Assembly (NCBI GenBank): GCA_963575745.1
Contig: CAUYUJ010014266.1
Coordinates: forward strand, 267,424 to 331,423
Length of the DNA stretch: 64,000 bases
Direction of reading: 5' to 3'
Origin: Prorocentrum cordatum
Lineage: Eukaryota; Sar; Dinophyceae; Prorocentrales; Prorocentraceae
Shown: positions 1-64,000 of the stretch, in pieces
Numbering within the stretch: position 1 is the first letter of the stretch
Layout: each line of letters begins with the position of its first letter
Program-made: the position numbers and the translations under genes
The notes under the pieces: generated by a model
Database searches by the model: none
What the model was told of the DNA's origin: nothing
What the model saw: the letters and a program-made list of their open reading frames with translations, nothing else

Positions 1-1190
1 AAGAGGTGCGCCATGTTCTTGAACGCTCGCGACGACATGTTCTTCAGGCTCGCTGGCGCCGAGGGCCGCGAGGAGAAGCTCCCGTTGTTGGATGGTTGCC
101 TCCAGCCCGAGGCGGGCGAGATGCCGCGCTCCTAGCTGGCCCGCAGGGTCAAGCGCGACGAGGGGGAGTTCGACAGGGTCATGGCATACGAGAACAAGAT
201 GGTCATGGAGATCATGGCCAAGCGCGGCGCCGAGTGCGGCGCCCCCGCGGGGGCGGCGGGCCCGGCGGCAGAGCCTGCCGGGGCGCCGCCGCGCCGCCGC
301 CGCCGAGCTCGGCAGGGCGGGTCGTTCTGGGTGGCCAGGAGAGCCATGCGATGGAGGAAGAGGACCCATTCGGCCTGGGCGGCTCCGTGAAAGGCGAGCG
401 AGCGGAAGCGCCCGCGGCCGCCCCTGCTGCGCCCGCGGTGCCGACGGATCCGATTAGGCGGGGTCCTTCCACGGGCTTCTTCCACGACTTGCGCAAGGGC
501 GGCCCCGTCGAGATCGACCTCTGCAGCCCCTCCCCGTTGAAGAAGGTGAAGCTCCAGCAGGGCTCCTGCGACGTGGCGGAGCAGGTTCGACAAGAAGACG
601 CCGAAGCCGCGCAGTCTCCCCTTGGCCCTGGGGCGTATCGCGGCTCGTGAGCTGAATGGCGCGGCGGGGCCCTCGCCGGACTCTGGCGCCGCGGCGGAGC
701 AGGGCGCCGTGCGACTCCCCCAGGAACTGGGTGAGCTCATGGACCGGGGGCTGAACTGCGCGGCGCCCCCCGATCCGTTCGCGGGCGGCCTCGGGCGCGA
801 CCGCCTCGGGGGCGACCGCGGCGACTGCGAGGGCGAGGGCGAGGGCGAGGAAGCAGCCGCGCGGGGCCCCCGCGCAGGAGGTCGGGCGGCTCCGGGGGCC
901 CCGCCGGGCAGGCGTCATCACGCCCGGGGAGTTCAACGCCTTGAAGATCACTGAGGGTTCACCGCCCCGAAGAATTGCAAGCCCACCAAGGAGGAGGAGT
1001 GCAGTGTCAAGCGGGGGCAGTCGCCTCGCGCGCCGATCGAGCGGGGCCCGACCGACAGGGCTGCCGAGCGGGAATTGTTCGAGGCGGCGCGCGTGGACAA
1101 TGATGCGATTCAGGGGCTTCCCGCAGGCTCGAGGAGGGCAGAAGTCGGGCGGCGCTCGCGAGGCGTCACAGGGGTCGCCTGTTTGTTGAC
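1..1190 (+). pseudogene. Decayed coding segment, product unknown
   Basis: Plausible protein sequence appears in successive frames and enters from the left edge. Frame 1 gives a mixed charged peptide, an in-frame TAG at 133-135, then more sensible sequence in the same frame (…RRVKRDEGEFDRVMAYENK…). From about 350 the sense moves to frame 3 (MEEEDPFGLGGSVKGE…VEIDLCSPSPLKKVK), and later pieces lie in other frames around 720-760 and 960-1140. No domain is recognised. The frame changes and the stop suggest an old broken gene or retroelement ORF, or an error-containing exon. Both protein identity and boundaries are open. Confidence 0.25.
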
Positions 1191-1403
1191 CAGCGGGTAC
1201 TTGAGTTGCGCCCCGCTGGGTCGCGAGCGTGGCCGCCCCTTCTGGCAACATGTAATGGGCGATTCTTGTGCGCGCCCTCATTCGGCCGCCTTGCTTCTGA
1301 GCCCCCAACAGGCGTCGTGGCGATTGACTCGGATTCGGAGTGAGTGAGGCCGCCGCAGCGGGGGCCAGGCGTAGCAGATGAGTCTAGCTGCGTTTGGTAG
1401 CCG

Positions 1404-1943
1404 AATTCGCTCGGGATGGCATGCTACTGCTGGGGCGTATCCAAATCGTTGGGGGAGGTAAACAACATGTGCCAGTCTTTATATGAATGCTGCGCGCGTG
1501 GCAAAAATGGGTATCGCATGCGCGGGCACCCGCGCGTCCTTGCATCTGCGGCCCCGCGTTAGCCAGCCATAGCCCAGCAAGCTCCCAGGCGGGGTTCAAG
1601 GGGATTGCATCATTGCTGCGCTAATGTCACCATCGCAACGGATTTCTCTCGATGCCTGGAAGCCGAACGTCGTCGCCCGAACACTCGGTGACAATCCCAC
1701 GGCATAATTCGCTCGGGAATACATGCTACTGTAGGGGGTATCCAGACCGTTTGGGGGAGACGCATACATGTGTCAGAAATGTATATCTATGCTGCGCACG
1801 TTGCAAGGATGGGCATCGCGTGCGCGGGCGCCCGTGCGCCCTTGCCTCTGCGGCCCACCGATGGCCAGCCATGACCCAGAAAGCTCCTATGCGGGGTTCC
1901 AAGGGGATTGTATCACTGCCGCGCTATCGATACCATCGCAGCG
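1404..1943. repeat. Diverged tandem duplication, about 302-bp period
   Basis: 1404-1640 and 1706-1943 are two copies of the same roughly 237-bp block, both starting AATTCGCTCGGGA and both ending near CCATCGCARCG. They differ by many substitutions and a few small indels, so the duplication is old. The gap 1641-1705 is not clearly repeated. The second copy overlaps the start of the acidic ORF that follows. Confidence 0.75.
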
Positions 1944-2640
1944 CAGCCCTCTTCCTTCTTGTCGCGTATACTTGGGGCTCAGAGTCGTCGCGCGGACCTC
2001 TGTGGGAAGCCCGGAGCGAGCAATGCAGCGCGAGGTCTGCGACCGCGTCCCAGCGCTCGGCTCTGCAAGGCAATCCAACGGGCCCCCATGGCCGTGCAGT
2101 TCAGTGGGCGAAGGTGTTGGGGCGGCATTGCAATTGGGTTTTCTCTGTGGGGGCAGAGGCCCGCCCCCCGTGAATGTGCTAGGATATTACGTTGCACGCT
2201 GCCCCCCCGCCGCAAGCTTCCCGCTGCCTGCCGCCAGCGTGTGCAACGGCTGCCTCATGCACATGCTGGGCACGGGAGACTACTGGCCGCTGTTGGAGCA
2301 GTGCATCCTCGGCGCCATGCAGCCCGACTTGGGAGCGCCGCCCGCCATCCACTTCGATTGGGACGAGGAGGACGAGGACGACGACGAAAGCTTTCGCGAT
2401 GGCGACCAGAGCATCGACGAGGACACCGAAGCGGACTCCGATGATATGGACTCGTCCCTGCTCGATTCGAACAGCGACGAGGGTGGTGGCGTCGATGCCA
2501 GCGAGACGTCCTCCACGGCGTGCCCGTCGGACGACGATATGCTGGAGGGCGACGAGGAGACCGGCGATGATGTTGACCGCTACTTCGCCGATGTTGCGTG
2601 GGCCTCCGACGACGAAGCCGACGCAGTCGACGAGCCCTGA
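1768..2640 (+). CDS. Hypothetical acidic protein
   Basis: An open frame of 290 codons ends at TGA 2638-2640. Its N-terminal part lies on the 302-bp repeat and may be noncoding. The C-terminal half, from about 2255 (MHMLGTGDYWPLLEQC…), is the convincing part. It is dominated by Asp/Glu/Ser runs (WDEEDEDDDESF, SIDEDTEADSDDMDSS, DDDMLEGDEETGDD) and closes with RYFADVAWASDDEADAVDEP. Acidic tails like this occur in chromatin and nuclear proteins, but no domain is recognised and no function is proposed. A later in-frame ATG or an upstream spliced exon could be the true start. Confidence 0.3.
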   Translation: MCQKCISMLRTLQGWASRARAPVRPCLCGPPMASHDPESSYAGFQGDCITAALSIPSQRSPLPSCRVYLGLRVVARTSVGSPERAMQREVCDRVPALGSARQSNGPPWPCSSVGEGVGAALQLGFLCGGRGPPPVNVLGYYVARCPPAASFPLPAASVCNGCLMHMLGTGDYWPLLEQCILGAMQPDLGAPPAIHFDWDEEDEDDDESFRDGDQSIDEDTEADSDDMDSSLLDSNSDEGGGVDASETSSTACPSDDDMLEGDEETGDDVDRYFADVAWASDDEADAVDEP

Positions 2641-3031
2641 CGGGCCTCATTTCGAGTTCGCGTGCAGGGTAGCCACGTGCACGCAGCAGGGGGTCGGTTT
2701 GCCCCGCGACTTGCTGCCTCCTGACTGCTTCAAGAGCGCGGTAGTAATGCGAGTGCACGCGCTTGGGAACGCGCGTAGTCTTGCTCCGCTGAAGGCGGGA
2801 CCTTGAGACGGAGGAAACACAAGTCAGTTTTGAACAGTGTAGCCCCGCCCTGTCGCCCCTCGCTCATCGTTCCCGCGTCACCGATTCGCTCCTCCTCCTC
2901 GTCCATCGCCGCCCTCCTCGCATGTCCTCTCCTGCGCTCGGCGTGACCTGTCTCTCTGCGGAGGCATTGACGTGTTCGTGATATCAGCGCTTTAGTTGGT
3001 ACATTCAGCTGTTCAGCGCTTGTTTGTTGAA

Positions 3032-3048
3032 TTGCCAGTTGGCTCAAG
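3032..3048 (+). other. Possible relict of the dinoflagellate spliced leader
   Basis: The 17 bases TTGCCAGTTGGCTCAAG match the 3' end of the spliced leader (GCCATTTTGGCTCAAG) with one substitution and one missing T. The last 10 bases are identical. It lies just upstream of the basic-repeat transposase. If genuine, the transposase locus derives from a reverse-transcribed, trans-spliced mRNA. The match is short and may be chance. Confidence 0.3.
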
Positions 3049-3158
3049 CCGCTTCAGGGCTAGCCGCGACCGCTACCGCCCCGCGGCCGTGCCTCGGCTC
3101 GCTCGGAAGTGGTATCTCAAGACGGCGGGCGCAAGGAAGCGCGTGGCGGCGGCAGGCA

Positions 3159-3412
3159 AGGGCGCCGCCAGTCGCGCCTCCAGGGCGAAACCGATGAAGA
3201 ACGTGAAGACGAATGGCAAGGGCGCCGCCGGTCGCATCGTCAAGGCGAAGCCGGCGAAGGTGATGAAGACCATCGGCAAGGGCGCTGCCAACCGCACCGT
3301 CAAGGCGAAGCCGACGAGGGCGATAAGGGCGTCGCCAGCCGTGCCGTCCAGGCGAAGCCAACGAAGGCGTTGAAGACCATCGGCAAGGGCGCCGCCAGTC
3401 GCGGCGAGAAGG
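3159..3412 (+). repeat. 60-bp coding repeat, about five units
   Basis: Units begin GGCAAGGGCGCCGCC and encode GKGAASR…AKPxKxxKT, 18-20 residues each. They start at about 3159, 3219 and 3279, with a shortened fourth near 3330 and a fifth near 3380. The product is rich in Lys, Arg, Ala and Pro, like a histone H1 tail, and would bind DNA nonspecifically. The third-to-fourth junction lost bases and moved the frame. Confidence 0.7.
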
Positions 3413-4652
3413 CTTGCCGCGCGAATTCGAAGTTCCACCTGGGCGGCCTGACCTGCGGCGGAGAAGCCACATCCGCCGCTCCCGACACGATCCATACTGC
3501 GTGGTGTGGAGCAGCCTTCGTTCGAGGAGATCGTCGGTTTGAGCCAGAACGCCGCGGGGAAGATGCTGGTGGAGGCGGGCGTTATCCCGGGCAGGTGCGA
3601 GGCGAAGTCGTTCGCTTGCTGGCAGTGCGGCGAGCAGAGTGTCAAGTAGGGGGAGGGCTTCAGGTGCATGGGGGCGAAGTGCGGTCGCCCGCGCTTGGCC
3701 AAACCTGACGCGGCCTTCACGCCGTTCCATCGGTACGACTCTAGTAGCAACGACCGCGACTACAGCATGTGCCCGCGTACCGCCTATGCCTTGGGATGCA
3801 AGGCGCCCAACGACGCAGCAGCTCAGCTTGTGCGCGGGAAGGGCGATACCATCCGTGGCACTGTGCACATAGTGCAAACCTTCTATGACGCCCACAAGGT
3901 AGCCCTGGCGTGCACGGAGGTGGAGAGCGCCCCTCGAGACAATCTTCAAAGACGAGGTGGTCGAGCCAGACAGCTCCCGCATGGCTTCCAAGAAGTTGCG
4001 AGGCGGTGCTAGAAGCCACGAGGGGCGCGTGCTCGCGCACAAGGGCAGGTTCTCCAAGCAGTGGGCGGCTAAGGCTCTGAAAGCGAGGCACTCCTCGGCG
4101 AAGCGGGGCTCTGGCGGCCCTGAGTCCCTCGATGAGGTTCGCGGCCATCTGGTCGGCGCCGTGGGTCCTGGCGCCGCGCTGGCCCCAGACGACGCGCGCG
4201 CCTTCCACTCCGCGGCCGAGGAGATCGGCGTGGCTCCCCTGTCTGGGGTGAACCACCAGAACAAGGTGTCCACGCCCGTCACGAGGCTGCTGAGGAGCAA
4301 GCTGGCGCGGAAGACGGCTGCCATGTTGCGCCGCCATTGGCGCGGCAAAACCCAATCTGTCCATGAGACGGAGCTCTGCTTCAAGCTCGTGGCGGGGGGC
4401 AATGGCGCCGAATCGCTGCAAAGGCGCGTCGAGAACGCGCTGCGCCGAGTCGGCAATGTGGGCCGCCACAACGCCACCGAGCTCAAGCAAGCCGTGCAGA
4501 CATTGTCTGGCGCTGCCTTGCTGAGGCGGTCGGGTCTAGCGAGCGTGCTTGATGCGCTGCGTCGGTGCAGGGTTGCGTGTAGTAGCGGCGCAGTGCATGT
4601 GGCGCCGAAGGATTGCTTCCGCGCGGGATTGAGCAAATGGGCCCAGGCCTAG

Positions 4653-6380
4653 AGACAACTCCCGTCTGTCAGCTAGCTGCATTGGCGTTTTGCCGTAGAT
4701 GCAGTTGCCGCCTTGGCATCAGATCGCGCGCGAGTGGGGCGCATGCGACATGGCAACGACGCGCCCTCCTTTCACATGCCCACCCCATCTCTATTGTCTT
4801 TGTGTGCGTGTATTATCTGTATGGTTCGTGTGATTTGACGGCGTCGCGCACGCCCCGCGCCCGTGGGTTGAGAAAAGGAGAACAGGGCGGACGACGAGGG
4901 GGATCATTAGGAAAAGAAAAAGGATGAAGAGGAGGACCAGGGAGAGGATGAGGAAAATAAGAGGGGGCGAAGAGGAGGGCGATGCCCCCTCAGTCTGGGC
5001 AAACGGAGGGGTCTGGTCGCAATTCTGATGTACCGTGTTCTCTGGTCGGCCCAGCCTGCGGTTCGGTCCGCGGCAAAATTCCAAGCAGAGCCTCTTGGGA
5101 TAATCGGACATTCCTCTCGGGCCTCCCGCAGCTGGCGTCGCGTCGGCCCCGCCGGCAATGGAATCCTCGGCGTAAGCGAGGTGCGCCCCCGTAGCGGCGT
5201 GCTCCGATTCCCAATCGCCGGTCGTGCTCACTCGGGGTTTTGCCTCCATTCTTGGTTTGCCCCTATTAGGGCGCATTGGCTTCTTCGCTGCCTCCTTGCC
5301 GGCGATCTCCTCGCCCGTCACAAGATGATTTCGGCCCGGACTTGATGGGGAGGGCATCTTCGCCGTCGAAAAACAAGCAAGTCCATGTAATATTCGCGGC
5401 CGCTTGCAATCCAGAGCGTTGGGGCAACCGTTTGAGTTAGATTCCAACGTGGGTCTGTTACTATAGAGGGGGCCATGCGGCAAACATTAAAACGCATATT
5501 CAGCGAATCTGTGCATGCTCGGTCTGGCGAAGACGGGCGGTGTCAACGCGACGCAGGGGGGCGCTGTGGGATCGAGCGTTTGGCCTGGGCGCGCGCCGCG
5601 CACGACGACCCTGGCGACCTTGCTCTGCAGCCGTCACTTCTGTTTTGCGGTGGCGCACGGGCGCGCGGAACACCGCCCAGGTGAGCGTTAGCTCGCGCCT
5701 GCCCCGCCCTCGAGCACCGTCGCCCTCCTCCCCCCCATGCCCCCCCCCCTTCGCCTCGCCCTCCTCGTGCCTGTCCGACTCCCGCCCTCCTCATCATGCC
5801 CCTCCTCCGCCTAGTCATTCTCCCCTGTCCCCTTCCGCCGCTGAGCGGCGTTCCTCCTCGCCCTTGCCCGCCCGGCGCGACCCCCCTCTGCGCCCTCGCC
5901 GCCCCTCCTCCCCTGCGGCCATGCGCAAATCATCCCGCCTCCGTCTGCCCCCCGCGCTGCCCTCGTCCTCGTGATGCTGGCGCCGATGCTGCAGTTCCTC
6001 CTGAGCTCATCCCCCCCTCCCCTCCTCGCCCTTTCATCCCCCGGCCCCGTCGCCGCCCCTCCTCTCGCGCCCATTCCCCCCCGTCGCGCATCGCCCCCAG
6101 GCGCCCGCGCCTTTGTTCTCCCTGCCCGCGGCCCCCTCCGTGACCGGCGGGGATGTCGGCGGGGGCGCCCGCCCGGGCGCTGCTCCAGCTGGTTGCGCGC
6201 GGCGCCCGCGCAGCTGGGCGCGCGAACTGCGCATTTCGCCCGCGCGCAAAGCGCCCCCGAGGGCGAGCCGAGAGAACGCATATCGCACCTTGATCTACAT
6301 GTTTTCAAACAATCTTTTATGTGCTATCTAGGGAGTCGGGGCCGTGCGTCGCGTGTAAACTACAATCGTCAAAAAGCCTC
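4653..6380. other. Intergenic, low-complexity tracts, no gene supported
   Basis: A purine-rich tract lies at about 4870-4985 and a C/T-rich tract at about 5690-6150, including several runs of six or more C. Open frames exist on both strands, including a 230-codon one on minus at 5483-4791, but they cross the biased tracts and show no recognisable motif. The stretch may hold the 5' end of the retrotransposon that follows. Confidence 0.5.
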
Positions 6381-6427
6381 GGGTTTTCGCTAATCGCGCC
6401 CGGCCTTGGTGCGATTAACAAAAACCC
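6381..6427. repeat. Inverted repeat upstream of the YR retrotransposon
   Basis: GGGTTTTCGCTAATCGC at 6381-6397 pairs with GCGATTAACAAAAACCC at 6411-6427. That is 15 of 17 positions across a 13-base spacer. It lies about 85 bases before the gag-like ORF, in an AT-richer patch than its surroundings. It could be part of the element's terminal or leader structure; a matching copy at the 3' end was not found by eye. Confidence 0.55.
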
Positions 6428-6511
6428 TAAGGTTTTTGCCCTTGCAGCCTGATCTATCCCTGTTGCTCATAGCTTTTTCGGTTCGAGAAGGTTAGGGCTC
6501 CAGCGAGCCCA

Positions 6512-8401
6512 GTGCCCGCCGAACCGAAACATCAGCCTGCTTCCTGGCCCCGCGCGTGGCGCGCGCCGGTCGGGACCGCGACGCGCGGGTGGTTGGCCGC
6601 CCTTGCCATCATCTGCTTCCAGGAGCTGCCGCGCTGGCTCGCCGAGGGCGGTTTCCACGAGAGGTACGCGGGCGCCGACGCGGGGCCCGCCGAGGAGGAG
6701 GATATCGTCAAGGGCACGAACGCCTCGAGCTTCCCGATGGCGCCGTGGGCGAGGTGGAATCGCATCTACGTGCGCAGCCCCTCCAGACCCACAGGGGTCG
6801 TGATGTTGTTGGTCGCGAAGGTCGGGGCCGAGCATCCTGGAACGTGGGCCGCGTCCGATCCGAACAACCGCATCGTGATGATCGACGTGAGGGGCAAAAG
6901 GAGGGTGCTGACGAAGCCCGTGGTAGGGGTGGAGTGGACTGAAAACCCAGGCGTCTCAGTTGCGCAACGGGACTCGCTCATCACGGCTGCCGAGCGAGCG
7001 ATCGCGCGGGTCGAGGTCGAGGACGAGAATGCGAAGATGAAAGGAGGCAAGAGGCCCCCGCCGAAGAAGAAGAAGGGGGCTCGCAGCGGGTTCGTCTCCT
7101 GGCTGGCGGGTGGCATCGGGAACGTGTTCACGGCGCTGTGGGCAAAGAGGAGCTGGGGATCGTGGAGTGCCATCTCGTTTCTCGCCTGGAGGCTGTGGCG
7201 CTTCTTCCGCCTCGGCTCAGTGTTCCGCGCGGCCTGTGACGGGGCCAAGTCGATCTACGAGACGGTCGAGGACGTGCAGACCCTGTTCGACACCGTCTGG
7301 GAGTACTGCGAGTCGGGGGACCTGGAGTACATCATCGCGGCGGCTGGAGGGACGGTCGTCGTTGGATACCTGCTGTGGGCCTGGTCGCATGGCGGCAGCA
7401 CGGGGGACTCGGACTCGGAACAGGGCTCGGTCGCGAGCGACGACGAGGACGTGATGATGGGGGCGCATGTGGCGGACTCAGACGACGAGCCCAGCCCCAG
7501 GCGGCTGTTCGCGGAGCTGGCCAACCAGCAACAGGCCCTGCACCGCGCGGTGAGCGACCTCGCGGGAGCCATCCACAACCCGGCGAGGAGCCCGCCGCAG
7601 GGTACCCAGACTTCGGGATCGCGCTCGGGTGGACCGGATCGGACCTCTGATGCGGGGCCGCCCAGCCCTGAGGCAGCTCATGGCTCTAGTGATGGCGGCG
7701 CCCAGCCGACGACGTCCCAGATCGACGCCTTCATCGCGAAGCTGAACGAGCATGAGGAGACGGCGAAGCAGGACTCGACGCGGGCCACTATTGGAACCGG
7801 CTCGCCTGCGAGGTCGATCGACACCATGGGCTCGCGGGAGCAGATCGGCCAACAGGACGAGGAGCTGCAGGGCCGAATCCAGCTGCTAAAGGACGAGAGC
7901 CGCAACCCACGCGACGGGCTCCTCGCTACCCTCGAGAAGTTCAAGCACGTGCGCATGGCTCAAGTGGGAGGAGTGAGAACGAGGGTGGCGCCAAACGTCC
8001 TCCACAAGCTGTGCCGTTCGGGGCGCGCGGCCAAGGTGGAGCTGATCGAGTGGCTGCGGTTGAAGGAGTTGCAGCGATCCAGCATCAGCAGCGAGGTTAC
8101 GATGTTGGCGATGGTGCTGGGCCGCATGATGGCGGAGGGTGCGCGCGAGCAGCTCATCGACAGCCCTGCCGCGGAGCTGACCTGCCTCAGGCTCTACGCG
8201 ATCTGGAAGGCCTACGAGAACGTCAAATGCATGAACGACTGGCAGAGGCCGAAGGGTCAGCAGAGCGGCGGCAAGTGGCGCTCCAAGGTGGACTGGGCGC
8301 TGGCCGACGAGTACCTCAAGGTGGACGGGGGCCACGAGCTCCAACATGAAGGCCGACGACGAGGTGACGCAGAAGCTGAAGCGGAGGGCGACCATCGTTA
8401 A
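6512..8401 (+). CDS. Gag-like structural protein of the YR retrotransposon
   Basis: A 629-codon open frame whose first ATG is at 6512. Residues 185-195 are a lysine/proline patch (GGKRPPPKKKK). This is followed by aromatic-rich helices around 200-245 (FVSWLAGGIGNVF, FLAWRLWRFFRLG) and a hydrophobic stretch near 285-300 (YIIAAAGGTVVVGYLLWAW) that could span or touch a membrane. Next come an acidic linker (DSDSEQGSVASDDEDVM), a short coiled coil (LFAELANQQQALHRAVSDL), a Ser/Gly/Pro linker, and a helical C-terminal half (KFKHVRMAQVGG…SSEVTMLAMVLGRMM). No zinc knuckle is seen. The role is inferred from position before RT. The sense continues in frame 3 after about 8343 (MKADDEVTQKLKRRATIVKH), so the printed C-terminal tail is probably out of frame. 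Confidence 0.55.
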   Translation: MPAEPKHQPASWPRAWRAPVGTATRGWLAALAIICFQELPRWLAEGGFHERYAGADAGPAEEEDIVKGTNASSFPMAPWARWNRIYVRSPSRPTGVVMLLVAKVGAEHPGTWAASDPNNRIVMIDVRGKRRVLTKPVVGVEWTENPGVSVAQRDSLITAAERAIARVEVEDENAKMKGGKRPPPKKKKGARSGFVSWLAGGIGNVFTALWAKRSWGSWSAISFLAWRLWRFFRLGSVFRAACDGAKSIYETVEDVQTLFDTVWEYCESGDLEYIIAAAGGTVVVGYLLWAWSHGGSTGDSDSEQGSVASDDEDVMMGAHVADSDDEPSPRRLFAELANQQQALHRAVSDLAGAIHNPARSPPQGTQTSGSRSGGPDRTSDAGPPSPEAAHGSSDGGAQPTTSQIDAFIAKLNEHEETAKQDSTRATIGTGSPARSIDTMGSREQIGQQDEELQGRIQLLKDESRNPRDGLLATLEKFKHVRMAQVGGVRTRVAPNVLHKLCRSGRAAKVELIEWLRLKELQRSSISSEVTMLAMVLGRMMAEGAREQLIDSPAAELTCLRLYAIWKAYENVKCMNDWQRPKGQQSGGKWRSKVDWALADEYLKVDGGHELQHEGRRRGDAEAEAEGDHR

Positions 8402-9279
8402 GCACCTGCAGGGCGCGACGGGCGGCAGCTCGGCGGGGGGCGCGAATAGGTTGCGGCCTGGGCTCCCGTGGCAAGTCCTGGCCAAGCGCGCGCTCGAGGC
8501 GTTGGGCCGCAACTTTGGTGGGGGAGTCTCCTGCTAGGCTTCTTCGCCGCCTTTCAATCTCCTGGGGGCTCGCGGACCTTCGAGGTGGCGGGCTGGTGCC
8601 TGGTCGCGGCTCCGTGGGTGTTCTACCTCGGAGTCGGGGCCGAATTCTTCAGGTCAGAGCTGGGCGTCGTCGAGCCCGACCTCCACTACAACGACACCTT
8701 TTTCTCGCGTCGGGGTGCAGGTCACCTGGCGGCCCCAACTTGCGAAGATGATGGGCGAGAGGGGGCGCGACCCGCTGCGAACGCTACCCATCCTGCCCTG
8801 CCCGCTTTCTGCCCGGCCTACCTCTCAGGGCCTGGGCGAGAGGCAGCTGCAGCTGACGCTCGCCCGAGTTCAGAAGGCGACGGCGGCCATCTGTGGGCTG
8901 GCGGCGGGGCACCCGGGGCAGGGGGCCCTAATCCTGAAGAGGAGGAGGGACTGGCGGGAGTGGAGGACAGCGACCCCGTTACACACCGCCATCATCAACG
9001 ATCTGTGGGACCGGCACGCCGCCTCGGAGTGCTGGGGGACCATCGACGACGGCAGGGCGGTGATCGGCCGCCTGGGGGGAGGAGGCACATCGGATTACAC
9101 GAGTACGAGGACGCAGACGAAAACGAGCAGGACGACCAAGCCGCTGGCCAAGGGGGACATGTGCCCATTGGTGGCGAAGCAGGTCTCGATTCCCCCTTCG
9201 TGCACGAGGGGCCTCAGCATCGAACGCCGAACGCCTGTCACCGACGGCGGGGGCCTACCTCCAGGACTATGCGAACGAG
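8346..9279 (+). pseudogene. Gag-Pol junction of the YR retrotransposon, several frame changes
   Basis: Protein-like sequence moves from frame 3 (8346-8537, MKADDEVTQKL…LAKRALEALGRN) to frame 2 (EVAGWCLVAAPWVFYLGVGAEF at about 8580-8650). It then uses frame 3 (DWREWRTATPLHTAIINDLW at about 8950-9010) and frame 2 (HEYEDADENEQDD at about 9095), before frame 1 opens as AYLQDYANEMIREVG at about 9258. No intron signals are obvious. Either this copy has decayed here, or the assembly carries several small indels. The original probably encoded the gag C-terminus and the pol N-terminus. Confidence 0.4.
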
Positions 9280-11850
9280 ATGATCAGGGAGGTGGGCCAG
9301 ATCGACTGGGTCCGCCACGAGAACACCAAGGGCTACACCGACCTGGGCTGGCGCCAGGCGGAAAACAGGCTCGAGCTCACACGTCGAATGCTTCGCTCGG
9401 GAATGGTCGGCTACGTCAGGAACGTGCGAGAGCGCGTCGGGATCTTCACAATGGTCAAGAACCTGGGCGAAGGCGCAGCGTCGATCGAGAAGAGTCGGCT
9501 GGTCTGGGATTGCAAGCGCGTGAACCTCCTGTTCAGGGACCCGCCGTGGGCACCATTGGGCAGCCCCGCATCCCTGGCGCTGTTGGAGCTGGACGAGCCG
9601 ATCCTACATGGGCGGCGGCTCCTCTCCTTTCAGGGCGATATCCCCGACTGGTTCTACCGGCTATGGTGGCCACCCTCCTTGGCGGAGTATTTTGCACTGC
9701 CCGAGGTGGCGCCGCTCCAGATCTACGAGCACGCCCTCAGCCGAGGGATCTCTATGCCGAAGCCCGACGAGCGCGAAATTGGACTTGGAGCCATGTCGCC
9801 TGTGATGGGGTCCAGCTGGGCGGTGTTCCTGGCGCGCAGTTGCTTGTCGAACGCCCTGGAGAGCCTGGCGGACATCAACCCGGCGCAGATCACATGCGGG
9901 CGCCCGACCCCGTCTTTCGAGAAGGTGCAGCTGATGCTGCTGCTGTACATCGACGATTACATCGGCCTGAAGCTGCGCGCCGAGGAGGGGGGCGAGCTGA
10001 CGATCGACAAGGACAGGGTGAAGGCGCACCTCGAGTCGCAGGGGCTGCCAGTGCACAAGGAAGACTGGGGCGAGGGCCTCGCCAGGGGCATGGGCTTGAG
10101 CATCGGGCCGAGACCCTGCCGGCTACGCGTGGTCCAGGGCAAGATGAAGGACATGGTGCTGGCAACCGAAGCGGTGGTGACCCTGGGCCGAGTGCCCCCA
10201 GTCGCCCTCAGCAGTCTGGTTGGCTTGTGGACCTGGGCGATCATGACCGACAGGGCGGCCTTCTCTATACTAGACGCGACCTACCGCTGGATGAACGGCT
10301 TCGAGGGTGCGGCCGCCGCCGAGTGGCAGCAGCCGGACGTGGATGCGCGGAGCGAGCTGCAGGCCCTGACGGCGCTACGCGTGTACCTGGAGGCGGACTT
10401 GGAGGCGCCGTGGCTGGAGAAGGTCTACATGGCGGACGCGTCGGACGAGGCCGCGGCGGTCGCGGAAGCCTCCGCCGACGAGATCAGGGCGGAGACCGGC
10501 CGTGGAGCGCTGCAGTCGTGGACGATACAGGCGGCGCGGGCCTGCGCCGACATCGAGCAGGAGGTGGGCGCCGAAGGCGAGGAGGAGGACAACGCGATCC
10601 GCCCAGAGATGGGGCGGCCGGGCTTCCTGGAGCTGTTCGCGGGCAGCAAAAGGTTACTGCAGGCGGTCCTCGCGATATCTCTTTCTTTGGGGGAGGCTTG
10701 GGGCGTGATGAAGGGCAGCGAGTTCGACTTGCTCCGCGTCGCGAACCTCGAGCGGCTCTTCCGACGTCTACGCTGGCGGTGGTGGTGGTGGTGGATACAC
10801 ATGGCACCTCCATGCGCTACCTTCTCACGGGCTCGACGCCTCGCCCTTCGCACAGCCGAGTACCCTTGGGGACTACCAGGACTGGCGCAGGACGACGCGG
10901 ACAAAGCCGAGGTAGGATCTACATTGTGCATGGTGGCGGTGCAGGTGGCACTCTTCTGTATCAGGGAGGGCATCTACTTCGTGATCGAGAATCCCGAGTC
11001 CAGCCTCATGTGGCTCTTCCCGCCGATGCTCGAGCTCTTGGCGAAGGGCGAGGTCGCCAGGATAAACTTCGACTACTGCCAGTACGGGGAGGAGTGGAAG
11101 AAGCCGACGACCCTGGTCACCAACTGCAGGGCCTTGCAAGTGCTGGAACGACGTTCCCAGGGCAGAAAAGGGCTATGTTCAAGGACGGGACAGGTGCACC
11201 GCGAGCTGCGGGGCAACGCGCCAAGCGGCACCAAGTGGACGAAGATCGCCTGTCCTTACCCGATCCTGTTCTGCGAGGCGTACGCCCAGATCCTGAAGGA
11301 GGTGGAGCCGAGCTGGGAGCAAGTGCCCTCGGGGGCACAGGTCAGGCTACGACATGGGCTTCCCAGAGTGGTGAAGGCCAGGGCACAGCAGCTTCCGCCG
11401 CAGGACTCCTGGCTGGACGAGCAGAAGTGGCATCTGTTGTTTCAGGGCCGGTGGCGGCGGTCGGAACACAGGAATGTGCTGGAGCTGAGGGCGATAGTAA
11501 CGCTACTACGTCATCTTTCGAGAACCTCACGGGCCTGGAAGTCGAAGGTCCTCATCATGACGGATTCCATGGTGAGCCTTGGCGTTTTGAGCAAGGGGAG
11601 GAGTTCGGCGCGGGCATTGCTGCACCCAGCGAGGATGGCGGGAGTGGTGCAGCTCGTATGCCGCCTGAAACCGTACTTTCGCTGGGTCCCCTCCGAGGTG
11701 AACGTGGCCGACGGACCGTCGCGACAGGTGGGTCTGGGGGCGTCCGCGGCGACGAAAGAGGGGCGCACTGCGAGATGCACTCCCAAGCGGCTGCTCCATT
11801 GGCTTCGAAGGCTACGACGACGAGGGGGCGCTGGACGCTCTCACTGGTGA
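9280..11850 (+). CDS. Pol: reverse transcriptase with RNase H split by a C5-methyltransferase-like domain
   Basis: The 856-codon frame copies RNA into DNA and removes the template RNA. RT motif A is GDIPDWFYRL with its Asp at residue 120. The motif B region reads SPVMGSSWAVF, and the catalytic YIDD starts at residue 223. A thumb-like region follows. RNase H starts with VYMADASDEAA, Asp at 386. A methyltransferase-like domain then intervenes at about 440-640. RNase H resumes with HRNVLELRAIV (Glu 735), LIMTDSMVSLG (Asp 762) and VPSEVNVADGPSR (Asp 811). All four RNase H acidic residues and both RT YxDD aspartates are intact. The listed start is the first ATG in this frame; upstream sense (AYLQDYAN) shows the protein begins earlier. 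After about residue 830 the frame degenerates and the recombinase continues in frame 3. Confidence 0.8.
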   Translation: MIREVGQIDWVRHENTKGYTDLGWRQAENRLELTRRMLRSGMVGYVRNVRERVGIFTMVKNLGEGAASIEKSRLVWDCKRVNLLFRDPPWAPLGSPASLALLELDEPILHGRRLLSFQGDIPDWFYRLWWPPSLAEYFALPEVAPLQIYEHALSRGISMPKPDEREIGLGAMSPVMGSSWAVFLARSCLSNALESLADINPAQITCGRPTPSFEKVQLMLLLYIDDYIGLKLRAEEGGELTIDKDRVKAHLESQGLPVHKEDWGEGLARGMGLSIGPRPCRLRVVQGKMKDMVLATEAVVTLGRVPPVALSSLVGLWTWAIMTDRAAFSILDATYRWMNGFEGAAAAEWQQPDVDARSELQALTALRVYLEADLEAPWLEKVYMADASDEAAAVAEASADEIRAETGRGALQSWTIQAARACADIEQEVGAEGEEEDNAIRPEMGRPGFLELFAGSKRLLQAVLAISLSLGEAWGVMKGSEFDLLRVANLERLFRRLRWRWWWWWIHMAPPCATFSRARRLALRTAEYPWGLPGLAQDDADKAEVGSTLCMVAVQVALFCIREGIYFVIENPESSLMWLFPPMLELLAKGEVARINFDYCQYGEEWKKPTTLVTNCRALQVLERRSQGRKGLCSRTGQVHRELRGNAPSGTKWTKIACPYPILFCEAYAQILKEVEPSWEQVPSGAQVRLRHGLPRVVKARAQQLPPQDSWLDEQKWHLLFQGRWRRSEHRNVLELRAIVTLLRHLSRTSRAWKSKVLIMTDSMVSLGVLSKGRSSARALLHPARMAGVVQLVCRLKPYFRWVPSEVNVADGPSRQVGLGASAATKEGRTARCTPKRLLHWLRRLRRRGGAGRSHW
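10600..11210 (+). other. C5-cytosine methyltransferase-like domain inside Pol
   Basis: The Pol frame shows motif I as GFLELFAGSKRLL (residues 448-460, AdoMet-binding loop). The catalytic motif IV is MAPPCATFSRAR with Cys at residue 512. The motif VI equivalent is FVIENPESSLMW with Glu at 570 (ENP rather than the usual ENV), followed by a KKPTTLVTN segment near 607. Spacing suits a compact enzyme of about 200 residues with a short or absent target-recognition region. Cytosine methyltransferases carried by retrotransposons have been reported in dinoflagellates, with self-methylation of new copies suggested. Whether this is the same family cannot be told from sequence reading alone. Confidence 0.7.
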
Positions 11851-12907
11851 TCATTCTGGTGAGCACCCAGAGGGCGGCGTCCGCTCCGAGAGGGCCCAAG
11901 CCGCCTCCCTTGAAAAAGCGAGGCGAGCTCGCCTGGGCGGTCGCCCCCGAGGCCCCCCTGAAGTTCAACAATAGGCTGGTCACCCACGCGGTCGACGACA
12001 ACGCGAACGTGCAGTACGAGGGGGTCGTGAAGGAGTTCCTCGTGGACGTGCAGCGCGGGGGCTACCCCTTCGCCACCGTCGCCGAGCGCGACAGGGCGCT
12101 GACCGGGTACATCGCGGACATGTGCTACGTGCAGCGGGCCAGCTACATGAAGGCCAGCTACCTCTTCAATGGCTTCATGCACATTTTCGAAACCATAGGA
12201 ATCATTTGCCCGTCGCCGCCAGGGCCCTCAAAAGCTGGGGGCGCATGGGTTTCGGCGGGGAAGGCGAGCCCATCCCGATGGAGGCCATGGGTGTCATAAT
12301 CAGGGCTTTCTTCGAGCGGGGGCAGATCATCGAGGGCTCGGCCGCGCTCATGCAGCTGGATGGTTGGTTGCGCGAGCAGGACTGGGGCCAGCTGCGCAAG
12401 AGTGACGTGAGCGTGGATGCAGAGGGTCGCACCGCGCTGATTTTGGGGCGGCGCGAACGAGGCGAGAAGGTGAAGACGGGCTCGGACCAGGGCGTCGAGC
12501 TCAAGATGAACGTGAGCAAGGCGATCATCGAGGTGCTGACCGCGGTCATCTCGGACGACGAGCTGGCGCTGCCCGTGAGCCAGGGCAGCTTCGGGAGATC
12601 CTGGGCCAAGCTGCTTGGCGAGCTCAACCTCGAGCGCATGGGGCCCCCCCGCGGGATCCGCCACGCCGCGGCGGCAGACTTCGTCGCGGCCGGCGGGGGC
12701 CTCGAGGAAGCGCGTAGGCGCGGGCGGTGGAAGACGCTTGGGGCTCTCAGCAGGTACACGAAGGTGCGCGCGCTCATCAGGCGCAGGTCCGAGCTACCCA
12801 AGGACGTGGTGAGTGCAGGCCGCCAGTTTTGGCGCGAGCCGGCGACGCAGCTGACGTTCGCGCTGGAGGCCTCCGACGCGGCGAGTACACCCTGGCCAAG
12901 GCGTTGA
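11830..12907 (+). CDS. Tyrosine recombinase of the YR retrotransposon, frameshifted
   Basis: This enzyme would integrate circular DNA copies through a tyrosine nucleophile. The N-terminal core-binding part is in frame 3 (KFNNRLVTHAVDDNANVQYE … ASYLFNGFMHIFETIGII). Near 12200-12212 the sense moves to frame 2 (LPVAARALKSWGRMGF). The catalytic region follows: Arg I at 12371 in GWLREQDWGQLRKSDV, Arg II at 12659 in PRGIRHAAAADF, Trp at 12728 in GRWKTLGALSRY, and the nucleophile Tyr at 12755. The usual first His of box II is replaced (RGIRH). Trp in place of the second His is common in the family. The frame ends at TGA 12905-12907. The single internal frame change could be mutation or assembly error. 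Confidence 0.7.
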
Positions 12908-14377
12908 TCACGCGCCTGAAGCACTTGAAGGACGACGGGGTCTCGATCTATAGCTCGCAGAGGGACACCACCAGTGAGCCCGTGGGCAAGCCTTCGAGCT
13001 CGCACCGCACGCGATTGCGCAGCAGGACGTGAGCCATGCCGCTGCCGCTTTTCCTCCCTCTCTCTTTCCTCTTACAATCAGACAGTCAATTCATGGGGGT
13101 GAGTGGGCTAGCCATAAGGGGTGGTGTCAAATGGGTTTAAATATCCTCTCCCTCCCTCCCTCCCTCGTTGAAGCAGGCTGAAGGCCCTTCGGGCCAGAAA
13201 TCTTCCACGCGGCAGTGTGCGGGTTTCCACGATAACTTGAATAATGTGGCGAGCTCCGTGGCACAGGTTGCGGGCACTTGCGGCGCCGGCTTTGAGTGCT
13301 GCTCGCCTCGTCTCGACGGTGAATCGTGATTCGAACAACTTCGGGCGACTGGGCCCCAGCGAATGTCGTGAAAAGAGCGTGGTTTTTCAAGACTCCTGAT
13401 GGAGACTTCCGCCCGACCCCCTCTTGTGGCTGGCCCCCTCCCCCTTAGCTGCACAGTATAAATGTGTATTTTGACAGGGTAAACGCTCGCCACCTCGAAG
13501 GTGCCCCTACTCTGCCAAACCGGAACCGAAGTCGACGCCCCCAGCTGGGGGGGAAAGCGAATGCGCGCAATCTTCGCCCACGGCAACCACCGTGGAACGC
13601 GGCGCCAAGGCCGCCCCCGCGGGCTCCGAGGGGCCCTCCAAGAAGGCCCGTCACCAGTCCGACAACATGACAGGTGTCACATGCCCCGGGCGCCTGAGCA
13701 AGCATAGCTCGAAGCGTCGCCGTTCGGACCGCAACGCTGGCGCGGTGGCGGACCTTGCCGCGGGCGCCGGCACCTTTTCAGGTTATCGCTGCGACTGTGT
13801 TTGGCGGCCGGCGCAGCCCGCGCTTGGAGTGCGCCCCGACCGTTGCAGTGGCCGCGCCCTCTACTTTGCTGGTTCGCCGTGCCCGGATATCGAACGGGCG
13901 ATGCAATGCGGGCGCGGGCGCGCGGCCCCATCACTTGCCATTCTTGGAGCGAGGCGCGGGGGCGAGGTTGGGCGACGGATGGTGGGGCAGGGGCGCAAGA
14001 GGGGCGAGGGGTGAGGGGGCGGAGGAAGGGGGCGCTCCTCCGCCGGAGCCGCGGCCGCCGTCGACCCCGTCCAGGAGATGGAGAAAGGAGATGGGAGCGC
14101 GGGGGGAAGCGGCGACGGAAACCAAAATGTCAGCGGTCCGCAGATATACCAGATGATTGCGATTCGGGTGGGCGCGAATTCTTCGAGGCATATCAATCCC
14201 GACCCCAACTGAATTCACGAGTTCCTCCAAACCGTGTGAACGCCGTGCCCCCTGCGCCCCCCCCATGCAACTGCCTCGCCGCAGGGGGGCAGTGGATTCC
14301 AGCGCTTGAATCAGGTAAATCACTTTGGCCCAGGAGGGGGGCCGTTCAAATCTCTTCGTGCCGTCGGCTGCCTGGTC
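12908..14377. other. 3' flank of the YR element and intergenic sequence
   Basis: 12908-13030 still reads as a basic tail in a shifted frame and then passes into T/C-rich sequence. A run of TCCC units lies at about 13142-13165. GAAGGCCCTTCGGGCC at 13189-13204 contains a small palindrome. No gene is supported from 13.1 to 14.37 kb; the open frames there are short and show no motifs. The end of the retrotransposon should fall here, but no terminal repeat was identified. Confidence 0.4.
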
Positions 14378-15259
14378 CTATGTCGGGCAACGCGCCTGGT
14401 CGATAATGCCTCTCGCAAATTGTTCCGCCGCGGCTGCTGCGCCAATTCGGTGAGTCCGCGGCCAGTGCATCAGCTTTTGCGATCCTCTGGCCTTGCAGAC
14501 CTTCGCGACTGCCTGGTTTTTCCCGATGAGCTCATCCTTTGGCGGTCTTCCGTGCAGACGTTCCCATAGCGGCAGTGCGTGCATTAGCTCTCTGCGAACT
14601 GCCTCATCCACCGAGACAATCTTTGCTCGAGGGTACTGTGAGGTGGTGGTCTGACATCTCGAGTTGCAGCTCTGCAGGGCCCGAGTGCTGGGCCCCCGCG
14701 GTCTCTGGATATTGGCGCTCGTGCTCCGATGTGCCCGGATGTCACTGGCCAGGTCTGCATCCGCGTACTGCTTTAACCGGGCGTCCGCGTGCCCGTCGCC
14801 GACCCCAGACACCATGCGGTAGCGTAGTATTGCCTGGATGTAGCATATGAAGCGGAAGATATCAGTGTCCTGCTTTTCGGTCCACTTAGTACCGCAAGAT
14901 GCCAGCGTGCACGTTGCCTGGAACAAGTGGTATCTGGCTACTCTTGCGCCATAGAAGATCTTCATTGGCACCTTTGCTGCTATCGGCTGAAACACTCCAG
15001 ATGGAATTGGCGGTCGGGGGTTCGGAGTTCCAGCATGCACCACCGGGTGCCCACCGACAGCTGGTAGTTTGTCATCAAGACCCACATTAGCGTCAACCCC
15101 TAAACATTCTGCTATTGCCTCCTCGGCTGGATGGACCCCTACTCCTCGGGGGCCACCCTGCCCGTCCTCTGAGCTCGTCAGTGCAAGGCCGTAAGGGGCA
15201 CCAGCTAGCGGGTGCGTCTCTGGTTTGCATCTGTCAACGCCGCGTAGAGCTTGACGCAT
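14378..15259 (-). pseudogene. copia-type RNase H, degraded
   Basis: Recognisable blocks are VARYHLFQATCTLASCGTKW, DIFRFICYIQAILRYRMV, RLKQYADADLASDIRAHRS, SCNSRCQTTTSQYPRAKIVS and a final KLMHWPRTHRIG segment. YADAD…A.D…RST is the first-Asp region of copia RNase H. The Q-T…S-x-x-E/A-K region follows with the usual acidic residue lost. The domain closes the element. Confidence 0.55.
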
Positions 15260-15468
15260 GACGTGAAGAAGTCTTCCATGTCATATTCCATCACCTGTGC
15301 CTTTCTTTTCGATTCGGCCCCGGCACGTAGGGCTCTCTGGGCACCTATCCCTCGGTGTCGCTAGCATAATCAGCGGTCACTTCGGCTGGTCCAGCGGGCG
15401 CAAAGCAGCATCTGAGGTTCCCATTCGCGGGTGGTTGCACCTCGGGGCAGCAGGGAGCAGCGAGTCTC

Positions 15469-16020
15469 TTAACACCCCCCGGACAGTCTGCATCCTCGCC
15501 TGGATCGATAAAACAACAGCGTCGTGATATTCCTAGGGCCCAAAGCACCTCCCAAAACGTCAGCATAAATCCTTTCCCGGCTTGCTCCCGGAGGGTCCGT
15601 TAGGTCCTCAAGTTCCTCCCATGTGTCATAGTCCAAGGTGATGCGCCGAACGACAGAGCGCCAATTAGGCTCTGATGGCAGCGCGGTAGGATCTTCGCCC
15701 TGCCAATAAATCCATCTCTCAGAGAGTCGATGTTCGCACCCCAAGCATCGCTCCGCCGGCGCAGGCGGGTCCATCTCGATACCTTTTGGTGCGGTTTCCA
15801 AAGAGCAAGATGAGGTCGCAACCTCTCTGTGCGTTACCGGCTGAGCCGGCCAAGTCGAAATCAGCCGCGTATATGCGGCCAGGAAGAACATCAGCACTGG
15901 GTGGTAATAACAGCTGCGCCACGACGATATTGGCTCGTAACCCTCAGACACCACGTGCGCCTCGCAGTGCTTCTCCCGATATCCCCCAGCGTCGGGGTGA
16001 CCGTGTAACGCTAATCGCAA
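15469..16020 (-). pseudogene. copia-type RT palm fragment
   Basis: The frame opens MRLALHGHPDAGGYREKHCE … SWRSCYYHPVLMFFLAAY. This is the copia palm block (ALYGHPDSG.YWE…SCY.H) leading directly to the expected YVDD. The catalytic aspartates are missing because the frame shifts right after AAY. Later sequence (ERCLGCEHRLSERWI) no longer matches. Confidence 0.6.
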
Positions 16021-16183
16021 AGGACAAGCTGGGTCGTGCGCACCTGCCCAGCTCTCTGGCCATGCCTCATTCGGTAGCCTAACCCATGTGGGCGTTCCTC
16101 CCAGCGCCGACTGAGCATGCGCTTTGCGTGCATCCGCCCGCTGAATATCACGTCCTGGGAATGGCCCGAAGGTATCGGCGGCT

Positions 16184-17545
16184 CTACGCCAGCGTCGTCG
16201 CAGGACAAGAAGAGAATTCCTGAAATAGTGCTACGTTTTTGTCTTGATCGATGACGTCGGATCCGTCGAAGACAACGCGCCGCTTGAACTTCCCGTCTTT
16301 GTGCCCTTCTGGGAGCTCGGCGTTCTCCTCGGCGAGAATGGCGAAGAGTCGAGCAATGTGGAAAATATCGCCCCCCATCATTTCTAGGACGTGACTCAAC
16401 TCCATTACCTTGCTCTCGTCCAACGTGTTGATCTCGCGTACTCTATCCCACTCTGCCTTCAAGGCAGCGGTGGCCCTCTCGCTGTTCGCCGCCTCATCCT
16501 TAGTGGCCGGTCTGGCGACGCAAGCAGCGCTGGACATGTCCGCGACCCACTTGGAGGGTATAATAGAAAGATCTGATCCGTCACATTGATCACAATTTTT
16601 CGTGCCGGGCTTGTAGCGTGGTCGTAGTGCTGGCTCTTTCTCCCGGCACCAAAGGCTACTCGCATCTTGAAGCCTCCAGGGCATGCGAGGGGCGCAGCGC
16701 CTCCCAGCGGCCGCCCCGCGTCGAGCCCGCTGGGTCCTATGCGGCCTTGTCTCCAGGATAGGAACTGGGATCAATGCCCATGCCAGTCGCGCCGTCAAGG
16801 GTGACCTCGTCAGTGACCATGTCTGCATCCGACTTCCGATTGTTCTTATTGTCGTGCCGCAGCGCCGTTGACATAGTCGCCGGACGCGACGGCGGACGGG
16901 GGGGTTCTCGCCCGCGGCCGACACGGCGCACTTGACCGGTGGACGCGGCATGGTGATCCCGATTCCCTGCTGCAGATCGGCATTCGGTCCCGGGCCCTCA
17001 AGTCCATGGAACTCCCTTCCCTCTGCCTTGAACTCGGCAATCGCTTTCGCCCTAGCTGGGCCTCCCATCTTCCACCGCCGATCTGGATGAACGGCTGGTT
17101 TCGTCGAATCCTTCTGAGTCCTCTTCAGCCATGCCTTTCCATGCACAGGGTCATCTGTCGGCGCGGCTTCGGGGGTCCGATATCGCGGGTCGCAATAGAA
17201 AACCGCGCGAATCTGTGTCGTCTTGTTCCTGCCCGTCAGTGGCAGAGGCAGACTGAGCTCCTCGCGAGACTTGCCCACTGTGACGACGCTGCGCTCGAAG
17301 TGCTCGCCCGTCTGCAGATTCTGGGTGGCTCGTGCCGTGATGTGTTCGAGCTTGGGCTCTCCCCTCTCGGGGGCAGCTAAGAACTTGGATTGTCTTGCGA
17401 GAGTAACCGCCTTCTCAGCCAACGAGCCACCCCTGGCGCCGATGAATCGCGCAGCTCTCCGCCTAGCTCCCGCAGGCAGCGGTGGGGCAGGAGGAGGTCC
17501 GGAGGGTCCTTCGTTGTCCGTCAGGTCCTCTCCCGCCGCGTCCAC
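16184..17545 (-). pseudogene. copia-type integrase C-terminus and RT N-terminus
   Basis: The 453-codon minus frame has an Ala/Pro-rich start, a GKSREELSLPLPLTGRNKTT segment and a long linker. The diagnostic RT entry follows near its end: ALKAEWDRVREINTLDES, a VLEMMGGDIFHIARLFAI segment, NAELPEGHKDGKFKRRVVF, GSDVIDQDKNVALFQEF. The pattern EW…W/L-D…KFK.RVVF.G..V.DQ…A.FQ is the copia RT fingers region. The frame is good at both ends and poor between about 16900 and 16650, where sense moves to other frames. Confidence 0.6.
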
Positions 17546-17902
17546 AGCCGCATCTCCTGCTCCCTCGTCATGGGCAAGAGGCGGTGGTATCTCAACCTCA
17601 ACTTTGCTTCCAACTGGCCCGCTCGACGATGCGAATCCCCCCGCTGGCGACTGGCTGCCGCCCGGGGGCTTCTTCGGCTTCCTGTCGGCGACTTAATCTC
17701 CGGAAAGCAGGTCTCCCATATCGACCGAATGTGTCGTTATAGACGCAAGATCATTCGGTTTTCATCAACGGAAAATGAACAGTAGCTCCCAGAGGTTTGT
17801 TGTCAACGATCAAGCCCTGTCCTGCTTGGACCGCCGCCTTGACGCCTATGTCAGTCCAAATCTGTTCCGACCTCTCCACGATAGGTCCCCGCCCATCTTT
17901 CT
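17546..17902 (-). other. Unreadable part of the copia element
   Basis: Only short frames occur. A 60-codon minus frame at 17933-17751 (MKKDGRGPIVERSEQIWTDI) may be a remnant of the integrase C-terminal region. Confidence 0.3.
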
Positions 17903-19174
17903 TCATGCTGGTCTTGCAATTGAGTCCGTCCAACTGGTCAAGTGGTATGCAAGTTGCAATATTGATCGGATCCTACTCGCCCCCCCGCATAATGAACAAC
18001 GCCCAGGTAGATGCCGACTCTCGTCCAGGGGCCAGTCTTTGGTTGCTGAATGCGAGACGCAAGAGACGGCAAGCACGGCGCGGCGAAACCGAACGGCACA
18101 AAAAGGCCCATTGAAGGATGCGCCGTGTCTCTTTGCCCACGCTGATCCGTCGGCCCCCTTCTCCTGCGGATTGGGGCACAAGCAGAAATGGGGGCAGCAA
18201 GTGCCCGGTGTGGAGCTGGTAAACCTGCCGTCATAAGAATGGTCCTGCACGATAGCGTTGGCTCTCTCCGCCACCGAGTCCTGCTTCCTGGTGTCGGGCT
18301 GCGTGGAATCGTGAGCCGTCGTGGACTCGCTCAGGGTGCGCGTTCAGTGACTTGCATGCCCTCTCGAGTTCGGGCGCCCCGTCCGCATCGATGCAGTCGA
18401 GCTTCTCGGCTGGCGCCCTCAGGTTCGCGAGAAAGTCGACCGCGTGCTCTGCCGATTTGCGTGAGTGCCCTGGCTTCCCAGGAATCCCGCGCGCCGGTCG
18501 CGTGGTCTCGCGCGCGAGGCTTCCCCGTGGAGTCCCCTCGATAGCTCGTCAGCCGCAAACGAGTGATCCATGGTGTACAGGCCACCGAACCTGGTCGGCT
18601 CAGGGTATGGTCTAATTTGTTTGTAGGCCTTGTTTTTCTCCTGCCTCCGTTGCGTCCTCAACGTCCTCGCTCGCTGCCGCGTGGAACGGAACGGATTCTT
18701 ATGCCGATGTGTGAGCGGATGCTGCTGGGGAGCGGCCTCGCGCTGGAGGCGTGCGTGTTTCGTCGTTCCCTCGGGCCCTGCTTCTTCCATGGGGTCGTCG
18801 CCGTGGTCGTCGACTACCTCCGCTGCTCCTGGTCCCTCAGGCGCCGCCCCGGCGACCTCTTCTTCGCCTGGGGCGGGCGTCGCCGTCGAGCGACGAGGCG
18901 CGGCCTCGTCCGCCCTTCGGTCTGGGCGTCGCGCGCCGGCGGCGCGGGCGCGGTCGGGCATTGGCGCCAACGAGAAATTTCTGCTAACGAGACCCGTGTC
19001 CATGTTCGTCCGTCCAAGTCTCGTCGGTTCGTGGGGCTCGTAGTAGAAGTGGGTGAGTGCATCAGACGTCGGTGCAGCTGCTTCGTCCGTGGCCAGAAGT
19101 CTGTCGGCGCCGTCCGACTGAATGTCCAGCTTGCCATTCGCGTAGGAAGTCGGGGGTCTTCTGACCCGGGTCAA
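17903..19174 (-). pseudogene. copia-type integrase, decayed
   Basis: Minus strand from 19174. After an acidic linker comes a zinc-binding remnant (HPLTHRHKNPF then RSTRQRARTLRTQRR), with Arg where the two Cys of the HHCC finger should be. The start of the catalytic core reads GGLYTMDHSFAADELSRG, carrying the first Asp. The third catalytic residue is recognisable at the start of the frame at 18274 (MAERANAIVQDHSYDG), equivalent to the conserved NGVAER block. The region between is not readable. Loss of both finger Cys and of frame shows the domain is dead. Confidence 0.5.
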
Positions 19175-19345
19175 TCCAGACCAGGGTCAGTCAGGCCTTG
19201 CAGAATCCTGCGAGATCCTGCGCCCGAGCCCAGGACCATGCAAAGGATCCTGCAGGATCCTGCTACATCCTGCGGCCAAGCCCGGCTCGATGCGACCCTG
19301 GCCCTGCGGGGCCCTGCGGGGCCCCGCAAGATCGGGCGCTCTGGC
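19140..19345. repeat. Short GATCCTGC-type repeats inside the copia element
   Basis: At least five ATCCTGC units occur between 19202 and 19272, two of them forming the palindrome GATCCTGCAGGATC near 19247-19260. Tandem CCCTGCGGGG units follow at 19300-19325. The stretch interrupts protein-like sequence between protease and integrase and is probably an insertion. Confidence 0.5.
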
Positions 19346-19877
19346 TGGCCCCCGTTTGCATTGGCCCCCGTCTCAAGGCTCCCGAAGAGTCTTCCGCCAT
19401 CACCTTCCGCGAGTGCAGCTCAAGGGTTGCGCGGTGCCTGATCGCCTGGAGTGGGGGGCACCCCATCGTGCCAGGATCGTTCAGGCTAGACCTCGCGCCG
19501 ATCTTCACGCGCGCCCACCGTTCAAGCCCAGGCGGGCCTGCGGGAGCTGCCTAGTCTACTTGGCCCGAGGCCCCTCTGCCCTCCACTGCGAGATATGGGG
19601 TCTTGCCTTCGACTGAGAGATCCAACCTTCTTCCCTGGGCCAGCGATAGGAGCGGTGCCCTGCCGGTTCTCCAATGAAAATTGTAACCTTGGTCCATGCA
19701 GAGTTCTCGAACTGATATCGCACTCGGAGTCTCCGGCATGACGATTGTTTCGATTTCCCCACTCTTCAGCTTGTCACTGGCGATCCTGACCGCGCCGAGG
19801 GCTCGTTACTGGCCCCCCTCCGTATTCAGGGTGATGGGGGCGGCCAGCGGGGAAATCTTGTCCATCGCCCCCGCGTC

Positions 19878-20129
19878 TCACAGGTGCTCGACGGATGTCA
19901 ACTTCGAACCGCGACCTGTGTCGACGATGAACCGCGTGGATCCAAGCCGCGAAGGGCCGACCTTCTTGCATTCTTTGGCCATTCGTCGTTTATTGGCAGA
20001 CGCAGCGGCGACGTGGTCGCCGTCATGCCCACTGCTGGCGTCGCTGAGCTCGCCATTGGACTGTCGCTCGCAGCCGGTGCACATGCGCCAGACCTCCTGC
20101 TCAAGAGCGACGGCTTCGTCAAGCGCCAC
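19878..20129 (-). pseudogene. copia-type aspartic protease fragment
   Basis: The frame contains RFIVDTGRGSKLTSVEHL near its end. This is a D-T-G active-site triad in the usual hydrophobic setting of retroviral-type proteases. It follows a Ser/Asp-rich linker and a KECKKVGPS segment. The flap and C-terminal part should lie at about 19870-19400, but that stretch carries short GATCCTGC-type repeats and lacks a readable frame. Confidence 0.5.
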
Positions 20130-20719
20130 TTGCCCGTGAATCTTTACCTTGTGCGCTTGCTTCTTAGGCCACTGAAGATCAAACTAAAATGGATTTCCTG
20201 GTGTACTCGGTATCAATCTCGTCTCTCTACGCATCGATCGATGAGTCCAAAAAGCCAGGCGCGGCGCGCTCGGGTCAACGCGCGCCTTCCTCTGTCCATG
20301 GACGGAAAGTCGCTTCTGAACGCCTGTCCGCTTCGATGGGGAGATGTGGCTCGGCCCCCCCTTCTTCGGCAGTTCGAGGGCTGGTCTCGGGGGCGACGTC
20401 ATTCCTCCAGCCTGAAGGCTCCTCAGCAGATTCACGTGTAGGTCATCCGCGTTCCTGCCTTGTTCGTATGCCGGTGCGGCCAGACTGTCATGGTCACGCC
20501 CAGATGCAAAGTTGTCCTGATCTTGAACATCCCCGCGAGAGTCTCGTCGAAGGCTGGCCGACCTGCCGAGCGGCGGCGCTTGGAAACCTGATCCAGCGCA
20601 GAAATCTGCGGGGGCAGCGCGTAGCGACGCCCCCATCCTGTGGGCCAGACAACAATGCTCTGTCTTGCACCTCCCCGGCCGGCGCCGGCGACGCAGTCGC
20701 CGAGCGCCGGCCAGTCTGG

Positions 20720-21442
20720 TCACGGATGTCCAGGGGCATTGGACCTGCCCCAACAATCCATCCTGAATGGGCAGGTCTCTCCGGCCAGGTGCCGCTGGCA
20801 CTGTCGCTTCCCCTTGCCCCTGCCACCCCCCTTCCACTTGTCCTTGTCGTTGCTTTGCCCAGTTGCAGCGTTTTTCTTGACATTCTGCGCCGATGCAGAC
20901 ATCTGTTTCTGGTTGCGCTTGTAGGGGGGAGTCTTGCTGATCTTGTCCATGTTGGCCTCGTACTTGTCGCGGGGGAGCTTCTCTTCCTTGGTGGCCTGTC
21001 TGTGCTCGCGAGGGCGCTTGTTTGACGACGACGGGTAAGAACCGTGGCTGGATGCATGGCGTAGCCATTTCTTCTTGGAATTGACGCTGGAAGCGCGACC
21101 TTGCCATCGGCCCCGGTTCTGGCCTCCGCCCTTGGATCGGTCAATGGGGCGCTCCTCGCTCCTGCCAGGCTCTTGGTCTTTCCCCTTGCCGCCTCCTTTA
21201 TGTTTGTCATTATTCTTCTCCCCGCTCCTCCTGCCTCCATCCTTGCCAGCCTGAGCGGGCGCGGCTTGTCCTGGAGCGGCAGGGTCACCACTCCCTTTCG
21301 CGTGAAAATGTTGACGTTGAGCTCGGGAGTATGGGCGTTTGCCCCGTAGGAACTTGCTGCATGGGGGCCGGCCTCTTGAGGCGACCAGCCATCCTGCGGA
21401 GGTTCTGTCCGCCATTGCCAGCGCCCTCGCCCCCTCCGCCAC
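20720..21442 (-). pseudogene. copia-type gag C-terminus with CCCH-like zinc finger
   Basis: A basic, Lys/Gly/Gln-rich linker (KNNDKHKGGGKGKDQ, NKRPREHRQATKEEK, DKDKWKGGGRGKGK) ends in CQRHLAGETCPFRMDCW…GHP. Its Cys/Cys/Cys/His spacing suits a CCCH RNA-binding finger; the final His lies in APGHP. The frame is the 240-codon one starting at 21442. RNA packaging is the inferred role. Confidence 0.5.
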
Positions 21443-22560
21443 CGCCCGCGCCTCCCGCTGGAAGGCCGCGGGTATTCAATGTTCCCCGCTGTTTCTCGCG
21501 ACTGATCTGCCCGCGCTCCTTGTGCAGGAAATCGCTGACCGTCGATGGCAACCGCTCGTAAGTCTTCATTCCTGTACCGTGCTGGTCATTGCAATGATCA
21601 CAAGTCACCAGCGTGTATTGCATGCAAGGACACTTCTGCGTCTGTCGATATAAATGTTCCTGTATAGCGGGGCGGAAGGAGTCGTTCAATTCCCCCATCT
21701 CGTTGAGCGTCTCACCCACTCGTCATGGAAATGGAAGCGGCCGCAATCTGCTTTCTTGCCCGCACCGCGTATCTTAATCTCCATGAGGTCCGCGTGCGTG
21801 CGCGCCTGGCCGCGATCCTGGCGGGTAATCGCGTGGGCGGCAATGATGCGCGGACTCTCACGACCCTTCATCGTGTTCCTGCCGGCTTGTGTGGAGTTGT
21901 CTAACCGTTCTATCGCGCTCGCTAGGTAGCGGAGCGGAGACGGGGATTGTCTATCCCAGACTAACTTGTGGACCTTGCCCATATGGCCCGCTGCAATCAC
22001 TGGGTCGACCTGGGCAGAATGGCCGGAGTCTTTCAACTCGTCTGCCTCAGCGTTCCTGAGACCGAACGCGTCCTTCATCCACCCGACTGCTTCCGCGCAG
22101 TTTGGCGACGCCGGCGCCGCAGTTCTGGCCGCGCTGCGCTGCCGTCGTTGGTAGTCGGCGGCTTCGGGGATCGCCTCCAATTTTATTTTCTTAGGCTTGC
22201 CGGCATCGCTCCAGTGCTGCGAGGTGGCGGGGGCCGCATCCATCGTTGGAACGAAGACTCCACCGTCTCCGCCGCCTCCGGGCGGGCCGCCGTCGGGCGG
22301 TCCTCTGCCGCGCCGACGCCGGCGATCAGAATCGTCGTCCACTCCCTCATCGGGGGTTGGGCATTCCTCGTCATCAGGATAAGAATCCCCATCGCCCCCA
22401 TCGTCGCCGTCGCCGGCTCTGCAATCGGCGTTTGGTGGACCTGGGCCCGGGTGCTTCGGCGCTGGCGCCTTCTGCGGGGGAGTCGCTGGCCCCTCCTCTT
22501 TTTTGCGTGGAGATGCCGGGTGAGCTGCCCGGCTCCAGCGATGTGCATGCTGGGCACGAG
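21285..22560 (-). pseudogene. copia-type gag, central capsid-like region
   Basis: An acidic-to-Gly/Pro linker (DDDSDRRRRRG, GGPPGGGGDGG) leads into a helical capsid-like block: KPKKIKLEAIPEAADYQRRQ, PNCAEAVGWMKDAFGL, HMGKVHKLVWDRQSP, LASAIERLDNSTQAG, ITRQDRGQARTHADLMEIK, CGRFHFHDEWVRRSTRWGN. That frame ends at 21686. The sense resumes in another frame as NEMGELNDSFRPAIQEHLYR and KCPCMQYTLVTCDHCNDQH. The frame change is near 21690-21720. The segment matches the kind of gag protein seen in dinoflagellate copia elements, by recollection rather than database search. Confidence 0.55.
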
Positions 22561-22564
22561 GCTT

Positions 22565-25048
22565 CTAAATGAGCTCGTGCTGGCTTAGTGTGGGCCTTGA
22601 TACCCCTCCTCGACTGGGCCTCGTCCTCAGCCTTCCTCTCCTTCTTCTGGGGCTGCCGTTATGCCGCCGCAGCAGCCTCGGCTCGTTGTTCGCGCGTTCC
22701 CTGGATCTTCGCCTCGCGCTCGACCTGCGCGTGGCCATCTCCCCGCCGCGTCGCTCGTTCGAGCGTGTCCCCGAGTCTCTCATTCTCGACTCTTGCGGCC
22801 TGTTTGAACTCAAGCAGCCCCCTGGACTCTGTGCTCGCCGCCCGGCGCGCATCGCCGCCCGAGGAATGTCCGCGGGCAAGCGCAGGCAGTGGCGGGCAGT
22901 CAAATGGGCCGGCCCCTGTTGCAGAGGCAAGGGGGGTTCCGTTCCTCGAGCTTCTCTCTCGCCTCGCATTCCTCGTCCTTCTCTTTCTGGTGCCTTCTCT
23001 CCGCTGCGCTGACTCTCCAAGCCGTCTCTGGATCTGAGCAGTGCGCGCGCGTCTCGTCCTCCGGGACAATATGGTTATCGCAGATGCCCCCATCGCGCGA
23101 ACTGCAATCGTGGGATGCCGTCTTAGACCACATGATGCGCCGCAGCGCGCCCGTGTAAGGGCGACGCGCACCTCGCGTCGGCGCAGCCGGTCTTCCCGCC
23201 GCGGGCGGCGTCGACTGCGTTTGGATCCGCGGTCGACCCGGCCCCCGCTGACGCCGCCGAAGACATCCCAATCGGGTTCCGCTGTGTTTGGCGTTCATTG
23301 GCGCTCGGCTTCCCGGCTCTTCGTCGTCTGCGCGGCCTTCTGCTCCGCCTTCTAGCGTTGGCGATGACTTCTCCTCGGCGCGCGCCTCGGTCGGCCGCGC
23401 CTCTTCCCGGGCGCGTCGGACCTCGGCAGCGGAGCGAGCGCGGCTCTCACTAGCGGCGGCGCGATCTGCCTCGGACTGCTTGACGGCAGCGGCTGCCTCT
23501 GGGGCCCAGCGCGCATTCCGACTATCTGCTGCCTGAATCTCCTGGGCCGCTTGCGACATGGTCGCGCGTTGGGCCTCGCCAGCCCCCCGGGCGACGCGCC
23601 TGGCTTCTCCTGCGAGGTGCTTCTCCTGAAGTTGCGCGTGGCGTTCGGATGCAGCAGTTGCCTGCAGCCTGTTGGCGAGCTCCCGCGTCTCCGTAGTCGC
23701 CGTCGAGGCCTGCTCGACCATCGCCGCCTGCGGGCGTTCCCCAGGAAGTTTCATGGCGTTCATCATAGCCTCGCGGTCCCGCTCCAGTTGGAGAGCGGCG
23801 GCCGTCTGTTGCTGTATCTCTGACTGTCGAAGCCACTCGCGAATATTGGCTATGTTCCTTTCTCTGGCCTCCGCGATTTCGGACTTGTTTTTGTTCCTCA
23901 GCCCCGCGCCGCTCATTCGTGCGCAAACGTGCGGAGATATGCGCGGTACATAGGGCATGGAAAGTTCAGCTTGCAGAGGCCACAAAGATCCGAGCACCCA
24001 TGGCAGACCGGCTTCTCGCAGTGACATTGCGCGCCAGGACACCGAGTCTCAGAAACCACTGCGGCCCATTGCGGCCCAAAGTGAGCGCACTTCGCGTCGA
24101 TGCGCATGCTGAGCGCGCTCGACCGACCCGATCGATTAGACAAGTCGGGCTCCTCCGAACGCGGCCTCGGGGCCCTCGGCCGACCCCTCTCCGAACTCCT
24201 CTTGCGGGGAGAGCGGGCCCGCGGGTCAGGCGTCTCAGGCATTGCGTTCGCATGTCGAACGCCGCGCCGGACAGGACGCGGGGGGGGGCCCGGGCGCGTG
24301 GCCGCCGAGCTCTACCCCCGGGCCCGTCCTCGGGAATGCCGTCGGACCTCTTTCGCTTAATGGGCGGTGACGTCGCTGAAAGGCTGACCGTCTCGCGCCT
24401 CTGCTCGCAGGTGGTCCTGACTGGGCTGTCGACGGGCTGGTCCTCCATGATCTCATCGAGACCCCGTTCTAGCGAGCCGTCGGAAGGAATCGCAGCCTCC
24501 TCGCCGTCGGCAAGGGGCAACTGCGTGGGAAGCGGGTCATCTGCTAGTGGAACTTAAGAACTGGTGCCATAGGCCTCCGCTTCCCCGTCCTGCTGCAGGC
24601 GGACACTATCACAAGCGAACGGTCTCTGCGTCGACTTGTGGGAGAAATTCTCCTCTGACGATGTGGATTCCACGTCCTGCTCGCCGCCCGAAAGGTCGAT
24701 GGGAACGTCGGGTTGTCCAGCGATTGGTAGTGGCATCTGGTCGCCGTGCTCGTGCCAGTCGGGCCCCTCGTCGCCAGTGGCCTTCGGGGCGTCCGGGCGA
24801 TGCTCATCGTCGTAGGAAATATTCCAGCTGATCCTTGGATGAAGGCGTTGACTTTGCACCCCGGCATCGTGGGTAGAAACAGCCCCAGGAACGTTCACAC
24901 TTAACCCGTGACATTTGTCTTCATTCTTTCGTCCATCACCCGCTGCAAGGAGAAACATCGTTCCCCCATCTGGTGGCATCACCTTCGTCGTTGACAGGAC
25001 TTTCGGCTGATAACCAATGTTTTGCCAATTCTCCGTCAGCTTTCGCAA
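22565..25048 (-). pseudogene. copia-type gag, N-terminal region
   Basis: The start is probably the ATG at 25048 (MRKLTENWQNIGYQPKVL). The 164-codon frame is rich in Asp/Glu/Ser toward its end. It is followed in other frames by a Cys/His cluster at about 24140-23915 (KCAHFGPQW, CPGAQCHCEKPVCHGC, CGLCKLNFPC) that looks metal-binding. A long Ala/Glu/Arg/Gln-rich helix comes next at about 23900-23330 (SEIAEARERNIANIREWL … EIQAADSRNARW), almost certainly a coiled coil. 23300-22565 is Arg/Pro/Glu-rich with no clear frame. The assignment rests on position upstream of recognised gag and on continuous strand orientation. Confidence 0.45.
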
Positions 25049-27470
25049 CCCGATAAAACGGCAAAGCGTGTCGATGTTTTCCGTGGTGATCTTCTTATTG
25101 AAACAGTTTCATGCTCAGATCCAAGCGACGCATGGGATATCTACCCCTTGAAGCCATGACTTAATATGGTGTTGTGCCGTTGAGCTATTGCTAGGATCGG
25201 ACGGGGGGCCGGCCTGGCCGGCCGGGCGCCCGCGTGCGGCGCGTGGAGCGGTCCTTTCCTGCGACCAAAGCCAACACAGCTTCGGCGAATATCAGCAAAT
25301 GAGGCTGAGGCAACGCAGAGGCGTGACTAAATCAACTCGCTTCACAAGGCACCCGAGGCCGCCAAACAGGCCCCCAAGACACCTCAACAGGCCTACAAAC
25401 AGCTCTCGAGATACTTCCGAAGAGACTCCGAGAAGCATCCAAGAGGACTCTGGCCTTTCTGTTCGCCCTCCTTCTCTTCCTCTTCATTGCCCCGTCCTCC
25501 TCTTCCCTCCTCCCTTCTCCCTCCTCCCCCGTTCCTCCTCCAGTTCATCCTCCTCCTTCTCTTGTTTTTCTTGTATCGTCCCCCTCTTGGGGTATGACGG
25601 CTTCCCACCCTTTATTCCACTGCGCGCTCCCCCAGATGCCTGATCAAGGCAACTCGCCTGGTGGAGTCACCCGAAGCGTCTATAATAGGTGACAGTGTCA
25701 AAGATGACGATCTGGCTGCTCTGACTCTCGCGGCAGGGGATCCCATTCGGGAGCCCTGGGCGGAAACAGTCTGGAACAATTCGACGGTCGACTATGGCGA
25801 CCTGCTGCATCAACCACACCTCGCCGAACGATTCCCGTGGGCGTTGCCGTCCGTACCATGGGGGCCTTCCGAGGCTGGTGCCATGGCTGACGGCATGGCC
25901 CTCCGAGGTCCATCGGGGCGGCTTCGCACGGTCAGCGCCATTTGGACACGACAGGAACCCGTACGAATATGGCATATCAGATAAACCAAGCTGGGGAAAA
26001 CATTCGCATGGCAGATGGCCCAACTCTATGCAGTCGCGTGGGGCGCTGCTAATGTCCGCGCATTACCTCGCCTCTGTCCTCCCCAGGGACTGTGACGACG
26101 GATTGAGACGGAGACGAATTCGATGAGGGGACAACTTATCCAACTCGTGCGGTTTCGTGCCTCTTGGAGCTGTCTTGTTTTTGTCCGTCTTGTGACGCCC
26201 ACCCAGCGCGGGCTACAATGACCGCAAACCACATCGGGATCTTTTCTCCCCCTGGCAAAAGTTGAGCTGTTTAGTAGTTCCGCTGACTTTCGACCTGATC
26301 CGACCATCCTCCTCGATGGATGTGACAGGGACCATGTGGGAAGAGAAAAGATCCGAGCGGGATGATCTAGGGGGTGGCAGGAGAACCATCAAGGAGGGAG
26401 CGGTTTTCCTCACGCGTTCGTCCCACCTCCTGCTTACCGCCCACCCGCTCACCCACTCGCCCTCCCTTACACCAGAGAGTCCGTGCAAATGTTCGATCGG
26501 GACCCGCGTATATGATCGGGGGCCTGCTGGTCAACATGTGCGAGGTCGTCCTGAACAGACACGGCGGCGCACAGGAACCTTGTTGGGCCTGTGACCCACG
26601 TGAGAAATCGACTGACCTGTGACCCACGTGGTTCCGCGCGCCCAAAACGAGCCGCGCAACAATCAGATCCCCGAGGTCAAGCGAAGGACGATGCATCCAT
26701 AGTCCGAGCATGCAAGGCATAATGAGGGGCCTCGAGGGCAAAACCGCAGAAGGCCGCATCTGAGAGCCCGTGCGGCTCACGCCAGCGTAGTCTGTGGAAG
26801 AATGGGCGGACAGCCTGCCAAGCGCCGTTCGCAATAGGACTTCCAACTCGGGCCCGACCCCTGCGCCGGCTTGGGCTTGTAGCCCCCCCCGAGTTTCCAG
26901 GACATCTTCGGCCTTGATTCCCCTCGCGCTGGGCATACTCCCTGTCGGCTCAGCTCAGGCGCGCGTGGCCGCTGTTCCCGCGCTCTGGACCGCACGGGCC
27001 ACCGCGCGCGGAAACGGCGTGGCGAAGCGCCCGCAGCCGCGCCGCGTCGCCACGACTCCCCAGCGGCGGCGCGCTGCTCGGATAGAACAAGCGGGAGGGC
27101 AACGGTCCGAAAAAACCGTTTGCCCTCCGCTTCGTGGCGCTGGCGGCGCGTACGCGCCGGGTGCGCGCGTTGGCAGCGTGGCTGAGCCATCGTCGATCGT
27201 CCTGGCCCGCCGCGGCGCAAGCGGCCGTGTGTGGGGCCGCGCGCGTGGCGGGTCCGGGTGGCAAGCGTCGCTGGCTCCCGCGCGCTGGCGCTGTGGTCGG
27301 GCCAGGGCGGGGATGGAGAACGGGCTTGGCAAGGAGGGCCAGGAAGGGCATCAGGAGGGAGGAAGGGCTCCAGGCATGCGATGTCTTGACGTTCTTCACA
27401 TCCTGCGTATAGGGTTCTTGTTACCGCTGGGGTGCCTTCACTACTTCACTCACTCCCGCTTCTTTTCTCT
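25049..27470. other. Intergenic region, no gene supported
   Basis: 25430-25580 is C/T-rich. Between 25650 and 26000 both strands have open frames of over 100 codons with balanced composition (plus, MESPEASIIGDSVKDDD…; minus, MGHLPCECFPQLGLSD…), but neither has a recognised motif. 26640-27400 is very GC-rich with overlapping frames on both strands and no domain. The 5' LTR of the copia element should lie just right of 25.05 kb but was not recognised. Confidence 0.4.
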
Positions 27471-27474
27471 ATGT

Positions 27475-27670
27475 CGCTCACATCTCATCATACTCAGACT
27501 CGCTCACACTCACATGCGCTCACACTCAGACTCATTGGCAATCAGGCACACTCATACCTAGACTCACCAATACTCATATTCACTGATACTCAGACTCACT
27601 CTCACTCAGACCCACTCGTACTAAGACTCGCACAATCTTCGATTCACTCGAGTCATATTCAGAGTCATAC
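27475..27670. repeat. CTCA/CTCAGA-type degenerate microsatellite
   Basis: Irregular repeats of CTCACACTCA, CTCAGACTCA and CTCATACTCA fill about 195 bases, strongly strand-biased (C, T and A on plus). It directly precedes the 149-bp tandem array. Confidence 0.7.
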
Positions 27671-27697
27671 ACGCATCACTGAGGCGTGGCGTTTGAG

Positions 27698-28200
27698 CAC
27701 CCCAACGAGGAGCCGCTAGTAGTGGAGACATTTGCCCGTTCGCGCCCAGATTGTGGGGATGTCTTAGGCGGTTTGCTTGTTTGGTGGACGTCGGTGCTTT
27801 CAAAACATATTGCGAGGATGTCACGAGCGAGGCGCTGGTTTCAGGACCCCAAGGGGGAGTCGCCAGGGAGGGGGACACTCGCCCTTTCTCAGCCAGACTG
27901 TGAGGGTGTCCTTGGGGGTTGCTCGCTTGATGGCTTGGCCTTCGGTGCTTTCAAAACAGATTGTGAGGATACCTCGAGCGAGGCGCCTGCTTCAGCACCC
28001 CAGCGAGGAGCCGCCAGGGGTAGGACATTCGCCCGTTCGCGCCCAGATTGTGGGGAGGTCTCAGGCGGTTTGCCTGTTCGGTGGCTTGGGCGCCGGTATT
28101 TTCAAAACATATTGCGAGGATGTCGAGCGAGTCGCTGGCTTCGGCATCCCAGGCGGCCAGATCGTGGGGATGCATCGAGCGAGGCGCTCGGTTTTGCACC
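27698..28200. repeat. 149-bp tandem repeat, three full units and a partial
   Basis: Units start at 27698, 27845, 27996 and 28145 with CAYCCCARCGAGGAGCCG-like sequence. They contain TTCGCGCCCAGATTGTGGGG and TTTCAAAACATATTGCGAGGAT. The units differ by many substitutions, so the array is old. A frame stays open across it on plus, probably by chance given the composition. Confidence 0.75.
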
Positions 28201-28391
28201 TCCCACCTCTGTCCATTCAAAGTCCCATGATCACTTCGATGAAAGGAGAAGGCGTGCCACCAGGACAGAGGAGGACGCAGGTAGAGGGAGAAGGGAGGAG
28301 GAAGGAATAGAGAGAGAGAAAGAGGTACGACGAGTGGTAAGAGGACGAAGAGAGGAGGGCGCCTGCTCACCGCGCCTGCCCGTCTGTGAAT

Positions 28392-28425
28392 TGTCGTCGT
28401 CGCCGTCCCTCATTGCAGCCGCCGC

Positions 28426-28457
<32 letters not shown>

Positions 28458-28550
28458 TCATCGTCGTCGTCGTCGGCGGCGGCGTCGTCGTCGGCGTCGT
28501 CGTCGTCATCGTCGTCATTTTCGTCGTCATCGTCGTCGTTATCGTCGTCG
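28392..28550. repeat. (GTC)n / (CGT)n microsatellite
   Basis: Imperfect GTC/CGT trinucleotides with a few AT-bearing interruptions run up to the 3' end of the spliced-leader element at 28551. Its last 15 bases are repeated at the element's other end. Confidence 0.85.
28536..28550. repeat. Target-site duplication, 3' side of the element
   Basis: TCGTTATCGTCGTCG, identical to 32643-32657. It abuts the AATCG tail. Because both sites are in GTC microsatellite, part of the identity could be pre-existing, but the shared TTATC interruption is specific. Confidence 0.65.
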
Positions 28551-28597
28551 ATTCGATTCGATTCGCGGGGCCATGAAGGCGAATCCAGGCGAGCGGG

Positions 28598-31160
28598 CTA
28601 CTCGCCCGAGCACTCGCCGCCAGGGCTCAGGCCGCGGCCGCGCCGCGGGCGGTCGCGGCGGTCCTCCGCGGTGGAGCTGGCGGCCAGCGCCCGCTCGGCG
28701 AGGCACTGCTCGATCTGGCCGCACGCGGCCAGCATGGCGAACCGCGGGTCGATGCCCGCCGCCACCTGCAGCACCGCCGCCGACGGCCGCGTCGTTGGCC
28801 CCTGCTCGCGGCCGCCTGCACACCCAGGCGCTGCCGCTGAACTGCCACATGCTGGCGGGGGGCCCTCTTCCACCTCGAGGCCCAGCCAGGCCAGGAAGAC
28901 CTCCTGGGCCGACGGGGGCAGTGGCCCCTGCAGCCTCAGCGCGGGGAACTCAGCACCTTTCTTCATGCGCTGCTGGACTCCTCCGCGCGGCCGTCCACTA
29001 GGATGAAGCCCTCGAGCCCAGAGGCGGCGCAGGCTGCGCTGCCCGATGGCCCCTGCCCCGATGCATGGCTCCTTGAGCTGAGGGCGGCCTCCAGCGCGGC
29101 CGCCGAGGACCATGCAGGCGCCGCACATGCTGCACGCCACCAGCTCCTGGGGCTCCTCGCCCGCGTCGCGGAGCGCGTACGCCAGGGGGTGGCCGAAGTG
29201 GCCGGCGCCAGCCGTGGCGAGGGAGAGGCCGACCGCGCTGGCCACCGAGCGGACGCTCTCAACGCGCGGCTGCTGCACCGTCGGCCTGCCTGCAGCGGCC
29301 TGCTCGGCCCGCTCCTCCTGGTCGGCGAACCTCACCCACTGCCTCTCGTCGGACCCGAGGAGGCAGTCACCGTCCTTCTCCGCGATGTCCCGCCAGACGA
29401 CGGCCGCCTCGGCGCGCAGCCGTGCTCCCAGCTCGGCGGAGCAGCGGGCGCGCAGGGTGCCGCGCCACTGCGCCTCCGTGCGTAGCCCGTCGAGCACCGC
29501 CTGCCTGTTGCCGTGGGCGGCCACCTTGTTCGCCCTGGAGCCACCAGGTCCGAGGGCGGCGGGGCACCTCCAGGGGTGGGCGTTGGCCTTGGTCGGGCCC
29601 GTCGCAACGGCCAGCTCCCTGTGCTGGCTCTCCGCCGTGCCGCGGAAGCCGATGAGGGCCTCCTCGACGGAATGGCCCGCGTAGATCACAAACCTCCAGA
29701 CCGCGAAGTCCTCGCCGCCACGGGCAGCCTGCTGTGGCTGGGGGGCCCTCCTGACGGTCCCGTGGGCGCCCGCGACGAGGCTGCCGTCGTCGTCGCATTG
29801 AGCAATAGCCCAGCCCGCGTGTCCCCAGGCGTAGAACTGCAGGTCGACCGACGAGCCGTCCACGCTCAACTTGCCATTGGCCTTGACGTCGGACGGCCTG
29901 CATGTCCTCCAGCTGCCCATGGCGTCCGTGCGAGGCCCTTGTGGGGGCGGCGGCGCAGACAACCCGCGCCGAGCAACGTCCTCCCCTGCTGCCACTCCGA
30001 GGGGGCGAACCCGCACGGCGCTCCACGCCAGCGCTGGCGAGACCGAGTCCCTCCGCGGGGCCGCAGGCGTGGGGCACTCGAACCTGCTGTGGCGCCTCGC
30101 CTGCGGCCAGTGCGCGTTCGTGAGGTGGGGGGCCAGCCCGCTCCTCTGGCGCTCGCCGAGCTCGCCTCCTGGCCCGATGAGCTCCCTGCAGGCATCCCAA
30201 GAGGAGGAGCCACACAAAGACGGGGCCCTGGCCAGCTTCCGCATCTCATGCCGACCCGAGGCGCGCCTCGCCCCTAGGCTGGCCTCTGGGCCAAGCTCAC
30301 GAAGCCCCATCAGCGTCATGTCCCGCACGTCCGTGATGAGGCACTGCCCGGACCTGAAGTGCCAGCCGATGCTGCCCAGGGTGAGGACAGCTGCATCCAC
30401 GGGGAAGTCGCGGTGCGCCCAGGGCTGCGCTGCTGACGCCTGCGGCGGCGCTGCAGCCTCGGGCGCTCCTCTGAGCATCGGCGTGGGGAGCTCGCCCGAG
30501 TGCAACCATCCTGCAAGACTATGGAGCGCGCAGTCCGTGATCAGCACGGGCGGATCCAGGTCGATGGCCCTGCGGGGCTCCCCGCGCCGCAGCCTGAGGC
30601 CGAAGGCGGCGCCGCGGGTGAGCCGCCCCAAGCAGGGGCACGCGGTGACTCGCCCCCCGCGCAACTCTCCGTCAGCTTCTCCAGTAACCGTCCGCCCCCA
30701 TGCCACACTGGACGTAGGCCCAGCCTCGTGGATCGGGTCCTCGGCGATCAGGTGCGCGTCCTCCCGCGCGCTGCAGGCCTCGAGCACCTCCAAGGCACGG
30801 TCACTTGTGTTGCCGTAGATGTCCAGCACGTCGAAGCCTGCACGGAGCGGCCCAGCCACCTTCTCACAGGCTGGCACAGCCCTGCCCGCTCTCATCTCAA
30901 GGGCGGCTGGCGTGAACCCGGCGGCGGCTCCGCGACTCCCATGGGGCGGGGCAGACGGCTGCGACGTCGGAGGGCTGAATCCTCCCGCCGTCTGCCCGCT
31001 CGAGGCCGTCGGGGGGACGCCTCGGCGGTCCCGACCGCACCTCGGCCCAGGAGCGGACCCGCCTTGCCGCCGTGGCTCCCCTCGCGTCAGGTGCAAGGTC
31101 GGCCAGTCTGACGGCGGCGGAGGCGGCGCGGGTCCCCAGGCTGTCGCCGCTGCCGAGCGG
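28598..31160 (-). pseudogene. LINE-type ORF2 remnant with degraded RNase H
   Basis: The frame is open without a stop from 32617 to 28598; its part downstream of ORF1 carries the protein sense. Around 30820-30700 GFDVLDIYGNTSDRALEVLE and LIAEDPIHEAGPTSSV resemble the second half of an exonuclease-endonuclease-phosphatase domain (low certainty). No RT core follows. The end of the protein is clearer: a Cys/His-poor remnant with HWPQARRHSRFECP, then an RNase H-like domain (SVDGSSVDLQFYAWG, HAGWAIAQCDDDGSLV, GGEDFAVWRFVIYAG, GPTKANAHPWRCP, ANKVAAHGNRQAVLDG), then a C4-like block (CSMCGACMVL … EPCIG). In place of the expected acidic residues there is IGFRGTAES and RGTLRARCSA, so the RNase H is likely inactive. 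Confidence 0.55.
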
Positions 31161-32528
31161 CTAGGAGCGACGAGGGCCCATAGGAGCGTAGCCCCCAGCA
31201 GCTGCCAGGGTAGCCAAGGCCTGGCCGTCCTCGTGCTCGTCCCTGGCATCCTCAAGGATCCTGCGCTCGGCCTTGCCAGGCTGGGGCCAGGTGCCGAGCG
31301 CCGCGCCTGACTGCCCGCGGGCGGCGGCTGGCCCGTAGGGCCCCACTGCTGGGCTCGCCCGCTGGGTGGGCGGGCCTGGCCGCACCTGCTGCCCCGCGGC
31401 CTCCGCTGGCGGCCGCTGCACTGCGGGGGCGGAGGCTCCAGCGGCCGGGGCGGGGGGGCCTTCCTCGTCGTCGACGGCGAGCCCGTCCCCGCCGAGGCCG
31501 TCGGCCCAGCGCGAGGCTGCGGCAGCAGGCGCAGCGGGGTGGAGCATGTCCGAGATGGCTGCACTCTGCGTGGCAATGATGCCCATGATTTCCAGGAGCC
31601 TGGGCGCGACGCCGTCCGCGTTGCGGCCGAGCATCTCCCCCGGCTGGCTGACCTGGGTGACGAGGCCCCCGACCGCGGTCTCCAGGGGCTGCTGGCCTCC
31701 GCACACCTCGATGGCCCGCTGGAGCGCCTGCTGGACTGTCTGAGCCTTCGATTCCTCGAGCTTGACGAGCAGGCTGTCAAAGTCCTCGACCGCGGACTCC
31801 GTCTCGGCCAGCTCTTCCTGTATCGCCGCAATCCTCCCTCTGAGGGAGTCAGCCCGCTGCACGGCCTGCTCGCGCTTGGCTCTGGTTGCAGCGATCTGCT
31901 TCTCGACCTTCTGCATGGCGTTGGCGCCGCCGTGGAGGACGGCGTGGGGGGGCCTCCCGAGCCGCTGGGCAACGCGGAGCTCGGCCTCTGCCCCCTCGGC
32001 CGAGGCCTCCGCCGCGAGGAGGGCCGCCCTGGCCTCTCGCTGGAAGGCCTCGCTGGTCTCCTCCATGGCGACCGCCTCGCGGAGGCTGGAGACGCGAGCC
32101 TGGGCTTCCTCGAGCCTGCGCTCCAGACTCGACGCTGGCTCCTCTGGCTGCTCCCCGCGCTCCTCGCGCCAAGGCGGCGGCTTGGCACCGCCCCGCGGCC
32201 GCCCCCTGCTGTTGGGCGCGCTGCTCGGCACGGTGCTGGCGGCCGAGGCTGTCCTGGAGGCGTCACCCGCTCGGCGTGCTGCACGCTGGTGCGAGCGCCC
32301 TCTGGGCTGCTGGACGAAGCCCTCACCGTCGGCCTGGGGCAGGTGCGCCGCGCGCAGGCGCTTCGCCCACGCTGGCGCCTCCTTCCCGCACGACTTGCAG
32401 GTCGCCCGCCTGTCGCACCAGTTCCACTCCTTGCACTGGCAGACCCAGTACACCCTGCGCCGCGGCGCTCCAGTCCCGTCGCCCGACATGGCTGCTGGCC
32501 CCGCGCGATCCGCCTGGCCACGCTGCAT
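31161..32528 (-). CDS. ORF1: RanBP2-type zinc finger and coiled-coil protein
   Basis: Probable RNA-binding partner of a non-LTR element. The first ATG in this frame after the spliced leader is at 32528 (MQRGQADRAGPAAMSG); the next, at 32489, is also possible. A zinc finger follows within about 20-50 residues (VYWVCQCKEWNWCDRRATC then KSCGKEAP), with W-x-C-x-C/C-x2-C spacing close to the RanBP2 type that binds single-stranded RNA. An Arg/Ser/Pro linker leads to a long heptad-rich coiled coil (LERRLEEAQARVSSLREAV; KQIAATRAKREQAVQRADSL; IAAIQEELAETESAVEDF). A Pro/Ala-rich C-terminus ends at TAG 31163-31161. An earlier ATG at 32617 opens the other long frame, so translation of ORF1 would need leaky scanning. 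The frame itself looks intact. Confidence 0.55.
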   Translation of the reverse strand: MQRGQADRAGPAAMSGDGTGAPRRRVYWVCQCKEWNWCDRRATCKSCGKEAPAWAKRLRAAHLPQADGEGFVQQPRGRSHQRAARRAGDASRTASAASTVPSSAPNSRGRPRGGAKPPPWREERGEQPEEPASSLERRLEEAQARVSSLREAVAMEETSEAFQREARAALLAAEASAEGAEAELRVAQRLGRPPHAVLHGGANAMQKVEKQIAATRAKREQAVQRADSLRGRIAAIQEELAETESAVEDFDSLLVKLEESKAQTVQQALQRAIEVCGGQQPLETAVGGLVTQVSQPGEMLGRNADGVAPRLLEIMGIIATQSAAISDMLHPAAPAAAASRWADGLGGDGLAVDDEEGPPAPAAGASAPAVQRPPAEAAGQQVRPGPPTQRASPAVGPYGPAAARGQSGAALGTWPQPGKAERRILEDARDEHEDGQALATLAAAGGYAPMGPRRS

Positions 32529-32620
32529 CGAAGAAGCGAAGCAAGAAGCTGGCCCAGGGCGCGGCGTCCCTCGCGCTCGACAGCGCCCGAAGGACTTGCG
32601 GTCGTCGGGATCGCCATGGC

Positions 32621-32642
32621 CTTGAGCCAAAATGGCTACGGA
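32621..32642 (-). other. Dinoflagellate spliced leader, full 22-nt copy
   Basis: On the minus strand the bases read T, then CCGTAGCC, then ATTTTGGCTCAAG. That is exactly the leader trans-spliced to nuclear mRNAs of dinoflagellates (first base variable T/A/G). It is followed by GGCC and an ATG at 32617. It sits precisely at the 5' boundary of the inserted element, so it marks a reverse-transcribed mature mRNA rather than an SL RNA gene; no donor GT and Sm-like tail follow it. Confidence 0.95.
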
Positions 32643-32659
32643 TCGTTATCGTCGTCGTC

Positions 32660-32701
<42 letters not shown>

Positions 32702-32702
32702 C
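32643..32702. repeat. Target-site duplication and (CGT)n microsatellite, 5' side of the element
   Basis: 32643-32657 is TCGTTATCGTCGTCG, the partner of 28536-28550. It continues as (CGT)n to about 32702. Together with 28392-28550 it reconstructs the microsatellite that received the insertion. Confidence 0.75.
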
Positions 32703-34770
32703 ACTCGGACTCGCTCACACACCCAGACACTCACGGCCACACACTCACAACAGGACGTGCCAGGAAATGAGATACAGGGGATCTCCGCGCCGAATAATTT
32801 CAATGTGCGGTCCCCTTCCCCAAGGGAGTCGTTGTTTGACGATCCAGGGGCTCGGCGAGGGCACCCGGAGGCTGGAAGCGGCTCCAAATTTCTTGTCATG
32901 ATTTCTCCACGACGCGAGCATGCCTGGGGCAGGGAGGGGGGGGGCAGGAAGGTAGTGGCGGGACTGAGAGGGCTGAAGAGAGGGCGTGGAAGAAGAGTGA
33001 CAGCGGGGCAGCGAGAAAGAGATGGGGGAGGGCGTATGCAGGTGCGGCAATGAGGGAAGCTACGAAGGCAAAGCCGGGGGGGGAGGGAACAGCGACCGCG
33101 CGCGGGGGCGCCTATTGCCCGTGATGGCCGCAAGCCTGAAGTCCAGCCGGGCGAGGCGGACCATCGTCTGCGCCAGGCCACCCTGGCCGCCGCCCCCCCC
33201 GCCCGTTGGGCTCGGGAACGCGTAGGCCCCAGACATGCATGCGTCGGGAACATAATCAAGACAGGACTGTTTTGGCCATTTTCGGCCTCCGGGGGCCCTC
33301 GCTGGGCCCCGGGACCGCCAAACAACGACTCGAGATCAAAAAATGGTTCCGGGTGAGAGGCGCGTATTGAACACATCAAAACATCGCATGTCTTGGGCAG
33401 GAGGACGAGTAGCAGCAGTATGTGACATGTTTACTACTGATCGTGGAAGTGGAGATGGTGATAGGAGGAAGACAATCGAACGAGGACATAAGAACATCAG
33501 GAACGAGGGGTCAGGAACAGAGCCCACGGGCAAAAATGGCGGGGGCCGCTGGAAGCACCCCGTGCGGGCAGAGGGAATACGGCAAGGCGGCTACGCTGAG
33601 CGCGAGGAGGACGAGGCGGAGGAGGGACGGTCACGCGAGAACATCTTCACGCCTAACTCTCCAGCGCCGTGCTCTGGCACCCCTGCCCCGTGGGGATGTA
33701 TCTACGACTTGCAGCATCCTGGGCTGCTTACGGGGCTGGCATTTGACTGCCCGTTGAAACATTTCCACGCTTTTTTGGTGCGCACGGGCCTTCCTGTGGC
33801 GGGAGCCCACCGCGCCTGGCTCCAACCCGATCCAAGACTGGATTCACCACGGGCCCGCGGCCGGGTCCATCTCTAAGCGCGGACCACGCTTGCCGATCGA
33901 GGACGCGTGGCGCTCCCTTGCGAGGCCTCCCACATGGGTCTGAGCAGATGGTGCGGGAGGAGGATCCCACATCGCCGACGCATCAGCCATGCATCGGCGC
34001 CGTCGGAGTGGAGAAAGTCAGGCTCCACATCGAGCCGCAGCACCGATGCATCGGCGATGCGGCGCGATCGTCCGACCCCACCTGCTCGAACCCCATCTTG
34101 GAGGCCTGGATCCCCCCCTCGACTCTGATCCCCAGGTATGCAATGTCTTGATTTTTCAATGCGCGTTCACCGAAGTCCCGACCCTTTCCTCAAGGCCTGT
34201 TTTTCATCCCGAGTCGTTAGTTGACGACCCCGGGACTCGGCGAGGACCCCCGAAGGCCGAAAATGGTCAACAAACCTGCATCGTGTTTTTCGCGACGCAG
34301 GATCGAAGGATCGCACCGCATTGCCGCTCCGCATCGCCGATGCATCTGCGACGTCGCCGTGGATAGAATCGGGCTCCACATCGAGCCCACCTGCTTGGAC
34401 CCCATCTGGGAGGCCTGGACCATCCCTCAGAAGTCCCGACCGCTTCCCCGACGCGGCCGCAAGAAACCCTCGCACATGACTCAGCCCTGAAAATCCGCGC
34501 GCGAGAACGCAGCAGCTTCTCAACGGCTGTCGGAAGCCGCCGCGCAGCGCGCGCGCGGTGAAGAAGCCCGAGGTGCCCTGACGAAAAGCGTCTGGTCTCT
34601 TGATGCGCGTCCCCTCTGTAGGTGTGCCGCTTCTAGGCCCATCCAATTTCGAAGCGCTGGGCATGCCCCCGATCCCCCGATATGCGATTGGCTGGCTCGG
34701 CGGCGCGGGGGTCGTCGGGGGTCGTCGGCGGTTTTCGGGAGTCGTCGGGGGTCGTCGGGGGTCGTCGAGG

Positions 34771-34801
<31 letters not shown>

Positions 34802-35383
34802 GCAACGGGCGTCCCGCATCGCGCCTGCGCCCGGAAGCGCTCCAGCTCCCGCGCGTCGCCCTGGTGCAGCACCGTCTTGTCCACGTCGAAAGCCGCGAGC
34901 GAGCGCGCGGTGCCGCGGCAAGTCACGACCTGGTGCCGTTGATCCTCCTCTTCGCTCCTTCCATCCCTCGCTCTTCTCCTTCTCCTCTTCCTCCTCCTCC
35001 TCCTGCTCCCTCTTCCTCTCTCCGCAACCGCTGGGCTCGGTTCCCACCGGTCGACGCAACGCGCCCGGCCAATACGCGCGAGCGCGCGCCACCGGGCCCC
35101 AGCGCGGGGCCTACCCGTTCCGACGGGGGGGGGAGGGGGGAGAGAAAGGCCACCCATACACTCATGATCTCCCTCATCCTCTTCATCCTCCGCCTCCCTC
35201 GCCCGAGCGCGCGCACACGGGCTCCCCCCCCCCCCACACACACACACACCACCGCCGTACCTGGCGCGGGCCATCTGGGGGCCCGGGCACGACGCATCCG
35301 CTATCGTGGCCGAAGCCAGGAGGGCGCACGCGCTGTCCGATCCCGGGGCCCGGACTTCGTGGGCGGAAAACGTGTGCTTGGCG
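32703..35383. other. Repeat-rich intergenic region, no gene supported
   Basis: CA/CT-type short repeats lie at 32707-32750. Copies of a dispersed repeat occur near 32810-32900, 33260-33400 and (inverted and direct pieces) 34130-34280. A duplicated motif reading CCCCATCTKGGAGGCCTGGA occurs at 34091 and 34398. Degenerate GTCGTCGGGGG units at 34705-34770 run into (GTC)n at 34766-34802. C/T-rich tracts lie at 34940-35030 and 35160-35215, with a CA run at 35237-35250. The open frames present cross these tracts and look like composition artefacts. Confidence 0.5.
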
Positions 35384-35542
35384 GCGCGCGCAAGGGGGTA
35401 TGGGGGGAGGGGGATGGCTCCTTAGAATGAGGCTGCTTCTTAGAAGGCGCCAGCCTCATATCTATAGATAAGGCTCGCGCCTTCTAATAGACAAGATGCT
35501 TGTAAGAAACCTTGCCCTCTCCCCCATACCCCCCTCTGCGCG
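35384..35542. repeat. Foldback (MITE-like) inverted repeat
   Basis: The left arm 35384-35460 and right arm 35463-35542 are inverted copies with small mismatches. GCGCAAGGGGGTATGGGGG pairs with CCCCATACCCCCCTCTGCGC, and TTAGAAGGCGCCAGCCTCATA pairs with TAAGGCTCGCGCCTTCTAA. The centre, 35459-35470, is the perfect palindrome TATCTATAGATA. RNA or single-stranded DNA from here would form one long hairpin. No coding capacity; no clear target duplication was found. Confidence 0.75.
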
Positions 35543-36160
35543 TGGCCGATGTGCATCAGCCAATATGGAATGACTTGCCGACCCAAGTCTCTGACAAAAC
35601 CGCTGGTATTTCCTCAATTTCGGCCCCTGGGGGCCGTCAGCCATTGAACTGAAACGAAGAAATACCCCTGGGGAACCGGTCGAGACCACTGGGCAGGCAG
35701 CATCGAATCGCAAATCCCACCAGCCCTCAGGGCGTAGGTGGTTTAACGAGTCTTGTATTCTCTCTGCCAACAGCCCCTCCTTCCCCTGCTCGGATGAGGG
35801 GTCTATCATTGTTCCCTATCAATATACACCCCCTCCTCCAGGCGACCGGCAGCCAACCAGGCACCATGAGAACCCCATGCTCACCCCCCCCAACCATCCC
35901 TTTCAAAAAACAATACAAAACGCACTCTGCCTCCACATGTGGAGCATGCACGGCCCTGTGGAGAAAACAATACAAAGTACACTTTGGCACAGAGTCTGGA
36001 GTCCGCCGACCCCTTGCGGGTCTCTAGGCGTGTGAGATTGTTCCCCCCCCGTAACCCCCCCCACGGGGCCCCAAACCGGCAATTCAACCCCCCCCCCTCG
36101 TGGTGGACGACCCTCCGCCGAACTCACCCGAGGCGGTCTGGGCTCCCCAGGCTCGGTTGG
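35543..36160. other. Intergenic, no gene supported
   Basis: Unique-looking sequence with two related segments, ACAATACAAAACGCACTYTG at 35911 and ACAATACAAAGTACACTTTG at 35969. C-runs of eight and nine occur near 36038 and 36089. It leads into the 343-bp satellite. Confidence 0.4.
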
Positions 36161-37515
36161 GAGCCTCCGACGCCACCCCCAAGATGGCCCAAGAGAGCAC
36201 AAAGTCGCCGAATGATCGCTTCAATACGCCCAAGATGGGCCCCAGGCGGCCTAAGAGGGCGCCACGACGCTCCAAGAGGCTTCCAACCGGCTGCCGAAGA
36301 GGGGCCCCAGAGGCAAAATTCGTGCCATTCCTATGGGAAATCGTACATTTTTGGCATATGCGCTTTTTCGGCCAACGCGGCGTTGACGCTGGCCCACGAG
36401 GCCGCCAAGACCGCTCCAAGAAGGCCCAAGAAGCTTCCAATAGGGCCCCGACACGGCCCAAGCAGGCGCTAAGACGGCCCAAGAGGCGCCCCAGACAGCC
36501 CAAGAGCCTCCGACGCCACCCCCAAGATGGCCCAAAAGAGCGCAAAGTCGCCGAATGATCGCTTCAATACGCCCAAGATGGGCCCCAGGCGGCCTAAGAG
36601 GGCGCCACGACGCTCCAAGAGGCTTCCAACCGGCTGCCGAAGAGGGGCCCCAGAGGCAAAATTCGTGCCATTCCTATGGGAAAACGTACATTTTTGGCAT
36701 ATGCGCTTTTTCGGCCAACGCGGCGTTGACGCTGGCCCACGAGGCCGCCAAGACCGCTCCAAGAAGGCCCAAGAAGCTTCCAATAGGGCCCCGACACGGC
36801 CCAAGCAGGCGCTAAGACGGCCCAAGAGGCGCCCCAGACAGCCCAAGAGCCTCCGACGCCACCCCCAAGATGGCCCAAAAGAGCGCAAAGTCGCCGAATG
36901 ATCGCTTCAATGCGCTCAAGGTGGGCCCCAGGCGGCCTGAGAGGGCGCCACGACGCTCCAAGAGGCTTCCAACCGGCTGCCGAAGAGGGGCCCCGGAGGC
37001 AACATTCGTGCCATTCCTATGGGGAAGCGTGCATTTTTGGCATATACGCCTTTTCGGCCAACGCGGCGTTCACACTTGCTCACGAGGCCGCCAAGACCAC
37101 TCCAAGAGGGCCCAGGAGGCTCCCAAGAGGGCCCCAAGACGGCCCAAGAAGGCGCCAAAACGGCCCCAGAGGCGCCCAAGACAGCCCAAGAGCCTGCGAC
37201 GCCACCCCCAAGATGGCCCAAGAGAGCACCAAGTCGTCGAATGATCGCTTCAATGCGCCCAAGGTGGGGCGCCGCGACGCTCCAAGAGGCCTCCAACCGG
37301 CTGCCGAAGAGGGGTCCGGAGGCAAAAATCGTGCCATTCCTATGGGAAAGCAGGCATTTTTGGCATATGCGTTTTTTCGGCCAACGCGGCGTTGACGCTG
37401 GCCCACGAGGCCGCCAAGACTGCTCCAAGAGGGCCCAAGAGGCTCCCAAGAGGGCCCCAACACGGCCCAAGAAGGCGCCAAGACGGCCCAAGGGCCGCCC
37501 AAGACAGCCCAAGAG
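36161..37515. repeat. 343-bp tandem satellite, four units
   Basis: Units begin with GAGCCTCCGACGCCACCCCC-like sequence at 36161, 36504, 36847 and 37190. The first two are nearly identical. The third and fourth diverge, and the fourth has lost about 20 bases after GGTGGG. Each unit has a C/A/G-rich part built of short CAAGAGGGCCC-like subrepeats and a less repetitive core (CATTCCTATGGGAAA … TTTTTGGCATATGCG … CGGCCAACGCGGCGTT). Since 343 is not a multiple of three, reading frames rotate between units, so conserved peptides in the translations are not evidence of coding. Confidence 0.9.
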
Positions 37516-37925
37516 CACCCCCAGGCGGCCCCAAGAGGGGCCCAAGAAGGGGAACCCGAACCGACAACCCGAGCCTTCCGCCCCCGGAGGCCCCCAAGAG
37601 GGCCCAGCGGAGCGGCCGAAGGCGCCGAGAACCCGTCAAGACATCCCAAAAGGCCCCCCGATACGCCTTTCAGGAAACACTAAGATACCAAAATCGCCGA
37701 ATTCCTTTTCCTTGACCTCCTTCTTCTCCTCTTCCTCCGCCGCATCCTCCTCCTTCTCTTCCTCCTCTCCCTTTCTACCGCATCGCCTGGTCAAACAAGG
37801 CCCAACGCAGCGCGTGGCGGAATGGGCGGCAGCCGCGGCGCCCGCGGCCGGCAGCCACGATGCCTCCCAAATACGCCGCGGACTCATGAGCGCGCTCGCC
37901 GCAACAAAACAAAGGGAGAGGCCCC

Positions 37926-38085
37926 AGAAGCCAAAATTGCCCCATTCCCATCGGACACAATCATTCTGGGCATATACGCCTCTTCGGTCAACCCGGCGTT
38001 GGCAGTGGCCCGCAAGATCGCCCAGACCGCCCCCAGAAGGCCCTTGAGGCTCTCAAGAGGGCCCCAACACGGCCCTCAGCATAGC
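37926..38085. repeat. Orphan diverged copy of the 343-bp satellite core
   Basis: AGAAGCCAAAATTGCCCCATT, GGGCATATACGCCTCTTCGG and CGGCGTTGGCAGTGGCC match the core of the satellite in order. About 410 bases of other sequence (37515-37925, including a T/C-rich tract at 37700-37790) separate it from the array. Confidence 0.7.
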
Positions 38086-38853
38086 TGTCCTGTCAGAACG
38101 GCGGTGGCGACGCTGCGGGCATGTCGCGCGTCCGCGACGGCCCCCGGCAACTATGGCGCCCTTCGCCCTGCGGCAGCGCGGGCCGAGGCCAGCGTAAGGC
38201 TCCTCCTGTGCTTTCGCCCCCTCCTCAATCATTGTCGTTCTCGCCCCCTCCTGCCCCCCCCTCCCCCTTCCCCTTCCCAACGTTCGGGCGCTGTCTCGAG
38301 CGTTCACGTGGATCTCGCGCGCGCGCCTTGCACCGCAACGTGCGTCTTTCCACGGCGCGCGCGAAATGCGGTCCAACCGTGAACTTCGACTTCGGCAGCT
38401 TCCTCTTGCAGGCGCCGAAGCACTCGTGCGCTTGCGCGCCGCGAGCCGTGAAGCCGACTGCGGCGCGCTCCGCGCGTGCAACTTTACCCTTCCTCGTGCA
38501 GTGCTCGCTCTCTTATTTGGCGCTGATGTGCTGCTGCCGTTCGAACTCCTTCTCGCATGCTGCGCGCGCCAGCAGTCGCTTCAACCGTTTCGACTCCACG
38601 GCGACGCCTTTCGCGGTGATGCCCCGCTTGGCACAGCTTCCGCGCGCCACTCTTGCTCCCTTTGTCGCCCGGTGGCCCTTCACTTGGTCGCGGTTCAATG
38701 GCCGACCTCCCAGAAGACGCCCCGCGCCCGGGCGCGCAGCACGTCAGCGGCTTCGCGTCCGCCTCTGCTGTCCGCTTTCGGTTCCGTGCTTCGAAGTTCG
38801 CCCGCAGCGCCGCCCTCTCCCGATCCTCCGCGCACTTCCGACGCAACCTCTGA
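38086..38853. other. GC-rich flank of the helicase fragment
   Basis: Long frames exist on both strands. A minus frame at 38888-38484 (MSEAQKKHDAADQRLRRKCAEDRER) is Lys/Arg/Glu-rich and may continue the helicase-linked protein in another frame. The plus frames are probably shadows. No motif decides. Confidence 0.3.
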
Positions 38854-39834
38854 TCAGCTGCGTCGTGCTTCTTCTGAGCTTCCGACATGTCCTTTTCTCC
38901 GTCGTAAAGCGCCAGGCACTTGTCGCTCCCGCGCCGAACTGTACCCGCGCTCTCGTGCCACTTCGCGTTGCAGCTCGGCTTTCACATGGCTGCACTTCGT
39001 GCAGCACATTGTCCGAATCCTCCTCGGCGCCCCGTCGTCGCCCACTGCGTCCGTGCTTCCGCCGCTCGCGTGCCGCGTCGCATCGTCACCCTCCGCTTTC
39101 GTTGCCCACCCTCTGCGCGTTGTGCACGATTTTCCCTCAGAGTTTTCCATCTCTTCCGAGCATTCTGTACAAAACGCCGGCCTCTCTTTTCTCTGGGGCT
39201 CATGCTTCGAGAACGCTTCCACCAACAACCTCCAGCGGCGTCGCTCGCACTGGCCCCGCGGCATCAGTTCCGCCTCCCACTCCCCCCAATCCACGGCCTC
39301 CCCTCGAAGCGCTCGCAGTGGGTTCTTCGTGCCGGGCATCTCACCCTCGCTGTGCGGCTTCCTGTCAGAAGGCCGAAAGATCAAAGCGTTCTCTCGCCTG
39401 CGCACGCGCGCGATGGCAACGTAACTTGACATCCAACTCACGCCGCGCCCTCTCTCAAGGTCCGCTATGGCGGCCCCCATGGTCCGGCCCTGCGCAGAGT
39501 GCGCCGTCGCTGCCAAAGACGGGGTGATCATGAACTGGGTGCGTTTCACACTCAATACTGGATGCTTCCGATACCCATCCAAGAACCATTGCCGCCCCTT
39601 CGATGGGAAGATCGGGTGCGAACCTGGCTCCCGGCCTGGCAGGCGCCTCTCCTTCGCATGAAAACCCAGCGCTGTCACTCTCGGTAAATGCGACAAGACT
39701 TCTTCGTCTTCATCTCCCAGGATGTGGCGTAAGCCTATAGAATCATCTTGATGAGGCCCGCGAGCACTTTGTATTGTTTCTGACAGGAACGGCGGGAGTA
39801 TCAGCATATTGCCTGCTGTGCGCACGGCTACCAT
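38854..39834 (-). pseudogene. SF1/PIF1-like helicase C-terminal fragment with Cys pairs
   Basis: The minus frame contains HPVLSVKRTQFMITPSLA, ATAHSAQGRTMGAAIADL and SSYVAIARVRRRENALIFRP. TAHSAQGRT is helicase motif V/Va and YVAIARVRRRENLLIF-like sequence is motif VI with its Arg, as in PIF1/RecD-related SF1 DNA helicases. Walker A and B motifs (I and II) are not present upstream; the region above 39834 is repetitive. Downstream are LRGEAVDWGEWEAELMPRGQ and paired cysteines (FCTECSEE, MCCTKCSH). The protein ends at TGA/TAG 38854-38856. It is either the last exon of a larger gene or a truncated copy. The frame itself is uninterrupted for about 325 codons. Confidence 0.5.
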
Positions 39835-40215
39835 CCCTAACCAAAAACAATTCAACATGCACCTCGCGGCTACCCCGCGATCGCTGTCAAGTGTTTTTTG
39901 ACACGGACGGCGGGGGTGGTGGCGTATGGCCTGCTGTGCGCAGGCCCACCAGACACAAAAATGGGCATTGGTTTTCGAAAAGGACGGTGTGGGCCGACAT
40001 GTTTCCCGATGTGTGCTGTCACGTCCGCAGGCGAATCTGACACACTTTGCACGTGCCCCGAACATGGCGCACCTGGCGCGGCTGGAGTATGCGGCACACC
40101 TGGCGCACGCGGAGCACGTGGCGCATCTGGCGCACCAGGCGTGCTTGGCACGCTCGGGCCCCAGGGGTGCCTTGTGAGCGTGGCGCGCCTGGCACGCGTG
40201 GCGCACCTCGCCCCA
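39774..40215. repeat. Short tandem duplication and GCGCACCTG repeats
   Basis: 39778-39830 (TTTCTGACAGGAACGGCGGGAG … GCCTGCTGTGCGCA) recurs at 39894-39950 with changes. From about 40063 to 40210 degenerate 9-base units of the GCGCACCTG/GCGCACGTG type fill the sequence. Confidence 0.65.
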
Positions 40216-40399
40216 GCGTCGCGCACATGAGATCGGTTTTGGTTCTCAATGACTATCCGCCCAAAGACGATCGCTGAATATGCTCAAGCTCGGGTGTTAC
40301 TTATGTGTTGCGAGGGCGGGTGGGAGTGAGCTAGACAGCTTGTTATCTGGAGGATTCCTTGACCCCTCGCCCCACCCTCCCTGGCCCGAAAACCTGATG

Positions 40400-41180
40400 T
40401 TTCTTCCGCGCCGACTTCTTCCGAACGACTTCTTCCGGACGACTTCTTCTGGACCAATTATTCCGGACGCCTTCTTCCAGACGACTTCTTCCGAGGACGA
40501 CTTATTCCGCGACGACTTCTTCTGGGCGACTTCTTCCGAACCATTTCTTCGGGACGAATTCTGCCTGACGACTTCATCCGAACGACTTCTTCCGAGCGAC
40601 TTCGTCAGAAAATTTCCCCCCGCCTCGTCGTGCATCCTCCACCTCCCTCTCCTCCTCCTCCTCCTCCTCCTTCTACTCCTTGGTTTTTTCCTCCTTCTCC
40701 CTCGATCTGCTCCGCGACGGTCTCTTCCCAGAACGGTCTCTTCCTAACACGGTTTCTTCCGCGACGACTTCTTCCGGACGACTTCTTCAGGGCGACTTCT
40801 TCCGAACGACTTCTTCCGGACGACTTCTTCCGGACCATTTCTTCTTGACGATTTCTTCCGGACGACTTCTTCTGGACGACTTCTTCCGAGACGTTTTCTT
40901 CTGGGCGAATTCTGCCGAAGAGATCTTCCAGGCGAATTCTTCCGAAGGTGTCTTTTTCCGAGGCGTCTTCTTCTTGGCGATTTCTTCCGGAAGAGCTCTT
41001 CCAGAGTATTTCTTCCGATTCTGATTTATTCTGGGGCGATTCCCTCTGGGCGATTTTTTCCGGAACAATTCTTCTGGGCTACTTTTTTCCGATGGTGACT
41101 TATTCTGGGGCGCCTTCTTTCTGGCTCCTCTTCCAGGCGACATCTTCTGGACGACTTTTTCCGATGGTGAATTTTAACGA
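40400..41180. repeat. 15-bp minisatellite CGACTTCTTCCGGAA, array 1
   Basis: About fifty degenerate copies of GACGACTTCTTCCGG/GGGCGACTTCTTCTGG run through most of the interval, broken at about 40620-40740 by a C/T-rich insert. The period of 15 keeps frames open on both strands (for example RPEEVVRKKS on minus), which explains the long frames without implying a gene. Confidence 0.85.
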
Positions 41181-41465
41181 TGCGACTTCTTCTGGCCCCC
41201 TCCTCGCTTCTCCTTCTCGTCCTCCACCTCCCCGCTTTTCCTCCCAAGCCTCCTATTCTCCTCTCATCCCTCCTCACTCCTCACTCCTGCTCCTGCCTTT
41301 TGCCTCTTGTCCCTTCTCTTCCCTCCTCGTTCCTGCCTCCTCCCCCTTCCCTCCTGCGTTTCACCTCCTCTTCCTCCTGTTCCCTCCGCCTTCTCCCTCC
41401 TGCCTCCTCCTTAGTCCCCCCCCCTCCCTCTTCGTTCCTCGCTCCTCATCCCTCCTCCTTTGTCC
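41181..41465. repeat. C/T-rich polypyrimidine tract, copy 1
   Basis: Nearly uninterrupted C and T on plus, dominated by CCTCCTCC and CCCTCC. It is duplicated at about 43960-44228, immediately before the same CACGTGG minisatellite block. Confidence 0.8.
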
Positions 41466-42299
41466 CTCTACTCGGCACGCGGCAAAGCCTGCTGGCCAGA
41501 AACCGAAACTATTCCATTGTAGTTACTCGCCACGTGGCAAACGCCTGGGGGGGCGAACACATGTGCTACCCCACTCTCCTCGAGACGTGGCAACGTTTGC
41601 GGGACTGACACAAATACTACTCCGCGCGAGTTGCCAGGTGGAAGCGACGGGGGAGCGAAACACAAATTGCTCCACTCCACGACTCGCCACGTGGCAACGC
41701 CTGCGAGGCGGAACACATATTTGCTCGCTCTACTCGTCACGTGGCAACACGGGGGGCGCGAAACAAATACTGCTCCACATACCCTGCCACGAGGCAGCGC
41801 CTGTGGAGCGAAACAAAAGTACTCTCCATTCTACTCGGCACGAGGCAACGAAGCGGGGCGGCAACAAATGCTACTCCTATGTACTCGCCGCATGGCAGCG
41901 CCACGTGGCAAGGCCTGATATGTACACAAACATACTATCCCACTCCACTAGCCACGTAGCAACAGCATGGGGAGCGAACTAGAAGTAAAAATACACTCAC
42001 CTCATCACGTGGCAATGCCGCGCGGACTGAACATAGACAAACGCACTACAATCGCCACATGGCATCGCCTGGGGGGGGGGCGAAAATAAAGATTCATTAT
42101 GTTCGCCACGTGGCAACGCCGCGGGGCGGGAACACATAGAGCGCCACGCCGTTCGCAACGGGGCAACGACAGGCCGGCGAACAAAATACAATACAACTTC
42201 GCGCGCAGTGTTGCCAAACCGCACAATTTTGTTGTATTCGACGTGGCAACGCCGCGGAGGCGAACACCACATTCTATTCGGCACGTGGTTCCAACGCGG

Positions 42300-42470
42300 A
42301 CGCAGACGACGATGACGACAACAACGACAACGACAAGAACGACGACGACGGACGACGATGACGATGACGGGCGACGATGCCGACGAACACGACGACGACG
42401 GCGACGACAATGACAACAACAATGACAACGACAATGACAACGACAATGAGAATGCAACAACAATGACAGC

Positions 42471-42501
<31 letters not shown>

Positions 42502-42506
42502 ATGAC

Positions 42507-42562
<56 letters not shown>
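42300..42562. repeat. (GAC)n/(GAT)n microsatellite, copy 1
   Basis: GACGACGACAACGACAATGAC-type units pass into pure (GAT)n at about 42498-42562. They are followed by a CGCCCGCCCGCGCGCG stretch at 42596-42640. Confidence 0.9.
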
Positions 42563-42565
<3 letters not shown>

Positions 42566-43319
42566 CCACGCCGCCGCCACGGCCGCCGCCACAGCCGCCC
42601 GCCAGCCCGCCCGCCCGCGCGCGCGCGCCCGCTCGCGCGCGCTACGCGGCTACGCCAGGGGAGCGCAACAGATACTGCTCCACTCTTCTTTCCACGTGGC
42701 AACGCTCGAGGGGCGGAAACTAGTACTCCACTGTACTCGCCACGTGGCAGCGCCTGAGCACGTGGCAACGAAGCGGGCCGGGAGCTCATGCTACTCAACA
42801 TCACTCGCCACATGGCAACGCCACGTGGAAAGACCTGGGAGGCAAACAGAGAAACTATCCCACTCCACTTGCAACGTGGCAATGACACGGGGAACGAACA
42901 AGAACAACACCTCCTTGTACCCACGTGGCAATGCCGCGGCGCAATCTTCCGGGCGACTTCTTCCGACAGGAATTCTTCCTGGGCTACTTCAGCCGGGCGA
43001 CATGGGGAGCGAACGAGAAAAATAAATAGTCATGTGGCCATGCAGCGCGGACCGAAACAATTATACAATCCCACTCTACTCGCCGCGTGGCACCGTCTGG
43101 GGGCGAAAACAAATATGCCATTACATTCGCCACGTGGCACCGCCGCGGGGCGGGAACACATAGAGCGCCACTCCGTTCACAATGGGGCAACGACAGGCCG
43201 TCGAACAAAATACAGTACAACTTTTGCGCGCAATGTTGCCAAACCGCACAATTTTGTTGTACTCGACGTGGAAACGCCGCGGAGGCGAACACAAAATTCT
43301 ATTCGGCACGTGGCTCAAA

Positions 43320-43590
43320 CGCGGACGAAGACGACGACGATGACGACGACAACGATGATGACGAACGACGATAACGACGACGGGCGACGATGACGACGAC
43401 GATGACAACGACAGATATGACACCGACGACGACGATGACGATCATGCTGCTGATGGTGATGATGGTGATGATGTTGATCATGATGATGATGACGATGACG
43501 GTGCTGATGCTGATGCAGATACTGATGATGATAACAGTGATTATGATGCAAATTATGATGACGATGATGGTGACGATGATGATTACAACG
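43320..43590. repeat. (GAC)n/(GAT)n microsatellite, copy 2
   Basis: The paralogous counterpart of 42300-42562 at the same place within the duplicated block, with a more degenerate GAT part. It is followed by a CGCCCGCCCGCCCACCC stretch at 43636-43690. Confidence 0.85.
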
Positions 43591-43959
43591 ACGCCGCCGC
43601 TGCCGCTGCGGCCGCCGCCACCGCCAGCAGCCCACCCGCCCGCCCGCCCGCCCACCCGCGCGCCCGCCCGTCCGCCCGCGCGCGCGCACGCTCGCGCACG
43701 CTACGTGGCTACGCCGGGGGAGCGGAACAAATACTGCTCCACTCCCCTTTTCACGTGGCAACGCTCGGAGGGGGGAGCAGAGGAACTAATGGCATTCCAC
43801 TGTACTCGCCACGTGGCAGCGCCTGAACACGTGGCAACGAAGCGGGCCGGGGACTCATGCTACTCCACCCTATTCGTCACATGGCAACGTAAGGCCACAT
43901 AGGCAAACTAACATACTATCCCGCTCCACTCGCCAAGTGGCAATGACATCGCTCGCCCT

Positions 43960-44228
43960 CCACGTCTCTTCCTCGTTCCTCCCCGTCCTCCTCGTCCCCC
44001 TTCTGATCCTCACACCTCCCCCCTCTTCCTGGCTCTTCCTCCCAGGCCTTCTATCCTCCTCTCCTCCCTCCTCCCTCCTCCTCCTGCCTCTTGCCTCCTC
44101 CCCCTGCTTCTCCCTCCTGCCTCCTCCCTCCCTCCTCTCACCTCCTCTTCCTGCTCCTTCCTGCCTCCTTCCTACTCCCCCCCTTCCTCCTTCCTCTGTC
44201 CTCGTCCCTCCTCCCTCGGCCCTCTACT
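43960..44228. repeat. C/T-rich polypyrimidine tract, copy 2
   Basis: The paralogue of 41181-41465, in the same order relative to the CACGTGG block. Confidence 0.8.
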
Positions 44229-45099
44229 CTCTACTCGGCACGCGGCAATGCCTGCGGAACGGAAATTGAAACTATTCCACTGTACTCGCCACGCGGCAAA
44301 CGCCTGGGGGGCGAACGATTGTGCCACTCCACTTTCCTCGCGACGTGGCAACGCCTGCGGAATTGACCAAATATTGTTCCGCGCGAGTTGCCATGTGGAA
44401 GCGACTAGGGAGCGAAACGCAAACTGCTCCACTCCACGACTCGCCACGTGGCAACGCCTGCGAGGCGGAATGCATTTTGTTTCACTCTACTCGCCACGTG
44501 GCAACACTGGGGGAGCAAACCAAATACTGCTCAACTCTCTCTGCCACGTGGCAGCGTCCGGGGGGGGAGCGCCACTCCGCTGCGCTGACCACATGGCAAC
44601 GCCTGTGGGGCGAAACAGAAATCCTGCATTCTACTCGGCACGTGGCAACGAAGCGGGCCGGCAACGAATGCTACTACTCTCTACTCGCCAAGTGGCAACG
44701 CCGCGTGGCAAGGCCTGAGAGGTAAACAAAAATACTATCCCACTCCACTCGCCACGTGGCAACGACATGGGGAGCGAACGAAAAATCAAAATGCACTCGC
44801 CTCATCGCGTGGCAGCGCCGCGCGGACCGGACGTATTGCGCAACCCACTGCACTCGCCACGCGGCAGCGTCTGGGGATCAAAATTGAAGATTCCATTCGA
44901 TTTGCCACGTGGCAACGCCGCGGGGCGGGAACACGTGGAGCGCCGCTCCGCTCGCAACGGGGCAACGACAGGCCAGCGCACAAACGGCAGTTCTATGTTG
45001 CGCGCGACGTTGCCAAACTGCGCGCCTCCATTGCGTTCGACGTGGCACCGACGCGGAAGCGAACGCAACAATCTACTCGGCACGGGGCTCCAACGCGGG

Positions 45100-45985
45100 C
45101 GAAAACGACGACGACGAGAACGACGGCGGCGGACGGCGATGGCGACGACGGGCGACGATGACGACGACGGGTTCGAATCCAATCGTATCTAGAGGACGCG
45201 CAAGTCGGCGGCGATCGAGGGGGGAAATCAAACGGAGAAGGCCTTCTCAGAAGGCGGCGGAGCTCCTCAAAAGCGCTGCTGCCTTCTGCGCAGCGTTCCG
45301 TGTCTTCGGGAGACGCTTAGAAAACTACCCAGAAGTCTGGGAAGCTTCCATGCATGAGAAGGCCCGCCCCTTCTCACCTCCCCACCTCCCTAGCCGCCGA
45401 ATCCGAATCCAGAGGAAGCGCAGAAGGGCACCGAAACCGCCGCCACATGGACCTCTCCGGGTCCCGACCGGCAGATTTCGGGGCAACTCCGGCCGTTGCT
45501 GCGAGGGACAGGCCCGCTGCGATCTCACCCCCGACCTCCATTCTAGAGAGGGCGCACAAGGTGCGTAAACCCCGGCCCCGCGGTCGACATCTCGCAGGGC
45601 GCGTCCTGACTAGCAATCTCGGGACAGCACCAGCTGTGCCTGCGAGGAACAGGCAGAGGCATCGGCACCCGTTCCTCCTCTGGCCTCCTCTTCTCTTCTT
45701 CTCCTCCTCCTCCTCCTCCTCCTTTTCCTCCGCGCCATCAGCAGCGGCGGAACAACGCTCGACAAGCAAAACTTTCATTAGGCACAGGCAGATCCTCCTC
45801 AACATCGTCCTCCTACTTCTCCAGAATCGCCAGCCAGACCTCTCCAGAATGTACGTTGAGTAAGCTGCCAGAGGTCTGGGCCCGTTCTCGAACACAATTG
45901 CTTCGTCCCGATCCGCTTGCAAACGGTCCTGGAGACCAGGGCGACCCCGAAGAACTTGAGAAAACGACTTCATGGAACAAAATCC
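45100..45985. other. Short microsatellite and unassigned sequence
   Basis: A third GAC/ACG run occupies about 45100-45168. The remainder includes the palindrome AGAAGGCCTTCT near 45238 and a C/T-rich tract at 45690-45735. Overlapping frames exist on both strands without recognised motifs. Confidence 0.4.
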
Positions 45986-45989
45986 TTTC

Positions 45990-46800
45990 TTCCGATGCCA
46001 CTCTTTCCGGGCGTCTTCTTCCGGGGCAAGTTCTTCCGGGCAATTTCTTCCGGGCTACTCCCTTGACCTAATTCGTCCGACGGGGGTTCTTCCGGGCGAT
46101 TTCTTCCAACGGAATTTTTCCAGCCAACTTCTTCCAAGAACTGTATTTGTTGGAACAATTTCTGCCGATCCATTTCTTCTGGGCAACCTCGTCCGGGCGA
46201 CTTCTTCCGAACGACTTGTTCCGGGCGAGCTCTTCTGGGCGATTTCTGGGCGACATCTCGCGGCCAACCTTTTCTGGGCGACTTCTTCCGAAACGGCTTC
46301 GGCCAATTCTTCCGGGCCGCTACTTCTGGGCACCTTCTGCCGGACGACTTCTCCTGGGCAAATTCTTCCCAACCATATCTTCCGGACAACTTCTTTTGGG
46401 CGATTTATTCCTAGCGATTTCTATCGAACGTCTCTTTCGACAACCTTCTCTTCTTCCTCCTGTTATTTCCCCTCCTCCTCCACCTCGTATTACTCCAACC
46501 TTCAATCCGTCCCCCCTCCATTCTCCTCTTCCCCATCATCCTTCTCGTCCTCCTCCATCTCCTCCTCCTCCTTCTCCTCCTCCATCTCCTCCGCGCCGAT
46601 GTCTTCCGGGAACAATCTCTGCGTCGATGACCCATACGGCTCCTTCAAGACGGCTTTTTCTGGACCACTTCTTCCGGAGACGACTTCTTCTGCGACGACT
46701 TCTTCCGGGCCACTTCTTCTGGACCGTTTCCATTTACTCCGGGTGATTTCTTCCAGAAGGAAATTCTTCCAGAAGAAGTCGTCGCGGAAGAAATCGCCGT
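45990..46800. repeat. 15-bp CGACTTCTTCCGG minisatellite, array 2
   Basis: Degenerate 15-18-base units run at about 45990-46440 and 46650-46800, separated by a C/T-rich tract at 46445-46600. Same family as 40400-41180. Confidence 0.8.
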
Positions 46801-46984
46801 CTTTCAATTTTTCTTCGTGTAACTGCAGTTCCGGTTAGTGGAATGGGGCGGAGCTGGGTCCTTCGGTACACATCACTACGCCAGGATCCAATAAACCCAG
46901 TCCCGCCAACGCACGAGGGACACGCTGCCCGTCTCCGCGCCATTGTCCCGCTCCTCCCCACGCCTCCCGTCCTCCTCCACTGCA

Positions 46985-47510
46985 ACCTTCGGCGGAGCTC
47001 CCTACGGGGCCTCGAAAGGTGTGAGGGGTGTGCCGACATGAGTACAGTGGCGCCATGCGAACCCTATCACAGGGGCCTTCGAGCTCCCAATGACGCCACG
47101 GATCGTACGATGGATGTGCCGACATGGCGGTGGCTCCATGCGAACCCCACCAATTGGGCCTTGCGTGGAGCCCGCCATGGGGCCACCGATCGTGTGAGAG
47201 GTGTGCCGACATGGGTGCGGTCAGGCACACGCGAACCCTGCCACTGTGGCCTTCGGTGAGGTGCCTATGGGACCTCGAATCTTGAAGCGTGTGACAGGTG
47301 TACCGAAACGAGCGCGATGGCGCCATGCGAACCCTGCCATTGGGGCCTTCGGCAGAGCTCCTTATGAGGGCACGAACATGTGAGGGGTGTGCCAGAATAG
47401 TTGCGAGCGCCATGCGAACCCTGCCACGAAGGCCTTCGGTGGAGCTCCAAATGGGGCCACGAAGCGTGAGAGAGATGCGCCGAAAAAAGCGCGATGGCGC
47501 CATGCGAACT
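46985..47510. repeat. 83-96-bp minisatellite, six units
   Basis: The marker GCGAACYCT occurs at 47057, 47140, 47231, 47327, 47414 and 47504. The unit carries GGCCTTCGG…GAGCTCC…GGGGCC and GTGYGAGGGGTGTGCCGA. A minus-strand frame (47590-46835) is open through all units and reads as a 30-residue repeat (GRVRMAPSRSFRYT…). Unit lengths are not all multiples of three, so expression as protein is doubtful. Confidence 0.75.
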
Positions 47511-48015
47511 TCTTCTGGTCGACCTCTTCCAATCGACTCCTTCCAGACGACTTCTTCCGAACGATTTCTTCTGGGCGACTTCTTCTGCACGACTTACTTC
47601 TTCTAGGCGACTTCTTCCGGGCGACTTCTTCCGGCTGACTTCTTCAGGGCGACTTTTCCGGGCGACTTCGTCTGGGCGATTTCTTCCAGGCGACTTCTTC
47701 CGGACGTCTTCTTCTGGGCGATTTCTTCCGAAACGATTTCTTCAGGGCGAGTTCTTCTGGGCCACGTCTTCCGAGCCACTTCTTCCGAACGCCTTTTTCC
47801 TTGCCATCGTCCTCCCATTCCTCGTCCTCTGTTTCCGCCGCGCCGATCTCTCGAAGAAAACCTCTGTCTCGACGGCTTCTTCTGGATGACTTCTTCAAGG
47901 CGACTTTTTCCGAAAGCGATTTCTTCCGCGACCAATTCTTCTGGGCCATTTCTTCCGGACCGTTTCTTCCGGAAGAAAGTTCTTCCGGAAGAAGTCACCG
48001 CGGAAGAAAACATCG
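47505..48015. repeat. 15-bp CGACTTCTTCCGG minisatellite, array 3
   Basis: The same family as arrays 1 and 2 abuts the end of the 89-bp minisatellite. A small isolated patch of three units lies at 42948-42985. Confidence 0.8.
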
Positions 48016-48059
48016 TCTTCCGGACGGGGGTGCCGCGAAGCGCTAGAGTCCGGAAGAGC

Positions 48060-48620
48060 GGCCTAAGATGGCGCCGACAGGGCCCCAGAGGGCCCGAGAT
48101 GGCCTCCAACATGGTCCAAGATGCTTCATCATGGCTCAAGATAGCCTCCGACATACCTCCATGACGTCCCAATACGGTTCCAAAAAGGTTTCACGTGCCC
48201 TCCGAACCCCGCATGGACCCCCCAGAGGCCCGAATGTTTCCCAAACCGACGGAAAATCAACGTTGTTTGCCTTCTCGCCTTTTCGCTTCCGACTGGCCTC
48301 GGAGGCCCCGAGATGGCTCCAAGACGGCCCGACAGAGTCCCGGGAGGAGCCCCAAAAAGGCCCCAAGAAGGCCCCGAGAGCGCGCGCGACCGCTCCAAGA
48401 ACGCCGCAAAAGGGCCCCAAGACCGCATGTTTGACCCTCCCAGGGGGAGGACTGACTTGAGGAGCCCCCCCCTCCTTTCGATCCACGGGGGCCAAGGCGG
48501 CCCCGAGAGACCTCTCAGACCCGCCAAGAGGGCCCAAAGAGGGCCCAACTATGGCCCCAAAAGGGCCCCAAGAGGGCCCCAAGAGGACGCCAAGAGAGCC
48601 TCATGGTGGCGTTGCGAGGC
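48060..48620. repeat. GGCCCCAAGAG-type short repeats
   Basis: Degenerate 10-11-base units of CAAGAGGGCCC/GGCCCCGAGA resemble the subrepeats of the 343-bp satellite. A less repetitive core lies at about 48230-48300. A similar patch lies at 54180-54440. Frames such as LGPSWGLFGAPPG on minus are products of the repeat. Confidence 0.7.
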
Positions 48621-49320
48621 CCCCGATCAACTCTCACGGACTGGTGGGGGTAATTTTGGGCGCGCGAGCGCGCGAATCAAGTCGGGCGCCGGGCGAACAG
48701 GGGCAGTCCATGCCACATGCGAAAGACAGAGCAAGGCAGCGAGCGCGCCAGGACAGGCGCTAGTGGGAATACTTTTTGTTCGCAGGCGCAAGCGGACAGC
48801 GGCGCGGCGTCAAGGGGTCGAACGAAAACCGAGCCCGTGAAAGGCAGGGCGATGCCCATACTACAGCAGGCGAGCGCGGGAAAACGGCGAGGCCGAGACG
48901 AAGGGAGGGACGGGCAGGGAACTAGCGCAGCGCCGTTTAGAGGCAGGAGATCGAGACCGGGAACGCCAGGGGCACGCCGTCCTCCAAGTACCTGCACCGC
49001 GAGAGGAGCCGGCGTGTGGCCTGAATCACGCGCCACCAGATGCCTGGCGTCGACGGTCGTGAACCCGCCAGGAACGAGCATGGAGTGCCGCGGCCATGAA
49101 CCAGCGGGCAGAGGGACCAAACGACGGCCCGCGCCAACGAAGAGCATGCCCAGGAAGATCGCGGAAGCGCCAGCCGCAGGCCGAACCGAAGCGCCCGCCA
49201 GAAGCTGTCCACCCAACCGACCTCCGAAGCCGACGCGGGGCCGCCGACGTAGAGCGGGGCCTGCGGGCCCGCGCGCCCCGGGTGGGGCGCGGAGGGCCTG
49301 GGGCGTCCTGCAGAGGGGGG
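48621..49320. other. GC-rich sequence, no gene supported
   Basis: Frames of 60-200 codons overlap on both strands. None has a recognisable motif, and composition (Arg, Ala, Gly, Pro) fits chance open frames. Confidence 0.4.
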
Positions 49321-49935
49321 GCGGCTAAAAGCCGCGGAAACTTGACATGTTCATTGGGGGGCGGCGAACAGCCGCTGGATGGTTGAGAATGCCGCAATCT
49401 GTTCGCTCGGACTCTCCAACGGGGTCCGGCCTCGTCGGTCTGAAGCCTGCTGGGGGGGGGGGCCCGGGGGCTCCATGAGGGCCCGAACAGGGGCGCAGAG
49501 CCCTGGGGATGGGGGCCTCCTGAAGCTGGGGAGGGGGGGGGGGGGGGCTGAAGGGGGCCCCGCCCCCTCGCGGCGGTCGGCCGCGCGCAGGGCCTGCCGA
49601 TGCTTTGCTGGGATGCGGCTAACAGCCGCGGGGTGGTAGAAAATGGCTTCGCCCGAGACCTGCCGATGCTCTGCTGGGGGGCGGCTAACAGCCGCGGGAT
49701 GGTGGGAAATGGTTTCGCCTGAGACCTGCCGATGCACTGTCGGGGTGCGGCTAACAGCCGCGGGAGTTGAGTCGGTCGCGCGCGAGCGAGCGCCCCCGGG
49801 GGGCGCGGCGAGGGTAGCCCAACAGGAGAGGGGGGGGCGGCTAGCAGACGCGGAGTTAGTGGGAGGACGCCCGGACCTGAGCGCCACGTGCGGGGGGGCC
49901 GCAGACGCAGGGGGGCGGCTAACAGCCGCGGAATG
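49321..49935. repeat. Hairpin-bearing repeat GCGGCTAACAGCCGC, seven copies
   Basis: Starts are 49321, 49361, 49615, 49681, 49747, 49838 and 49915. GCGGCT and AGCCGC pair perfectly around a 3-base loop; the copies at 49361 and 49838 have mismatches. The middle three form a 65-66-bp tandem with GAGACCTGCCGATGC. Most copies follow a run of G. Long G-runs are found at 49452-49460 and 49530-49548. The long minus-strand frame here (repeated RLLAAP) is a product of the repeat. Confidence 0.8.
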
Positions 49936-50099
49936 GTTGGAAGTGTATGAGGTAGCGTCCCAAGCGAACTCGGTGCAGTCGGCCCATTCAAAGGGGGGGG
50001 GGGGGGGGCGAAGCTAGTGGGAGCGCGCGGAGCGTCAATAATTCGGATCGGGCACAAGACGCGCTCGCGTCTTTAACAAACACGCGACGGATAATCTCT

Positions 50100-50250
50100 C
50101 ACCGTCGGCGGCCTCCAGGGGCCATCCCTGGGCCCCGGGGCCGTCGACAGAATGGCTCGGGATGGCGAGCCGTCCATGGGGAAAGGGTCCGCGCGTGTGG
50201 GGGCCGCGGGGCGCGTATTGAACGCATCGATGCATCGCATGTCGGGGGTT
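50100..50250. repeat. Dispersed repeat copy
   Basis: GGCCTCCAGGGGCC…GGGCCCCGGGGCCG and GGGGCGCGTATTGAACGCATC…CATCGCATG match 33285-33400 (GGCCTCCGGGGGCC, GGCGCGTATTGAACACATC…CATCGCATG). An inverted remnant lies near 34134-34170. Confidence 0.6.
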
Positions 50251-50685
50251 GCATCGGCACATAATCGAAATTCAATCGGATCGGCCGCGGCGGCCTCGCC
50301 CACATGCATGCGCGCATGCGCGCGCCTAGTGGCGCATCGGGTCGGGCGAACATCCAGATTTCGTCGGGCCCTGCATGGGCAGTGCTCGCGTGGGCCCTCC
50401 TGCCAAGAAGCTGAAACACATGGCTGGATCCACGCGTGGAACATCCGGGGGCCGCGCGCTGGTGCAGATGCGAGATCTTGGCGCGGGCGGCCAAAGAAGG
50501 GCCGATCGCTGGAACGATACGGCTAGAAATGCATCCATGTGTCGCCCAGGCCGGTCGCGTCACGCGCATCAGATTTCCTGGTGCTCATGTTTGATCTCCC
50601 ATGTCGGGCAACTTATGAGAGGCAGCAATGTCCGCCCAATGGGTGGCGCAGCGCAACCGCCTCCGCCGCCGGCGCGATGGGTTTC

Positions 50686-50976
50686 TCAAAGAAGGGTCTG
50701 ATCAGGGGTCGGACCGTAGTCCTTTGGCGCGGGTGCTGTAAAGAATTGCCGGATCGCGTCCTCGCCGAGGACAACGTCGTCGCCTGGGTCTGCTTCCAGG
50801 GCCGGTCCGAGTTCAGGACCGAAGGGTAGTGGTCGGTGATGCTCAATTTGAGGTGCTGTCGCAGGCTCCCCTGGGTCGCGCGTGGCGTCGATTCGCGATG
50901 TCAGTGAAGCAGGTGCGCTCTCGCTGAGGCTATTAGCCTTAATGGTCAGAAAGTCAATCATTAATGCGAACTCCAA
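50686..50976 (-). CDS. Hypothetical small ORF
   Basis: A 96-codon frame with balanced composition (MEFALMIDFLTIKANSLSES … EADPGDDVVLGEDAIRQFF). No motif, no partner gene and no sign of splicing. It might be a remnant of the retroelement whose gag lies at 51.8-54.7 kb on the same strand. Confidence 0.2.
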   Translation of the reverse strand: MEFALMIDFLTIKANSLSESAPASLTSRIDATRDPGEPATAPQIEHHRPLPFGPELGPALEADPGDDVVLGEDAIRQFFTAPAPKDYGPTPDQTLL

Positions 50977-51054
50977 GGGGGGTCGTTGACGCGGGGGCCC
51001 CCTGGGTCTTAGTCTCGCGCCATAAAAACGCCAGACAATCGAACGTGTCCTGGG

Positions 51055-51795
51055 CTAGTTTTGTGCAGGGGTGGACCTAAACGGTGTTTTGGTGATTGCG
51101 CGGGCCGTTTTCGTGCCGATTCCGTTTTGCGTTAAAGGCGGATTGAAAACATAATGAAAAGAAACGAAAACAACACGAAAACGAAAAACACCGTTTGGGT
51201 ACAGCACTGTCTTGTCTCTTCTTGACGATCTGTTGTGTTGCGGGCCAAATCTACTGCCCAAGCTGCGTCGGTGTCGTCGTGCGTGTCGTGCAATGGTCCA
51301 CGGCGTACGCCGGGTGCTGTGTGGTCCCGTGTGCGTCGAACTTCAACGTTGTCGTTGTTGTCGTCGTCGCCGTCCGTGCGCTAATTTGATGACCCTTTTT
51401 CAAGAGTCTCGTAGTCGATGAAGAGATATTGTGCGCGTGAGAAATTGTCCTCCACTCGCGTTTCGCATCGTTTCCGTGCCGAGGCGTAGGTGGGCAATGC
51501 GTCGATCGCCAGTGGGCTCTCCCACATCCGTGAACGATGCGCCGGGTGCGCTGTAGCATCCGCATCTAACTGCAATGAGCAAACATGAAATCACGTGGGG
51601 AAAGTATTGGCCTCCGGTATCACGCCCCACGGATGTCGAACAGACAACCAATGGCCAGGCGAACTTATGTGCAATATCTCCAGCTCGTCTCCACGAGTCA
51701 CGGATCGAGGGTCTCGATGTGGCGAGGACGTGGCGGCGGGGCCACGCAGGTCGTTGTCGTCGTCCACGATTTCGCAATTCATGCCATGCGTTCGC
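51055..51795. other. No gene supported; TTG/TCG-rich patch
   Basis: GTTGTCGTTGTTGTCGTCG-type trinucleotides lie at about 51345-51375, with AT-richer sequence at 51100-51200 than elsewhere in the window. The protease of the retroelement would be expected near 51400-51790 on minus but no D-T/S-G motif was found. Confidence 0.4.
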
Positions 51796-54668
51796 TCAAC
51801 CTCGAGTCGGAAGGCAAGTGGCAATAATTCTTCGGTTTCCCGAATCCATGGTGCCCAGTCGTGCCCCCGCGAGACAATCGCTGATGGGGTATGTCCTGTC
51901 GAGCTCGTGGCGCTCCATCGCGTCGTCGTAGATGGGGTGCAGGTATTCCTCCGTGGCGTCCATGAAGAATAACTGTTCTTGATGGTTGTACTGGGGTAAA
52001 TCCAAGTCCTCCACGGCGTTGGCGACGAGGGCGCCGGTAGTTGAAACGCTACCTTGCCCAGACTGGCGGGGGCAGTCGCGTGCGAGATGCTGGGTGGAGC
52101 CGCAATTTTGGCACTTCATAAGATTACCATCTCTGCTGAGAGAGCTGTGCTTCCTGTCATTGCCCTGTCCCGGAGAGCAGGTTCTGTCTCGGGTTCCCTT
52201 ACCTCCGCCTCTGCCGCGGCCTCCGAAATATTGTTCTTCGTTGTCGTCATCGTGTAATTCTGTGACATCGGTCTGACTGCCTCTGCCGGTCAGTCGTCGA
52301 CGTTCTCCTCGACATCCGCGTCCTTTGCCTTTCAAGGTTCTTGTCGTGGAACGTCCGGCCTTCCTGACTGGCTTGCGCGTGTAGTGCCGCCGGCGTCCAC
52401 TATAGTGCTGCTTAAGGTAGGGCAACACCTGGGCATGCTGGTCGTCTGTTAGATCGGCCATGTCGTTCCACGTGTACCCACTATCGGTGTCGGAAGGGAT
52501 CGCGTCGGAAGCAGTTCCGCTGTCGTCCTCTTCCGTCGGGTTTCCTCAGAGAGTGGCCGTGGTTTAGCCGTTGGGGTCGCAGTTGTGGTCGGAGGCCCCA
52601 AATGGTCAAATTTCCGTGGGCACCTTGGGGTCCCGGGGCGGCAGTAGTCCAGGATCCTGCTGCTGGAGCTCCTGCAAGAATGTCGCGTTGTGTATCTCCG
52701 CCCAGCAAGTAGGTATCCGCGACGTGCGTGTCAGTCCTGCCGTTGCCCCCCTCATCATCTGAACAATGTTGCCCAGCATTGTTTCCGTGATGTGCCGGCG
52801 GCCACTGATGGCCTCAGGCAGGCTGTCGTTTTTCTTGCGCGCGAAACATCATGCCTTGGAGTTGTGGAAGTAATAGGGCCACCGTACTTTGCGTGATACG
52901 AAGGGTTCGGACAAGTGTAATGGATAGGACTTGGAAGTTGTCCAGTCCGGAGCTTGCGGTGTCCGCCGCCATGCAGGCGGTCTCCCGCCTGGCCAACGTG
53001 CTGTCAATATGCTCGCCGGGTTGGGCACGGAACTCCATCGGCTCCAGTCCGTGCTGCACTTAGCGCTCGTCTTCAAGACTTTCGATCCGCTGCGCCAGGT
53101 AATAAAGCAAGTCTGCGACTGGGTCAATCCTGGCGCCGTTGACCCCCGCGCAGAAATTTGTGACTGCAAGGGGGTCCGCGTCGCGATAGTGCGTGCGAGG
53201 CCCCGCGGTCCTCGTTGCAGGGCGGCTGCTCGTTGTGAAGGGGGGCGTCCGTCCTGAATGGACATTCAACCGCGCGTGCGCGTCGCGTATCCAGACCCGG
53301 TGCGGCGCGTTGCCGGCGGGGTCCCATGTGGGGCCCCTAGTTCGGTCTCTTCTCGCTCTCGCATCGCGTGGCCACTGATCGCGCCTATGGCGGTGGCCAC
53401 GAGCCCGGCCCAAGTATTGGAAGCGGTGGAGAAGGACGGAAGTCGTGAAAGTACGCCGGAACCTGGACATCGTGCCGGTTATCTTGTCACGAGCATCGGG
53501 GGATAGGAAGAGGTTGGCGGGTCGCCAATCCTCGAGCTCGGAGATGTCGGAGTCACGCGCGTCGGCACGAGCGCGGGCATAATAAATGAAGGTGGAAGAT
53601 CTAGTCGTCGTGGTAGAAGCGGCCGGGCTTCCTCGCGCGCTCGGCGATGGAGTGGTCGATGAGGTCGTCGCTGGGGTGGTAGCGGTCGCGCCTCCACGCG
53701 CATTCGACCATGGCGTAGTAGAAATAGTAATCGTTGGAGGGAGGAAGACCTTCGGTAAAGCAATCGAGTCTCCGCGTGCGCGTGAAATCCATATGGTTGG
53801 CGGAGAAGGCGCAGTGGTAGCGTGGGTATCGCTCAGGTGGAAGTCCTGGAAGGAGTCCACCATCCTCCTGCTGTCTTGCAGGTGGCCTCGGCTTTGTTAG
53901 TAGCTGGCGTAGGTCAGCGCGCCGTCGGTTGAGGCGACCAAAGCTGCCGCGGCCGCGAGAGCTCCGCTACCAAGTCTGAAATGACCGTGCCACCGCATGT
54001 TGGATATGGCGTAATGTAGAGGGCGAAGGTAACGATGGCGATGGTGGCGGCAGACCAGGGTGACGTGTTTTTTGACCCTGCCCGCCGCCGCAGATCGAAC
54101 GCAGCAGGCGGCGCCCGCTACGCTGGCAAATGGGTCGGCGCCGCCTTGGGCCGGGATGGCGGCAACCGAGCAAGCTGAACTATGCCCCCCTGGGCATGCC
54201 CTCGAAGTGAGAGGGCTCCAAAAGGCGCCCCGTGAGGCCCAACTCATTGATGCGCCATTGGTTCTGGAAGGATTTGGGCGCTCTCGCCTTTCGAGCATTC
54301 GACTTTTCAAAACGGCCCAGGAGGCCCAGAAATCGCGTCAAGACTGCGCCGACGGCCCCCAAGAAGGCCCCGAGACGGCCCAGGTGGGCGCCCAGGCGGC
54401 TCAATAAGCCTCCGAGACGGCCCCGCGAGGGGCCCCAGAGGGGCAGCGCGAACTGACATTCAGGGTCCGTACAAACACGTAACTCAGCCAGCGCAGCCTT
54501 AATGTCAAGTAACTGCTGCTCGACCGTGGAGACTCGGTTCTCAAGCGTTGGCACACGTCCCTTTGAAACGTCAAGACGTTGAGCGATGACCATCTCAACA
54601 CTACGCAGCTTGCCGTGCAACTCGGACGTGAATGTGGTATTTTGGGTGCGCAGGTTGGCAGCAATCAC
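51796..54668 (-). pseudogene. Second retroelement gag with CCHC zinc knuckle, decayed
   Basis: From 54668 a coiled-coil segment (SELHGKLRSVEMVIAQRL … VEQQLLDIKAALAEL) is cut off by a GGCC-type repeat patch (54440-54180). Gag sense then follows in pieces. These are DYYFYYAMVECAWRRDRYHP (53740-53680), DSDISELEDWRPANLFLSP in another frame (53560-53500), PMEFRAQPGEHIDSTLARRE with SSGLDNFQVLSITLVRTLRI (53040-52900), and MLGGDTQRDILAGAPAAG (52708-52650). The last frame (52461-51796) has a basic GKGRGCRG stretch and the knuckle KCQNCGSTQHLARDCP at about 52115-52068. It differs from the copia gag at 20.7-25 kb. The family is likely copia-type; RT is absent from the window. Confidence 0.5.
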
Positions 54669-56659
54669 TTATTTCAACCTGAGTGCGGAGCGCATTCAGG
54701 TCCTCGCGGGGCTGTTGATCCGTAGGTCCATGTACCTCCATAGCTGGAACCTGCCGTACTGTCAAAAGCTCATCGTGTAGTGTCGTGGCGGCGGCAGAGC
54801 CCGTGTCCCTGGCGCTCGCGAGTGGGGCCTCCGCTGAGAGAAGGTAATCGTGGAGCGTCCGAATTGTAGTGAAATCATAAACTCGGCGCGACTCCATGCG
54901 GTCGACTTGACACTAGACCGGGGTTAGGATCGATCGATCTTCAGCGATCCGAACGTCGACGAGGGCAATGGCGTGGTGGAGCTCTGGCCTCAGTGTTGCT
55001 GTCTGCGCAACAAGACCCGACAACTGTTGGGTCGCGTAAGTTTCAACTCGGCCAGGTCGCCGGCTGAAGGCGATGCATGCAATGCGATATCGCGCCGCAG
55101 GGAACTCTGCAGCGAGCGCCTCTGAGGGGATGCGGGTGTTGTCCCCGTTGGGAGACTGGGCGTGATACCACCCAGGGGCCATTCGCTTATATGTCCGCCC
55201 ACTGCGATTTTCCATGACACGCGCGTGTTCAGAGACGGAAGCCGCGGTGAGGGACATGGGCCCTTGCCCTTGCCAGCGGCGGTGGCGCGCGAAGGGGGCG
55301 TTTCTCGGGCGCCGCCACTGCAGGTTTCCACCGGCGAAGGTTGGAGAAGAAGATGGAGGCGAGGCGAATCCAGCGGTGGCCCCGAGGGCAACAGCTGGTG
55401 TTTCCACCGGCGAAGGTACCGAACGAAAGGCGGCGACAAGAAATGTATTGGACGTGTCAGGCGCTGGGGCATGGTCTTGTCCCAGGCGCGCGAATGGGCG
55501 CGCGCGCGGGCGGCGAGTCGGGGATGGGGTTCCCGGGCGCAGCCTCGAGCGCCGCAGCGCTGCCGTCGTTTAAAAGGGGGGGGGGGGGGTCGCCGGTCCT
55601 CTCGCCCTCTCCGTCGCGCCGCGGCGCCCGCGCTCCGTCGAAGACCCTGCGCGCGTAGATGGGAAAGGCCCAGCGTGATCATTTCTGCGGGCGCAACTGT
55701 GTCGCCGCGCGCGGATGCGGCCTTGTAGTTTTAATGCTGTCTCACTCCCTACACAATGGTAGTATTGAATTTAATGTGGCAGATACCTGCGCGCGGTAGT
55801 TACCTTCAGTTGGTAGTTACCTGCAAACAAAAAATCACAACAGTTGGCTTGAGGGCACATGAGAACTAACAGCGTCGGGCACACTTAGAAACATTGCGCT
55901 GTTGCACGGACAACCCCTGTAATAACTACCATGCCCCGAAGCATGCGGGGCGCGACGTTCGGGGGGCGACGGCGGGGCCGCAGCAAAATTTTGGTTCGAG
56001 ACGGCGATCGACGGCCCTGCGCCGAGCGGCGGGGGCCCCAGGCGGGCCACTCTCAGCTCTCTTTCGCCCGGCCCTCCCAGGCCATCCTGGAACGCTCTTC
56101 TGGCCCTGCCTGGGCCTACCTTTTCCGGGCCACCCCGGGCCGCCCTGAAAACCGGCCCCCCTGCCGTCGGCGCCCTCCAGGGCGCGGAAGGGGGCGGGGC
56201 GGAGACGGGGGAAGAGAGAGGGCGAAGGGAGGGGGCGGGAGAGGAAACTAAGAACGAGGAGGACAAAAAGGGGAGGAAGAAGGAGAGAGACGGGGGGGAG
56301 GGGGATGGAGGAGGGAGTGGAGGGCGCGAACGATCTTCCTTACAAGAGCGCGATCTAGCCCACAAGCCCTTTTCCAGTGGCTCTCGTCGCATCACTTGTC
56401 GAGGAATCCTTTCTCGACCTTGATGTTCTTCGCCTTTGGGGTGCTTCTCTCTTCCGTGCTCCTCCCAGCGCCTCTGCTCCTGACCTCTCATTCGCCCTCT
56501 TCCTTGCCCGCCCGTCCCCCGTCGAGCGGATCATCCCCCCCCCCTGTTCGCCCTTGTCCCCCATTCCTCCTCCTTCTCGTCCTTCTCCTCATCTTCCTCC
56601 TCCTCATCCTTCTGTTTCTCCTCCTCCTCCCCCTCCTTTCCCCCTGCCCCCCCCCTCTT
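54669..56659. other. Unassigned, low-complexity sequence
   Basis: G-runs occur at 55577-55588, purine-rich sequence at 56180-56330 and C/T-rich sequence at 56480-56660. 55735-55900 is AT-richer, with repeated GGTAGTTACCT motifs at 55795 and 55812. Minus-strand peptides (…MRREPLEKGLWARSRSCKEDR at about 56395-56335) may be further exons of the gene on the right, but the boundaries cannot be argued. Confidence 0.35.
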
Positions 56660-56765
56660 CTCGCGCGGTTGAACCTTCGTCAGCTTCTCCGCCCAGTCCC
56701 AATCGCAGTCTTCGCGAATGGCGGTCGCGGGGCCGTCGGGGGCGAGGCTGCCGCCCTCGAATGGG
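56660..56765 (-). CDS. Exon-like segment 13 of the minus-strand gene
   Basis: Reads DGPATAIREDCDWDWAEKL then TKVQPREKR between a purine/pyrimidine-biased stretch on each side. The composition contrast with flanking low-complexity sequence is the main evidence. The acceptor may be the AG at about 56758. Confidence 0.35.
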
Positions 56766-56982
56766 GGCGGGCAAGGGGGGGGGGGGGGGGCAGGCAGGGA
56801 AGGGCGCAGTAGGGCAATGAGAAACAGGTGAAGTGAAAGGGCGGGCGGGGAAGAGAGGCGAAGAGGGGGGGGGGTGAGGGGGGTGATAAGGAGGAAGAGG
56901 AAGAAGAGGAAGAGGAGGGAGAGGAACGGGGTGGAGAAGAATGAGATGGAGGAGGAGAAGAAAGACGGATAGAGAGGAAACG

Positions 56983-57134
56983 CAATCCTCGATCTGCTTG
57001 TGAAGCACCTCTGGCGTCGCCGCGTCCACGAGCCACGGCGCTGCGCACGCGAAGATCGATGGCTCCTCCAGGAGGGGTTCAACGCGACGGCCGACGAGTC
57101 TACGAACGTCATCGACGACGACGCAACGACGCGA
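56983..57134 (-). CDS. Exon-like segment 12 of the minus-strand gene
   Basis: A CAG acceptor at 57137-57135 opens a frame reading SRRCVVVDDVRRLVGRRVEP, then LLEEPSIFACAAPWLVD and AATPEVLHKQIEDC. It ends before a GTTTCC that would serve as a GT donor. Balanced, helical protein sequence in the middle of polypurine and polypyrimidine introns. No domain recognised. Confidence 0.5.
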
Positions 57135-57209
57135 CTGCGGAGGAACCCGAGGAGACGAGGGGGAGCAGCAACGGCAACGACAGGGATAAGGGGGGGAGGG
57201 GAGAAGGAG

Positions 57210-57339
57210 GTGCGGAGGATAGATAGCACCATCGCGTCCTCGCCGACCTCGATGGCCAGCTCGACCTTGCGCCGGTGCGGAGGATAGATAGCACCATCGC
57301 GTCCTCGCCGACCTCGATGGCCAGCTCGACCTTGCGCCG
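57210..57339. repeat. 65-bp direct tandem duplication over an exon
   Basis: 57210-57274 and 57275-57339 are identical, beginning GTGCGGAGGATAGATAGCAC and covering the VELAIEVGEDAM codons on minus. Identity means a recent event or an assembly artefact. Confidence 0.9.
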
Positions 57340-57369
57340 CTCCATCCAGTGAGCCGCGGGCGGCTCGGT
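57276..57369 (-). CDS. Exon-like segment 11 of the minus-strand gene, 3' part duplicated
   Basis: A long C-run followed by TCATTCAG makes a textbook polypyrimidine tract and CAG acceptor at 57372-57370. The exon reads TEPPAAHWMERRKVELAIEV then GEDAMVLSILRT. Its last 65 bases are repeated head-to-tail (57275-57339 and 57210-57274). Because 65 is not a multiple of three, only one copy can be read in phase. Confidence 0.5.
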
Positions 57370-57410
57370 CTGAATGAGGGGGGGGGGGGGGGGGTGGGGT
57401 GGGGAGGGTG

Positions 57411-57755
<345 letters not shown>

Positions 57756-58039
57756 GGATGAAGGGGCAAGGGGGCAGGAATGAAAAGGGGGGGGGGGGGT
57801 AATGGGGAGGAAGGGGGGAAGGTTGGGGTCGAGGGATAATGATGATAAGGACTAGATGGGGGACAGGATGCGAAGAGGAAGAGAAAGAGAACGAGGGGGG
57901 GGGAGATGGGGGCGGGGCGCAGGACAGCGAGAATGATAAGGAGGATGGGAGGATAAGAAGATATAAGGATCAGAGGGCCACCATGACCCCCACCCCCTCC
58001 CACGCACCGCCGCGAAACAGGCGGCGCCGCCGCGGCCCC

Positions 58040-58182
58040 GCGGCCCCGCGGCGAAACTGCGATGGAGACGAGGCGCCGCCCTTGCCCTTGCCCTTGCCGC
58101 GCCCCTTGCCGCCGCGGCCCCTCTTCTTCGGCGGGGGGCCCGCCGCGTCGCTTGCGGCCTCGCCCCCGTCGTCGCCTTTTCA
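58040..58182 (-). CDS. Exon-like segment 10, Lys/Gly-rich
   Basis: Reads KGDDGGEAASDAAGPPPKKR then GRGGKGRGKGKGKGGASSPS. A second basic piece upstream on minus, about 58375-58280 (SLKGQAQKGKGKGKGPAN), may be a separate exon. Such tails bind nucleic acid or act in nuclear targeting; no specific function is proposed. Confidence 0.4.
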
Positions 58183-58769
58183 AGTGAAGGAACAAAGGGG
58201 TCCAGCTAAACGGAGATGGTGCGATGGAACTGGCGCAATGGGTTTGCGGACTCACAATGAAATTGCCCCAATCGATTGCGCCGCCCCCTTTTCGCTGGGC
58301 ACCCTTCTTGCGTTGGCCGGACCTTTGCCCTTCCCCTTGCCCTTCTGAGCCTGCCCCTTCAAGCTCTGCGGCGCCCCCCCTGATGGGCCGCGGCCAGCTC
58401 GGGTCGCCTCCAGCAAGGGGTCGTCGAACTATGGCGTGGATGAGGAGGTTTAGGAAGGGGGGGAGGGCAGTTGAGGAGAATGAGGTGAGGCGACGCCGGG
58501 AGAGGAGGGGGGAGATGGGCGACGGGCGAGGGCTGGGGTGGGGGGAAGGGGGGTGGGGATGGGGCATAGGGACAACGAGATAATGATGAATGATGGGGGG
58601 GGGGGGGGGGCAGGAGTGGATGAGGAGGAGAGGGCGAGGGGCTAATAAGACAGGACGAATGCAAGAAAAATGATGCGTGGATGGGGAAAAGCGCAGAGAA
58701 GTCGAGGGGGGGGGAAGGGCGGAATATGAGAGGAGTGGTGGAATGGTGGCTTGGTGACTGGCGGCTCCT

Positions 58770-58951
58770 GCTCGGGTTCAGCGCTGGCGCGCCTTCCAGG
58801 AACAATTCTGGAGCGCGCGCCTTGCCGCCCGCGTCGTCGACCCGCTGCCCCCTGCCGCGCGCGGCAGCGTCGTGGCCGTCGGCGTCGCCACCCTCGATGC
58901 CGAGGGCCTCGCCGACGTTCGCCACGTGCTTCCGGGGCAGGAGGTTTGCCT
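58770..58951 (-). CDS. Exon-like segment 9 of the minus-strand gene
   Basis: Follows ATCAG at 58956-58952 and reads EANLLPRKHVANVGEALGIE, GGDADGHDAAARGRG, then GGKARAPELFLEGAPALNP. Purine-rich intron sequence lies on both sides. Confidence 0.45.
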
Positions 58952-59164
58952 CTGATGGAATCAAAAATGCAGAGAGGAGTAGGAACAGGAGGAGGGTAAG
59001 GCAATGATGCGAAGGTGGAGGAGGATGGTGATAAGGAGAGCGAGGATCATACTAATGATATTTCGGTATTCATGTCGCTTACGAGGAGTATCAGAGGATG
59101 ATGCGATGAGACGATGAGGGCGAGCAGGGGTACTGATAGTAAGAGCAAGGGTCAGAAACAAAGA

Positions 59165-59360
59165 AAGTGGGTCGCTGTCCTTGTTGAGATTATCGGCCGC
59201 CGCGCAATCCACGATGCGGCGCGTGAGTGGCGTCGCCGTTCTGCCGACCTCCCCCGTGTCCGCCAGGTCGAGCACCTTCCCGATGGTGATCTTCTTCGGA
59301 GCCGCGGCGTCGCCATCGTTCTTGCCGCCCTTGCCCTCGACGACTTCCTCGCGGCATGGG
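59165..59360 (-). CDS. Exon-like segment 8 of the minus-strand gene
   Basis: Reads EEVVEGKGGKNDGDAAAPKK, ITIGKVLDLADTGEVGRTAT, then PLTRRIVDCAAADNLNKDSD. This is the most gene-like stretch in the region. The acceptor is not clear; a GA-type donor after NLNK is possible, since dinoflagellate introns often use GC or GA donors. Confidence 0.45.
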
Positions 59361-59454
59361 GGCGGGGTGGAAGGGGGGGGGGGTTGAATGCCTGGCGGCA
59401 GTTGCCGCCGACCCTGAAATACACTGACGAGGAGGAGGGGGGGTGGGGGGGTGG

Positions 59455-59921
59455 GGGGCCACGGTGGATTGAGCGACCAGCCCTCCTGGTTCGGCTGGCT
59501 CGTCAGCTGCTGTCTGGTCGTCGGCAGGGGCGATCTGGCCCTCGTGCTGTGCCTTGCTAGCGAGAGACGCCTTCACCTGCGCCGACAAGTGGGCCTCCGC
59601 CGAATCAGCGATCTCCTTGCTCTTATGATGCTTGGGCCACAGCTGCTTGAACGCCTCCATCGACGACGCGATCGCGCCCTTCTTCTGGCGCGCGAATACG
59701 TCGTGCTACCGCGCAAACTTGCGCGAAGCCAGAGCTGCCCCTGAGATGCCTGCTTCGATCAGTGCCGCGTTGCACTGATCCCAAGGCGATTTCTGCAAGG
59801 TCGTCCGCAACGATGCCTCCTTGGACTCGTACTCAGAGAACGGGCGCGCCAACGCGTGTTCAACTGCCTCGGACTGATAGCCCGCGATCGTTTTCATGGC
59901 CTCTTTCCAACCCATGGACCT
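59455..59921 (-). CDS. Exon-like segment 7, with one in-frame TAG
   Basis: A CAG acceptor at 59924-59922 is followed by RSMGWKEAMKTIAGYQSEAV, FSEYESKEASLRTTLQ and SGAALASRKFAR. An in-frame TAG follows at 59708-59706, and then, in the same frame, HDVFARQKKGAIASSMEAF, KQLWPKHHKSKEIADSAEAH and QVKASLASKAQHEG. Continuity of sense across the stop suggests a Tyr codon changed to TAG, by mutation or sequencing error. Helical, charged protein; no domain recognised. Confidence 0.5.
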
Positions 59922-60084
59922 CTGGCCATCGCACGGCGTCGTACTCGCACCAGTCTCCTCGGGGGCGATGTGGCGAGGTGAGAGGGCGGGGCGCCGAGAA
60001 AGTGAAAGGCCGGCTTGCGAAAGTGCTGGGGGCGGGGGAAGGTGAGAGCGCGAGGCGCTGGATTGGAGGTGGCGTGGGTTGACG

Positions 60085-60382
60085 TGGCCCTAACGGTCCC
60101 AGGTCACATCGAATGCCATTCGTGGGAAGCTGCGATTCTCCAGCAAGTCTCCATTAGTACAGTCGAACTTTAAGACCCACTCTTGCAGCAGACCCTCGGC
60201 GAGGTCGGACACGACAAGTGCGGAAAGCGCTGGGAACTGCAGATCGGCGCGCAGTGGCAGACATGGGCCATGCGGAGCGCATGAAGGTCCGAGAACGTTG
60301 TCGATGCCACCTGCCCGCCCATCAGGTCCTTGAAGCTCTCCGCGCCCTGCAGCTCATATGCTTTCACCTTGTCACCCGGCGC
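60085..60382 (-). CDS. Exon-like segment 6, internal frame change
   Basis: A CAG acceptor at 60385-60383 precedes APGDKVKAYELQGAESFKDL and MGGQVASTTFSDLHALRM. The sense then moves to another frame: GPCLPLRADLQFPALSALVV, SDLAEGLLQEWVLKFDCTNG, DLLENRSFPRMAFDVTWDR and TAG. It is either one exon with an indel near 60270, or two exons with an AG acceptor at GATCTGCAG. Confidence 0.45.
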
Positions 60383-60732
60383 CTGCGCGCAGCGGGGGAT
60401 ATTGCAGCGGTGACGAGTGGCGACAGGGCGTAATGAAGGAGAAACAATTGAAGAGAAAGAGAGGGAAGTTTCGAGGGCGAGCCATGTGCCTGACATGAGG
60501 ATGGAACATGATCAACAAGATTGGGGAAATGATATCAAATATGAAGAGCAAGAAGAAAGAAATGATGAAGAGGACGCGTGATAGAGGGGACGGGTTAACA
60601 TATGGTGAATATGAATGAAAAGGGGCACGGGGGCGCAGCAACTTACAGAGGATTAACAGATAAAGAGGAATGCTAGAAGAGGAGGTAAGCGGAAGAGGGG
60701 CGCAATTGGAGGTGGGGGGAGCGCCCGTTGGA

Positions 60733-60877
60733 CATGGATCGCTACTTGGCCCCACTCCTCCGGCACGGCCGCGAAGACAGCGTCGATGAGACCATCGCCG
60801 AGACTGCGCAGCCCCGCAGTGTCCGAATCGAATGCCGCTTGATCCGTGCTGACCTTGCCCAGGAGTTCCATCGTGGT
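60733..60877 (-). CDS. Exon-like segment 5 of the minus-strand gene
   Basis: A pyrimidine tract ending CCACGCAG gives a clear acceptor at 60880-60878. The exon reads TTMELLGKVSTDQAAFDSDT, AGLRSLGDGLIDAVFAAVPE and EWGQVAIHVQR. It may end at a GC donor (CGG then GCGCTCC). Confidence 0.5.
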
Positions 60878-61339
60878 CTGCGTGGAAGGGAAGGGGGTGG
60901 GCGGGGTGATGGAAGGCGGTGAGGTGGGAAACTCTTTGGTTCCTTAGCATCGCTTGTTTTGCGCATCTGGCGGATTGGCTCTACCGGGGGATCTAGAAAG
61001 CGCGGGCGTCTCATGAGACTCGCGGGGGGGGGCCCTCGCGTGAAAAAGGCTCGCTCGCGCACTCGAGCTCTCGGGGCCCATTCTTTGTGTCGGTCGCAGC
61101 TTCGGAGTTTGCGTTGTCGCACTCTCTGTCTTGCTGTTGAACTGTTTAACTATTGGTCTGCCCCTCTCCCCCTCTCTCCATGGCGCGTCTGTCGTTCTGC
61201 GATTTCGATATTCCCCCGCCCGCCCATGCGTTTATCCAACGCGCCCATGCGCTCGTTCGCAGACATCGACAATACGACGAGACGACGGGACCGACGAGAC
61301 CACAAAGAAGGCTCTCCCCCGCGACCGAATTCCCACGGC

Positions 61340-61525
61340 CGCGCCCGCCGCCATGCTGATGCACGCCCCGGCCGACTCCAGCGCCGCGACGGGAACCGAG
61401 CGCCGCGTCGCGCGCTGGCTGAATGCGCAGAGCGATGCCGCATGCAGAGCCATCGCCTCGGCCCTCGCAACGTACTCCAAAGCCTTTGCCTCCTTCCGCC
61501 TCCTGCGCCGCGCGCATGTCCGCTG
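61340..61525 (-). CDS. Exon-like segment 4 of the minus-strand gene
   Basis: Reads KALEYVARAEAMALHAASLC, AFSQRATRRSVPVAALESAG and ACISMAAGAAVGIRSR in one frame, after an Ala/Glu-rich start (AAQEAE) in a neighbouring frame. A small indel or mis-set boundary is likely near 61490. Ala-rich helices. Confidence 0.4.
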
Positions 61526-61759
61526 CGTCGCCTAGCGATTCAGCGATATTAAGATATGCACTCGTAGAGTCTCGGAGTCTCGGTTGAGAAGATGGGTAGA
61601 TGGGCGAGCTCACGAATTGACGACTTGACGAGGATGCGAGGAGGGTCGGTTGCAATAGGCATGGGGCCCTTTCCAACTTCATTGTGCAGGTGTTGTGGTG
61701 TAGCGTCGACGTGTTCACTGATTGATTGTATGTGTATATGTGTATGTGTGTATGTGTGA

Positions 61760-62045
61760 CCCCCTGAAGCTCGCATCCCATCGATAGCTGGCCTCCCACG
61801 TCCTTGCCAATGGCGACAATGGCCTCGTAATCCACGTCCGATGGGCGGGGCTGCAGCCGCGCCTCGATGTAGCGGTCCTTCTTGAAGGCCGCCCGCAGAG
61901 TGGTCCATCCATTCAGCGCCTTCGCAGGTGCGGTTCACCGACAACTTAAGATCGATCTTGGCGGTGACGCTGCAATTGATCGCGATAACGGTGAACGCCT
62001 CGGTCATGACGTCCTGCCCGGGCAACCCGTCGACCCATGTCCAGC
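61760..62045 (-). CDS. Exon-like segment 3, internal frame change
   Basis: First frame: DVMTEAFTVIAINCSVTAKI and DLKLSVNRT. From about 61925 another frame reads KALNGWTTLRAAFKKDRYIE, ARLQPRPSDVDYEAIVAIGK and DVGGQLSMGCELQ, stopping before a CACACATA repeat that belongs to the next intron. An AG acceptor at CCCGGGCAG fits the left limit. Confidence 0.45.
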
Positions 62046-62179
62046 GACGAATCGTTCTCTCGCTTTCTCGCTCCCCCACTGTCTCCCTTCATATTCCCCC
62101 TCCTTCTCTGCCTCCTCCTTCCCTTCTCTCCTCCCCCATTCCATGGGCCCGTTCTTAGCGCGGGCTGGGGGCGTCCTGC

Positions 62180-62278
62180 GTCAAGTTGTCAAGGTAGCGG
62201 CTGCGCCGCTTGAGGTGCTCGAAGAGGTCACGCTGTTCGATCATCTCGCTCGTCATCGTGGTCCTCCATGAGGCGGTC
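62180..62278 (-). CDS. Exon-like segment 2, internal frame change
   Basis: CCTCCAG precedes PIEDRLMEDHDDE. A one-base shift gives EMIEQRDLFEHLKRRSRYLD and NLTQ. The other reading (DDRTA stop) ends at once, so the join is preferred. The preceding intron carries the long CT microsatellite. Confidence 0.4.
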
Positions 62279-62387
62279 CTCGATGGGCTGGAGGTGCCCC
62301 CGGCGCATTTTTTTATTATATAAAAAAGAAAAACATCTTTTTGTTTGTTTGTTTATTTTTCTTTCTTTTGTTCTTTCTTTCTTTCTT

Positions 62388-62389
<2 letters not shown>

Positions 62390-62482
<93 letters not shown>
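62390..62482. repeat. (CT)n microsatellite, about 90 bp
   Basis: Pure CT from about 62390, preceded by TTTC units (62352-62392) and followed by TTC units. On the minus strand it is (GA)n inside an intron. Confidence 0.95.
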
Positions 62483-62486
<4 letters not shown>

Positions 62487-62997
62487 CTTCTTCTTCTTCG
62501 TTTCGCTTCGGGCGCGTCGCCCCTGCCCGGGGGGGGGGTCATCCGGGGAGGCGCCGGCCGCCCAGCTGCGCGCCCGCGCGACGTGCAACTGCACGGGCGC
62601 ACAAATGCACAGGCGCCCAGCCCGCGCCCAGCCCACGAGCCCACCTTAGGGGCAGGAAGTCAAGAAAACGAAAAAACGCCCAATCGCGCACCCGCCCCCC
62701 GATGCCCAATGCATCTTTCCAGCCGCGCCCACTTCTGGATGCGATTCGGCAGAACATTGCGCGATCTGTCATGCGAGACCCTTCATAGGGCCCGCGTTGG
62801 GATGCGGAGGTTGTCCCCGGGTCCATATCTCTCCAGCTTTGTAGTCCCCCGCGCCACCTTCGCGTTCTCCGACGATCGTGGTCAGCTAAACGCATCGTCG
62901 AACCGCTGCCAGCGCCGCTCCCGAGAACTCTACTTCGTTCTCTACGTTCGCAATTGTTGTAATGGGCGAGGAAAACGAGAGAACGAGGAGGAGTTCT

Positions 62998-63085
62998 GTC
63001 CTCCGCGTAGTGCGAGCCGTCAACGGTGACGTGCCTGCACTGCCAAACCACCTGGGCCACGTCGGATTTCAGAATCTCACGCTCT
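62998..63085 (-). CDS. Exon-like segment 1 of the minus-strand gene
   Basis: After GCGTGAG the frame reads EILKSDVAQVVWQCRHVTVD then GSHYAEDR. Additional sense further down (NAKVARGTTKLERYGPGDNL at about 62860-62800) may be another exon. Upstream, a 36-codon ATG frame at 63430-63320 (MATANLAPQAVIVAVDPKSY…) might be the first exon but cannot be linked. Confidence 0.35.
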
Positions 63086-63271
63086 TCCCCTGCTCCACCC
63101 CCCCGTCCCATCCGCAATTCCCCGAGTTCCCCATGCCGCTATATCCCAATATCATTGTAGGTGTGCCGTGGTGTTGTGCGGTATTTCGAACCCCTGGGGC
63201 CTCCCGCCACTCGCGCGTCGCCGCGTCCTTCCGCTGGCCCGCGTGGGCGCTGGGCCAGCGCGTGGAGAGTG

Positions 63272-63293
63272 ACTATATATATATATATATATG
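63272..63293. repeat. (TA)n microsatellite
   Basis: Ten TA dinucleotides in otherwise GC-rich sequence between the minus-strand exon series and the plus-strand ORF at the right edge. Confidence 0.9.
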
Positions 63294-63462
63294 ATGAAGT
63301 GAGAGTCTTCGAGCGGGTATTAATGTATAGTGTTGGTCCAGCCATGCTCTTCAACAGCAAGCGTGCTTCCATAGCTTTTCGGGTCAACCGCAACGATGAC
63401 GGCCTGAGGGGCCAAGTTCGCGGTGGCCATCCAGGGAGGTCACAGATGCCCGACGCGCGCTG

Positions 63463-64000
63463 ATGGTCCCTCCTCCGCCATCGGATCCAGGCAGCGCCGC
63501 GAGCGCGTCGCCGCCAGAGCCGAGCCCCATCGTGAGCCTCGGCTGGTGGCTAGCGCCGCGGGCGCTCGGCGCCCTGGGCCTGCTCGCCGCGATGCTGGCG
63601 TGGCGCGCCGAGACGGGCCGCGGGGGCCTGGTGCGCCTCGGCCTGGGAGCCGCGCTGATGGCCGTGGCCGCCGTCTGGGTCGCCGTCCAGACGGTGCGCG
63701 GCTGGTGGCGCGCTGCCAGTGGGCATCAGGCCGAGGTGGAGGCCCTTCGCGCTCAGCTGGCGAGCCTCTCGCTGGACGGAGGCCAGGCGAGTGGCCCGGA
63801 GGCGAGGGCTGGCGCAGGCGCGCCCGAGCTGCCAGCGTGGCCAGCGCCGAGCGCACCCCCGCCAGGTCTGGGGCAGCCAGGGGTGCCGCCAGCTCCCCCC
63901 CACAGCGTGGACCCCGCCATGGACGCGTTCCACGCCTTCGCCGCGGGGGGGGGCTGCACTGGGCCGCTGTCGTGGACTGCAGCACCGTCGGGCCCGCCAG
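63463..64000 (+). CDS. N-terminal part of a membrane-anchored protein, cut by the window edge
   Basis: ATG at 63463 opens 179 codons with no stop to the end of the window. After a Pro/Ser start (MVPPPPSDPGSAASASPPEP) there are two hydrophobic segments, at about residues 23-46 (VSLGWWLAPRALGALGLLAA) and 57-77 (VRLGLGAALMAVAAVWVAV). A short coiled coil follows (HQAEVEALRAQLASLSL), then a Pro/Ala/Gly-rich stretch ending with MDAFHAFAAGGG. Two N-terminal membrane spans then coiled coil and linker resemble, in outline only, the gag-like ORF at 6512-8401. It could therefore be the start of another retroelement. No family is recognised. Confidence 0.5.
   Translation, partial: MVPPPPSDPGSAASASPPEPSPIVSLGWWLAPRALGALGLLAAMLAWRAETGRGGLVRLGLGAALMAVAAVWVAVQTVRGWWRAASGHQAEVEALRAQLASLSLDGGQASGPEARAGAGAPELPAWPAPSAPPPGLGQPGVPPAPPHSVDPAMDAFHAFAAGGGCTGPLSWTAAPSGPP

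What the first reader, a model, noticed from the sequence alone, without database searches (positions are those of the whole stretch)
28551..32642. Insertion beginning exactly at a complete spliced leader and bounded by a 15-bp direct repeat
Seen: the full 22-nt leader at 32642-32621 on minus, with TCGTTATCGTCGTCG directly outside both ends. Known: dinoflagellate mRNAs receive this leader by trans-splicing, and relict leaders in recycled cDNAs have been described. Inference: a mature trans-spliced RNA was reverse-transcribed full-length and inserted. Unlike most recycled genes this one is a LINE-like element, which suggests that this retroelement uses trans-splicing for its own mRNA and that the leader is now carried into new copies.
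Basis: partly seen in the sequence, partly recalled or inferred. Interest (0 to 1): 0.92.

Follow-up and report, generated by a model that had tools for sequence, protein, structure and literature searches.

The report
Jumping genes headed by spliced leader
In this dinoflagellate alga a family of jumping genes seems to copy itself through RNA that carries the cell's standard 22-letter spliced leader, so its full-length copies start with that leader and nearly all sit in a simple repeat, which links mRNA processing to transposon spread and may help explain how such algae recycle mRNAs into DNA.

Summary
Confirmed. It is a non-autonomous LINE: ORF1 intact, most of EN and all of RT deleted. Its 5'UTR 22-mer, searched without the leader, occurs 33 times genome-wide. 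One copy is unreadable; the other 32 carry the leader at the 5' end (24 exact, 6 with one change, 1 with two, 1 leader plus truncated relict), and 30 lie in GAC-rich DNA. Longer relatives have EN and RT domains. ORF1 is under purifying selection in deleted copies while the EN/RNase H remnant drifts, so the translated mRNA is probably the RNA that is reverse-transcribed. The genome has 14,218 exact leaders; of 70 sampled, 48 follow a micro- or minisatellite. Behind 1,202 leaders lies a truncated relict leader, and one close pair plus three more distant groups show both single and tandem states, so the leader can be re-added by trans-splicing. I found no report of leader-headed LINEs in dinoflagellates. 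RNA was not seen.

The parts
32621..32642 (-). complete 22-nt dinoflagellate spliced leader, 5' terminus of the element
   Evidence: exact 22/22; a leader at this position in all 32 readable copies of 33
32643..32657 (.). target-site duplication, copy at the element's 5' end
28536..28550 (.). target-site duplication, copy at the element's 3' end
32643..32701 (.). target microsatellite, 5' side ((CGA)n on the element's strand)
28426..28550 (.). target microsatellite, 3' side
   Evidence: the rejoined array is continuous and in phase
32490..32620 (-). 5' untranslated region, 131 nt, with two upstream ATGs; its first 22 nt were used as leader-independent probe
   Evidence: 33 genome-wide exact matches, reversed control 0; ATGs at element positions 26, 115, 154
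31161..32489 (-). ORF1, 442 aa plus stop, Zn finger (WxCxC..WNW..CxxC) and coiled-coil-like region; domain labels by eye
   Evidence: three relatives (two named Prorocentrum cordatum, one without name); dN/dS 0.13-0.29 against nine non-autonomous copies, 0.80 against L012
30740..30751 (-). internal deletion junction; EN catalytic part and RT missing
   Evidence: P0007 residues 425-1108 have no match in window DNA; longer copies L024, L025, L029 carry about 2.5 kb more between element positions 1892 and 1903
28598..30898 (-). C-terminal remnant in another frame than ORF1: start of EN, post-RT region, degenerate RNase H, C-terminal Cys motif (parts named by eye from relatives)
   Evidence: 44-97% identical to P0004-P0014 and P0016, 36% to P0017; dN/dS 1.04-1.76 against ten non-autonomous copies
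28551..28597 (-). 47-nt 3'UTR ending in (GAATC)n tail; no poly(A)
   Evidence: same 3' end with 2-3 pentamers in all 19 copies with a readable 3' end

Best explanation
It is a non-autonomous LINE of a P. cordatum family that transposes through its own spliced-leader mRNA. Proposed cycle: a copy is transcribed, perhaps by read-through; the host adds the DinoSL at an AG; the capped RNA is translated into ORF1 protein, and RT plus EN come in trans from longer copies; target-primed reverse transcription starts from the (GAATC)n tail at a cut in a (CGA)n array and runs to the cap, so the new copy begins with the leader and gets a duplication of about 15 bp. The inserted leader contains two AGs (positions 6-7 and 21-22), so it brings its own trans-splice acceptor: use of the second AG restores a single leader, use of the first leaves leader plus CCATTTTGGCTCAAG. 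Shown from sequence: leader-headed ends, target, duplications, tail, deletion, selection on ORF1, tandem leaders. Inferred: transcription, use of the second AG, RT in trans, extension to the cap.
For: Of 33 copies found with a leader-free 5'UTR probe, 24 have the exact 22-nt leader, 6 have one change, 1 has two, 1 has leader plus relict, 1 is N. 30 of the 33 have five or more GAC in the 40-nt 5' flank, against 15 of 1,599 background windows. 15 of 19 own-pair duplications score 14 or more, against 26% of mispaired ends; medians 15 and 5. EN: 5.5e-7 in P0016, 9.1e-6 in P0013, 3.6e-5 in P0007; RVT_1: 9.9e-6 in L029; zf-RVT: 3.4e-4 in P0016. The selection contrast fits a translated RNA being the template. 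Copy L012, 97.6% identical to the window copy, carries leader plus truncated relict. Six sister-subfamily copies start with the exact leader in another target, a minisatellite. Leaders follow microsatellites far above background.
Against: No RNA data were seen. The single-leader majority is also compatible with an inherited leader that is not replaced: L061 and L070 share the change GTAG to GCAG, and in 19 copies the leader has 3 private changes in 418 cells while the next 22 nt have none. Pfam support is thin: of 11 relatives or longer copies scanned, RVT_1 was reported in 4, EN in 4, zf-RVT in 5 and RNase_H in 4; P0017 gave no family; only EN of P0016 and P0013 passes the curated cut-off. 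The duplication length is ambiguous in pure arrays, and 26% of mispaired ends also score 14 or more. The 33 copies were picked by an exact 5'UTR 22-mer, so copies with a changed or lost 5'UTR are not in the count; two 5'-truncated ones without leader were seen (L072, L073). Between long copies dN/dS of ORF1 (0.55, 0.61) is not lower than that of the C-terminal region (0.51, 0.58).
Confidence: 0.87

Rival explanations
1. The leader is simply encoded and inherited: transcription starts at the leader's first base in each copy, and no trans-splicing is needed.
For: Most copies have one leader; the shared GCAG change in L061 and L070; a promoter role of the DinoSL TTT(G) motif in retrogenes has been proposed (PMC6050394, section 7 read).
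Against: L012 and 1,202 genome-wide leader plus truncated-relict arrangements; four groups with both states, three of them resting on short 5'UTR matches; the exact truncation is at the leader's internal AG.
Confidence: 0.12
2. A one-off retrocopy: a LINE transcript was recycled like any host mRNA.
For: Host mRNAs are recycled with leaders in dinoflagellates (passages).
Against: All 32 readable copies of the 33 carry the leader; 19 of 19 with a readable 3' end share the (GAATC)n end; 30 of 33 share the GAC-rich target; the non-autonomous copies multiplied, with nested divergence.
Confidence: 0.02
3. Reverse transcriptase switched template from the element RNA to SL RNA, so no trans-splicing joined them.
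For: LINE-1 chimeras with other RNAs are reported (PMC13174262, abstract start in search listings only).
Against: The joint lies at the same base, the leader's 3' end, in the 31 readable copies with a leader at the 5'UTR junction and in L012 through its relict; switching would not be expected to respect the exon border.
Confidence: 0.03
4. The element inserts into SL RNA genes (as SLACS and CZAR do, recalled) and the leader is target DNA.
For: Leader at the exact 5' border.
Against: Upstream DNA is GAC-rich repeat in 30 of 33 copies, and the target duplication lies outside the leader.
Confidence: 0.01

Closest known systems
DinoSL-tagged retrogenes / recycled cDNAs of dinoflagellates (PMC12014239, PMC3229502, PMC7245778; passages read)
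   Same: leader at the 5' end of a genomic copy; truncated relict CCATTTTGGCTCAAG after re-splicing
   Different: here the recycled RNA is a LINE that transposes repeatedly, with fixed 3' tail and (CGA)n target; PMC6050394 (section 7) calls the retroelement type behind retrogenes unknown and favours LTR elements
Leader-tagged endogenous RNA-virus inserts in Symbiodinium (PMC10235124, passages read)
   Same: leader near retroposed inserts; the authors already propose LINE-mediated retroposition
   Different: there the insert is viral and LINEs are neighbours; here the LINE itself is leader-headed
L1Tc/NARTc of Trypanosoma cruzi (PMC8190864, passages read)
   Same: LINE plus non-autonomous partner in a host that trans-splices its mRNAs
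   Different: uses the Pr77 promoter and a ribozyme; its transcripts are described as unspliced
Cer1 of C. elegans (PMC3315495, passages read)
   Same: retroelement transcripts that receive a 22-nt spliced leader
   Different: LTR element; SL1 was found on the spliced 2.4-kb mRNA (with and without), not on the 8-kb RNA
Hydra transposon transcripts with leaders (PMC12220107, passages read)
   Same: about 30% of TE Iso-Seq reads carry a spliced leader
   Different: a statement on transcripts; the two passages read do not report leader-headed genomic copies
HAL1 half-LINEs (recalled)
   Same: ORF1 kept, RT lost, multiplied in trans
   Different: this one keeps the C-terminal end and is leader-headed
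Microsatellite-targeting non-LTR elements (named in the abstract start of PMC4640811, listing only)
   Same: target is a simple repeat
   Different: those mentioned there encode a restriction-like endonuclease; here the EN matches Exo_endo_phos

Membership tests
LINE (non-LTR retrotransposon) | reverse transcriptase in autonomous members | tested here: met
   RVT_1 9.9e-6 in L029, below Pfam's curated cut-off; 0.06-0.12 in P0011, P0014, P0016; 4 of 11 scanned; absent from the window copy
LINE (non-LTR retrotransposon) | apurinic-type endonuclease | tested here: met
   Exo_endo_phos 5.5e-7 in P0016 and 9.1e-6 in P0013, both above cut-off; P0007 and P0014 below it; only its start remains in the window copy
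LINE (non-LTR retrotransposon) | no long terminal repeats | tested here: met
   blastn of the element against the window found only its full self-match at E 1e-3
LINE (non-LTR retrotransposon) | target-site duplications and 5'-truncated copies | tested here: met
   L072 and L073 truncated, no leader
Dinoflagellate leader-tagged retroposed sequence | DinoSL or relict at the 5' end of a genomic copy | tested here: met
Dinoflagellate leader-tagged retroposed sequence | derives from a host mRNA | tested here: not met
   encodes LINE-type ORF1 and an EN/RNase H remnant
Autonomous LINE | own EN and RT | tested here: not met
   deleted in the window copy
Trans-spliced transcript | leader on the RNA 5' end | not testable with these tools
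   no RNA reads held; inferred from genomic copies

The most novel reading that the evidence does not exclude
The spliced leader has become a working part of many LINE families in this genome. Because it ends in AG and holds a second AG, a reverse-transcribed leader is a portable, self-renewing trans-splice acceptor: a copy needs no promoter of its own, only read-through transcription, to get a capped 5' end again. Simple-repeat targets such as (TCC)n may add a pyrimidine tract. These families, not LTR elements, may be the engine of mRNA recycling in dinoflagellates.
Probability: 0.5. Interest if true: 0.92.

Novelty: new variant of a known kind. Interest (0 to 1): 0.87.

Why it matters
A LINE must rebuild a usable 5' end at each new site; the known solutions that I recall are internal promoters. 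Here the host's trans-spliced leader seems to be the solution: the RNA that moves is the processed mRNA, and the processing tag itself can restore the processing site. One genome offers 14,218 exact leaders to test how dinoflagellates recycle mRNA into DNA, a question stated as open in PMC6050394, and how trans-splice acceptors arise. It also means that a leader in genomic DNA is not by itself a sign of a host retrogene: 34 of 70 sampled leaders fall into 11 groups with shared 5' ends.

Tried and rejected
Microsatellite chance for the 15-mer: rejected. Near search of plasmids: no match. ORF1 alignment in viral contigs: 165 pattern stretches, no relative. Pfam on four translations of the window copy: no family, so LINE identity rests on relatives. 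PDB by sequence: P0007 no match; alignment A3 one weak Beclin-1 match at 0.042, ignored. Structure prediction of P0013: mean pLDDT 34.8, unusable, no fold search made. Fold of the 3' end: z = -2.2 against 1,000 shuffles, not used. SL-relict scan of the window at 3 mismatches: two hits beside the leader itself, at chance level. Shared changes as a test of inheritance: 0 of 22 leader columns against 34 of 286 for positions 45-330, but 23-44 also has 0, so weak. Leaders after (CGA)n genome-wide were not counted. A protein search for distant subfamilies' 5' ends was not run. L041's match to P0012 covers P0012 residues 1-370, outside the part that aligns with the window element, so I do not count it as a LINE leader.
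Full report
What was claimed and what is there. The finding describes an insertion at 28551-32642 that begins at a complete dinoflagellate spliced leader and is bounded by a 15-bp direct repeat. Both are present as stated. The leader is TCCGTAGCCATTTTGGCTCAAG on the minus strand, 32642-32621. The 15-mer occurs only twice in the window. Because both copies lie in TCG/CGT arrays I tested the microsatellite objection. By my criterion the window has three such arrays on the plus strand (0.33% of it) and ten on the minus strand; two of the three plus arrays abut the insert. The TTA interruption is found only in the two repeat copies (2 of 161 array triplets). The flanks rejoin into one in-phase array of 56.3 units scoring 226, against 145 and 99 apart.

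Organism. The window is C13417:267424-331423 of a 4.13-Gb assembly in 21,875 contigs. The 14 protein relatives of the C-terminal half are all named Prorocentrum cordatum; of the three ORF1 relatives two are, one has no name. For all seven of P0004-P0010 the contig length listed equals that of a contig on which I fetched a copy (P0004/L013, P0005/L015, P0006/L020, P0007/L063, P0008/L061, P0009/L022, P0010/L024).

What it encodes. On the minus strand the insert has a 131-nt 5'UTR, ORF1 of 442 aa with a Zn finger and a coiled-coil-like region (by eye), and in another frame a C-terminal region of about 766 aa that ends 47 nt before the 3' end. Pfam finds nothing in four translations of the window copy. 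Among 11 relatives or longer copies scanned (P0007, P0008, P0010-P0014, P0016, P0017, L025, L029) Exo_endo_phos is reported in 4 (P0016 5.5e-7, P0013 9.1e-6, P0007 3.6e-5, P0014 0.0011), RVT_1 in 4 (L029 9.9e-6; P0014 0.059, P0016 0.098, P0011 0.12), zf-RVT in 5 (best P0016 3.4e-4) and RNase_H in 4 (0.085-0.13); P0017 gave none. Only EN of P0016 and P0013 passes the curated cut-off. Aligned to P0007 the window DNA lacks residues 425-1108, that is most of EN and all of RT. Longer copies L024, L025 and L029 (6.2-6.75 kb) carry about 2.5 kb at that point. So the window copy is a non-autonomous LINE derivative. Of the 18 fetched copies with both ends, 15 are of the shorter kind (3.9-4.5 kb) and 3 are long.

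Copies elsewhere. A 323-nt query from the 5' end gave 40 scored hits of 773 candidates; 36 of 40 align from query base 1 or 2. To keep the leader out of the probe I searched the 22 nt that follow it (GCCATGGCGATCCCGACGACCG): 33 exact places genome-wide, reversed control 0. I then read the 5' junction of all 33: the window, 20 loci and 12 short pieces. The leader is exact (22/22) in 24, has one change in 6 (three of these have C in place of the first T), two changes in 1 (L070), is followed by a truncated relict in 1 (L012), and cannot be read in 1 (L028, N). In 30 of 33 the 40-nt upstream flank holds five or more GAC, against 15 of 1,599 windows of the 64 kb; the exceptions are L027 (4), L070 (3) and L028 (N). 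Copies with a changed or lost 5'UTR are outside this count. Nineteen copies have a readable 3' end and all 19 end in two or three GAATC-type pentamers; the next bases are GAC-type DNA, less clearly so in L023; none has poly(A). Own-pair duplications score 14 or more in 15 of 19, against 26% of mispaired ends; medians 15 and 5. Two 5'-truncated copies (L072, L073) lack the leader but lie in GAC arrays. Six copies of a sister subfamily (L074-L079) start with the exact leader but sit in a minisatellite with a unit of about 20 bp.

Is the leader re-added or just inherited? L012, 97.6% identical to the window copy, has the full leader, then CCATTTTGGCTCAAG, then the normal 5'UTR. That relict is what results when a new leader is spliced to the internal AG of the old one, as described for recycled dinoflagellate genes (PMC3229502, passages). 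Genome-wide there are 14,218 exact 21-nt leaders, of which 1,202 are followed directly by the truncated relict. In the first 70 listed leader places (not a random draw) 7 have an exact and 4 a degenerate truncated relict by my rule. With a local-alignment score of 9 or more, 15 of 70 have a leader-like stretch in the next 30 nt against 1 of 70 in a control stretch further on; at 8 or more it is 18 against 5. Some are full-length degenerate leaders (L047, L050, L100, L103). Four groups contain both single and tandem states: window/L012 (60 of 60 nt identical), and, on shorter matches of 20-38 nt at 88-96%, the L030 group/L038, L099/L033 and L081/L117. Against this, the single-leader state of most copies does not by itself show replacement, L061 and L070 share one leader change, and in 19 copies the leader has 3 private changes while the next 22 nt have none. 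My reading is that the second AG of the leader (CAAG|) is the usual acceptor, so that one leader replaces the other; this step is inferred.

Which RNA moves? I compared 18 hand-picked pairs. Window copy against ten non-autonomous copies: ORF1 dN/dS 0.13-0.29 in nine and 0.80 in one (L012, few changes); C-terminal remnant 1.04-1.76 in all ten. Against three long copies: 0.33-0.35 and 1.06-1.11. Three other non-autonomous pairs: 0.27-0.47 and 0.81-1.21. Two pairs of long copies: ORF1 0.55 and 0.61, C-terminal 0.51 and 0.58, so there both regions are constrained alike. Selection on ORF1 in copies that cannot make RT suggests that their own translated RNA is the one copied. In a host where mRNAs are leader-capped that RNA is the trans-spliced mRNA, which fits the leader-headed ends.

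How general? In the 70 leader places, 46 follow an array of period 1 to 6 and 2 a longer-period repeat, against 32 of 1,599 background windows for the first criterion; commonest are TCC (28) and GGA (12); the base before the 21-mer is T in 64. Genome-wide, on the minus strand 1,988 matches have TCCTCCTCC within 8 nt upstream; the minus rows listed show one match per leader, so this is about 28% of 7,017. The plus-strand count of 4,558 counts some leaders more than once and is not used. Clustering the 60 nt after the leader puts 34 of these 70 places into 11 groups; four of the 34 (L040, L080, L089, L110) group with the window copy, and one group (L105-L107) may be a local duplication. Some downstream frames look like LINE ORF1s by eye (L031, L032, L035, L039, L051); of these only L051 matches family proteins (P0014 1.2e-5, P0016 5e-6), and Pfam gave nothing telling for any of the five. 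So that the other families are LINEs is likely but not shown. L059 is a WD40 gene (PF00400 1.5e-41) and L054 may be a membrane protein (by eye); neither lies in a microsatellite. So the sample does not show that host retrogenes use the same target.

Comparison with what is known. Leader-tagged retrogenes and relic leaders are known in dinoflagellates (PMC7245778, PMC12014239, PMC3229502, PMC8045281; passages). Viral inserts with leaders were reported in Symbiodinium, with LINE-mediated retroposition proposed (PMC10235124, passages). PMC6050394 (section 7) calls the responsible retroelement type unknown and favours LTR elements. The passages on dinoSL and transposable elements of the P. cordatum genome paper mention no leader-headed transposons (PMC10666404, 12 of 14 passages shown). 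In other trans-splicing hosts, Cer1's leader is on a short mRNA and not on the 8-kb RNA (PMC3315495), L1Tc makes transcripts described as unspliced (PMC8190864), and Hydra TE reads carry leaders in about 30% (PMC12220107); passages in each case. I found no paper on leader-headed LINEs in dinoflagellates in searches; subscription papers are mostly not held, and Song 2017 was not available.

Verdict. What is missing is RNA.

Noticed in passing
L001:2746-2913 (IMGVR_UViG_3300045993_001077): An AT-rich (22% GC) viral contig of 7,157 bases holds two exact DinoSL cores 147 bases apart; perhaps dinoflagellate-derived sequence in a virus, or a mixed contig.
   Followed up: partly
L074-L079, L080 (5' flanks): Relatives of the window element lie in a minisatellite with a unit of about 20 bp (about GGCAGAACACACAGGAGCAC, by eye), so target choice changes between subfamilies. 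L041 has a similar flank.
   Followed up: partly
L088 and L089 (C26:179355 and 180892): Two leader-headed elements 1.5 kb apart, the second just behind a sequence that resembles the family's 3' end (by eye), both at CAGACA repeats: perhaps an insertion next to an insertion.
   Followed up: no
L105-L107 (C39:19904, 25145, 28181): Three leader places with near-identical flanks 3-5 kb apart without microsatellite; may be a tandemly duplicated gene with a relict leader.
   Followed up: no
P0007, P0010, P0013, P0014 (RT region): The likely RT catalytic stretch reads NVVDDVALQ instead of the usual Y/F-x-DD (by eye).
   Followed up: no
L047, L050, L100, L103 (first 22 nt after the leader): Degenerate full-length leaders directly behind the exact leader, as if the new leader had been spliced to an AG just upstream of the old one; GGA-type arrays could supply such an AG.
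   Followed up: partly
L021, 5' junction: Extra T run between the target duplication and the leader, perhaps untemplated bases at the end of cDNA synthesis.
   Followed up: no
window 32617-32615 and 32528-32526 (-): Two ATGs lie in the 5'UTR before the ORF1 start, at element positions 26 and 115; how ORF1 is reached by ribosomes is open.
   Followed up: no
window 36161-37516: A 343-bp unit repeated four times in tandem, 92% matches.
   Followed up: no
window 57408-57752: A 345-bp (GT)n array.
   Followed up: no
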